DNA of 39,206 bases from a virus. Positions within the stretch are counted from its first letter, which is position 1. Every line of letters starts with the position of its first letter. Both the position numbers and the translations under genes were made by a program. Shown here one piece after another: positions 1 to 39,206 of this stretch. Under the pieces are notes generated by a model. That model was not told the origin of the DNA, ran no database searches, and was given only the letters and a program-made list of their open reading frames with translations. Location: positions 1 through 39,206 of the IMG/VR virus record IMGVR_UViG_3300025093_001119; one strand, written 5' to 3'.

Positions 1-1
1 T

Positions 2-2632
2 CAAAGATTAAATGATGCAATCGATAATCTAAATCAAACTAGGCAGCGAGAGCTAGATATAATTCGAGCTGTCAACGAAGCGCGAGGCGCGGAAACTAGA
101 ACCGCCGAGGCACAACTTCAACTTCTAGACCAACAAGCTGCAAGTTCTAGAGAAGCTGCAGCTCAGATGGCATATTTATTAACTGCAACTGAAAATGCTG
201 CGGATGCAACAAAGAGAGCAGAAGAAGCATATAATAAAGTTGTGGAACAAATGCTAAAGTTGCAAGATCGTCAGAACGAGGGTATTGAATTAAGCCGACA
301 GGAGCAAGAAGAGCTGGCAAGACTTACTGCTCTTCGTGACCAAGGTCAGGATTCTATAATAGATAATATACGAGCTTTGCAAGAACACGAGCAGCGTGTC
401 GCAGAAAATATTGAGAGACAAGCAGAATTAACGAATAGTACTGTAAGACTATCAGATGGCTTCGATAATTTATTTAGAAGCACACTTAGATTAAATGCCG
501 AATGGAGAGATCAGGGTTTGGGAGGATCCATCGCCGCAGTTTTAACTGGAGGCGCTGATATGGGTGAACTCTTGGATGATATGGCAGATAAATTTACCGC
601 GCTATCCAATCCAGTTGACCTTTTAGGTAACATGCTTGTTAATACATTCGCCAACGTACAGGAGCTTGGAGATCTCGCTGCTAGCCTTCGACAAGTCACA
701 GGCGAAGGCGAAGAAATGACTGAAACGTTCCTGGATGTGCATCGATCAACAATGATGATGGGATTATCCGCTGCTCAGGCCAAAGAAAATATTGGCACAT
801 TATATACTGAATTCGTTGGTTTTTCAAGTTTAACGCAAGAATCACAAGAGAGATTGTCTGTTTTGACCGCAGAATTAGGCTTTTTAGGAGTCGCGAGCGA
901 TCAAGTGGCTAGTAGCCAAGATTTTCTTCAAATGTCGCTACAAATGACTTCAGGCGAGGCAGAACAAACACAAAAAGATTTGGTAGCACTAGGAAAAGCT
1001 TTAAAGGTACCTCCAGGTATCATAATGAAAGATTTTGCTGCAGCTCAAAATGTTATTGGACAGTTTGGCAAACAGGGAATGAAAGTATTTGAGGAATTAG
1101 CAGCCCAGGCAAAAGCAACTGGTGTCGAAATGCAGGGTCTCATTAATATTGCTGGAGGCTTTGATACTTTTGAAGATGCTGCTGATAAAGTTGGCTCCTT
1201 GAATGCTCTTCTAGGGGGTGCGTATTTTGATACCATGCAGATGGTAAGCGCTACAGAGGCAGAAAGAATTGAATTATTGAGGCAAGGCATAGAAGCCTCT
1301 GGGCAACAATTTGATGAAATGGGTCGCTTTCAGAAGAAAGCAATTATGAGCGCCGCAGGCATTACTGATATGACCGAAGCCAACAAATTATTTGGTAACA
1401 GTCTCGAAGCTTACTACGATCAAGCTGCAGCCGCAGCTGTGGCATCAGGCAGCCTTACAGATCTTACCGATGCTGTAAGAGAGAATATGTCAATCACGGA
1501 TAAATTTACAGCAATTGGAAACAGAATGGCTTTTGTGGTCGACAGTCTCATTGAGGTTTTTGATGGCTTTGTTGATGGTATTCTAGATGCCATGGCGGTA
1601 CTAGAACCACTATTTGTTGTCTTCGAATTTGTTTTCGGAATCTTAGGAGACTTGCTAGCGCCACTAATTAAATTAATTACATTTTTAGGAACATTATATA
1701 TTGCTTTTAAGGCGATAGTTGCAATTGCTGGCTTCCTCGGCGCCGCCCTTGCTAGTCCTTTCTTGCCTGTAATTGCTGTAATCGGAGCAATTACAGCAGC
1801 AGTGATGTTTCTCTATGAATTATTTACTGAAGGTCCTGGTTTTATAGTAGATTTTGTTGAAGATTTTGTATCGCTTATAGGCGACGGAATCGATATTGTA
1901 GTCGAATCTATAGGAAATGGCATAGACTATATTATTAGCTTGCCAGGAAGGATTTATGATGGATTTGTTGGACTTATCGATGATCTTTCTAATCTTGGTA
2001 GAGATATCTTGGTTGCAATTTTTGGAGAAGATATTGGTAACACGCTCGCAGATATTCAAGGAGTAATCTTTGATGTCTTAACATCGCCATTCCGCGCCGC
2101 GATAGGACTTATATCAGGCTTTATAGATCTAGTCTCATCAGGCTTTACAAATATGGGAGAAGGCATTAGTAGTATCTTTAGTGGCATTCTTGAAATAATT
2201 AAAATTCCATTTAATCTTGTTTTAGAAGGTGTTAATGCAGTTATTCGCTCTCTTAACACAATTTCTTTTACAGTTCCTGAATGGGTGCCAATGATTGGTG
2301 GTGAACAATTTGGCTTTAACATAGCAGAGATTCCTAAATTTGATATTGGCGGAAAGGTTGAGAAAACTGGCCTAGCTGTTATCCATGAAGGAGAGACAAT
2401 TACGCCAGCTAAAAGAGTCCCAGGAACAGAAGGTGGTGGCCCCGATACGACAAGTCAATTAATTTCAAAGATTGACGAGCTAATAAATGTTATTGGCTCA
2501 GGTGCAAATCAACGTACTGCCGGCGGCAGAAATGAAGTTGTATTAGAAGTAGATGGAAAGCGTTTAGGAAGAGTAGTTTATGAAAACTTTTTAAAAAGTA
2601 AAATAGAGCCAGTTTTAGACTTAGGAGGATAA
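2..2632 (+). CDS. Phage tail tape measure protein (5' end outside window)
   Basis: The frame is open from the window edge, so the real start lies upstream; the ATG at 167 is internal. The first ~130 visible residues are charged and Gln/Glu-rich with coiled-coil character. A strongly hydrophobic block (nt ~1590-1840) follows, with several segments able to insert into a membrane. The C-terminus has the glycine-rich pattern GGKVEKTGLAVIHEGETITP (nt ~2347-2407), typical of tape measure tails. Such proteins set tail length inside the tube and are ejected with the DNA to help it cross the host envelope. The tail and baseplate genes that follow agree with this. The stop is 8 bp before the next gene. 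The family is clear from architecture; no close relative was identified. Confidence 0.85.
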   Translation, partial: QRLNDAIDNLNQTRQRELDIIRAVNEARGAETRTAEAQLQLLDQQAASSREAAAQMAYLLTATENAADATKRAEEAYNKVVEQMLKLQDRQNEGIELSRQEQEELARLTALRDQGQDSIIDNIRALQEHEQRVAENIERQAELTNSTVRLSDGFDNLFRSTLRLNAEWRDQGLGGSIAAVLTGGADMGELLDDMADKFTALSNPVDLLGNMLVNTFANVQELGDLAASLRQVTGEGEEMTETFLDVHRSTMMMGLSAAQAKENIGTLYTEFVGFSSLTQESQERLSVLTAELGFLGVASDQVASSQDFLQMSLQMTSGEAEQTQKDLVALGKALKVPPGIIMKDFAAAQNVIGQFGKQGMKVFEELAAQAKATGVEMQGLINIAGGFDTFEDAADKVGSLNALLGGAYFDTMQMVSATEAERIELLRQGIEASGQQFDEMGRFQKKAIMSAAGITDMTEANKLFGNSLEAYYDQAAAAAVASGSLTDLTDAVRENMSITDKFTAIGNRMAFVVDSLIEVFDGFVDGILDAMAVLEPLFVVFEFVFGILGDLLAPLIKLITFLGTLYIAFKAIVAIAGFLGAALASPFLPVIAVIGAITAAVMFLYELFTEGPGFIVDFVEDFVSLIGDGIDIVVESIGNGIDYIISLPGRIYDGFVGLIDDLSNLGRDILVAIFGEDIGNTLADIQGVIFDVLTSPFRAAIGLISGFIDLVSSGFTNMGEGISSIFSGILEIIKIPFNLVLEGVNAVIRSLNTISFTVPEWVPMIGGEQFGFNIAEIPKFDIGGKVEKTGLAVIHEGETITPAKRVPGTEGGGPDTTSQLISKIDELINVIGSGANQRTAGGRNEVVLEVDGKRLGRVVYENFLKSKIEPVLDLGG

Positions 2633-2639
2633 AATAAAG

Positions 2640-3551
2640 ATGGGTGCAGATAGTTCAAATAATTTATATTCTCAAAAGGGGCATGCCTTACAGATTATGC
2701 ATGTTGCAACTGGAAAAATAGTAGAATTTAAAGCATTTTTAACAAATTTTGAAGACCAGTATGCTTCGAATTGGCAACCTGAGCCTGTATATGGAAGAAT
2801 GGATCCTATCGCAACTTTCCAAGGTACAGAAAGAAAAATATCACTTTCGTGGGATGTACTTGCGTTTAGTAATGATGAGGCGGTACTTAACTTACAGAAA
2901 GCATCATTACTATTTCAAATGCTATATCCAGTGTATGAAAAAAGTGAATTTTCCGGCGCCGGCCAAATTAGTGCTTCTCCTTTGCTGAAAATGAAATTTG
3001 CAAATTTAGTTTGTAGTGTTACTAATGGAAATGGCAAAGGAGGAGTAGAAAAGTCAGGTCTTCTAGGATATGTTGATGGCTTCTCGCTTAAGCCAAATTT
3101 TGAAAGTCAATTTCATGATCCTGAATTTGGCTTGATATATCCAATGTCTTTCGGCTTAAGTTGTACTTTTACTGTTTTGCATACCCACAAACTAGGATGG
3201 GAAGGTAACGGCTCTGGTGACGCAACCTCTAGAGGCTCAGGCACATCAGATGCAGGGACACCACAGTTTCCATATGGCGCCCCCTTTCCGAAAAAATCAT
3301 CCAATAAGGTTAATCAGCTAGCTGATAGCGACGCTAGCAACCCGCAAGATCCAAATAGTGTCCAGGCTGTCGGAGATCCAAATGATCCAAATTCCGTACT
3401 AAGAGAAGCTGATAAAGTATCTGGCTATACTTCGGAGGATGGACAAAGCTTGCCTATATCTAATTTTGACGGCTTAGGTGGCCAGTCTCCAGCTGGCTCT
3501 TGGTCAGGTGCAGAAGTCGAAAAAGCTGTTAGAGATAAAATATTTAAATAA
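2640..3551 (+). CDS. Tail/baseplate structural protein
   Basis: This 303-residue protein follows the tape measure gene directly, with GGAGG at the end of that gene serving as its ribosome site. The first ~190 residues are a compact beta-rich domain containing YGRMDPIATFQGTERKISLS, a pattern common in tail-tube-associated or baseplate-initiating proteins. From about residue 195 the protein becomes a Gly/Ser/Asp/Pro-rich, probably disordered tail with repeated DPNS/DPND units. Position between the tape measure and a gp53-like wedge protein suggests a baseplate hub or tail-tube initiator role. The exact family was not recognised, so the structural role is inferred mainly from context. Confidence 0.6.
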   Translation: MGADSSNNLYSQKGHALQIMHVATGKIVEFKAFLTNFEDQYASNWQPEPVYGRMDPIATFQGTERKISLSWDVLAFSNDEAVLNLQKASLLFQMLYPVYEKSEFSGAGQISASPLLKMKFANLVCSVTNGNGKGGVEKSGLLGYVDGFSLKPNFESQFHDPEFGLIYPMSFGLSCTFTVLHTHKLGWEGNGSGDATSRGSGTSDAGTPQFPYGAPFPKKSSNKVNQLADSDASNPQDPNSVQAVGDPNDPNSVLREADKVSGYTSEDGQSLPISNFDGLGGQSPAGSWSGAEVEKAVRDKIFK

Positions 3552-3574
3552 TTTTAATTGAAAGAGGCCATATT

Positions 3575-3916
3575 ATGAGCAATCCAAGAAATGAAAGAAG
3601 AGAGATAGTAGACAATTCTAGTCCGTTGTATGCCAGGATGCTGGATAAGAGAAATAGAATTTTTGTTGAACAATATCTTACAAAGCAGTTAAAATATCCT
3701 ACAGAAGAACAAATACAAGAATTATTCTTAAAAAAACATTTTTGGAAAATGGGAGATCATTTTTGGAAACTTGCTGCTGAGCATTATTCGAATCCTGAAT
3801 TATGGTGGGTTATTGCTTGGTTTAACAAAAGACCAACGGAGCAGCATATGCGCGTCGGAGATTTATTATATATTCCCACTCCTCTAGATAAAGTATATAG
3901 TTATTTTGGTATTTGA
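3575..3916 (+). CDS. Baseplate wedge protein, T4 gp53-like
   Basis: This 113-residue protein has the gp53/LysM-like core: a helix ending FWKLAAEHYSNPELWWVIAWFNKRPTEQH, then a GDLLYIP strand (residues ~60-105). That combination of a Trp-rich helix and a G-D-x-(I/L)-(Y/I)-I-P ending is typical of T4 gp53 and related baseplate wedge proteins. In T4, gp53 clamps neighbouring wedges around the central hub. An AGAGG ribosome site sits nine bases before the ATG. Its neighbours on both sides are tail proteins. This gene is the main evidence that the tail is contractile. Confidence 0.8.
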   Translation: MSNPRNERREIVDNSSPLYARMLDKRNRIFVEQYLTKQLKYPTEEQIQELFLKKHFWKMGDHFWKLAAEHYSNPELWWVIAWFNKRPTEQHMRVGDLLYIPTPLDKVYSYFGI

Positions 3917-3935
3917 TATCTGAAAAGGAATAAAC

Positions 3936-6671
3936 ATGTCAAAAACTTCTGATAAACAACAAACACAGGCCGGCGCTGGCCAGAACCCGAGCGTAACTCC
4001 GGATGAAGCAGATAATGCTTCTAAAGATACCGTAATATCTGATGCTGCGCAAGCAAAAGCACAAAGATGGCAAGATCAATGTTTTTTGATCGATGGATGG
4101 GAAGTTTTAGCTGATAGATATGAGAGAAATGCATATTATAGAAATGTTATTCCTGTTGGAGGTTATCCTGCACAAGTAGTATCAATAATAGCTAATGAGC
4201 CAGATGCAGGAACATTTTTTAAACTTACTCCAGCACAGCTTTCGCTTCTGGTACCTACGATTAAATTATATATATTAGATTATGATATAAAAGACGGAAG
4301 ACACGTTGAAGGAGAACTAAAAGAATTAGTCTTTGATGATTTTACAAGAGAAGCTGATATACAAAATATTTTCACTAACGCATCTGGTCGCGGGTCTGGT
4401 GCCGGCATAAAAAGCTTTTCATATACATTCGACGGAAAAGATCCTGCTACTATTGATAAGTCTATTTCAGCGACACTAAAGATGCTGTTTACTGATACTG
4501 AAGTAATGACGCGAACACAGCCAAACGGTGTCTCTTTTATTGATTTGGTGACTCGTGTCAACAAAGAAATACCTAATAAAAGATCTTATAATGTTAGCAA
4601 AAAACAAGATTTATCTAATCCTTCCTCTTTCTGTGTAAAGCCAAAAACAAAGGAAGAAAGGGCTAAAACTAACCCTACTATGACTACTTTAAATCCTGTG
4701 TACAGGAGAATAAAAGCGAGAATCGGCTGGGCTGTACCTAGGGGGGCAAACGCAGAGAAATTTTTTAATGAAACATTTTTTGAAGGAGGCTCTAGAAGTG
4801 GTCTGGTTAATTTATTAGAGCGCATGCAGCTAGAATTATTTCTTGAGATGACGACTCACTCACTCGACTTCAAAAATGATGGACGGATTGAATTAACTGT
4901 CAATTATAGAGCTTCTATTGAAGGAGAAATGCTTTCACCGGAAGCAAATCTATTTTTTGAAATGCAAGAAAAAATCAACCAAGCCACAAATCTTAAAAGA
5001 AGGGCGGTTGATATAGCCGCGGAAGATCTTGATGAGAGAAGAGCTAAGCTAAAGAGGAGAGGCGCCGACGCAAGAGAGGTCGATGCTGATGCTCAAGAAG
5101 AATTGGCAGAAGTAAAAAAATCTCTTGAACAAGGCGTAAATTTACAAACAGATTTACTAAAATATAAAGTTTATCAACAGTTTTTGGACAAATTAATATC
5201 TGAAGGTAATGTTTGGTCTGTCGACGTTAAAGGAGACGATCTGAGAGCCTGGATGGGCACAAATACTGACAATTTAAAAACTAAAAGTGATTACGCAAAA
5301 GCTCGTACACCGGGCAGCAATAGAGTCACGGCAGCTGCAATCTTAGGAAGAAATAGCACAAAGATCAAAAAGGGAGCTTTTAAATCGAGTGCTTATGATT
5401 CGTTGACAAAAGGATTAAAAGATGCTCAAAAACAAGGAGATCCAGATGATCCGGTTGATTCAAGAAAAGATGCAGCAGATGAAATCAAAGATGCTCAAAA
5501 GAAAATAGAAGATTTATCTTCTGAAAAAACTGATATTGAAGATAAGACAATTCATTATCTTTTTTTTGGTGATATCCTAGATGTAGCTATGACCACATTT
5601 ACAAATAATGTAGAAAAGGTTAGAGATGCTAAAATTCGTATGATAGTATCTAAGATGACATTTATTAATCCTGCTACAGGAAGGTTAATAAATGCTAAAA
5701 TAACAGATATACCAATCGCATTGGATGAATTTGTAATATGGTATACGAATAATGTTATTAGGCCTATGAGAACTCAATATAAAATCCTGGATTTCATACA
5801 GGATGTTATGACACAGCTTGTAGCTCAAGCACTAGGCTTTAATTGTTTTGAGGGTCTTGGAAATTTATTACCGGAACTAAGTTTGGTCCCGATACAGTTC
5901 CCTCTAAGTGAAAGAGGCACAGAACCAATTCAACGCGGCACAGGGGGCGCCCCATCTGATAGATATCCTAGGATTGGAATCAATGACCTTAAAAGAACAT
6001 TTAGCAAAAGTAAAAATAGTCAGGCGCCAGCTGGATCTTATGTCAATTATCTTGTAATGCACGCCTCCCTGAAGGCTGCAGCTGCTCTAGATCCTTCAAA
6101 CATAGAATTGGACGAAAGAAATGGAATTTACCATCTCGGTATTGGCTTAGATAGGGGAATTGTAAAAAATATTAATTTTAAAGCTAGCAAGGTCAAGCAT
6201 CATGCAGAGACAAGAATCATTGATCAAGGTATGGCGAATCTAGGACAATTATTTGAAAAATATGATGCATCTGTTGAGTTATATGGGTGTTCCTTGTTTA
6301 AAACGGGGCAGCACGTGTATATAGATCCTCGTACAATGGGAGTTTCGTCTGGAATATCACGTCTTTTGGGCCTGGGAGGGTACTACATAATTGTTGGAGT
6401 AACTGGCGAATTATCCGCTGCCGGCTATACTGTAACACTCGATGCAAAATTTGAAAACAATGGTCTTTGTAGTGCTCTTGGCGAAAAACCACCGGAAGAT
6501 CGCCCAGATTCGGATACTTCTAAGAAAATTAATTATGCCAATGAAATTGCTGCAACAAATACTGGAAAACGAGTATCTAACGCTGGCAGAAATGTAAGCA
6601 ATACTAAAAGAAAACTTGGTGAAATGCCCTCTCGTCCATCCGGAGTGAATAAAGATTCTAGCAGTGCCTAA
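3936..6671 (+). CDS. Large baseplate hub-like virion protein
   Basis: This 911-residue protein is the largest tail gene after the tape measure. Residues ~50-210 form a mixed alpha/beta domain rich in Tyr and Phe. Residues ~340-405 and ~500-545 are charged coiled coils. The last ~200 residues include a glycine-rich stretch (SGISRLLGLGGYYIIVGVTG) followed by beta strands and a low-complexity Ser/Asn tail. The C-terminal part resembles hub proteins of the gp27/gpD type in layout, where a final domain seats the spike. That match rests on pattern, not on a recognised family. The gene is preceded by an AAAGGA site and lies 20 bases after the wedge gene. Confidence 0.55.
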   Translation: MSKTSDKQQTQAGAGQNPSVTPDEADNASKDTVISDAAQAKAQRWQDQCFLIDGWEVLADRYERNAYYRNVIPVGGYPAQVVSIIANEPDAGTFFKLTPAQLSLLVPTIKLYILDYDIKDGRHVEGELKELVFDDFTREADIQNIFTNASGRGSGAGIKSFSYTFDGKDPATIDKSISATLKMLFTDTEVMTRTQPNGVSFIDLVTRVNKEIPNKRSYNVSKKQDLSNPSSFCVKPKTKEERAKTNPTMTTLNPVYRRIKARIGWAVPRGANAEKFFNETFFEGGSRSGLVNLLERMQLELFLEMTTHSLDFKNDGRIELTVNYRASIEGEMLSPEANLFFEMQEKINQATNLKRRAVDIAAEDLDERRAKLKRRGADAREVDADAQEELAEVKKSLEQGVNLQTDLLKYKVYQQFLDKLISEGNVWSVDVKGDDLRAWMGTNTDNLKTKSDYAKARTPGSNRVTAAAILGRNSTKIKKGAFKSSAYDSLTKGLKDAQKQGDPDDPVDSRKDAADEIKDAQKKIEDLSSEKTDIEDKTIHYLFFGDILDVAMTTFTNNVEKVRDAKIRMIVSKMTFINPATGRLINAKITDIPIALDEFVIWYTNNVIRPMRTQYKILDFIQDVMTQLVAQALGFNCFEGLGNLLPELSLVPIQFPLSERGTEPIQRGTGGAPSDRYPRIGINDLKRTFSKSKNSQAPAGSYVNYLVMHASLKAAAALDPSNIELDERNGIYHLGIGLDRGIVKNINFKASKVKHHAETRIIDQGMANLGQLFEKYDASVELYGCSLFKTGQHVYIDPRTMGVSSGISRLLGLGGYYIIVGVTGELSAAGYTVTLDAKFENNGLCSALGEKPPEDRPDSDTSKKINYANEIAATNTGKRVSNAGRNVSNTKRKLGEMPSRPSGVNKDSSSA

Positions 6672-6695
6672 AATTAAATATAACTATTTATTAGT

Positions 6696-8027
6696 ATGCC
6701 GATACCAAAGCCATCAGAGCTGAAAGCTAACAATGATATGAAGACGGTTGATTTGTTTTATCATCGTTCCTTGTATAAAAGCAAATCTTTAGTTACCGAA
6801 GGAAATAAAAATAAGCTTGAAGCTGCAATTACTGACATATGGGAATCTAGTGGCCTATATGGTAAAATTAATGATCGGGGAGACTTTATCATACCTAGAG
6901 AAAATTTATTTGGCTTCTTGAGAACAGAAGATGGCTCCTCACGCTTTGCTTTGAATTTTGTTGCCGACGCTTATAATGAAATGTTGCAAAAGATGCAAGA
7001 TGATCAAATAGTGGGCTCAGCTATACCGGTGGAATCTCCGTTCGCGAATTTTACAGTTTCAAAATCTTGGACAAGTGTGTATAATAAGTTTCACGAATAT
7101 GCACAGGATATATATGCTGCAGCAAATCAGCATTTTTATAAGCCAACGATAAGCAATAAAATAAAAAATTTTGATGATTTCGTAAGAGAATTTATGAACT
7201 TCTATCATTATATGAAGCAAGGAAATATGCCGTTTACACTTTCTGGATATGTGGGCAGCCGCTTATGTGCTTCAAATTCTGGTGCCCTAATGATCGAAAT
7301 TTCTGATGCTGCATATGACAATGATGAAATAAAGTATAATACATTCATAAATGATCCTGGATTTAATGTATTCCGTAGTTATGCTTCTCGATATGGCTTT
7401 GTCATAGACCGAAACGCTCCCTGGAGACTTATTACTAATCTAAATTCGACCTACATGAAAAACAAGATGATGAATGAACATCTTGTATATTACGGAGAGG
7501 TCGCTGAAATTCAGAAATCAAGTCAAAAAATAGTAAAAGAAATTGAAAATTTGAAATACGGTAGCCAAGAATATGATGAAGCTAAAATCGAAGAACTGCA
7601 GGAGTTATTGAACAGCAGCATTAACCAAAGAAACATATTTGATACATATTATTATCGAACATTTGAATTGGATATGAATTTTTTGAAAACTTATATGTTT
7701 GAGATGTACAATAGCTATGTTGCGCAGATATCCACGTATAAAAAGTATGTTAGATGTGAAAGTGGCGATAAGAATATCAGAGTGAAAAAAAAGAGATTAG
7801 CCCTTGACGAAAGCAGCAAGAGTGATTATAATGTAAGAGATTTCTGGATTCCTCTATACTTTGAGATAAGAAAAGCTGAAACTGGCGCAAATTTTAGTGA
7901 TACGGAAACAAAAATAATTTTACAAAATGTAAAAAAAATCTATAATTTGCATGGCGAACTCAAAACCTTGGAATTCCTCAATAATAAGTTAAAAAAACGC
8001 CACAAACACATCTATAAAAATTCATAG
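6696..8027 (+). CDS. Unknown protein of the tail gene cluster
   Basis: This 443-residue protein is rich in aromatic residues and Asn/Lys, without signal peptide or membrane segments. A Glu/Lys-rich helical stretch at ~290-325 could be a short coiled coil, and the C-terminus is very basic. It follows the hub-like gene in the same direction after 24 bases and precedes the polymerase gene by 12. No clear Shine-Dalgarno lies before the ATG at 6696, so a start at the ATG at 6738 is also possible. Position suggests a virion or tail-assembly role, but the family was not recognised. Confidence 0.55.
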   Translation: MPIPKPSELKANNDMKTVDLFYHRSLYKSKSLVTEGNKNKLEAAITDIWESSGLYGKINDRGDFIIPRENLFGFLRTEDGSSRFALNFVADAYNEMLQKMQDDQIVGSAIPVESPFANFTVSKSWTSVYNKFHEYAQDIYAAANQHFYKPTISNKIKNFDDFVREFMNFYHYMKQGNMPFTLSGYVGSRLCASNSGALMIEISDAAYDNDEIKYNTFINDPGFNVFRSYASRYGFVIDRNAPWRLITNLNSTYMKNKMMNEHLVYYGEVAEIQKSSQKIVKEIENLKYGSQEYDEAKIEELQELLNSSINQRNIFDTYYYRTFELDMNFLKTYMFEMYNSYVAQISTYKKYVRCESGDKNIRVKKKRLALDESSKSDYNVRDFWIPLYFEIRKAETGANFSDTETKIILQNVKKIYNLHGELKTLEFLNNKLKKRHKHIYKNS

Positions 8028-8039
8028 AACAGGGGATTA

Positions 8040-9251
8040 ATGAAGGCTAGCCAATCAAATACTAGCAGATCTTTATTTCAAACGATAGATTATAAAGAAA
8101 ATTGTAAAAGTAAGTTTTACTCACTAGAAGAGATTATTGATGATATCCCAGAGGGTCAAGAGCTTATTACTTGGAAGTACAATAGGCATATAAAAGATCC
8201 AGAAAATCACGATTATGCATTTATTTGGGCCCAAGGCAGCGACCTTGATGATCTTTGTCCTGAAGATATGAAGAAGCAATTTGATGCAATGCAAAAACGC
8301 TTTTTAGCTTTTCATATATCTTTTCAAGAAGCAAAATTAGATAAGGATGAGATCTGTTTCTATGATACTCTCCCTGTGAAATTCTTGAAAGATTGGTGCG
8401 AAATGAAGAATCAAATTTGCAGAGAAGTAATCAAAAACCCCAAGCCAGAAAATTATGAATTTCAAAAAAAGTTATCTTTTTTGATTGAGAAAATAAAGAA
8501 TAGAACTTTAAATTTAGATTGGTCACAACTCAACAAGGCGAGTAAAAAGACTCCAGCGCTATTGAAAATCAAGAATAATGATAGAAATAGAATAGTCTAC
8601 AATCAGTATGGAACTGCAACTGGGCGCCTTTCTACGAATTTCGATTCTTTTCCTATTCTGACTATTGACAAGCTTAACCGCACTATTATAAAGCCAAAAA
8701 ATGATTTATTTCTAGAACTGGACTACAATGCTGCAGAACTTCGAACACTCCTATCTATTACGGATAAAGAGCAGCCAGATATAGATTTACACTCTTGGAT
8801 CAATTCTGAAATCTACAAGAATAAATACAGCAGACAGGATGTGAAGCAAAAAGTTTTTGCGTGGCTATATAATGCCAATGCTAACAACAAAAGATTAAAT
8901 AATTTATTCGAACGTGATAAAATAATAGATGAATTTTACGATGGAAAAAGTGTCAAAACACCATTTGGTAGGACCCTAGAAGTTGATAAAAGAAAAGCAG
9001 TTAATTATTTAATACAAAGTACAACTAGTGATATTGTTTTGCGACAAGCTTTAAAGATAGATGATTATTTAAAAGATACAAAATCTTTCATCTCATTTGT
9101 TATGCACGATAGCATCATAATAGATATTAGCAGGGATCAGCAAGCAGATGTTTCAAAACTTGTATCGATATTTTCTCAGACAGATCTAGGTAATTACAAA
9201 GTCAACATATCGCTTGGTAAAAATTATGGCACTATGAAGAGGGTAGAATGA
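8040..9251 (+). CDS. Short family A DNA polymerase, no exonuclease domain
   Basis: Residues ~185-403 carry the polymerase motifs of family A in order: TGRLS (194-198); motif A LELDYNAAELR with D228, E233 and R235; the O-helix pattern R265-x3-K269-x3-F273-x3-Y277; NYLIQSTTSDI (322-332); and motif C VMHDS with H356 and D357. The usual HDE of motif C is HDS here (S358). Both metal-binding aspartates are kept, so activity is plausible. At 403 residues there is no room for a proofreading domain, and the first ~180 residues match nothing I recognise. F273 corresponds to the Phe762 position of E. coli Pol I. A Pol III alpha gene is also present, so this enzyme may serve gap filling, repair or a specialised replication step. 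AGGGG precedes the ATG. Confidence 0.85.
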   Translation: MKASQSNTSRSLFQTIDYKENCKSKFYSLEEIIDDIPEGQELITWKYNRHIKDPENHDYAFIWAQGSDLDDLCPEDMKKQFDAMQKRFLAFHISFQEAKLDKDEICFYDTLPVKFLKDWCEMKNQICREVIKNPKPENYEFQKKLSFLIEKIKNRTLNLDWSQLNKASKKTPALLKIKNNDRNRIVYNQYGTATGRLSTNFDSFPILTIDKLNRTIIKPKNDLFLELDYNAAELRTLLSITDKEQPDIDLHSWINSEIYKNKYSRQDVKQKVFAWLYNANANNKRLNNLFERDKIIDEFYDGKSVKTPFGRTLEVDKRKAVNYLIQSTTSDIVLRQALKIDDYLKDTKSFISFVMHDSIIIDISRDQQADVSKLVSIFSQTDLGNYKVNISLGKNYGTMKRVE

Positions 9252-10105
9252 CAACAATAATTGGTTTGGGCCACGCAGGCTGCTCTATTGCTAAAAAAAT
9301 GATGCAATATCCACAATATACGACCTATTTGGTGGACACGGAACAACATCAGCATCGCAATTTTATGCTCATTGGAGAACAGGAAACCCATGAAGCATAT
9401 GAGGCTAACTTTCCTGATTTAAGGCAATTTTTTCAACACGCATCGCCGCCCTATACTTTAATCTTGGGAGGCTCTGGAACTATCTCCGGAGGAGCGTTGA
9501 AACTTCTACAATCATTAGAGTCGAACGATATAACGATTTTGTACGTAAAGCCAGATATTGATCTTCTATCAGATGTAAAACAGAAGCAAGAACGTATTGT
9601 ATTTCACGTGCTGCAACAGTACAGTCGAAGTAATTTACTTAAGCGCATGTTCGTTGTATCTAATAATAAATGCGAGAGTATTATCGGCGATTTGACAATC
9701 AAAAACTTTTACGAAAAAATTAATGAACTGATAAGCTCGACATATCATATGTATAACGTGTTTAAGAACACCGAGCCAATTATGCAAACGCAAGGGCCCC
9801 CTCTCGATACGGCGAAAATAGCTACATTCGGCTTTATTAATCAAGAAAATCAAGAGAGCCTACTCTATGATTTAAAATTTCCACGAGAAAAACACTATTA
9901 CTATTCTATTTGTAACAAAAGCTTTGAGGAAAAGGCAAATCTATTACCAGAAATAAAACAGCAGATCAGAGAGCGTCTTGACGCTAAAATTAAAGTTTCT
10001 TATTCAATTTATAAGAACAATTATAATCAAGACTATGTTTATGCTGCATATTTCGCCTCAATGATCCAAGAAGAAAATTATGATTTTCCTCTTGACGATC
10101 AATAA
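9248..10105 (+). CDS. Divergent tubulin/FtsZ-like GTPase
   Basis: This 285-residue protein has the layout of the tubulin/FtsZ fold. It begins with a nucleotide-binding strand and loop, IIGLGHAGCSIA (4-15). The glycine-rich signature loop is LILGGSGTISGGALKLL (71-87), close to the GGGTGTG box. Next come a VKPD strand end (100-103), a long helix and the FVVSNN strand (135-140), matching the IPN region of FtsZ. PPLDTAKIATFG (184-195) is where FtsZ has its T7 catalytic loop. The C-terminal half is short and divergent. Phage tubulins (PhuZ, TubZ) form filaments that position DNA or capsids; whether this one polymerises is unknown. It overlaps the polymerase stop by an ATGA junction, suggesting coupled translation. 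This is a motif-based call. Confidence 0.6.
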   Translation: MTTIIGLGHAGCSIAKKMMQYPQYTTYLVDTEQHQHRNFMLIGEQETHEAYEANFPDLRQFFQHASPPYTLILGGSGTISGGALKLLQSLESNDITILYVKPDIDLLSDVKQKQERIVFHVLQQYSRSNLLKRMFVVSNNKCESIIGDLTIKNFYEKINELISSTYHMYNVFKNTEPIMQTQGPPLDTAKIATFGFINQENQESLLYDLKFPREKHYYYSICNKSFEEKANLLPEIKQQIRERLDAKIKVSYSIYKNNYNQDYVYAAYFASMIQEENYDFPLDDQ

Positions 10106-10122
10106 ACGGGGCCTATAATATA
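10092..10122 (+). promoter_or_regulatory. Sigma70-like promoter before the ssb gene
   Basis: TTGACG (10092-10097) and TATAAT (10114-10119) are separated by 16 bases, and the -10 continues as TATAATATA. It overlaps the end of the tubulin-like gene and lies about 70 bases before the ssb start. Two other intergenic regions carry the same arrangement. Host sigma70 use is inferred. Confidence 0.6.
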
Positions 10123-10136
10123 TTCACAACAAGCGG

Positions 10137-10153
10137 CCTAACAGATCGTTAGG
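10137..10153 (+). promoter_or_regulatory. 5' UTR hairpin upstream of ssb
   Basis: CCTAAC (10137-10142) and GTTAGG (10148-10153) form a perfect 6-bp stem with a 5-base loop. It lies in the leader between the promoter and the ribosome site of the gp32-like gene. T4 gp32 represses its own mRNA through a structured leader, so an autoregulatory role is possible here; that is inference. AGGT at 10151-10154 could pair instead with ACCT at 10162-10165. Confidence 0.4.
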
Positions 10154-10191
10154 TTGACTATACCTTAATGGAAAAACAAAAGGAGTTTAAA

Positions 10192-10929
10192 ATGGGTATT
10201 GATTTGAAGAAGATGCGCGCAAAGATGGACGCGCTTGAGAATAAGGGCGGCAAGAACATTTTCTGGCGTCCTGAAGATGGAGAGACCACCATTCGCCTCG
10301 TTCCGACAGCAGATGGCGATCCTTTCAAGGAGTTTTGGTTTCATTACAATGTCGGAAACAACCCCGGCTTTTTGAGCCCAAAGAAGAACTTTGGTGAGGA
10401 GGATCCGTTGGATGATTTCATTCGCCAGCTCTACCGCGAGGGTGGCGAGGACAACACTCGTCTTGCCAAGAAGCTTGGTGCTCGCCAGCGCTTCTTTACG
10501 CCAGTCATTGTACGTGGCCAAGAAGACGAGGGTGTCAAGATCTGGGGCTACGGCAAGATGGCTTATAAGGAGCTGCTTAGCTTGGTGCTAAACCCTGATT
10601 ACGGCGATATTACGGATCCTGCTGAGGGCACCGATCTCGTTATCAACTATGGCAAGCCTGTTGGAGCACAGTTCCCGCAGACTTCTATCACACCTCGTCG
10701 CAAGACATCAAATTTGTCTGATGATGAGAACCAAGTTCATACCTGGTTAGATTCTGTTCCAGACTTTCAGGAACTATTTGAGCGCAAGACGGCCGATGAG
10801 GTTCGTGCAATGCTTGATGAATTCCTGCTCGGTCAAGATGATGCGGAAGACGTCTCAACTGAATCAACTCGTTACGAGAGCAATGATACAGCTACCGATC
10901 GCGCATTTAAAGAGTTAGTTAATAGCTAA
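10192..10929 (+). CDS. Single-stranded DNA-binding protein, T4 gp32-like
   Basis: The protein (245 residues) follows the gp32-like core: a KNIFWRPEDGETTIRLVP strand near the N-terminus, then FHYNVGNNPGFLSPKKNFGEE, RQRFFTPVIVRGQED, GVKIWGYGK, and LVLNPDYGDITDPAEGTDL. It ends in an acidic tail like that used by gp32 to recruit replication partners. It coats ssDNA during replication and recombination, beside RecA and helicase. The cysteine cluster often found after the NFGEE segment is absent (PLDDF), so it likely lacks the zinc site. The start at 10192 is preferred over 10168 because AGGAG lies at 10181-10185 and the first in-frame ATG has no ribosome site. Codon use is less AT-rich than in the tail genes. 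Confidence 0.9.
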   Translation: MGIDLKKMRAKMDALENKGGKNIFWRPEDGETTIRLVPTADGDPFKEFWFHYNVGNNPGFLSPKKNFGEEDPLDDFIRQLYREGGEDNTRLAKKLGARQRFFTPVIVRGQEDEGVKIWGYGKMAYKELLSLVLNPDYGDITDPAEGTDLVINYGKPVGAQFPQTSITPRRKTSNLSDDENQVHTWLDSVPDFQELFERKTADEVRAMLDEFLLGQDDAEDVSTESTRYESNDTATDRAFKELVNS

Positions 10930-10944
10930 GCCCTCAACCGCAGG

Positions 10945-10968
10945 GGGGCCTGGGTATACAGAGGTCCC
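10945..10968 (+). terminator. Hairpin after ssb, probable attenuator
   Basis: GGGGCCT (10945-10951) pairs with AGGTCCC (10962-10968) as a 7-bp stem with one G-U pair and a 10-base loop. The following ATCATTTATTT is only a weak T tract, so termination may be partial. The design closely matches the hairpin after the next gene. Confidence 0.5.
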
Positions 10969-10998
10969 ATCATTTATTTAACAAAAAGGAAATTTATT

Positions 10999-11304
10999 AT
11001 GATGATTAGAATTATGGCTGCAGCCGCAGCGTTTACAATGTTGTTGAGTGGTTGTAATCCTACCGCTGATACAACAGCTACAACTGGATTGACTAATAGT
11101 AGCACAACTGAGACCGTCCAAGGTGCCACGACCACTCAGACGGTAACTACAACTACAAATGAGGTTAGCACAACCTCAGATGCAGTTGATAGTACTCTCA
11201 CTAATAGCAATGCTACCAGTGCAACGCAGAGCACTACACAAAATGCTACGCAGAGCCTTACTGATGAGGCAACTTCCAGCTCTACTACAACCTCCAGTAA
11301 CTAG
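10999..11304 (+). CDS. Small Thr/Ser-rich lipoprotein
   Basis: This 101-residue protein has a classic lipoprotein signal: an Arg near the start (R4), a hydrophobic Ala-rich stretch, and the lipobox LLSGC with C19 as the lipidated residue. The mature 83 residues are almost entirely Thr, Ser, Ala, Asn and Gln, with no predicted fold. AGGA at 10987-10990 is eight bases before the ATG. The gene lies between ssb and uvsX and is bracketed by two similar hairpins, suggesting strong and separately tuned expression. Phage lipoproteins such as T5 Llp and TP-J34 Ltp block superinfection, so exclusion is one possibility. The sequence alone does not show the function. Confidence 0.7.
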   Translation: MMIRIMAAAAAFTMLLSGCNPTADTTATTGLTNSSTTETVQGATTTQTVTTTTNEVSTTSDAVDSTLTNSNATSATQSTTQNATQSLTDEATSSSTTTSSN

Positions 11305-11317
11305 AGATGTCCGCAGG

Positions 11318-11348
11318 GAGGCACGGGGTTATAGGTGCCTCAATTTTT
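11318..11348 (+). terminator. Rho-independent terminator after the lipoprotein gene
   Basis: GAGGCAC (11318-11324) and GTGCCTC (11335-11341) form a perfect 7-bp stem with a 10-base loop, followed by AATTTTT. It lies between the lipoprotein stop and the uvsX ribosome site. It may be partly read through, since no clear promoter follows before uvsX. Confidence 0.7.
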
Positions 11349-11365
11349 AACCCGAGGTAAACAAT

Positions 11366-12457
11366 ATGGCAAAGAAGAAGAACGGTAGACTAGACACAAC
11401 AAATTTGATTGATTTAATCAACAAGAAAGCAGGTGAAACCCTTGCTTACGATCTTACCAAAGATAATCCAACCGAGGTAAAAGAATGGATCCCAACTGGA
11501 TCAACTTGGCTAAATAAGATTATCTGCGTGGGTAATCCCAAAGGCGGAATTCCTGTTAGCAAGATTACAGAGCTAGCAGGCCTTGAAGGGTCAGGCAAAT
11601 CTTACATGGCTGCTCAAATTGCCGCTAATGCTCAAAAGATGGGCATTGAGGTGGTTTATTTTGATTCGGAGTCAGCGCTAGACCCAGCATTCCTTGAACA
11701 AGCCGGCTGTGATGTGGGCAAGATCGCATACACACAGGCAAAGACTGTAGAGTTTGTTTTTGAGACAATTGAGATGCTTTTGGGCGAGACAGACAAGAAG
11801 ATGCTGTTTGTTTGGGATAGTGTTGCTCAAACACCAACTAGAAAGATGCTAGACGAAGATTTTGACCCACAAGCTTCAATTGGCTACAAGGCTCGTCTTC
11901 TTTCTAAGGCTATGAAAAAATTAACTATTCCGCTAGCCAACAATCAATGTACGCTCTTGGCACTAAACCAGCTCAAGACAAATATTACTACCGATCGTGC
12001 TTCTTTGCTCACAGAGCCTTATGTTACCCCTGGTGGAAAGGCATTGCCTTATTCATACTCCTTACGTATCTGGCTTACTAGCCGCAAGGCAAAAGCTTCT
12101 TACGTCACAGATGAATATGGTTACAAGGTAGGATCTGAGGTGAAGGCTCGCATCAAGAAGTCTCGTTTTGGATCTCTTGGGCGTGAGTGTACATTCAAGA
12201 TCTTGTGGGGCAACAATGTTGGAATTCAAGACGAAGAAAGTTGGTTTGACGCAATTCAGCCGTCTGAAAATCTTGAGCGCAATGGTGCTTGGTATACTTT
12301 AAAGTATGCTGACGGAACGTCAGAGAAGTTCCAATTTACCAAGTGGCACGAGAAGATCAAGAATGAGAAGTTTAGAGCAAGAATTCTAGAAATAATGGAC
12401 GAGGTTGTTGTACAAAGCTGGCATCCACTAGAAGAAGATTTAGCTCTTTCTTCCTAG
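11366..12457 (+). CDS. uvsX: RecA/UvsX-type recombinase
   Basis: The 363-residue protein carries Walker A GLEGSGKS (72-79), the strand VVYFDSESALD with the putative catalytic glutamate (E102), Walker B MLFVWDS (D151), and the L2-region sensor ALNQLKTNI with Q202. The size and the GIPVSKITELAG entry to the core fit the phage UvsX/RecA group. It would form filaments on ssDNA for strand exchange and recombination-dependent replication, working with the SSB encoded just upstream. A GAGGT site precedes the ATG. No UvsY-like loader was recognised in the window. Confidence 0.92.
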   Translation: MAKKKNGRLDTTNLIDLINKKAGETLAYDLTKDNPTEVKEWIPTGSTWLNKIICVGNPKGGIPVSKITELAGLEGSGKSYMAAQIAANAQKMGIEVVYFDSESALDPAFLEQAGCDVGKIAYTQAKTVEFVFETIEMLLGETDKKMLFVWDSVAQTPTRKMLDEDFDPQASIGYKARLLSKAMKKLTIPLANNQCTLLALNQLKTNITTDRASLLTEPYVTPGGKALPYSYSLRIWLTSRKAKASYVTDEYGYKVGSEVKARIKKSRFGSLGRECTFKILWGNNVGIQDEESWFDAIQPSENLERNGAWYTLKYADGTSEKFQFTKWHEKIKNEKFRARILEIMDEVVVQSWHPLEEDLALSS

Positions 12458-12492
12458 TATTTCGTTCTTATAATAGTCTTGTAGGAGACAAA

Positions 12493-12933
12493 GTGAGCGA
12501 AGAAGACAAGTATAAAGATACAATTGATGGAGAGAAGGTAGTGCTTACAAAAAAACTTAAGCGCTATCTGTCTCTCGCTCAAGATGTTGCTTCTCGCTCT
12601 GAATATGGTAAGCTTTGGCACGGTGCCGTCTTGGTTAAAGGCGGTTCCGTGATTAGCACAGCTCACAATAAAGATAAGTTTAGTTCTTTTGGTCATCGCT
12701 TTAGAGACCAAGATATTGGTCCAGCGACACATCACGCTGAACTAAGTTGTGTTTCTGGAGTACACAAATCAAAAACCAATGGAGCTAGCATTTTTGTTGC
12801 GAGAGTAAATAGAAAAGGTGAGCTTAGACTCTCTAAACCTTGTGCAATGTGCAACAAGGTATTGAAGTTTACTGGTGTAAAAAAAGTTTACTATTCTACA
12901 AATGATGGGTCACTCAAAATGTATAAGTTGTAG
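12493..12933 (+). CDS. Cytidine/deoxycytidylate deaminase-fold enzyme
   Basis: The zinc-dependent deaminase signature is present: HHAELS with the catalytic His-Ala-Glu, and PCAMC with two cysteine ligands, about 40 residues apart in a 146-residue protein. The start is GTG at 12493, supported by AGGAG at 12483-12487. Next to RNR, ThyX and dUTPase, dCMP to dUMP deamination would feed thymidylate synthesis. The substrate cannot be read from the motifs, so free cytidine or a nucleic acid base remain possible. Confidence 0.75.
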   Translation: MSEEDKYKDTIDGEKVVLTKKLKRYLSLAQDVASRSEYGKLWHGAVLVKGGSVISTAHNKDKFSSFGHRFRDQDIGPATHHAELSCVSGVHKSKTNGASIFVARVNRKGELRLSKPCAMCNKVLKFTGVKKVYYSTNDGSLKMYKL

Positions 12934-12954
12934 TTTGGAGACTATATATAGTAT

Positions 12955-13284
12955 ATGGATTTGAGATCTCTAATAAAAGAAGTCATAGAAGATGGCTTAT
13001 ATGAAGCACTTGTCGTTATGAGGTTAGATCGTTCTGAGAACTTAACAATTGTTACTGATAAGCTTCGTGGCTTGTGTGGTATTACAATTGTAAATATTGC
13101 AGAGCCATCAAGGCCTGTCTCTGAAACAGTTGAAAGAGTTACTTTAAAAGTAAGATTTTTTATGCTCGGCAATAGCGTCCCGACACAATTGAAAAAAATG
13201 TCGGCAGAAGCTAGAAAAATTGATGGAGTATTTTCATATATTCCTATCCGAGCCTATAAATATCAAAGTAGAATCTATAGATAG
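12955..13284 (+). CDS. Small unknown protein
   Basis: This 109-residue protein has a predicted alpha/beta alternation: an N-terminal helix, strands around ALVVMRLD and LTIVTDKL, a strand VTLKVRFFML, then a helix and a final strand. That order resembles a ferredoxin-like small domain. GGAG lies 14 bases before the ATG, further than usual. It sits between the deaminase and the 5' nuclease in a tightly packed run of DNA metabolism genes, so a replication-linked role is likely, but the family was not recognised. Confidence 0.55.
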   Translation: MDLRSLIKEVIEDGLYEALVVMRLDRSENLTIVTDKLRGLCGITIVNIAEPSRPVSETVERVTLKVRFFMLGNSVPTQLKKMSAEARKIDGVFSYIPIRAYKYQSRIYR

Positions 13285-13296
13285 ACAGAGGGTAAA

Positions 13297-14268
13297 ATGT
13301 CAGTTAAAGGAAGGGTGTTGGTCATTGACCAACTTAACCTATTTTTGCGTAATTATGTTATTAATCCAGCGGAGTCTCAATGGGGCCCGATTGGTGGAGT
13401 GAGAGGTACTTTACAATCAATGCAGAAGCTCTGCAATGAAGTAAAGCCTGATCACATTATTATTTGTTGGGATGGGGCTGGTGGTTCCATCAAAAGAAAA
13501 CAAATGAAGAAAGACTATAAGGCTGGTAGGGCTCCTATTAGGCTGAATCGGGCTTTTCACCATCTTAGCGAAGATGAGACAAAACAAAATCGTTTCTTTC
13601 AGGAACTTAGGCTTATAGAATACTTCAATGAAATGCCAGTTGTGCAGTTTAAGTTTGACAATGTTGAGGCAGACGATATCATCGCTTATGTATGTCAAAT
13701 GCCAGAACTAGAAGATTGTGAAAAAGTTATTGTGTCAAATGACAAAGATTTTTATCAATTGTGCTCTGGTAGGACAGTCTTAATGCGTCCAGTTGAGAAG
13801 AATCGCGTGTACAACAAACGGACTGTACTAAACGAGTTCAATATCCATCCGCATAACTTTGCCCTAGCAAAAGCTATGATTGGTGACAAGAGCGATAACT
13901 TGCCTGGTATTTCTGGTGTTGGCGAAGGCAGAATCAAAAAAGACTTTCCCATGTTCAATAGCGAAGAGCAAGTCACTATTGATGAACTGCTCCATTTCTG
14001 TCGTGAAAATCAAACAACAAGCAAAAGAAAAATGTGGAAAGAGATTGTCAATAACGAGCGCGTTATTAGATTAAATTATAAGATGATGCAACTTTACGCT
14101 CCACAATTATCAATCGAAAACAAAAAAGAGATTCAGGAGACAATTCAAGATCCTGACTTGACATTCAACAAGATGAATGTTATAAAGATGATGATGAGAG
14201 ACGAGTTTGGACAAGTACCGTTTTCTGGTATGTTCAAAGCATTTGAGAGAATGAGAGACAACAACTAA
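13297..14268 (+). CDS. 5'-3' exonuclease / flap endonuclease (T4 RNase H-like)
   Basis: Conserved acidic clusters of the FEN family are all visible in 323 residues: VLVIDQLNLF with D11, VEADDIIAYV with E124, D126 and D127, VSNDKDFYQL with D149 and D151, and GDKSDNLPGISGVG (196-209), which joins the last metal site to the helix-hairpin DNA-binding motif. Such enzymes remove RNA primers and flaps from lagging-strand fragments. The gene is 13 bases after the small unknown gene and 12 before the helicase, inside the replication operon. An AGAGGG site precedes the ATG. Confidence 0.9.
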   Translation: MSVKGRVLVIDQLNLFLRNYVINPAESQWGPIGGVRGTLQSMQKLCNEVKPDHIIICWDGAGGSIKRKQMKKDYKAGRAPIRLNRAFHHLSEDETKQNRFFQELRLIEYFNEMPVVQFKFDNVEADDIIAYVCQMPELEDCEKVIVSNDKDFYQLCSGRTVLMRPVEKNRVYNKRTVLNEFNIHPHNFALAKAMIGDKSDNLPGISGVGEGRIKKDFPMFNSEEQVTIDELLHFCRENQTTSKRKMWKEIVNNERVIRLNYKMMQLYAPQLSIENKKEIQETIQDPDLTFNKMNVIKMMMRDEFGQVPFSGMFKAFERMRDNN

Positions 14269-14280
14269 CAAGAGGAAAAA

Positions 14281-15645
14281 ATGACTGAGGGTATAGATTT
14301 TTCCAAATACGGAAAAGCATTTCAAGAATCACTAGCACAACTAATCTTTGAAGATCGTCCTTTTTGCGATCAGATTGAAGAAGTGTTGGATATTAACTTC
14401 TTTGAGCTAAAGTATTTGCGTGCCTTTATTGAACGAGTGTTTGATTACAGGAAACAGTACGGTGTACATCCCTCAACAAGTGTATTTACTTCAATTCTTC
14501 GTACAGAGTTAGAGCATTATTCACCAGCGCTACAAAAGCAGATTCGCGATTACTATGCGCGCTGTGAGGCAAGAGATGTTCAGGACCAAGAGTATATTAA
14601 GGATACAAGCTTGGACTTCTGTAAAAAGCAAAAACTAAAAGGCGCTCTTGTACAATCAGTTGAGCTTATTCGTAGTTCTTCTTTTGACGAAGTAAAACAA
14701 GTAATTGACGAGGCTCTTAAACTTGGAATGGACAATAACTTTGGTCACGATTTTCTAAAAGACTTTGAGTCTCGTTATGAAATCAAGGCTCGCAATCCTG
14801 TGTCTACCGGCTGGGATAAGATTGATAGCATCACCAAGAAGGGTATTGGAACAGGCGAGCTAGGTGTTGTTATTGCCCCCACAGGAGCCGGTAAATCAAT
14901 GGCTTTGGCTCATTTAGGGGCTACTGCCGTGAAGAATGGTAAGAATGTCGTACACTATACTCTAGAGCTATCAGAGGCTGTTACAGGGCAAAGATACGAC
15001 AGCTGTACAACAAGCATTCCTTTATCGCAGCTTTTTGAGCGCAAAGATGAAGTGTTTGAAAACATTACAGATATTGAAGGTTCTCTGATCATTAAAGAAT
15101 ACCCAACAAAGACCGCATCACCTAATACAATAAGAAAACATCTAGAAAAATTAAAAAAACAAAATCGAAAAATCGATATGATTATAGTAGATTACGCCGA
15201 TTTGCTTCGTCCTGCTAAAACTTATAAGGAGAAAAGGAACGAGTTGGAATCTATTTACGAAGACTTGAGAGCGATTGCCCAAGAGCAGCATTGCCCAATT
15301 TGGACAGCATCTCAAACAAATAGATCAGGATTGAATGCTGAAGTAGTAACAATGGAGTCAATTTCGGAAGCTTTTAACAAATGTTTTGTCGCAGATTTTA
15401 TTTGTTCTATCTCTAGAACCATTAAAGATAAGAACTCTAATCAAGCACGAATGTTCGTTGCCAAGAATCGTAATGGGCCGGATGGTCTTATCTTTTCAAT
15501 GCATATGGACACATCTTGTGTGAAGCTACAAGTTATTGACAAGGCCGAGATTGGTAACGTTATTCCGGCAGATAATCCTGGAGATTTAAATCAGAAGCTT
15601 AGAGATAAATATAAACAATACAGGAAACAAGGAGCAACAAGTTAA
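14281..15645 (+). CDS. Replicative DNA helicase, DnaB/T4 gp41-like
   Basis: The 454-residue protein has an N-terminal helical domain (~1-165) and a RecA-fold motor. Motor motifs are Walker A APTGAGKS (199-206), the H1a glutamate in HYTLELS (E229), Walker B MIIVDYADLL (D304), WTASQTNRSG with Q345, and the arginine-finger segment VAKNRNGPDG. It would unwind the fork as a hexamer. No primase was recognised in this window. Its stop overlaps the RNR start in a TAATG junction. Confidence 0.92.
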   Translation: MTEGIDFSKYGKAFQESLAQLIFEDRPFCDQIEEVLDINFFELKYLRAFIERVFDYRKQYGVHPSTSVFTSILRTELEHYSPALQKQIRDYYARCEARDVQDQEYIKDTSLDFCKKQKLKGALVQSVELIRSSSFDEVKQVIDEALKLGMDNNFGHDFLKDFESRYEIKARNPVSTGWDKIDSITKKGIGTGELGVVIAPTGAGKSMALAHLGATAVKNGKNVVHYTLELSEAVTGQRYDSCTTSIPLSQLFERKDEVFENITDIEGSLIIKEYPTKTASPNTIRKHLEKLKKQNRKIDMIIVDYADLLRPAKTYKEKRNELESIYEDLRAIAQEQHCPIWTASQTNRSGLNAEVVTMESISEAFNKCFVADFICSISRTIKDKNSNQARMFVAKNRNGPDGLIFSMHMDTSCVKLQVIDKAEIGNVIPADNPGDLNQKLRDKYKQYRKQGATS

Positions 15646-17501
15646 TGGAGATTTCATCAAAAATTTTATCAGATATCACAGTTTATATGAAGTATGCGCG
15701 CTTCCTAAAAGAAGAAAATCGTCGTGAAACTTGGGAAGAACTAGTTACACGCAATAAAAATATGCATTTGAAAAAGTATCCTCAATTGAGTGAAGAAATT
15801 GAAAATGCTTATCAGTATGTCTATGACAAAAAAGTATTACCATCAATGCGTTCCATGCAATTCGGCGGCAAGCCAATTGAAGTCGCTCCTAATCGCATTT
15901 ACAATTGTGCTTACCTTCCCATTGATCATGAGCTATCTTTTAGCGAGACAATGTTTCTCTTACTTGGGGGAACTGGTGTTGGATTTAGTGTTCAAAAGCA
16001 CCACGTTGAAAAACTTCCTGAGATTCAAAAGCCGCTACAGAAACGAAAAAAGCGATATTTGATTGGAGATTCAATTGAAGGCTGGGCAGATGCTGTAAAG
16101 GCACTGCTAAAAACTTACTTTCACGGCGGTACCCCACTAAGATTTGACTTTTCTGATATCCGTCCAAAAGGCGCATCACTAGTTACTAGTGGAGGCAAAG
16201 CCCCCGGTCCACAGCCTTTGCGAGAGTGTCTCGTAAAGATTGAAGGATTATTGTCTGAGAAGGAGAATGGCGATAAATTACGTCCTATTGAAGTTCACGA
16301 CATCATTTGTCATATTGCTGATGCTGTTCTTGCCGGGGGGATCCGTAGGGCTGCTCTTATATCATTGTTTTCGGCAGACGACGAAGAAATGCTCGCCGCA
16401 AAAGCAGGAAACTGGTGGGAAACAGACCCTCAACGAGGAAGAGCAAACAATTCAGTAGTGCTTCTACGTCACAGGATCACTAAAGAGTACTTTATGAACC
16501 TTTGGGATCGTGTTAAGGCGTCTCAATCAGGTGAGCCCGGCTTCTATTTCTCCAATGACAAGGACTGGGGCACAAATCCTTGCTGCGAGATTGCTTTACG
16601 TCCCTATCAGTTCTGTAACTTGACCGAGGTTAACACTTCGGACCTAGAAACACAGAAAGAGTACGACGATCGGGTCAAGGCTGCTAGTTTAATCGGCACA
16701 CTACAGGCTGGATACACAGATTTCCACTATCTTCGCGACATTTGGCAAAAACAAACTGAAAAAGAGGCTCTAATCGGTGTTTCAATGACTGGTATTGCTT
16801 CTGGTAAGGTTGCCGAGTTGGATATGAAGAGGGCAGCAAATGCAGTCAAGCGAGAGAACGCAAGAATTGCTAAAATTATTGGAATCAAGTCGGCAGCCCG
16901 CTGTACAACTGTAAAACCAGCTGGTACCACATCTTTGACTCTAGGCACATCTAGTGGTATTCATCCCTGGCACGGTGATTACTACTTGAGAAGGATTAGG
17001 GTAGGCAAAAACGAGTCAATTTACACTCACTTGCTTATACACCACCCAGAATTGATTGAAGACGAGTATTTTAGACCACACGACACTGCTGTTATCACCG
17101 TACCGCAAAAAGCCCCTGAAGGGGCAATTACTCGCAAGGAAAGCGCACTACAGCTCCTTAAGAGGGTCAAGCACGTTACTGAGAACTGGGTTCAGCCGGG
17201 AACAAGGCGAGGTCAAAACACACATAACATTTCAGCAACAATTTCAATAAGAAATGACGAGTGGGTTGATGTTGGTGACTGGATGTGGGAAAACAGAGAG
17301 TTTTATAATGGATTGTCTGTCTTGCCTTTTAATGACCACAACTATGTTCAAGCACCATTTGAAGAATGTTCAAAAGAAAAATACCAAGTTCTATACGATA
17401 CCTTGGAAGAGGTTGATTTAACTGAAGTTATTGAATACGAGGATAATACAGACCTTAAGGGTGAGCTAGCTTGTGCCGGCGGAGCCTGTGAGGTAAAATA
17501 A
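15645..17501 (+). CDS. Monomeric class II (B12-dependent) ribonucleotide reductase
   Basis: The 618-residue protein matches the monomeric adenosylcobalamin type (Lactobacillus leichmannii RTPR). Cysteine spacing supports this: C88 in YNCAYL, C313 in NPCCEIAL (thiyl position) and C324 in FCNLTEVN reproduce the 11-residue spacing of C408 and C419. The C-terminal C610/C615 pair reproduces the C731/C736 spacing of the recycling shuttle. GGTGVGFS and KPAGTTSLTLGTSSGIH (GTTS) are nucleotide-site motifs. It would reduce ribonucleoside triphosphates without oxygen, using cobalamin from the host. It is shorter than the 739-residue Lactobacillus enzyme. It ends the replication operon; a promoter follows. 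Confidence 0.92.
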   Translation: MEISSKILSDITVYMKYARFLKEENRRETWEELVTRNKNMHLKKYPQLSEEIENAYQYVYDKKVLPSMRSMQFGGKPIEVAPNRIYNCAYLPIDHELSFSETMFLLLGGTGVGFSVQKHHVEKLPEIQKPLQKRKKRYLIGDSIEGWADAVKALLKTYFHGGTPLRFDFSDIRPKGASLVTSGGKAPGPQPLRECLVKIEGLLSEKENGDKLRPIEVHDIICHIADAVLAGGIRRAALISLFSADDEEMLAAKAGNWWETDPQRGRANNSVVLLRHRITKEYFMNLWDRVKASQSGEPGFYFSNDKDWGTNPCCEIALRPYQFCNLTEVNTSDLETQKEYDDRVKAASLIGTLQAGYTDFHYLRDIWQKQTEKEALIGVSMTGIASGKVAELDMKRAANAVKRENARIAKIIGIKSAARCTTVKPAGTTSLTLGTSSGIHPWHGDYYLRRIRVGKNESIYTHLLIHHPELIEDEYFRPHDTAVITVPQKAPEGAITRKESALQLLKRVKHVTENWVQPGTRRGQNTHNISATISIRNDEWVDVGDWMWENREFYNGLSVLPFNDHNYVQAPFEECSKEKYQVLYDTLEEVDLTEVIEYEDNTDLKGELACAGGACEVK

Positions 17502-17504
17502 TTC

Positions 17505-17535
17505 TTGACTTTATAAATTTGGTTCATATTATATA
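17505..17535 (+). promoter_or_regulatory. Sigma70-like promoter after RNR
   Basis: TTGACT (17505-17510) and TATTAT (17527-17532) are 16 bases apart, and the -10 extends to TATTATATA. It starts a new transcription unit 24 bases before the small gene at 17559, whose ribosome site AAGGAGG is near perfect. Confidence 0.6.
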
Positions 17536-17558
17536 CACAAGACATTAAGGAGGTTATT

Positions 17559-17804
17559 ATGTCTGATGAGAACAAAACTAACGATTATTTGATTGAGTAC
17601 TTTAAGGCTTTCCAAGCAGTTGAGCTTGAGATGGAGCCATACAAGGAGCATAAGCGAGATCTTAAGAAGAATTACATTGAGAATGGCTGGCTTACAAAGC
17701 AAGAGATTAGCCAAGGTCTTCGTGCTTACCGAATGCTCAAGAAGGGCGAGAACATTGAAGATTTCTCCGATATCTTTGAAAAGCTACAAAAGCAGATTAG
17801 CTAG
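17559..17804 (+). CDS. Small helical protein, possibly GapR-like (DUF2312)
   Basis: This 81-residue protein is nearly all helix: a charged helix of ~30 residues (YFKAFQAVELEMEPYKEHKR), a turn with NGWLTKQEI, then shorter helices rich in Lys and Arg. The layout resembles GapR-type proteins, which have a long paired helix, a GNGFD-like turn and a short C-terminal helix, and which bind overtwisted DNA ahead of forks. Similarity is in pattern only. It has a strong ribosome site (AAGGAGG, spacing 5) and its own promoter, implying high expression. An unrelated small regulatory protein is an alternative. Confidence 0.6.
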   Translation: MSDENKTNDYLIEYFKAFQAVELEMEPYKEHKRDLKKNYIENGWLTKQEISQGLRAYRMLKKGENIEDFSDIFEKLQKQIS

Positions 17805-17812
17805 AGGTAAAG

Positions 17813-18085
17813 ATGAATTTTAAACCTTGTAACAGACATCTACTGATTGATCCAATTGAAGAAGACCAAATAGAGCAAACAGGAATTCTTCTGCCTGATG
17901 AGTATAAGTCTAAAAATCCATTTAGCGTCGCACGAGTGATTGGAAAATCAGCAGATTGTAACTTAAATGTTTTTCCTGGAGAGAAAGTCGCTTACACTAC
18001 TAATATGGTAGAAAATATTACTATTGGTGGAAAGGAGTATTTTATTCTTTTAGAGAATTATGTATTGGGGATCTTAAATGAATAA
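17813..18085 (+). CDS. groES: GroES-like co-chaperonin (Cpn10/gp31-like)
   Basis: In 90 residues it shows the Cpn10 layout: a first strand (PCNRHLLIDPI), a mobile loop ending GILLP where GroES has its hydrophobic GroEL-binding tripeptide, strand FSVARVIGK, the VFPGEKVAYT turn, and the C-terminal IGGKEYFILLENYVLGIL. It would cap a chaperonin ring. The same phage encodes a GroEL, about 20 kb away at 38001, so both partners are phage products. It overlaps the glutamine synthetase start by 8 bases. Confidence 0.85.
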   Translation: MNFKPCNRHLLIDPIEEDQIEQTGILLPDEYKSKNPFSVARVIGKSADCNLNVFPGEKVAYTTNMVENITIGGKEYFILLENYVLGILNE

Positions 18086-19151
18086 CAATAAAAAAGAAAA
18101 TTTACTTAAACTAGAGTATGTTTGGATTGATGGGGCAAAGCCCTGGGGCTTGCGTTCGAAAATTAAAGTTGCCAGGGTTTCAGATGAAACACTTAATGAA
18201 ATGTTAACTGAAAATAGTCCAGCAGATCTTCCAATGTGGGGATTTGATGGATCTTCCACTAATCAAGCTGTTGGCGATGATTCAGATTGCATTTTAAAGC
18301 CGGTATATGTAACGACTAATCCTCTTGATGATGACAATGGTGCCCGATCGTTCATAGTTTTGTGTGAGGTTTTGAATTCTGATAATTCGCCGCATGAAAC
18401 GAATGCACGAGATCATCTTGTTTCATTGGCTGCACAGACTGCCAATTCTAAGCCCGCCTTCGGCCTAGAACAAGAATACACTATAATTGATCAAGGGCGC
18501 CCACTGGGCTTCCCTAAAGATGGCTATCCTGCTCCTCAGGGAATATATTATTGTTCAGCAGGAGGAGATCGAGCATTTGGAAGAAAAGTTTCAGATGATC
18601 ACTTAGATGCATGTTTAAAAGCCGGCCTAGACATTAGCGGCACTAATGCTGAAGTAATGCCAGGACAGTGGGAATATCAAATCGGTGGCCCAGATATTGA
18701 CGCGATTGCAGTTAGTGACCAGCTTTGGGTTTCTAGATGGCTATTGTTGAAAATAGCCGAGAGACAAAATCTAACAGTTACTTTTGATCCAAAACCTATG
18801 CTTGGTGACTGGAATGGCGCAGGCTGTCATGCAAATTTCTCCACCGAGCAAATGAGGACTGCCCCAGATGGAATCAACCACATAAAGAGTGCGTGTGATA
18901 AAATGGCTATGAATGTTGAAAAACATCTGGAGTGCTATGGTGACGGAATAGAATTGCGTCTAACCGGCGATCATGAGACTTGCAGCTACAAAGAATTTAA
19001 GTGGGGCGTTGCAGATAGAACAGCTTCAATTAGAATACCAAGATCGGTAGCCATTGATGGGTATGGATATCTGGAAGATAGAAGACCAAATGCAAACTGT
19101 GATCCCTATAAAGTTTGTTCTGTTCTGTTAGAAACTATTTGTGAGGTTTAA
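18078..19151 (+). CDS. Glutamine synthetase, type II
   Basis: This 357-residue protein matches the eukaryote-like type II glutamine synthetase by length and motifs: WGFDGSSTNQA, FGLEQEYTI with metal-binding glutamates, MPGQWEYQIG, NGAGCHANFST, GVADRTASIRIPR and LEDRRPNANCDPY. All expected active-site segments are intact. It forms glutamine from glutamate, ammonia and ATP, supplying nitrogen for purine, CTP and amino acid synthesis. No adenylylation site is expected in this type, so it would escape the host control that acts on type I enzyme. Its stop is followed at once by the ThyX start. Finding it in a phage is unusual. Confidence 0.93.
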   Translation: MNNNKKENLLKLEYVWIDGAKPWGLRSKIKVARVSDETLNEMLTENSPADLPMWGFDGSSTNQAVGDDSDCILKPVYVTTNPLDDDNGARSFIVLCEVLNSDNSPHETNARDHLVSLAAQTANSKPAFGLEQEYTIIDQGRPLGFPKDGYPAPQGIYYCSAGGDRAFGRKVSDDHLDACLKAGLDISGTNAEVMPGQWEYQIGGPDIDAIAVSDQLWVSRWLLLKIAERQNLTVTFDPKPMLGDWNGAGCHANFSTEQMRTAPDGINHIKSACDKMAMNVEKHLECYGDGIELRLTGDHETCSYKEFKWGVADRTASIRIPRSVAIDGYGYLEDRRPNANCDPYKVCSVLLETICEV

Positions 19152-19844
19152 ATGAAACGCATTGATATTTACAATGATGGAATTGGCGCAGTAGAGTTAA
19201 TTGATCATATGGGCACAGACCTGACGATTGTTAACTCTGCGCGCGTTTCTTTTGGAAAAGAAAAGGAAGAACTTGATGACAAAGATGAAAAACTTATTAA
19301 GTACTTGGTCAAGCACAAACACACATCAACCTTTGAGCACAACGTTGCTACATTTAGGTTTGTGGTGCCTTTGTTTATTCGTAGCCAACACCATCGCCAC
19401 CGTACTTGGTCCTACAATGAAATTAGTCGTAGATACACTTCCGTAGATATGCGGTTCTATGAGCCAAAAGAGTTTAGGACTCAGCATAAAAGCAATAGAC
19501 AAGCTAGTAATGATGAATTGATCAATCCTAATCTATATGGCGATACTCCGGTTAAACCAGCAGCTGCAGCTGTTAAAGAGCATCATCAAAAATCTTTGCT
19601 ATTGTATAACACTTTAGTCGATCGCGGTATTTGTAGAGAACAAGCAAGAGGTGTCCTTCCTCAAAATTTATATACCGAATATTACGGTACTTGTAATCTT
19701 AGCAACCTACTTAAGTTTATAGATCTACGAATTCACGAAGGGGCTCAATGGGAGATACAACGAGTAGCAGAAGCATTACTTGAATTAACTACAGATTTGT
19801 GGCCCACTGCGGTGAATGCTTACAGAGAGAACAAAAACAAATGA
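19152..19844 (+). CDS. thyX: FAD-dependent thymidylate synthase ThyX
   Basis: The ThyX signature RHR-x7-S is intact (R82, H83, R84, S92, within HRHRTWSYNEISRRY). Length (230 residues) is typical. Upstream segments NSARVSFGKE and HKHTSTFEHN and the C-terminal FIDLRIHEGAQWEIQ also fit. It makes dTMP from dUMP using FAD, NADPH and methylenetetrahydrofolate. Together with the RNR, deaminase and dUTPase it completes a thymidine route. The transglycosylase gene starts in an ATGA overlap with its stop. Confidence 0.93.
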   Translation: MKRIDIYNDGIGAVELIDHMGTDLTIVNSARVSFGKEKEELDDKDEKLIKYLVKHKHTSTFEHNVATFRFVVPLFIRSQHHRHRTWSYNEISRRYTSVDMRFYEPKEFRTQHKSNRQASNDELINPNLYGDTPVKPAAAAVKEHHQKSLLLYNTLVDRGICREQARGVLPQNLYTEYYGTCNLSNLLKFIDLRIHEGAQWEIQRVAEALLELTTDLWPTAVNAYRENKNK

Positions 19845-20428
19845 CTTATTTAATGATAGCAATGCTAATGACGGTACCGCCGGAAATTTATATAGAAACT
19901 TACGATTTAGAGACCCCAACATATGATGAAGTCTTACAGGAGGCAATTCATAATTGTGCTGGCGTACATCCCGAAGATGTAGACGTAGCGCTGCTTGAAA
20001 AGCTAATTGAGGTTGAAAAAGAGTTTAATGTGCCGGCTGAATTCAGAGGTATGATATTAGCAGCTGCTTGTCAAGAGAGCAAGTATAACCCAACTGCTTT
20101 GGGTGATAGAAAGTTTAGCAAAAGCAAGAAAAAGCCGATGGCAGTTGGACTTCTTCAGATGTGGCCTTTTTACGAGAAGGCTTACAATCTAGATCGTAAC
20201 GATCCGGTCCAGTCAGCTAGAGTCTGGCTTTATCACATTGCCAAGCAATTGCCTAAAGTAAAGAGACAGTGTAGATACAAGAATGAGTACAGGCTCTGGG
20301 TCGCTGCTTGGGTAACTGGTATTCGCTACAAGAAACCTGGCGGCCGCTGCAATGAGTCACCAAAGCATCTTCGTCTCCTTAAGAGATGGCATAGAAATAT
20401 TAAGATTAAAAGGGCCAATGGCTGTTGA
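19841..20428 (+). CDS. Lytic transglycosylase-like (SLT) protein
   Basis: The protein is 195 residues from the ATG at 19841, which overlaps the ThyX stop. An in-frame ATG at 19799 lies inside thyX and is less likely. The SLT core is readable: MILAAACQESKYNP with the catalytic glutamate, then MAVGLLQMWP (the G-L-x-Q-x segment), a helix, and RLWVAAWVTG. These enzymes cleave peptidoglycan glycan strands. The N-terminus is hydrophobic for ~12 residues but lacks a clear charged signal. It lies away from the endolysin at 35180, so it might be a virion enzyme for entry or a second lysis enzyme. Confidence 0.75.
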   Translation: MTYLMIAMLMTVPPEIYIETYDLETPTYDEVLQEAIHNCAGVHPEDVDVALLEKLIEVEKEFNVPAEFRGMILAAACQESKYNPTALGDRKFSKSKKKPMAVGLLQMWPFYEKAYNLDRNDPVQSARVWLYHIAKQLPKVKRQCRYKNEYRLWVAAWVTGIRYKKPGGRCNESPKHLRLLKRWHRNIKIKRANGC

Positions 20429-21140
20429 TTTAAGGTCGGAAACAGTTGTAATTGGAACTTCACTTTCAGCTCTGGAATATGCTAGAAAAACTAACTCTAT
20501 AATCTTATTCAACAATGAGCCATCATTTTTTAGCTTAAGAAAATTAGAGAATGGTGACTTTGAGCACGAGAGATGGCAAACAACAGCTTCTAGCTTGTCT
20601 TTTGACGGCCTAAATCCTTTTGCAGACAAGATCTCTTTGTTGAGAGTGAAGGAAGAATCCTTGCAGGTTGTTTGCCATAATAGAAAATATAATGTGTTAT
20701 ATGATAAACTTATGTTTTTTGATGATGAAAACATAGAAAACTTTCCTTTCGACAAGATATCTGTTTTGAATTATAGAGTTTGCGATTGGTTCAAGGTCAC
20801 ATCGGGCACGAAACATGAACATTGGCTACTAGAGACGGATGATAAATTTGTGAATAAGATATATTTTCAAGCGAAAATAACTTTACCAAAATATAAAGAT
20901 TGTGTTTCCGAATCATTTTTAACAACGGAAGAACTAAATCACGTAGATTTTAGTTCTACGATGGCACGTCTAAAAACAATTGACGTTATGACAAAAGCAG
21001 GCATACTTGGCACCAAACACACCAAGACCTATCGTTATCCAATCAAAATGGATTTCTTAGAGAGACAAGTCTTTAAAATTAAAGAAGAAATTGTGAAAAC
21101 CAAAGATAATTATAGGTTAGATACTAGAGAATTAAAATGA
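20418..21140 (+). CDS. Unknown protein with Rossmann-like N-terminus
   Basis: The first ~30 residues (VVIGTSLSALEYARKTNSIILFN) look like the opening strand, glycine turn and helix of a dinucleotide-binding Rossmann fold. The rest of the 240 residues has no family I recognise. The ATG at 20418 is chosen because AAGGG precedes it and it leaves only an 11-base overlap with the transglycosylase; the more upstream ATG would lie deep inside that gene. Its stop overlaps the next gene in an ATGA junction, so the two are probably made together. Confidence 0.5.
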   Translation: MAVDLRSETVVIGTSLSALEYARKTNSIILFNNEPSFFSLRKLENGDFEHERWQTTASSLSFDGLNPFADKISLLRVKEESLQVVCHNRKYNVLYDKLMFFDDENIENFPFDKISVLNYRVCDWFKVTSGTKHEHWLLETDDKFVNKIYFQAKITLPKYKDCVSESFLTTEELNHVDFSSTMARLKTIDVMTKAGILGTKHTKTYRYPIKMDFLERQVFKIKEEIVKTKDNYRLDTRELK

Positions 21141-22003
21141 GTCACGGCTTCCATCTCGCTGGAATAATACCTGTTGCAGGTCCAAAATTAGATTTCAATT
21201 TACCTTGGCACGATTGTTTGATGCCGATCGCAAAAGATTACCTTGCGATTGAGCGTTCTGTACTAGAATGTGCTTACGCAGGATGTGAAACTATATGGGT
21301 TATTTGCGATGATGATATGCAGCCGCTCATAAGGCATCGCTTGGGTGATTATGTAAATGATCCTGTATGGGTTTATCGCCACTTTGACAGAGAGAAGGGA
21401 GAGAAAAAGAAACTAATACCAATTCAGTACGTTCCAATTCACCCCAGAGACAAAAACAAACGAGACTGCTATGGTTGGTCTATCTTGTACGGGGCAAAAG
21501 TAGCAGATAAGACCAGCAAAGTCATAAGCAAATGGCTGGCGCCAGATAGATTCTATGTTTCTTTTCCTTATGGAGTATATCACCATTGGATCCCCAGGGA
21601 GCATCGCAACGAGTTTTCCAAGCGACAAGACAAAAAAGTACTTTACAGATACGAAAATAAGACTATTATTGATGGGGAATATTTGGGATTTACATTTAAC
21701 CAGTCGGATCTAAAACAATTGATAGGCGAGGTAAAAGAGAAATCAACTGGCTTGTTCAAAAACGAAAAAAGAGAACGACTACCATTAAATGAAAGATATT
21801 CCTATAGATTTTTTACATTAGATCAGATATTTGATACATTGGACACAGATAATGTAACTTACATCGATATTAAAAAATATCACAGAATTGATACTTGGGA
21901 TTTATATACGGACTATATATCTTCGGAAGGAAAAACTCAGTATCCAATACCAAGAAGTGTATTGAATGCTAGTGAGATTAATCCTGTTGGCGTAGATGAC
22001 TAA
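21137..22003 (+). CDS. Nucleotidyltransferase-like (GT-A fold) protein
   Basis: The N-terminal ~75 residues follow the order seen in sugar-nucleotide and NTP transferases: IIPVAG turn, a short loop ending LMPIAKDYLAIERSVLECAYAG, then ETIWVICDDDMQPLI. The usual R-x(n)-K-P of active nucleotidyltransferases is not obvious in the loop, so activity is uncertain. The C-terminal half is charged and Tyr-rich. It forms a coupled pair with the upstream gene. A role in modifying a nucleotide, a surface sugar or the DNA itself would fit the fold, but is speculative. Confidence 0.5.
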   Translation: MSHGFHLAGIIPVAGPKLDFNLPWHDCLMPIAKDYLAIERSVLECAYAGCETIWVICDDDMQPLIRHRLGDYVNDPVWVYRHFDREKGEKKKLIPIQYVPIHPRDKNKRDCYGWSILYGAKVADKTSKVISKWLAPDRFYVSFPYGVYHHWIPREHRNEFSKRQDKKVLYRYENKTIIDGEYLGFTFNQSDLKQLIGEVKEKSTGLFKNEKRERLPLNERYSYRFFTLDQIFDTLDTDNVTYIDIKKYHRIDTWDLYTDYISSEGKTQYPIPRSVLNASEINPVGVDD

Positions 22004-22012
22004 AGAGGAAAA

Positions 22013-22870
22013 ATGAATATTCATGATTTAATTGGAAATACTCCAATTGTTGAACTAAAATCTAATATTTTCGCGAAGTTAGAAACTTTTAACTTGTCGG
22101 GAAGCATTAAGGATCGGATCGTACTATATATACTCGATAATGCTGAAAGGAAAGGCTTAATTAATGAAAACACTATTTTGGTTGAAGCAACGAGCGGGAA
22201 TACTGGTATTGCTCTCGCTATGCTGGGTTCTATAAAGAACTATAAAGTTAAGATTATAATGCCCTCCAATATGTCTGAAGAACGCAAACAGCTTATGCGT
22301 CTCTACGGGGCAGAAATAATTGAAGTTGGACACAATGATTTTCCAGGCGCAATTGAACTAAGGAATAAGCTTGTCCAAGAGAATGATAATTGGTGGTCTC
22401 TAAACCAATTTGAGAACCCTCTTAATGTTGAATGCCACGAAACCACAACTGCGAAAGAAATAATAAGACAAGTGTTTATTGACCGTAAACTGGAGCCAGA
22501 CGTCTTAATTTGTGGCGCAGGAACTGGTGGCACCATAATGGGCGTGGGAAGGGCTCTTAAACGAATTAACAAAGACATTAGGATCATACAGGTCAAGCCG
22601 GCTGAAGATGCCTTAAATCACGGTATACAGGGCATTGGAGACGGTGGTGATTATCTGGTAGATCCTGAATTTATTGAAGAAGTTATCTTTATCAAAACTG
22701 AAGATGCGATCGCCAAGGCCAAAGAACTTTCATCAAATGGCTTGCTGGTGGGCATAAGTGCCGGCGCAAATGTATTAGCAGCAGAGCAGATTGCCAAGAC
22801 ACACAAAGGTGCTGGAGCAATTATTACATTCTTGTGCGATCGCGGTGAAAGATACATGAGCATTATGTGA
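22013..22870 (+). CDS. cysK: Cysteine synthase (O-acetylserine sulfhydrylase)
   Basis: This 285-residue PLP enzyme has the cysteine synthase motifs in order: IGNTPIVEL, the PLP lysine in NLSGSIKDR (K33), EATSGNTGIALAM, the phosphate-cup loop ICGAGTGGTIMGVGRALK, and GLLVGISAGAN. It makes cysteine from O-acetylserine and sulfide. It is slightly shorter than bacterial CysK/CysM (about 300-320 residues) but the catalytic core is complete. With glutamine synthetase nearby, the block looks designed to relieve sulfur and nitrogen limits during infection. GAGGA precedes the ATG. Which of CysK or CysM it is closer to was not determined. Confidence 0.9.
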   Translation: MNIHDLIGNTPIVELKSNIFAKLETFNLSGSIKDRIVLYILDNAERKGLINENTILVEATSGNTGIALAMLGSIKNYKVKIIMPSNMSEERKQLMRLYGAEIIEVGHNDFPGAIELRNKLVQENDNWWSLNQFENPLNVECHETTTAKEIIRQVFIDRKLEPDVLICGAGTGGTIMGVGRALKRINKDIRIIQVKPAEDALNHGIQGIGDGGDYLVDPEFIEEVIFIKTEDAIAKAKELSSNGLLVGISAGANVLAAEQIAKTHKGAGAIITFLCDRGERYMSIM

Positions 22871-23160
22871 TGTATAAGCCTCTTCCCTCTTTTCTGACAA
22901 TTAAAAAATCTACAATCCACGGCTTGGGGCTCTTCACAGAGAAAGATTTATTTTCTGATATTGTGCTTGGCATCACTCATATAAGAGATGAACGCTTTGA
23001 GGATGGATATATAAGAACGCCACTGGGAGGCTTTTTTAATTCTTCGCAAAACCCCAATTGTGAAGTTATTCATATTGGTGACTTTATCTTATTAAAGACT
23101 ATAAAAGATATAGAAGCATTTGAAGAACTAACTGCTTCGTATACTTTATATGAAATCTAA
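22870..23160 (+). CDS. Mini SET-domain protein (putative lysine methyltransferase)
   Basis: About 96 residues hold a SET domain: KSTIHGLGLFTEKDL at the start, the NHSxxPNC-like segment LGGFFNSSQNPNC in the middle, and EELTASYTLYEI at the end. Canonical NHS is NSS here. It lacks the pre-SET and post-SET parts of long enzymes. SET proteins methylate lysines, usually in proteins, using SAM. The ATG at 22870 overlaps the cysteine synthase stop (TGATG); a GTG at 22867 would add one residue. The substrate is unknown, and loss of activity is possible. Confidence 0.7.
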   Translation: MYKPLPSFLTIKKSTIHGLGLFTEKDLFSDIVLGITHIRDERFEDGYIRTPLGGFFNSSQNPNCEVIHIGDFILLKTIKDIEAFEELTASYTLYEI

Positions 23161-23170
23161 TATCTATCCC

Positions 23171-23201
23171 TTTACTAGACTAAAAACGTTCCTATAGTAT
23201 A
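23171..23201 (+). promoter_or_regulatory. Sigma70-like promoter before the restriction-like cassette
   Basis: TTTACT (23171-23176) and TATAGT (23193-23198) are 16 bases apart, with the extended -10 TATAGTATA. It sits in the only gap in this region and directly precedes the cassette. An alternative -10, TATACT at 23198-23203, would have a poorer -35. Confidence 0.45.
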
Positions 23202-23227
23202 CTCAAGTGTTACTAAAAGAGGTTATT

Positions 23228-24139
23228 ATGATGCTTATTGAAGATAGGACTGTACTTAAACAGAAATCACTTACGCCAACTGCACTTGGATTAGACGGAT
23301 TTTCCGGCACTCGCGCTGAACTATTAGATAAGATTCCTTGGAACAAGCTTAGTCCGCGTACTAGTCAAATATTTAAAGAAGCCCTTAATGGCAACTTTAT
23401 TTACGATGAACATAAAGACTTTTTAAAAATTAATAAAAATAAAAATCGCAAAGTTCTTTTTGCGGATGGAGGAGAGATTTTAGTACCTTTGTTGTTGACT
23501 GCCGATAAGCCAACAGCGATTATTTCTTTTCCGGATACCAGCAATGCTAAAATTTATGATGTATTCATTGATGGAGAAGGTCTTGCTGTAAAATTAGATA
23601 AAGGAGCAACAACCTCCATGAACCAAGAGCCAATAAAACATTTTCTAAATGAAAATAAAGATAATAATAAATATACTGGCGCTTTGTACAGGTTAGCCAC
23701 AATGTCTACTAAAGAGGGCAGAATTTCAGCACATAAGCATTTAGGTCTCCCCGGCTATAAATTTAAAAGCAAAGAGCACTTAAGCGCCGAGCTAGGGAAT
23801 ACTTCCTGGGAAGAGTTCCGTGAGCGCTTCCCGGTTTATTATCGAGAATCTAAAAAAGCATCAAAAGCTTTCACAAAAGAGAATTATAATAATTCTAAAA
23901 TTCGAGACAATTTTGTATATTGGGCTATGGGCAGATTAATTGATCAAGCATTTCAAGGCGAGGGCAATAATTGGGTTACAAAAGCAGCACAGCAGATTGC
24001 CGGCAGTTACGCACATTTCAACCCCAAGACTATGAAAGTTTCTGTGGCACCGTTCAACGAGAGGAGATACCGTCTAGTACATCACCAGGGGCTAAAAGTA
24101 TCTTGCAGGAACAAAGCGCCGTTTACCCCTGAATATTAA
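23228..24139 (+). CDS. Unknown protein with possible nuclease core, first gene of cassette
   Basis: The protein is 303 residues from the ATG at 23228; AGAGG at 23218-23222 supports this start or the ATG three bases later. Residues 110-125, YDVFIDGEGLAVKLDKG, place an aspartate (D111) and a lysine (K122) on adjacent strands, as in PD-(D/E)xK nucleases, where a Asp..(E/D/S)xK pair binds metal. E117 lies between them. This is a weak pattern and the rest is unlike any nuclease I recognise. Its context gives it weight: a helicase and a methyltransferase follow in the same operon, so it is the natural candidate for the cutting or recognition subunit. Confidence 0.5.
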   Translation: MMLIEDRTVLKQKSLTPTALGLDGFSGTRAELLDKIPWNKLSPRTSQIFKEALNGNFIYDEHKDFLKINKNKNRKVLFADGGEILVPLLLTADKPTAIISFPDTSNAKIYDVFIDGEGLAVKLDKGATTSMNQEPIKHFLNENKDNNKYTGALYRLATMSTKEGRISAHKHLGLPGYKFKSKEHLSAELGNTSWEEFRERFPVYYRESKKASKAFTKENYNNSKIRDNFVYWAMGRLIDQAFQGEGNNWVTKAAQQIAGSYAHFNPKTMKVSVAPFNERRYRLVHHQGLKVSCRNKAPFTPEY

Positions 24140-24149
24140 AGAGGAACAT

Positions 24150-25853
24150 ATGTTAGATAAAAAATATAAAAAGATAGTTAAAGAAATTGAAAAAAAAGGC
24201 GATTATCCTAGAGAGACCATTAATGCAGCAGAAGAGGCGTTTTCTTATATTAAAGAAAACAAAGAGAAAGGCTCGATGCTGAGTCTCGACGCGCTCCCGC
24301 AATCTGGTAAAACTTCAACGATGGAAACAGTCGCGCATATGCTCTACCTAGATGATCCTCGCAGTATTATCGTAATTTCGAGTCCAGCAGATAAAGCTTT
24401 AAACGAGCAAACCACAAATAGACTTGAGAAAGCAGGCCTTACGTTTCACGCTTATCGTGGCTCGATGAAAAAGACCCTCAAGGCCTCCTTAAAGGGTGCT
24501 GAGCTTTATAAAAGAAATCCTCCTGAGTATCTCGAAGATTTGCGAGGTCATGACTGTTTTATACTTGAGCCGGGTTGTGTGGTTATAATCGATGAGCATC
24601 ACTACGGATCAGCAAAAAATAGTATATTGAATCAAGTATTTTTAGCGCAAGGCTTCGACTTATCCAAATCACCCGATCAATGGCCATTTCCAATTCATAT
24701 TGTTTTTGTTAGCGCCACGCCTTTTGATCTTTGTATTGAAAATAAAGAAATTAAGCGTGTTGTTTTGCAGACGTCTTGTGATTATACTGACTTCAGCGAT
24801 CATGATATAAAAGATAATTTTGTTATTAGGGAAAACTATGATGAATTTATAGAGATATTTTCTGGTTTTCTGGAAAAAGGGAATCAGTATAATTTAGCCA
24901 GACTGAATAATCGTGGAAAAAATAAAGTTACAGTAGACGAGATTATCAATAGTCTTTTAAATAAGGGGAAAAAAGGATACGCAATTCCAAAAGATCAAGC
25001 TGATTTTAGCCACAAAGCACTTGAAGACGCTGATTTTATTTATTTAGAAATTAATCAAAAAAGCAGTGACTTTCAAAAAAGTTTTGTAGGAGCGGACCAA
25101 GAGCCGTTTTTTGATAAAAAGCCAAAAAAGCCAACGTTTATCTTTATCCATAGTTATTTCAAGCAAGGCCACACTTTTACCCGTAAACCTTATATTGGTG
25201 GAGTTTTTGAAGATTGTAGTAAGGCTCGCGAAAAGAAAAAACAGAAAGGCACACAACAGGATGACAACATTGTACAAAGCCTAGCAGGTCGTTTATGTGG
25301 CTATCACAAGCCGCCAGATAAAGAAATATATACTGATGTATCTAGCATAGAAAGATACATGCGCTGGTACAATGGAGACTATAAATATGATCAGATACCT
25401 AACTCTGCAAAATCAAATACAAGTAAAAAAACTTATCTCAAGAAGGCGTATTCAGTTAATTACAGCGAGGTTCAAGATTTTAAAGTATCTAACGCAGTAG
25501 AGAACTGCAAAAAGAAACCAAGGTTTATGGAACGATTGATAAGGGATGAACACAGTCCCGAACTTGCTAATAAATTTATTGAGTGCAGTGGCAGCATTGG
25601 TACCTATAATTTTGATCAGTGGAATGAGAATAATATAGAAAGAAAAATTTATTATAGATCAAAATTAGATAATATCGTCGATGGTAAGTCTCAAGAATGG
25701 CCCGGAAATCACTTTCAAAATAAAGAATGTTTAATTTGGAATGACCCGGAAAATAAAAAGCTTTATCTTATGTTTAAAGAGGATCAATATTATAAAGATA
25801 TTAAAATTTCCAAAAAGAGTATGCATCATTTTAAACAGGAGGTAGCGGCATAA
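24150..25853 (+). CDS. SF2 helicase, restriction-subunit-like
   Basis: This 567-residue protein carries SF2 motor motifs: Walker A LPQSGKTSTM (K54), motif II VVIIDEHHYGS (D148-E149-H150-H151), motif III VFVSATPFDL (188-190), a KQGHTFTRKP segment (~339-347) at the motif V position, and motif VI QSLAGRLCGY (Q376, R381). DEHH rather than DEAD or DEAH places it nearer restriction-enzyme or Z1-type motors than RNA helicases. The ~180 C-terminal residues are Lys/Asn/Tyr-rich and unassigned. It follows the unknown first gene after 10 bases and overlaps the methyltransferase start (TAATG). A DNA-translocating role in restriction or repair is inferred. Confidence 0.75.
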   Translation: MLDKKYKKIVKEIEKKGDYPRETINAAEEAFSYIKENKEKGSMLSLDALPQSGKTSTMETVAHMLYLDDPRSIIVISSPADKALNEQTTNRLEKAGLTFHAYRGSMKKTLKASLKGAELYKRNPPEYLEDLRGHDCFILEPGCVVIIDEHHYGSAKNSILNQVFLAQGFDLSKSPDQWPFPIHIVFVSATPFDLCIENKEIKRVVLQTSCDYTDFSDHDIKDNFVIRENYDEFIEIFSGFLEKGNQYNLARLNNRGKNKVTVDEIINSLLNKGKKGYAIPKDQADFSHKALEDADFIYLEINQKSSDFQKSFVGADQEPFFDKKPKKPTFIFIHSYFKQGHTFTRKPYIGGVFEDCSKAREKKKQKGTQQDDNIVQSLAGRLCGYHKPPDKEIYTDVSSIERYMRWYNGDYKYDQIPNSAKSNTSKKTYLKKAYSVNYSEVQDFKVSNAVENCKKKPRFMERLIRDEHSPELANKFIECSGSIGTYNFDQWNENNIERKIYYRSKLDNIVDGKSQEWPGNHFQNKECLIWNDPENKKLYLMFKEDQYYKDIKISKKSMHHFKQEVAA

Positions 25854-26626
25854 TGAACAAGATAGAATTAAAACAGCAAGACGCATATGAGTTCCTGCAG
25901 GAAATTCCAAACGATTCAATTGATCTTATTTTGACGGATCCTCCCTATGAGATATCTAAGCCGTCTGGGTTTATCGATAGCTTGACAAAGCCTGATGGAT
26001 CCCCCCAATCAGAGAGAACCTTAAGAAGGTTTGGGATTAGTCTGGATTTTGGTGAATGGGATAAGAATGAGCTAAATCTTCTTCCCTATATCCAAGAAAT
26101 GTATAGGATTCTCAGACCTTCTGGCACAATGATTATGTTTTATGATTTATGGAAGATCACCCCTCTCAAGAATATGATGGAAGCTTCGAAGTTTAAGCAG
26201 ATTCGATATATCGAGTGGGTCAAGACCAATCCCGTGCCGATCAATAGCAAGATTAATTATTTGACTAATTCTCGTGAAATTGCCCTAACAGGCGTTAAGA
26301 AGTCAAAGCCAACATTTCATAGCGAATACGATAACGGCATATATAGATATCCCATCTACCATGGTAAAGATAGGTTTCATCCTACACAAAAAAGCCTAAA
26401 GTTGTTCGAGGAATTAATCGAGAAACACAGCAATGAAAATGATACAGTATTGGATTGCTTTTTGGGTTCTGGTACCACAGCTGTCGCTGCGTTAAACACA
26501 AAAAGAAATTTTATTGGTTGTGAAATCGATGATGGTTATTATAATAAGATGGTAGAAAGGATAGAGGAGTATAAAAATGGAACGAACAAAAAGCAAGATT
26601 CCATTCGTAGGGCTTCACGCGCATAG
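25853..26626 (+). CDS. DNA methyltransferase, beta class (N6-A or N4-C)
   Basis: DPPY (29-32, in LILTDPPYEIS) is the catalytic motif IV of amino-methyltransferases. The SAM-binding motif DCFLGSGTTAV (201-211) comes after it, which defines the beta class. HPTQKS (176-181) also fits. The protein is 257 residues and methylates an exocyclic amino group of adenine or cytosine. The start overlaps the helicase stop. Its last ~16 codons run through the start of the Pol III gene, a 50-base overlap, suggesting the end was extended after insertion. A protective partner for a restriction activity, or a lone epigenetic enzyme, are both possible. Confidence 0.88.
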   Translation: MNKIELKQQDAYEFLQEIPNDSIDLILTDPPYEISKPSGFIDSLTKPDGSPQSERTLRRFGISLDFGEWDKNELNLLPYIQEMYRILRPSGTMIMFYDLWKITPLKNMMEASKFKQIRYIEWVKTNPVPINSKINYLTNSREIALTGVKKSKPTFHSEYDNGIYRYPIYHGKDRFHPTQKSLKLFEELIEKHSNENDTVLDCFLGSGTTAVAALNTKRNFIGCEIDDGYYNKMVERIEEYKNGTNKKQDSIRRASRA

Positions 26627-29600
26627 CGTTGTAGGCTCTCCGTTTGATGGATTTGGTTACCCGCAAGATCATATGGATTTTGCATACGAGAATGGCTGTG
26701 ACGCACTAGCGCTCACGGATCACGGCAATATGAACGGCACTTCTTATCAAGTGCTTCACGCCAAGAAGATGAAGGCAGAGGGCAAAGAGTTCAAGCCAAT
26801 TTTTGGCGTTGAGGCTTATTTTGTGCCTTCTATCGCAGATTGGAAGGAAGCTTACGAAGAAGCAAAGACAGACAAGAAGTCTGCTAAGAAACTTGAGAAA
26901 GACGATGGCAGAATGGTTACAGAAGACGAGGGTGCTTCAAAGCAGAAAAGCGACATTATTAAAGAGCGCCGTCACTTGGTTTTGTTGGCGCAGAACCAAA
27001 CAGGCTTAAACAATATCTTTAAGATTGTATCTGAGACACATCAAGGCGACAACTTCTATCGTTACCCTCGCGTTGATTATGATTTACTGGAGAAATACAA
27101 TGAAGGGATTATCGCTTCGTCTGCTTGTTTGGGCGGCGTTTACGCTGGTAATTTTTGGGCTAATCGTGATAACGGACCTGATGCTGTACTAGAGGCAATG
27201 CGCGAGACTACTCGGCGTATGCAAAATATCTTGGGTGATCGCTGGTATGGAGAGCTTCAGTGGAATAATGTACCAGAGCAACACGAGCTAAATCAGTACA
27301 TAATCCAGCTTCACGAAGAGACTGGACTGGAGCTTATTTCAACTGCAGACAGCCACTACCCTAATCCCGCGGCAATGAGGGACCGTGAGCTTTATAAGCG
27401 CCTAGGATATCTCAATCGTCCTAAAAAACCAGACTGGCTTACTTCAGAGTTGCCGATTGATGCTGATGAGCTTGGGATGGATCTCTATCCAAAGAATGGC
27501 GATCAGATGTGGGAAGACTACAAAAAGTATTCCGAAGAATGCCAGGAGGTCTATGACGATGATGTGATTTATGATTCAATCGTAAAAACACACTACATCG
27601 CAAACGAGCGCATTGAAGACTTTATGCCGGATGATACTGTTCGTCTACCTAACTTTGTTGTACCGGAAGGTGCCACAGCTGACGAGGCACTCCTTAAGAC
27701 AGCAATTGCTGGTCTTCGCGAGATGAGTCTTGAAAACGACGAAGAATACACAGAACGTCTTCGTCACGAACTGAATGTTATTGTTGACCGAGGCTTCTCC
27801 AAATACTTCCTAACAATGAAAGCAATTTCTGACAAAGCAAACGATAATATGCTTTCAGGTCCGGGACGTGGATCAGCAGCTGGTTCTCTTGTAGCTTATG
27901 TCTTGGGAATTACGCAAATTGATCCTATCAAGTATGGTCTTCTGTTTAGTCGTTTCTTACGCTCTGATGCGACTGACTATCCAGATATTGACTATGACGT
28001 CAGTGATGCGTTTGGTCTCAAAGAGATCTTGGCTGAAGAGTGGGGCGAGACCAATGTTGTGCCGATTTCAAACTACAATACACTACAGCTTAAGTCTTTG
28101 ATTAAAGACATTTCAAAATTTTATGAGGTGCCTTTCGCAGAGGTGAACGTTGTAACCGGTCGTATGGTCAAAGAGGCAACTCCAAAAGCAAAAGCAGCAA
28201 AAGGAATCAAAGCTGGTCTTTACATTCCGGATTTTGAAGAGCTTATGCTTTACTCTGATTCACTACAGGATTTCTTGTTCAAATATCCACACATTAAAAC
28301 TCACATTGAGGCTTTGTATGGACAGGTGCGCTCTGTGAGTCGTCACGCAGGTGGTGTTGTGATTGGAGAGGATCTAGACAAGCATATGCCACTTATCAAT
28401 CGTGGTGGTGTAATCCAAACACCTTGGTCTGAAGGGCAGAACGTGCGCCATCTAGAGCCACTTGGGTTCATCAAGTTTGATCTGCTGGGTTTGTCAACGT
28501 TGGCTATGATTGAGTCTTGTGTTGGGCACATCCTGCGACGTCACAAAGGTATTGAGAATCCAACTTACCAAGACGTTAAAGAATATTACAACACTTACTT
28601 ACACCCTGACAAAATTGATCTAGATGATAAACAAGTCTATAAGAACATCTTTCACGATGGCAAGTTTGTTGGAGTGTTCCAATTTACAAATGAAGGTGCG
28701 CAAAGATTCTGTAAGTCCGCGAAACCAAACAGTATTATTGATATTTCTGCTATTACTTCAATTTACCGCCCTGGTCCATTGAGCGCAGGTGTTGACCGGT
28801 CTTACACGAAAGCAAAGCAAAATCCTTCCGAGGTTGAGTATGTGAATGACCTTGTAAAGGATGTTACTGAAGAGACAGCTGGTTTCCTGATTTTCCAGGA
28901 ACAAATTGCTTTGCTGGCACACAAGCTTGGCAAAGACTTCAGCCTAGACGAAGGCAACAAGCTTCGCAAGCTTCTTACAAAGAAGGGCACAGGTTCAGTT
29001 GCGAAGGAGAAAGCAAAGCTGGAAAAGAAGTTCCTTGATGGCTGTGTAGAAAAGAATGTTGACTTGACAACAGCGAAACAGCTTTGGAGAAACTTTGAAT
29101 ACTTCTCTGGCTATGGTTTCAACAAGTCACACGCAGTTTCATATTCGGTTCTGTCATATCAGTGTGCATGGCTTCTCAACTACTATCCAGAGTGCTGGGT
29201 GGCAGCTTTCTTAGACAAAGAGCCAGAGTCTCGCAAAGAAGTTGCGATCTCATTGGCAAAGCAGTATGGTTTTGATGTAACTGATATTGACGTTAATACG
29301 TCAGCTGGTACGCACTGGGAAATCAGCGAAGATGGACAGACTCTCATTCAGCCCCTAAGTTCTATCAAGGGCCTGGGTGATGCCGCAATCAAGCAGATTA
29401 TTGATAATCGTCCATTTAAGAACGCTGAAGATCTCCTCTTCAAAGAGGGTGTGGTCTATTCCAAACTGAACAAGAAGGCACTAGATGTATTGTGTCGTTC
29501 AGGTGCCCTAGATGATATAGTGGATGAGTCTTTTACAGGGATGAAACATTTTTGGATGTCTTGTATCCAGAATCGCCCGAAGAATAAAAAGAAGATGCTG

Positions 29601-30011
29601 GAGAATATCCAAGAGTGGTATGATGAGGGCGAGTTCTCTCGCGAGGAAAAGATTGAAAACATTTCAAACCTGACCGGAATTTTTCCCTTTGATATTGTCC
29701 TATCAAGAGATGTTCGCTCTGCTATTCAAAGATATGAAGTTCCAGCGCTAGGCGATTGGGATCCCGAGCTTCAAGCAGCCTGGTTTATTCCGCGAGAGAA
29801 GATTGCGAAGAAGACAAAGAATGGAAAACCTTACTGGATTTTAAAAGTTATTGACAATACTTCAACGGTGAATACTATTAGAGTCTGGGGAGTTGATTCA
29901 AGTAGAGATATATTACATCTCAATCGTCCCTACGGTGCTAAACTACAGTACAGCGAAGATTGGGGATTTAGTTTGAGATTAAATAAGAGTCCTTTAATAT
30001 TATTGGGTTGA
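26577..30011 (+). CDS. dnaE: DNA polymerase III alpha subunit (DnaE-type)
   Basis: At 1144 residues this is a near full-length DnaE. An N-terminal PHP domain starts FVGLHAHS (H14, H16) with LTDHGN and SACLGG further on. The palm has GPGRGSAAGS (428-437), PDIDYD (469-474) and IKFDLLGLSTLAM with D635, matching the three catalytic aspartates of Pol III. LSSIKGLGDAA near the C-terminus is the tandem helix-hairpin DNA-binding motif. It is the likely main replicase. The start has AGGAG seven bases upstream, even though it lies inside the methyltransferase gene. Codon use is less AT-rich than in the cassette upstream. The PHP histidines suggest possible metal-dependent activity. Confidence 0.95.
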   Translation: MERTKSKIPFVGLHAHSVVGSPFDGFGYPQDHMDFAYENGCDALALTDHGNMNGTSYQVLHAKKMKAEGKEFKPIFGVEAYFVPSIADWKEAYEEAKTDKKSAKKLEKDDGRMVTEDEGASKQKSDIIKERRHLVLLAQNQTGLNNIFKIVSETHQGDNFYRYPRVDYDLLEKYNEGIIASSACLGGVYAGNFWANRDNGPDAVLEAMRETTRRMQNILGDRWYGELQWNNVPEQHELNQYIIQLHEETGLELISTADSHYPNPAAMRDRELYKRLGYLNRPKKPDWLTSELPIDADELGMDLYPKNGDQMWEDYKKYSEECQEVYDDDVIYDSIVKTHYIANERIEDFMPDDTVRLPNFVVPEGATADEALLKTAIAGLREMSLENDEEYTERLRHELNVIVDRGFSKYFLTMKAISDKANDNMLSGPGRGSAAGSLVAYVLGITQIDPIKYGLLFSRFLRSDATDYPDIDYDVSDAFGLKEILAEEWGETNVVPISNYNTLQLKSLIKDISKFYEVPFAEVNVVTGRMVKEATPKAKAAKGIKAGLYIPDFEELMLYSDSLQDFLFKYPHIKTHIEALYGQVRSVSRHAGGVVIGEDLDKHMPLINRGGVIQTPWSEGQNVRHLEPLGFIKFDLLGLSTLAMIESCVGHILRRHKGIENPTYQDVKEYYNTYLHPDKIDLDDKQVYKNIFHDGKFVGVFQFTNEGAQRFCKSAKPNSIIDISAITSIYRPGPLSAGVDRSYTKAKQNPSEVEYVNDLVKDVTEETAGFLIFQEQIALLAHKLGKDFSLDEGNKLRKLLTKKGTGSVAKEKAKLEKKFLDGCVEKNVDLTTAKQLWRNFEYFSGYGFNKSHAVSYSVLSYQCAWLLNYYPECWVAAFLDKEPESRKEVAISLAKQYGFDVTDIDVNTSAGTHWEISEDGQTLIQPLSSIKGLGDAAIKQIIDNRPFKNAEDLLFKEGVVYSKLNKKALDVLCRSGALDDIVDESFTGMKHFWMSCIQNRPKNKKKMLENIQEWYDEGEFSREEKIENISNLTGIFPFDIVLSRDVRSAIQRYEVPALGDWDPELQAAWFIPREKIAKKTKNGKPYWILKVIDNTSTVNTIRVWGVDSSRDILHLNRPYGAKLQYSEDWGFSLRLNKSPLILLG

Positions 30012-30034
30012 CAAACGAACAGGAGTTTGATATT

Positions 30035-30301
30035 ATGAGTGGAGCAAAAAGAAAAATACAACGAGCCAAAAAGAAAAGAGCCGAGAAAGAAATAAAAGAA
30101 AAGATGTTTATGTTTGATAAACTTGGCGATTCTTGTATGACTTGTGACAAGCCTTTTGATAAAAAAGATAGAGAACAAGTTCAAAAATGGAACGTTGTAG
30201 TTCGGAGAAAAGAAAAGAAAGTTAATTTGTACTGTCCTGAATGCTGGACAAAAGCACAAGACATCATTGAAGAATTCACAAGGAGACAAAATGATAATTG
30301 A
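30035..30301 (+). CDS. Small zinc-ribbon-like protein
   Basis: The protein is 88 residues from the ATG at 30035, chosen because AGGAG (30021-30025) lies nine bases upstream. Its first 25 residues are very basic and helical. Four cysteines form two CxxC pairs, C34/C37 and C67/C70, consistent with one zinc site. The 29-residue span between pairs and the basic N-terminus suggest nucleic acid binding. It sits between the polymerase and dUTPase genes, overlapping the latter by 11 bases. No family recognised. Confidence 0.65.
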   Translation: MSGAKRKIQRAKKKRAEKEIKEKMFMFDKLGDSCMTCDKPFDKKDREQVQKWNVVVRRKEKKVNLYCPECWTKAQDIIEEFTRRQNDN

Positions 30302-30815
30302 GTACGCAACAACAGAATTTGGAGTTAAGCAGCCTACGAGGAGCAACCCCTCTGATGCCGGGTTGGATATTTACGCTAACCTAAAGGAAAAAGTAACACT
30401 AGAGCCAGGACAAAACAAAATGATCCCCACGGGGCTAAAGTTTGGAATTCCACACGGCTATATGTTACAAGTCTGTAACAGATCTAGTATGGGAGCCAAG
30501 CGTTCTTTAGTTGTCGGAGCACACGTTATTGACTCTGGTTATGAGGGCGAAGTGTTCATTGACCTTCATAATATTGGCTCTGAACAGCAAACTATTAGTA
30601 CTGGCGATAAGATCGCCCAACTAGTCTTGGTGCCAGTTGTACACTTTAGACCACAGAAGACGAATCCACTTAGCTTATATCACGGGCAAGGATTAACAAT
30701 TAGTGAGCGAGGTGACGGTGCGCTGGGAAGTACAGATAATCACAAAGATGGAAAATTTGAAACCAGTCTAAAGGTACAGAATCCGCTAAATGATGTCATC
30801 GGGGGCGGCTTCTAA
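30291..30815 (+). CDS. dut: dUTPase
   Basis: All five trimeric dUTPase motifs are seen: SDAGLDIYA (1), CNRSSMGAKRSLVVG (2), VIDSGYEGEVFIDL (3), GDKIAQLVLVPV (4) and ERGDGALGST (5, where RGSGGFGST is typical). Changes in motif 5 (D for S, A for G, L for F) are mild. The start at 30291 has AGGAG at 30281-30285. It is 174 residues, with about 25 extra C-terminal residues after motif 5. It hydrolyses dUTP to dUMP, protecting DNA from uracil and feeding ThyX. The stop overlaps the DUF3310 gene (TAATG). Confidence 0.95.
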   Translation: MIIEYATTEFGVKQPTRSNPSDAGLDIYANLKEKVTLEPGQNKMIPTGLKFGIPHGYMLQVCNRSSMGAKRSLVVGAHVIDSGYEGEVFIDLHNIGSEQQTISTGDKIAQLVLVPVVHFRPQKTNPLSLYHGQGLTISERGDGALGSTDNHKDGKFETSLKVQNPLNDVIGGGF

Positions 30816-31108
30816 TGAAGATTAACAAAGAGGAGTGGCGTCAAATGATGGGGCTAGCTGATGCGGACGAAAGAGGTCTGCGTGGACTAGCAAAACGAGA
30901 AGTTAACTTAGTTGATCATCCCGCACATTATAACACGGGAAAATTAGAAGTAATTGATATTATTGAAGACTGGAAGCTAGATTTCCACTGTGGAAATGCT
31001 GTTAAGTACATTGGTCGACACAAGCACAAGGGAAATCCAAAAGAAGATATTGAGAAAGCAATCTGGTATTTGCAGAGATATTTGGAGACCTTGGATGACA
31101 ACGCTTGA
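30815..31108 (+). CDS. DUF3310 family protein
   Basis: The 97-residue protein contains VDHPAHYNTGKLEVIDIIEDW and the following GNAVKYIGRHKHKGNPKEDIEKAIWYLQ, the full core of the DUF3310 family common in phages. The family is sometimes labelled a nucleotide kinase, but its role is not settled. Its start is coupled to the dUTPase stop, and it overlaps the Smr-like gene by 14 bases, so the three are likely expressed together in nucleotide metabolism. Confidence 0.85.
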   Translation: MKINKEEWRQMMGLADADERGLRGLAKREVNLVDHPAHYNTGKLEVIDIIEDWKLDFHCGNAVKYIGRHKHKGNPKEDIEKAIWYLQRYLETLDDNA

Positions 31109-31337
31109 TTTACACGATATAAGGCACAGCAAAGTAGAAGAAAAACTAATGAAGTTCATTAATCATCGTCTACCTCTTGATGTGCCTTTCAAAGTTATAA
31201 CAGGACAATCAAAGTATATGCACGATCTTGTAGTGCAGATTCTGCAGAAAAATGGACTTTATTGGAGATTTGAGAGTTATCATAACACTGGCGCGCTAGT
31301 GATTATGGACGTAGAGACACCGGGTTACAGACAATGA
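31095..31337 (+). CDS. Stand-alone Smr-like domain protein
   Basis: The 80-residue protein begins MTTLDLHDIRHSKVEEKLMKF, with the LDLH motif that opens Smr domains, then VITGQSKYMHDLV (the H-G-x-G region of Smr is TGQS here) and a final NTGALVIMD strand. GGAG is seven bases before the ATG. Smr domains in MutS2 and SmrB cut DNA or RNA; SmrB cleaves mRNA at collided ribosomes. This one consists of nothing else. Loss of the conserved HGKG loop means catalysis is not assured. It overlaps the next gene by ATGA. Confidence 0.65.
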   Translation: MTTLDLHDIRHSKVEEKLMKFINHRLPLDVPFKVITGQSKYMHDLVVQILQKNGLYWRFESYHNTGALVIMDVETPGYRQ

Positions 31338-31801
31338 AAGAATGGTTTACGGGCAGTGGAGACAGAATCTCATTTGACGAGATATTAGAAATCATAACAA
31401 AGCACTCATTAGGCGAGGGTACTGTATATATTGGATCAGACAGCATGCTACAAAAGGAGCATTGCATATTGTGTACAGCCATATGTCTACTCGGAGATAC
31501 AGAGCAAAGTAACAGATACTTTGTGAGAAGAACCAAGCAGGATGCAAAAGAATTTAAAACACTTTTACAGAGAATTACAGCCGAGGTTCAGAACTCCATT
31601 GATATGGGTCTAAAGTTACTAGAGTATTGTCCAACAGTTAAAATAGAATTACATCTAGATGTAAGTAACTCGAACAAGGAATCAAAAACAAGCAAATTTG
31701 CCGATATGTTAATCGGCTATGCTAAAGGTAGCGGGTTTGATTGTAAGATTAAACCAGAAGCATTCGCGGCATACTGTGTCGCAGATAAACACTCAAAATA
31801 G
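31334..31801 (+). CDS. RNase H-fold protein, YkuK/DUF458-like
   Basis: This 155-residue protein opens a strand with YIGSDSML (acidic residue of an RNase H-like first strand), has ELHLDVS in a middle strand, and ends with the conserved IKPEAFAAYCVADKHSK. These features match the DUF458/YkuK family, which has an RNase H-like fold. A nuclease role is possible but is not demonstrated for the family. It starts within the Smr gene stop (ATGA). A second small nucleic acid enzyme beside Smr and dUTPase suggests a processing or salvage cluster. Confidence 0.7.
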   Translation: MKEWFTGSGDRISFDEILEIITKHSLGEGTVYIGSDSMLQKEHCILCTAICLLGDTEQSNRYFVRRTKQDAKEFKTLLQRITAEVQNSIDMGLKLLEYCPTVKIELHLDVSNSNKESKTSKFADMLIGYAKGSGFDCKIKPEAFAAYCVADKHSK

Positions 31802-31809
31802 GAGAAAAA

Positions 31810-32832
31810 GTGAAAGAGACAGTTTCATATGATGATGTTTTGCTCGTACCGAAGTACAGCGAGATAGAGAGCAGAAGCCAGATAGATATAGGCAGCAACC
31901 TAGACGATAATATAAGATTAGACTTGCCAGTGATTTCAAGTCCTATGGACACGGTTACTGAAGAAAAGATGGCTTTGACAATGCACGAGTTTGGTGGCTT
32001 GGGTCTAATACACAGATACAACTCAATTGAAGACCAAGTTGCCCACGCAGCGCTAGCCTGCTTTGAGAACGACGATGCGAATGTTGGAGCAGCAATCGGA
32101 ATGACCGGTGATTTTGAAGAGCGCGCCCTAGCTTTACGTTCTGTAGGAATCAAGGTATTGTGTGTTGATGTTGCTCACGGTCATCACATTATGATGGAAA
32201 GGTGCCTCAAAACACTTAAGGATCGCTTTGGTGATGAGATCCATATTATGGCTGGCAATGTAGCCACACTAGAAGGCTTTGATGCCTTGGCTTCCTGGGG
32301 AGCAGATTCAATTCGTGTCGGCATCGGAGGCGGTTCTATTTGCTCTACACGTCTAATCTCTGGTCACGGTGTGCCTACCTTAGCTAGTGTTATTGATTGT
32401 GCAAAAAGCAGTTATGATGTGAAAATTATTGCTGACGGAGGCATTAAGACTTCCGGCGATATAGTTAAGTCATTGGCTGCTGGAGCTGACTTTGTTATGG
32501 TAGGGTCTTTGCTAGCGGGTACGGAGGAAACACCGGGTGAAGTATACCAAAACAACTCAGGGAAAAAATACAAAGTCTACAGAGGAATGGCGTCCGCTGA
32601 TGCGCAAAATAACTGGCGAGGCAAAACGTCAACTCCTGAAGGAATATCAACTACCGTTCCGTTTGGGGGCAGTGCTAAAGATGTCCTCAAAAATCTTGCT
32701 GGTGGTATTCGCAGTGGCTTTTCTTACACAGGTGTACGCAGCCTGCGAGAACTTCAATCCAAAGCAACTTTTGTCAGACAGACAACAGCAGGTCAGTCAG
32801 AAAGTTTCACCCATATCTTGAGGAGGAACTAA
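31810..32832 (+). CDS. IMP dehydrogenase / GMP reductase family enzyme
   Basis: This 340-residue TIM-barrel enzyme has [13 protein letters not shown] near the start, the phosphate loop [11 protein letters not shown], and the catalytic loop [11 protein letters not shown] with C178. No CBS domains are present. YRGMAS and the [14 protein letters not shown] flap fit IMP dehydrogenase, while [10 protein letters not shown] is more like GMP reductase, so the direction (IMP to XMP, or GMP to IMP) is unresolved. GGGS replaces the usual GPGS. It starts with GTG, supported by AGGAG just upstream. It would tune the guanine nucleotide supply for phage DNA. Confidence 0.85.
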
Positions 32833-33176
32833 TGCCGAAAGATCCTAATCTGCCTGATCCAAACGACAGAAAGAAGATGATGTTTTGGGAATCTCCAAAG
32901 CGTCAAGCTGATCTTCGCGTGAGGTTACAGTATGACGGCTTTACCCAGTCTCATTTCTTTCGCGCCATAATAACAGGATATCTTGAAAAAGATGAGAACT
33001 TGCTAAAGTATCTAGATGGTTATAAAGCCAAACATCAATCTCAAGGTGCCACCAAAAGAAATCACATTAAGAAGAACATTTTAATGGGCGAAGAGACAGA
33101 AAATAAATTTGCTTTAAACAATAATGAGATAGAAGATATTTTTGATATTATCGCAGAGGAGTTTCCAGAACTATGA
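32832..33176 (+). CDS. Small protein, possible ribbon-helix-helix DNA binder
   Basis: The 114-residue protein contains DLRVRLQYDGFTQSHFFRAIITGYLEKDENLL, which has the strand, turn, helix, turn, helix order of ribbon-helix-helix DNA binders. The N-terminal ~20 residues are Pro/Asp/Lys-rich, and the C-terminus is acidic. It overlaps the IMPDH-like gene stop by one base and the sigma-like gene start by four. A transcription role would fit the neighbouring gene. The fold call is by pattern only. Confidence 0.5.
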   Translation: MPKDPNLPDPNDRKKMMFWESPKRQADLRVRLQYDGFTQSHFFRAIITGYLEKDENLLKYLDGYKAKHQSQGATKRNHIKKNILMGEETENKFALNNNEIEDIFDIIAEEFPEL

Positions 33177-33418
33177 AATGTATTACAAAAGTTAGACAAA
33201 GCAAGACACCATGCCAAAAAGAAGATTGTAGAAAATGGATTAAATATCCAAAAGATCTAAATTGTATTTTGGAAGCTATTGAAAAAAATAATGGCGCCCC
33301 CTTAACTTTGCGCGAGACAGCAGAAAGATTAGGAATTAGTTTTGTTCGCGTTAAGCAGATAGAGTCCCGAGCCATTACAAGATTACAAAAGAAAAAACTA
33401 GAACAGCTAAATGATTAA
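33173..33418 (+). CDS. Sigma-70 region 4-like mini protein
   Basis: Residues ~44-75 (LTLRETAERLGISFVRVKQIESRAITRLQ) match region 4 helix-turn-helix of sigma-70 factors, including the VRVKQIE recognition helix. The N-terminal part has four cysteines (C3, C14, C19, C30) that could hold zinc. At 81 residues it has no region 2 and so cannot melt promoters alone. It might guide host RNA polymerase or a separate phage factor to late promoters, as small phage sigma-like proteins do. It ends the gene run before an 80-base gap. Confidence 0.75.
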   Translation: MKCITKVRQSKTPCQKEDCRKWIKYPKDLNCILEAIEKNNGAPLTLRETAERLGISFVRVKQIESRAITRLQKKKLEQLND

Positions 33419-33498
33419 ATAAAAAGAGCTTTTAGAAGTTTTAGGACTATTTATTTTTGAATAATATTTATTTCTTTCACATACCTGGAGATTTTTAA

Positions 33499-34014
33499 AT
33501 GAAGAATAAAAACCTTTTGACCGAATCAGAAATTCGTAAATTTATGAAATTTGCTAATATTGAAACTCTTACCGAAAGCTTCATCGAGAATAATGCCTCT
33601 TTAGAAGAGGGAGCATATGGTGATGAAGCTATGGATGAGACTGTGACAGAAGAGGCAGTAGAAGAAACTGTGACAGAGGAAGTCCTCTCCGAAGAGGAGG
33701 TCGACGTCAAAGACTTGGTTACTGCGCTTATGGATGTCATTGAAGACAAGACTGGAGTCCAGGTTAGTGTTGAAGATGCAGCAGTAGAGCCCGGCGAAGA
33801 GATGCCTGTGGATGACGAAGAGATGCCTGGTGAGCCTGGTGAGCCTGGTGAAATGGATATGGGTGACGAAGAGATGCCTAGCCTAGAGCCAGACGCCGCC
33901 GATGATGATATGGCACCTGCCCCTTCCGACGAAGAGGAAGATCTTATGTCAGAGATGGTTAACAAAATTACGAGTCGCGTCGCTGCTCGCCTTTTGAAAG
34001 AAAATAAAAAATAA
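33499..34014 (+). CDS. Acidic virion- or scaffold-like protein
   Basis: The protein is 171 residues and extremely acidic. It starts with a short helix, NLLTESEIRKFMKFANI, then a Glu-rich region with repeated EE(T/A)VTEE units, a helical segment (~72-95), a Gly/Pro/Glu/Met-rich stretch with three EEMP units, and a C-terminal helix ending SRVAARLLKENKK. Such acidic, repeat-rich proteins are often capsid scaffolds or internal head proteins, and a protease-like ClpP gene lies nearby. That is a context argument; no family was recognised. A ribosome site TGGAG precedes the ATG. A strong terminator follows. Confidence 0.5.
   Translation: MKNKNLLTESEIRKFMKFANIETLTESFIENNASLEEGAYGDEAMDETVTEEAVEETVTEEVLSEEEVDVKDLVTALMDVIEDKTGVQVSVEDAAVEPGEEMPVDDEEMPGEPGEPGEMDMGDEEMPSLEPDAADDDMAPAPSDEEEDLMSEMVNKITSRVAARLLKENKK
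33829..33854 (+). repeat. Short tandem repeat in the acidic gene
   Basis: The nine-base unit GGTGAGCCT is repeated from 33829, in frame, giving GEPGEPGE in the protein. It can change in number by slippage without breaking the frame. Confidence 0.6.
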
Positions 34015-34038
34015 TTAAATATTAATTTAATAATCCAA

Positions 34039-34066
34039 AAGGCAAGGAATTTCCTTGCCTTTTTTT
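34039..34066 (+). terminator. Strong rho-independent terminator
   Basis: AAGGCAAGG (34039-34047) and CCTTGCCTT (34053-34061) form a perfect 9-bp stem with a short AT-rich loop, followed by a run of seven T (34060-34066). It ends the transcript of the acidic gene. Any reader of the next gene must come from read-through or an unseen start. Confidence 0.9.
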
Positions 34067-34078
34067 ATTGGAGGAATA

Positions 34079-34480
34079 ATGGAAAACGAGTCAATGTTTG
34101 TTAATTTTTGCTGGTTTGTAGCAGGGGCTTTTCTGTATAAGATATCAAGCCAAGTACTCAGCCTGAATAATGCTAAGGTTCTCTACATTGAAACAATTAT
34201 TGCATGCCTGCAGTTATCCCGAGCCACGGACGAAAGCTATCAGTCTATTTGCCAATTGAGATATGAAGCGCAAAAATTGAAAAATAACGAACAAGAACTA
34301 GAAAGCCAAAAACAATTAGACCAAAATTTTCAAAAGTTTTGGCGACAAGTATTTATTAATACAATACTAACTTTTTGTCCGAAAGAACTTAAAGGACTAT
34401 TGAATTTCAAGGATTGGGATTCAGCAATGAAGTTGCTAAATAAACAAGGAGTACCAAGCAATGGCCACAAAGAAAGATAG
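34079..34480 (+). CDS. Small membrane protein with coiled coil
   Basis: From the ATG at 34079 (GGAGG upstream; the earlier ATG at 34055 lies in the terminator) the protein is 133 residues. Residues ~6-22 (MFVNFCWFVAGAFLYKI) form one hydrophobic, probably membrane-spanning segment. After it comes a charged helical region (~50-90) rich in Gln, Glu, Lys and Asn that may coil. It overlaps the ClpP-like gene by 20 bases. Role unknown; a virion or lysis accessory would fit its position. Confidence 0.6.
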   Translation: MENESMFVNFCWFVAGAFLYKISSQVLSLNNAKVLYIETIIACLQLSRATDESYQSICQLRYEAQKLKNNEQELESQKQLDQNFQKFWRQVFINTILTFCPKELKGLLNFKDWDSAMKLLNKQGVPSNGHKER

Positions 34481-35183
34481 TACAAAAAAGACTAAAACTA
34501 AAAAGAAAAAGGAAGAAGAGGATGTTGCTCCGGAAGAAAATATCGAGGATAGTCCAGATGCCGCATTAGAAGATCTATCCTTTCTTTTAAACTTAGGTCG
34601 ACCAAGCCAGCCCGAGCCACCTAAACTTCGAGTCACAGGTATTTACGGCGATATCAATGAAGAGAGATGTTCGGAAACTTTATATTCAATGTTGCTTTTG
34701 CAGAATTCAGCTTTCACGTTGCATCCTTCGGATCCCGATGATCCAAACTCTGAATTAATTGAAGTAGCTGAGCCATTTGATTTCTTTGTATCTTCTTATG
34801 GCGGATCCGCAGTCGAAATGTTTGGTGTCTATGATGTTATGAGGCAGATAAGAGATGTTGTGCCAATTAGAACAATAGGCATTGGCAAGGTCATGTCAGC
34901 AGGAACTCTCTTGCTGGCAGCTGGCACCAAGGGCGAACGTCGAATTGGTAAGTATTGCAGGGTTATGATTCACGGCGTAATCTCTGGCCAGCAAGGTCAC
35001 TTAGCTGATATTGAAAATGAATTTGACGAAGCCAAAATGACACAAAAGATGTATATTGAGGCGTTAGCGGAAGAAACCAACATGACAGAAAGGTATATAA
35101 GAAACCTAATTAAGAAAAAGAGTAATGTCTATTTATCAGCACAAGAAGCTGTTGACTTAGGCTTGGCAGATATTATAATATGA
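34461..35183 (+). CDS. ClpP-like serine protease
   Basis: The 240-residue protein has a ClpP core after a Lys- then Glu-rich, likely disordered N-terminal ~55 residues. Seen: VSSYGGSAVE (oxyanion strand), GKVMSAGTLLLAAGTKGER with S146, and CRVMIHGVISGQQG with H171, the 25-residue spacing of ClpP Ser97 to His122. The third triad position appears to be Asn (N222 in SNVYLS) where ClpP has Asp. Phage ClpP-type proteases often mature the prohead, and the extended N-terminus may interact with the capsid or be cleaved. It starts within the upstream gene and overlaps the amidase start by ATGA. Confidence 0.85.
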   Translation: MATKKDSTKKTKTKKKKEEEDVAPEENIEDSPDAALEDLSFLLNLGRPSQPEPPKLRVTGIYGDINEERCSETLYSMLLLQNSAFTLHPSDPDDPNSELIEVAEPFDFFVSSYGGSAVEMFGVYDVMRQIRDVVPIRTIGIGKVMSAGTLLLAAGTKGERRIGKYCRVMIHGVISGQQGHLADIENEFDEAKMTQKMYIEALAEETNMTERYIRNLIKKKSNVYLSAQEAVDLGLADIII

Positions 35184-36049
35184 ACTGGTTTAAGATTAGA
35201 TACAATAAAAGATCTTCAAAGAGGTTGGGCTGGGTTCCATCTTGGCTTGAATGTGATGAATTCAACAATGAGTTGATTGACGCTATCATTCAATTTCAAA
35301 TGGATCACGATCTAAAGCCCGATGGTCTTGTCGGTACAAATACATACCGACGCTTGTGTCTAAGAAATGAAGCCAGACAAGAATCTCTTAAGGGTTTAAG
35401 CAACTTAATGATTAATGGCAAACTCAAGCCCATTGCTTGGCATGCCGTAAAAAAGGATTTCCTACCTTCCAAATGTTACAGAACTTCCAGAAGAGTAAGA
35501 AAACCTCACGTGATTGTTACGCACTGGGATGTTTGTACTTCCGCAGATTCTTGTAAGAGAGTTTTGGAGAAAAGAAATATATCAACACACTTTGTCATTG
35601 ATAACGATGGAACAATTGTCCAGCTAGTTGATACAAATAATATTGCGTGGCACGCAAAAGGAGCCAACAACAATTCAATTGGTATTGATATTTCTAATGC
35701 TTATTATCCAAAGTATGCTAGCACATATAGAAAGAAAGGTTTGCCACCAAGACCTATATTAAACGACAGTGTTGTACACGGTCGCAAGTTAAGAGAACAT
35801 TTAGGATATTATCCAGAGCAGCTACAAGCTTACTCTGTTCTGATTAATTTCTTATGTAAGGAATACAACATTCCTTTGGATTATCCAAAGAATGAAGACG
35901 GAAGTTTGTGCACAGGCGTGTACAACCCGGCCGTCAAAAACAAGTTTGAAGGCGTAATCAATCATTACAACCTAACAAGGAATAAGATTGATACAGCCGG
36001 CTTGAAACTTGATGAAATCATTGAAAACATTAAAAAAATGGAGAGCTAG
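35180..36049 (+). CDS. Endolysin: peptidoglycan-binding domain plus N-acetylmuramoyl-L-alanine amidase
   Basis: In 289 residues, the first ~60 form a peptidoglycan-binding domain (FNNELIDAIIQFQMDHDLKPDGLVGTNTYRRL). From ~105 comes an amidase_2 (PGRP/T7 lysozyme type) domain: VIVTHWDVC with H115, STHFVIDNDGTIVQLVDTNNIAWHAKGANNNSIGIDISN with H137 and H158, and INHYNLTRNKIDTAG with H262 and D271. H115, H262 and D271 fit the zinc ligands. It cuts the bond between MurNAc and the stem peptide for lysis. No signal peptide is present, so release would need a holin; none was identified with certainty here. Confidence 0.92.
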   Translation: MNWFKIRYNKRSSKRLGWVPSWLECDEFNNELIDAIIQFQMDHDLKPDGLVGTNTYRRLCLRNEARQESLKGLSNLMINGKLKPIAWHAVKKDFLPSKCYRTSRRVRKPHVIVTHWDVCTSADSCKRVLEKRNISTHFVIDNDGTIVQLVDTNNIAWHAKGANNNSIGIDISNAYYPKYASTYRKKGLPPRPILNDSVVHGRKLREHLGYYPEQLQAYSVLINFLCKEYNIPLDYPKNEDGSLCTGVYNPAVKNKFEGVINHYNLTRNKIDTAGLKLDEIIENIKKMES

Positions 36050-36057
36050 TTATAGTT

Positions 36058-37812
36058 ATGGGATTTACAATGGATGAAGCATCAATTGAGGGTGCGCTAA
36101 AAACAATTAAAGAAAACAAAGAGAAGCCTTTTGATCTATTAGCAGAACTTGAAAGAAGAATGAGAGAATTCGTTCCACTAACAGAATCTCAATTAATGCT
36201 AGAAAGAGATCTAGGTTCATTGTCGCTAGTGCCTTCTGTGCCTGTATCAGAGATTGGCTGGTCTACGGTCAATACAACTGATCAAGGAGATATTCCGTCT
36301 GAAGCTAGACAGCAGCTGCAGCAATTCTTGAAAAATATCCAAGGCGACGACTTGCAAGAGAAGGTTAAGACGCTTTCTGATTTCTACGCAAACCCGGCTA
36401 GTTTGATGAATAGCGGAGGTAGAAAAAATCAATCTCAAATAATTGCTGAGACTTTAGCTATCCTTACCTTCTTTAAAACATTGACTACAATCATTACGCA
36501 CTTCAATGCTGCGTCCGCAGGTTTCTCATTTGAATCTTTCTTGGCCGTCCTTTTGGACGGTAAGCAGGTTCCGACTAATAGTCAGACAATCGCGGACTTA
36601 ACAACTGCTGATGGTACTCCAATCTCTCTTAAGCTTTATAAGGAAGGCCAGCTTGAAGTCGGCGGTTCCTTCACAGACCTCGCAAATGATATTGTCAGGC
36701 AGGAGAAGATGCAGTATGTTTCTGTCACAAAGAAACTAACAGGAAAAGACTTTGATCAGAGCGGCACATTAGATTTTTACAGGTTTAACTTTAACTTGGA
36801 CAACATCTTTAATATTATTTCTCGTTCCAGTCTCAAGTCAAGAAACAACATTCTGCTTCCAAAGCCTTTCTTGGACTCAGAGGGAAGAAACACAGAAGGC
36901 TTGCCTGATAAAAAACTAGCCGAACCTTCACCAGAGCAAATGGAAAGTGCTTTTGTTGAAGCCCTTACGCAGACTTTAGAGGCAAACCAAGAAGCAATTA
37001 GCGCCGAAGTTGATCCTCAAAAATTCAATGTTAGAAATTATCTACAAACTATAGATTACGCCAACAACGACGAGCTGGTCAACAGAAAGCCCGGCGCCAA
37101 GGCTGCCGATCGCAATAAGTTATATGTCACGCCGTTAACGAACATAGTAAGACAATTCTTGATTAATCCGGACATAGGTCCGGTAGCTACTAAGGAAACC
37201 GCTTTATTCAAGGCTACTCTCCGCGCAAACCAAATCGTAAGACAAAAGTTTGCCAGGACAGAAAGAGAGATTGAAAGACAGAGGACAATGAGCGAGATCT
37301 ACTTCTGGGGCGATGACGACAAACAAAGACTGGAGGCATCAAGAGCTTTCTATGAAGCAGCTAGTCCCGAACTAAAGAAGAGATGTCTCTTGGTTTCATA
37401 CGGCTATGTTAATACTGGTCACTTTAATCTAACACAGAAAATGGTTGAGAGCATTGAAGCTTTAGCGCAGCCAACACCGGGAGAACTGTTCCCATCAGGG
37501 CAAAGCTCTGTTTACATTGGATCAATTGAGATCGGTACCGATAAGGTCATCAATATGGTTGAGCAGGCTCGCGAGACAATCAATAAATCAATCTTTGAGA
37601 TCTTCAGAGACTTGCAGAGCCTTACGCAGAATGTAAGTGGATACTTCGCAGGTGGTCTCCAAGATGATTCCAAAGCAAATACAGCAATTAAAAATGCCGA
37701 CAGCATTGGCAAAAAGACAGCAGAAGTTGCTGACTCGCAAGGAGCACCATCAACTTTTAGAAAACCACCCCAATTTAACCCACAGGCCCAGAGGCTAGGC
37801 TACGAAGAATAA
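36058..37812 (+). CDS. Large unknown protein with a nuclease-like core
   Basis: The 584-residue protein has a helical N-terminal ~150 residues, then FSFESFLAVLLDGKQ (E159), TIADLTT (D180) and GTPISLKLYK (S190-L-K192). A helix glutamate, then Asp, then x-x-Lys on adjacent strands, is the arrangement of PD-(D/E)xK nucleases with Ser in place of the second acid. GGSFTDLAND follows. The remaining ~370 residues are mixed helical with a basic stretch (FARTEREIERQR). It lies among lysis and virion genes, so it could instead be a head protein. GGAG lies 14 bases before the ATG; an ATG at 36070 is an alternative. Confidence 0.5.
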   Translation: MGFTMDEASIEGALKTIKENKEKPFDLLAELERRMREFVPLTESQLMLERDLGSLSLVPSVPVSEIGWSTVNTTDQGDIPSEARQQLQQFLKNIQGDDLQEKVKTLSDFYANPASLMNSGGRKNQSQIIAETLAILTFFKTLTTIITHFNAASAGFSFESFLAVLLDGKQVPTNSQTIADLTTADGTPISLKLYKEGQLEVGGSFTDLANDIVRQEKMQYVSVTKKLTGKDFDQSGTLDFYRFNFNLDNIFNIISRSSLKSRNNILLPKPFLDSEGRNTEGLPDKKLAEPSPEQMESAFVEALTQTLEANQEAISAEVDPQKFNVRNYLQTIDYANNDELVNRKPGAKAADRNKLYVTPLTNIVRQFLINPDIGPVATKETALFKATLRANQIVRQKFARTEREIERQRTMSEIYFWGDDDKQRLEASRAFYEAASPELKKRCLLVSYGYVNTGHFNLTQKMVESIEALAQPTPGELFPSGQSSVYIGSIEIGTDKVINMVEQARETINKSIFEIFRDLQSLTQNVSGYFAGGLQDDSKANTAIKNADSIGKKTAEVADSQGAPSTFRKPPQFNPQAQRLGYEE

Positions 37813-37819
37813 TTTAAAA

Positions 37820-38077
37820 ATGCAAATTTTACCCTTGACAATCATAGTAGTCGCGCTTATATTGATAGGGGTAATTGCGGGAATATTTATTCAAGGTAAG
37901 TTCGAAGCATTACACAATCATATCAACGCAGTCTACAGAGAACTTAAAATAGAGTCGGCTGTACTTGATACAAAAGTCTTACACATAGAACGAGGTTTAG
38001 ATGACACAAGAAAAGACGTCAAAGCAATTTCAGAGCGGGAAGAAGTTACAGACCCAAATTTTGGATGGGGTAAATAA
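37820..38077 (+). CDS. Small N-terminally anchored membrane protein
   Basis: The 85-residue protein starts with ~22 strongly hydrophobic residues (ILPLTIIVVALILIGVIAGIFI), enough to span a membrane. A charged helical region follows (~28-75), likely a short coiled coil, ending in a NFGWGK tail. It could act as an anchor, a holin-like or a spanin-like protein; the sequence does not settle this. Its last 77 bases overlap the start of groEL in another frame. Confidence 0.65.
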   Translation: MQILPLTIIVVALILIGVIAGIFIQGKFEALHNHINAVYRELKIESAVLDTKVLHIERGLDDTRKDVKAISEREEVTDPNFGWGK

Positions 38078-39206
38078 GTTAGCAGATGTTGTTGGTTCAA
38101 CATTAGGACCAAAAGGAAGAAATGTTCTCCTTCACAAGAAGGGAGGCAATCCAATTATCACGAAGGATGGAGTTACAGTCGCAAAGTTTGTTGACTTTGA
38201 AGATCCTTTTGAGAACGCAGGAGCGCAACTAATTAAGCAAGTCGCATCACAGACTGCTAACGTTGCTGGCGATGGTACAACAACTTCAACAATCCTTACG
38301 CGAGCCATCCTCAATAGTGCGCAGAAATACGTCTCTGCGGGCGTTTCTCCGATAGAATTGAAGCGAGGTATGGATAAGGGTCTAGAAGCGATTGTAGGGC
38401 GCCTAGAGAGTCTCTCACGCCCTATTGAATCTCAAGAAGATATTGAGCATATTGCTACAATTTCTGCGAATAATGATCGGTCCATTGGAAAGCTTATCTC
38501 AATGGCAGTTGAGCAGGCTGGTCACGATGGGTCGGTTAGCGTAGAAGACGGCAAATCATTTGAAACAACTTTAGATGTGACTGAAGGTTTTCATTTTGAT
38601 TCCGGCTTTTTCGCAAATGCGTTTATCACAAATCAACGTCGGGGATCCGTTGAATATGATGATCCCTATGTTTTGGTTACCGATCACAAGATTGATAAGG
38701 TTCCCGACATTCTTCCAATTCTTGAGCTAGTCGCCAGAGAAAGCAAGCCTTTGATTATTGTAGCCGAGACTGTAGAAGATCAAGCATTGGCTGCTCTGAT
38801 TATGAATACTGTCCGAGGGTCAATGAAGGTCGCAGCCGTCAAAGCACCACGTTATGGAACAGAACGAAGAGAGATCCTGAACGACTTGGCTATTTCTCTT
38901 GGAGGAACCTTTGTTAGTCGCGAGTCTGGCAAGAAGTTGTCTGATGTTAAGTTGGTTGACTTTGGACAGTGCAAGAAAGTTGATGTCTTAAAGTACAGCA
39001 CAACTTTTGTTGGAGGCAACGCTGACTGGCAGAAAGTTGATGAGACGATTGAAGACCTCAAAGGACAAATCAAGACGAATGATAATATGCAGGATTGCCA
39101 ACGAATGCAAGAAAGGATTACTAGACTTGCGAGTGGTGTTGCGATTATCAAGGTCGGCGCCCCAACCGAAGTTGAGATGATTGAGAAGAAGCATCGCATT
39201 GAAGAT
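38001..39206 (+). CDS. groEL: GroEL chaperonin (3' end outside window)
   Basis: The frame is open for 402 codons to the window edge, with no stop. Motifs of GroEL are clear: GSTLGPKGRNVLL and TKDGVTVAK (equatorial ATP site), NAGAQLIKQVASQTANVAGDGTTTS with the catalytic aspartate in GDGTTT (about D91), SANNDRSIGKL, EGFHFDSGFF in the apical domain, VKAPRYGTERREILNDLAI, and LASGVAIIKVGAPTEVEMIEKKHRIED. The ATG at 38001 has GAGG five bases upstream and lies inside the small membrane protein gene. It would fold phage proteins, probably with the GroES encoded at 17813 or the host's. Full length is expected near 540 residues. Confidence 0.95.
   Translation, partial: MTQEKTSKQFQSGKKLQTQILDGVNKLADVVGSTLGPKGRNVLLHKKGGNPIITKDGVTVAKFVDFEDPFENAGAQLIKQVASQTANVAGDGTTTSTILTRAILNSAQKYVSAGVSPIELKRGMDKGLEAIVGRLESLSRPIESQEDIEHIATISANNDRSIGKLISMAVEQAGHDGSVSVEDGKSFETTLDVTEGFHFDSGFFANAFITNQRRGSVEYDDPYVLVTDHKIDKVPDILPILELVARESKPLIIVAETVEDQALAALIMNTVRGSMKVAAVKAPRYGTERREILNDLAISLGGTFVSRESGKKLSDVKLVDFGQCKKVDVLKYSTTFVGGNADWQKVDETIEDLKGQIKTNDNMQDCQRMQERITRLASGVAIIKVGAPTEVEMIEKKHRIED

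Follow-up and report, generated by a model that had tools for sequence, protein, structure and literature searches.

Based on the gene order of the window and comparisons to the corresponding loci of related phages, we propose, with somewhat better than even confidence, that three genes preceding the DNA polymerase III gene form a phage-borne, ATP-dependent restriction-modification operon expressed together with the replicase, in which DNA cutting and its requirement for ATP are predictions. The restriction-modification reading is favoured because the first cassette gene in relatives is a PvuII-like endonuclease at the same site, and because a homologue of the second protein, P2, is located between endonuclease and methyltransferase in two more distantly related phages (L212 and L230). 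ATP dependence is favoured because both halves of the P2 family profile match Z1-type helicases, as in the CglI and NgoAVII systems, and the operon reading because the promoter is conserved whichever gene follows, and because of the locus census detailed below. The original prediction of a phage-carried restriction-modification-like operon is thereby supported by the pairing of the methyltransferase with an endonuclease in relatives and by a P2 homologue in-between, but loses its nuclease argument for the first protein, P1.

The window, by which we mean the whole stretch of DNA analysed, is a 39,206-base IMG/VR virus record, a fragment of an uncultured tailed phage encoding a tape-measure protein, UvsX, a DnaB-type helicase, a class II ribonucleotide reductase, thymidylate synthase and dUTPase, together with IMP dehydrogenase, a Clp-like protease, an amidase and a Cpn60 chaperonin (38001-39206). 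Judging from the sample sets, which we take to be marine, and from the cyanophage relatives of the PvuII-like endonuclease family, the source phage is probably marine. Dozens of contigs carry a DnaE-like polymerase 62-92% identical to that of the window, which is itself ~30% identical to those of the best-scoring isolated phages. A second polymerase-like protein is encoded at 8040-9251 (phrog_17, E=9e-22) in addition to the DnaE-like enzyme, and a glutamine-synthetase-like gene is present at 18078-19151. The ribonucleotide reductase (15645-17501) has close homologues in Oceanospirillum and Vibrio phages, whose records label them 'recombinase', apparently a misannotation.

Table 1 Features of the cassette and of the adjoining polymerase gene, in window coordinates
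Feature	Position	Strand	Basis
Sigma70-like promoter (probable)	23171..23203	+	TTTACT-16-TATAGT, overlapping TAGACT-16-TATACT
P1, 303 aa, no family match, endonuclease slot	23228..24139	+	Open reading frame with ribosome-binding site
P2, 567 aa, predicted SF2 ATPase/helicase of Z1 type (N-protein-like)	24150..25853	+	Homologues in L212 and L230, Z1 profile match
Beta-class amino DNA methyltransferase (N6-adenine or N4-cytosine), 257 aa	25853..26626	+	Pfam N6_N4_Mtase E=4.7e-37, phrog_67 E=1.4e-62
DNA polymerase III alpha (DnaE-like), last gene downstream of the cassette promoter	26577..30011	+	Pfam DNA_pol3_alpha E=6e-51, phrog_405 E=8.6e-225

The cassette runs P1, P2, methyltransferase and then DNA polymerase III in tight packing (Table 1). 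On re-reading the sequence, the three genes and their motifs were found as previously described, with a 10-base gap between P1 and P2 and a TAATG overlap between P2 and the methyltransferase gene; not described before is a 50-base overlap between the 3' end of the methyltransferase gene and the start of the polymerase gene. P1 starts at an ATG with an AAGAGG ribosome-binding site, and an in-frame GTG is found at 23207. On the upstream side the cassette is adjoined by a gene for a small SET-domain protein (22867-23160; Pfam E=3.4e-6), for which the loci of relatives hold no counterpart.

The promoter proposed originally is, as a 9/12 match by itself, no better than background (13 such matches found in the region versus 12.5 expected), but it is probably real because the same arrangement, TTKACW-16-TATAAT, is aligned at this position in relatives. 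The arrangement precedes the endonuclease gene of L005, L012 and L036, as a perfect TTGACA-16-TATAAT in L005 and L036, and stands directly before the polymerase gene in the cassette-free L003, L004, L006, L007 and L009; five cassette-free relatives, some of them closely related, have TTTACT-16-TATAAT immediately before this gene. The two hexamers and the 16-base spacer are common to the window and the relatives examined, whichever gene comes next. Since the promoter directly precedes the polymerase gene in cassette-free relatives, the cassette has been inserted between the two, and from this location between replicase promoter and replicase gene co-expression with replication would follow naturally, i.e. 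the insertion site predicts that the cassette is probably transcribed when replication starts.

In the polymerase-containing relatives compared, the cargo site is the interval between a cysteine-synthase-like gene (22013-22870 in the window) and the polymerase gene. It contains no gene in L003, L004 and L007-L009, an endonuclease-methyltransferase pair in L005 and L036, and an endonuclease-ParB-like-methyltransferase arrangement in L012; L027 and L076 have a ParB-like gene and methyltransferase but no endonuclease. The first cassette gene in L005, L012 and L036 encodes a small protein of phrog_35715, a family that matches PvuII in Pfam at up to E=4e-4, under the curated cut-off, and whose profile finds PvuII in the PDB at E=2.7e-4. 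The G-x-D...E-x-K active site is present in 71 of 71 collected family members, four of them with longer spacing. The methyltransferase, assigned to the beta class from the outset and confirmed as such by Pfam and PHROG profiles (Table 1), has 5hek/5hfj, named adenine-specific DpnA, as its closest solved structures (E=1.3e-36). Its orthologues at the same site in L005 and L012 are 91-92% identical to it, and those in L005, L012 and L036 together 85-92%.

Scanning with the endonuclease family yielded 80 viral loci. The census took in the window together with 89 endonuclease loci and two loci of the ParB-methyltransferase type. The endonuclease is located beside the methyltransferase, or with one exchangeable gene between them, in 58 of the 89 endonuclease loci, counts that are not independent events as near-identical contigs were kept and a few loci come from a contig that was included twice. 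These arrangements comprise endonuclease-ParB-like-methyltransferase (19), endonuclease-methyltransferase (16), methyltransferase-endonuclease (9), an HNH-bearing middle gene (6), a GHKL ATPase in the middle (3), endonuclease-methyltransferase-ParB (3) and a P2-type middle gene (2); in 30 loci the endonuclease has no methyltransferase of this family in reach, and one was not classed. Outside the 89 are the two ParB-methyltransferase loci and the single P1-P2-methyltransferase arrangement of the window. The middle slot is exchangeable, being empty or filled by a ParB-like, HNH-bearing, GHKL ATPase or P2-type gene.

Several of these loci deserve separate mention. The GHKL ATPase between the PvuII-like endonuclease and the methyltransferase in L067 (14094-15557; also in L208 and L238) is a relative of MzaB, a component of the anti-phage system MZA (NCBIfam E=3.2e-11, PADLOC E=6e-10). 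In L085 (1279-2682) and L086 (2704-4110) the product of the middle gene has ~470 aa and a C-terminus that is weakly HNH/endonuclease VII-like, possibly a second nuclease in the cassette. Cyanophage genes annotated as 'hypothetical protein' in P-SSM2 (L117:3992-4498) and P-TIM68 (L118:3953-4498) belong to the PvuII-like endonuclease family, and that of P-TIM68 comes immediately after a putative methylase.

P1 takes the position of the PvuII-like endonuclease of L005, L012 and L036 and of L212 and L230, and this place in the endonuclease slot is what makes it a candidate nuclease or target-recognition subunit. The D111...K122 nuclease-like pair highlighted in the original prediction does not exceed chance, D-x10-K being found in 82% of shuffled P1 sequences, as is a looser PD-(D/E)xK-like pattern; no nuclease motif recognised in P1 exceeds chance, and no family matches it significantly. 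At the sensitivity used, no homologue of P1 was detected in isolate phages, plasmids, viral contigs, PDB sequences and the retrieved loci of relatives. The anticipated co-occurrence of all three genes in relatives is therefore not seen, as P1 is known from a single contig, where its pairing with P2 and the methyltransferase is seen once, but a P2 homologue and the methyltransferase recur with an endonuclease in P1's slot. AlphaFold runs on single sequences, without relatives, reached a pLDDT of 39 for P1 and 35 for P2, and the models were discarded. A diverged PvuII-like endonuclease was considered for P1 and rejected, as it has no similarity to the endonuclease profile (G-x-D...E-x-K, phrog_35715); likewise, profile similarity to the ParB-like, HNH-type and GHKL middle genes was not found.

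P2 contains PQSGKT (50-55), DEHH (148-151), SAT (188-190) and QSLAGR (376-381), in agreement with the SF2 motor previously deduced from its DEHH, SAT and QxxxGR motifs. Motifs I, Ia, II, III, V and VI are kept in order in the window, L212 and L230, with the conserved forms (P/T)Q(S/V)GKT, LxEQTxxR, DE(H/A)HYG, VSATP, GxT and QSLAGRxxGY, which places P2 in the superfamily. L212 and L230 each encode a 639-aa homologue of P2 (tblastn E=1.7e-29 and 2.1e-28; 27% identity over ~447 aligned columns), whose gene fits exactly into the space from endonuclease to methyltransferase, the junctions measuring +1/-4 and -17/-4 bases. These homologues were reached only via the scan with the endonuclease family; P1 and P2 gave no matches when viral and genome contigs were first scanned with them, and a scan with the P2 family profile returned the L212 and L230 contigs again and no others. 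Neither P2 nor the L212 protein has a homologue in isolate phages or plasmids, no homologue of P2 was detected among PDB sequences at the sensitivity used, and in ~790 bacterial genomes none of its E-values fell below 0.008 and none of its matches was full-length. A motif scan of bacterial genomes yielded 16 matches, none related to P2.

The P2-family profile was compared with 18 bacterial Z1-type helicases fetched via Pfam PF10593, and the two align over motifs I to III (hhalign E=2.8e-6) with a score of 58.7, compared with at most 26.9 for column shuffles and 51.9 for ResIII helicases. The C-terminal half likewise matches Z1 (P=8e-4, 0 of 150 shuffles; P=0.2 for ResIII), spanning motif V RGLTLEGL and motif VI YDTLMQMGRWFGYR. 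Because L212 and L230 dominate this three-row profile, and the C-terminal half of P2 alone is not significant against Z1, the Z1 assignment is family-level evidence; Pfam PF10593 is not significant for P2 alone, and hmmsearch with a Z1 profile does not find the L212 and L230 homologues singly. As judged from sequence, P2 is accordingly an SF2 protein with a distant leaning towards the Z1 family.

The closest parallel is offered by CglI, NgoAVII and BceSIV (PMC4267653). CglI and NgoAVII consist of M, R and N proteins, the last with a Z1 helicase, and cleave DNA site-specifically and ATP-dependently through an R2N2 complex in which ATP hydrolysis by the N-protein is needed for cleavage by the separate R-protein (PMC4267653). 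As in the three systems, the cassette has separate genes for a methyltransferase, an endonuclease-slot protein and an SF2 ATPase with a Z1-type C-terminal half, and the ATPase is separate from the nuclease, here a putative one. P2 resembles the N-proteins, SF2 ATPases with a Z1 C-terminal domain in a gene of their own, distantly and at the family-profile level, and at 567 aa it is shorter than most of the fetched Z1 helicases (628-1004 aa). In contrast, the R-proteins of CglI combine a PLD nuclease with a B3 domain, whereas P1 lacks the PLD motif HxK(x4)D as well as any family match, and the slot in the window's relatives is taken by a PvuII-like PD-(D/E)xK enzyme. Moreover, CglI methyltransferases are 5-methylcytosine enzymes, unlike the beta-class amino methyltransferase of the window, and the cassette, unlike CglI systems, is phage-carried.

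For operons of MORC/paraMORC ATPases, SF2 helicases, RE-fold nucleases and methylases, Iyer et al. (2008, PMC2292703) described Z1-type helicases alongside RE-fold nucleases and GHKL ATPases. These operons and the related MZA system resemble the phage loci in that the middle slot of the latter contains a P2-type SF2 ATPase (L212, L230) or the MzaB-related GHKL ATPase (L067), but the phage cassettes never have both, have an endonuclease and a methyltransferase that are both small and phage-specific, and show no recognised AIPR or VSR gene. Type IIP PvuII shares the D...E-x-K region with the phrog_35715 proteins, which form two-gene restriction-modification arrangements in L005, L036 and P-TIM68; the window differs in having P1 in place of a PvuII-like gene and an added helicase. 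Type III Mod/Res systems also combine a beta-class methyltransferase with an SF2 motor. However, Res has a fused nuclease, whereas helicase and putative nuclease are here in separate genes, the 257-aa methyltransferase lacks the long target-recognition insert of Mod, and the C-terminal half of P2 does not match ResIII helicases. No direct precedent for phage-borne cassettes of this kind was found in the literature searched.

We envisage the following mechanism. The methyltransferase would mark newly made phage DNA. P2, in a role like that of the N-proteins in CglI and NgoAVII, would be the Z1-type SF2 ATPase that works together with P1, the occupant of the endonuclease slot. P1, presumably cutting or directing the cutting, and P2 would then cleave DNA without the mark, i.e. 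the host chromosome or a competing phage or plasmid, in a reaction that likely needs ATP. During lytic infection, the host chromosome, being unmethylated, would serve as substrate first, followed by competitor DNA, and cutting of the chromosome could feed the nucleotide metabolism of the phage.

It is conceivable, though in our estimate unlikely, that P1 is instead a target-recognition or regulatory subunit, in which case the cassette would mark and process DNA and cut it via a nuclease encoded elsewhere, or not at all. The chance-level motifs of P1 fit this, as do the relatives with a ParB-like protein and methyltransferase without endonuclease; against it, the protein at P1's position in other relatives is a PvuII-like endonuclease with intact catalytic residues. 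These same ParB-methyltransferase loci (L027, L076) imply that the methyltransferase is not necessarily part of a restriction system, and P1 could be located beside P2 and the methyltransferase by accident, as the site is a cargo hotspot, which counts against the operon we favour. A stand-alone anti-restriction or epigenetic methyltransferase, with P1 and P2 as an unrelated cargo pair (e.g. for recombination or DNA repair) in the same hotspot, nonetheless strikes us as rather improbable: the methyltransferase is retained while its partners change and has relatives in over a thousand phage records, but the genes are translationally packed, and coincidence explains poorly why P2 homologues in two other phages are located between an endonuclease and a related methyltransferase. 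Least plausible by far is an abortive-infection or anti-defence module of P1 and P2, suggested by a match of P1 to Pfam AbiGi at E=0.016, under the curated cut-off; fetched AbiGi proteins align no better to P1 than to its shuffled versions, 70 of 200 of which reach the score, so that a relationship is largely refuted at the sequence level.

Extending the restriction-modification reading, P1 might, more tentatively, found a new nuclease family working only with a Z1-type ATPase, and the cassette might belong to a large phage-specific restriction-modification class in which one methyltransferase is combined with interchangeable nucleases and NTP-driven modules (Z1-type SF2, GHKL, ParB-like, HNH-bearing), inserted in this lineage between promoter and replicase gene.

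Restriction is commonly viewed as something directed against phages. In the lineage examined here, made up of uncultured and apparently marine phages, the genomes carry what are predicted to be complete restriction-modification cassettes, in this clade under the replicase promoter. The alternation of ATPase, ParB-like and nuclease modules in the middle slot provides a natural series, which allows one to ask what a simple PvuII-like enzyme gains from Z1-type and MutL-like ATPases, and raises the question of whether a lytic phage may employ restriction for digestion of the host chromosome or for the exclusion of rivals.
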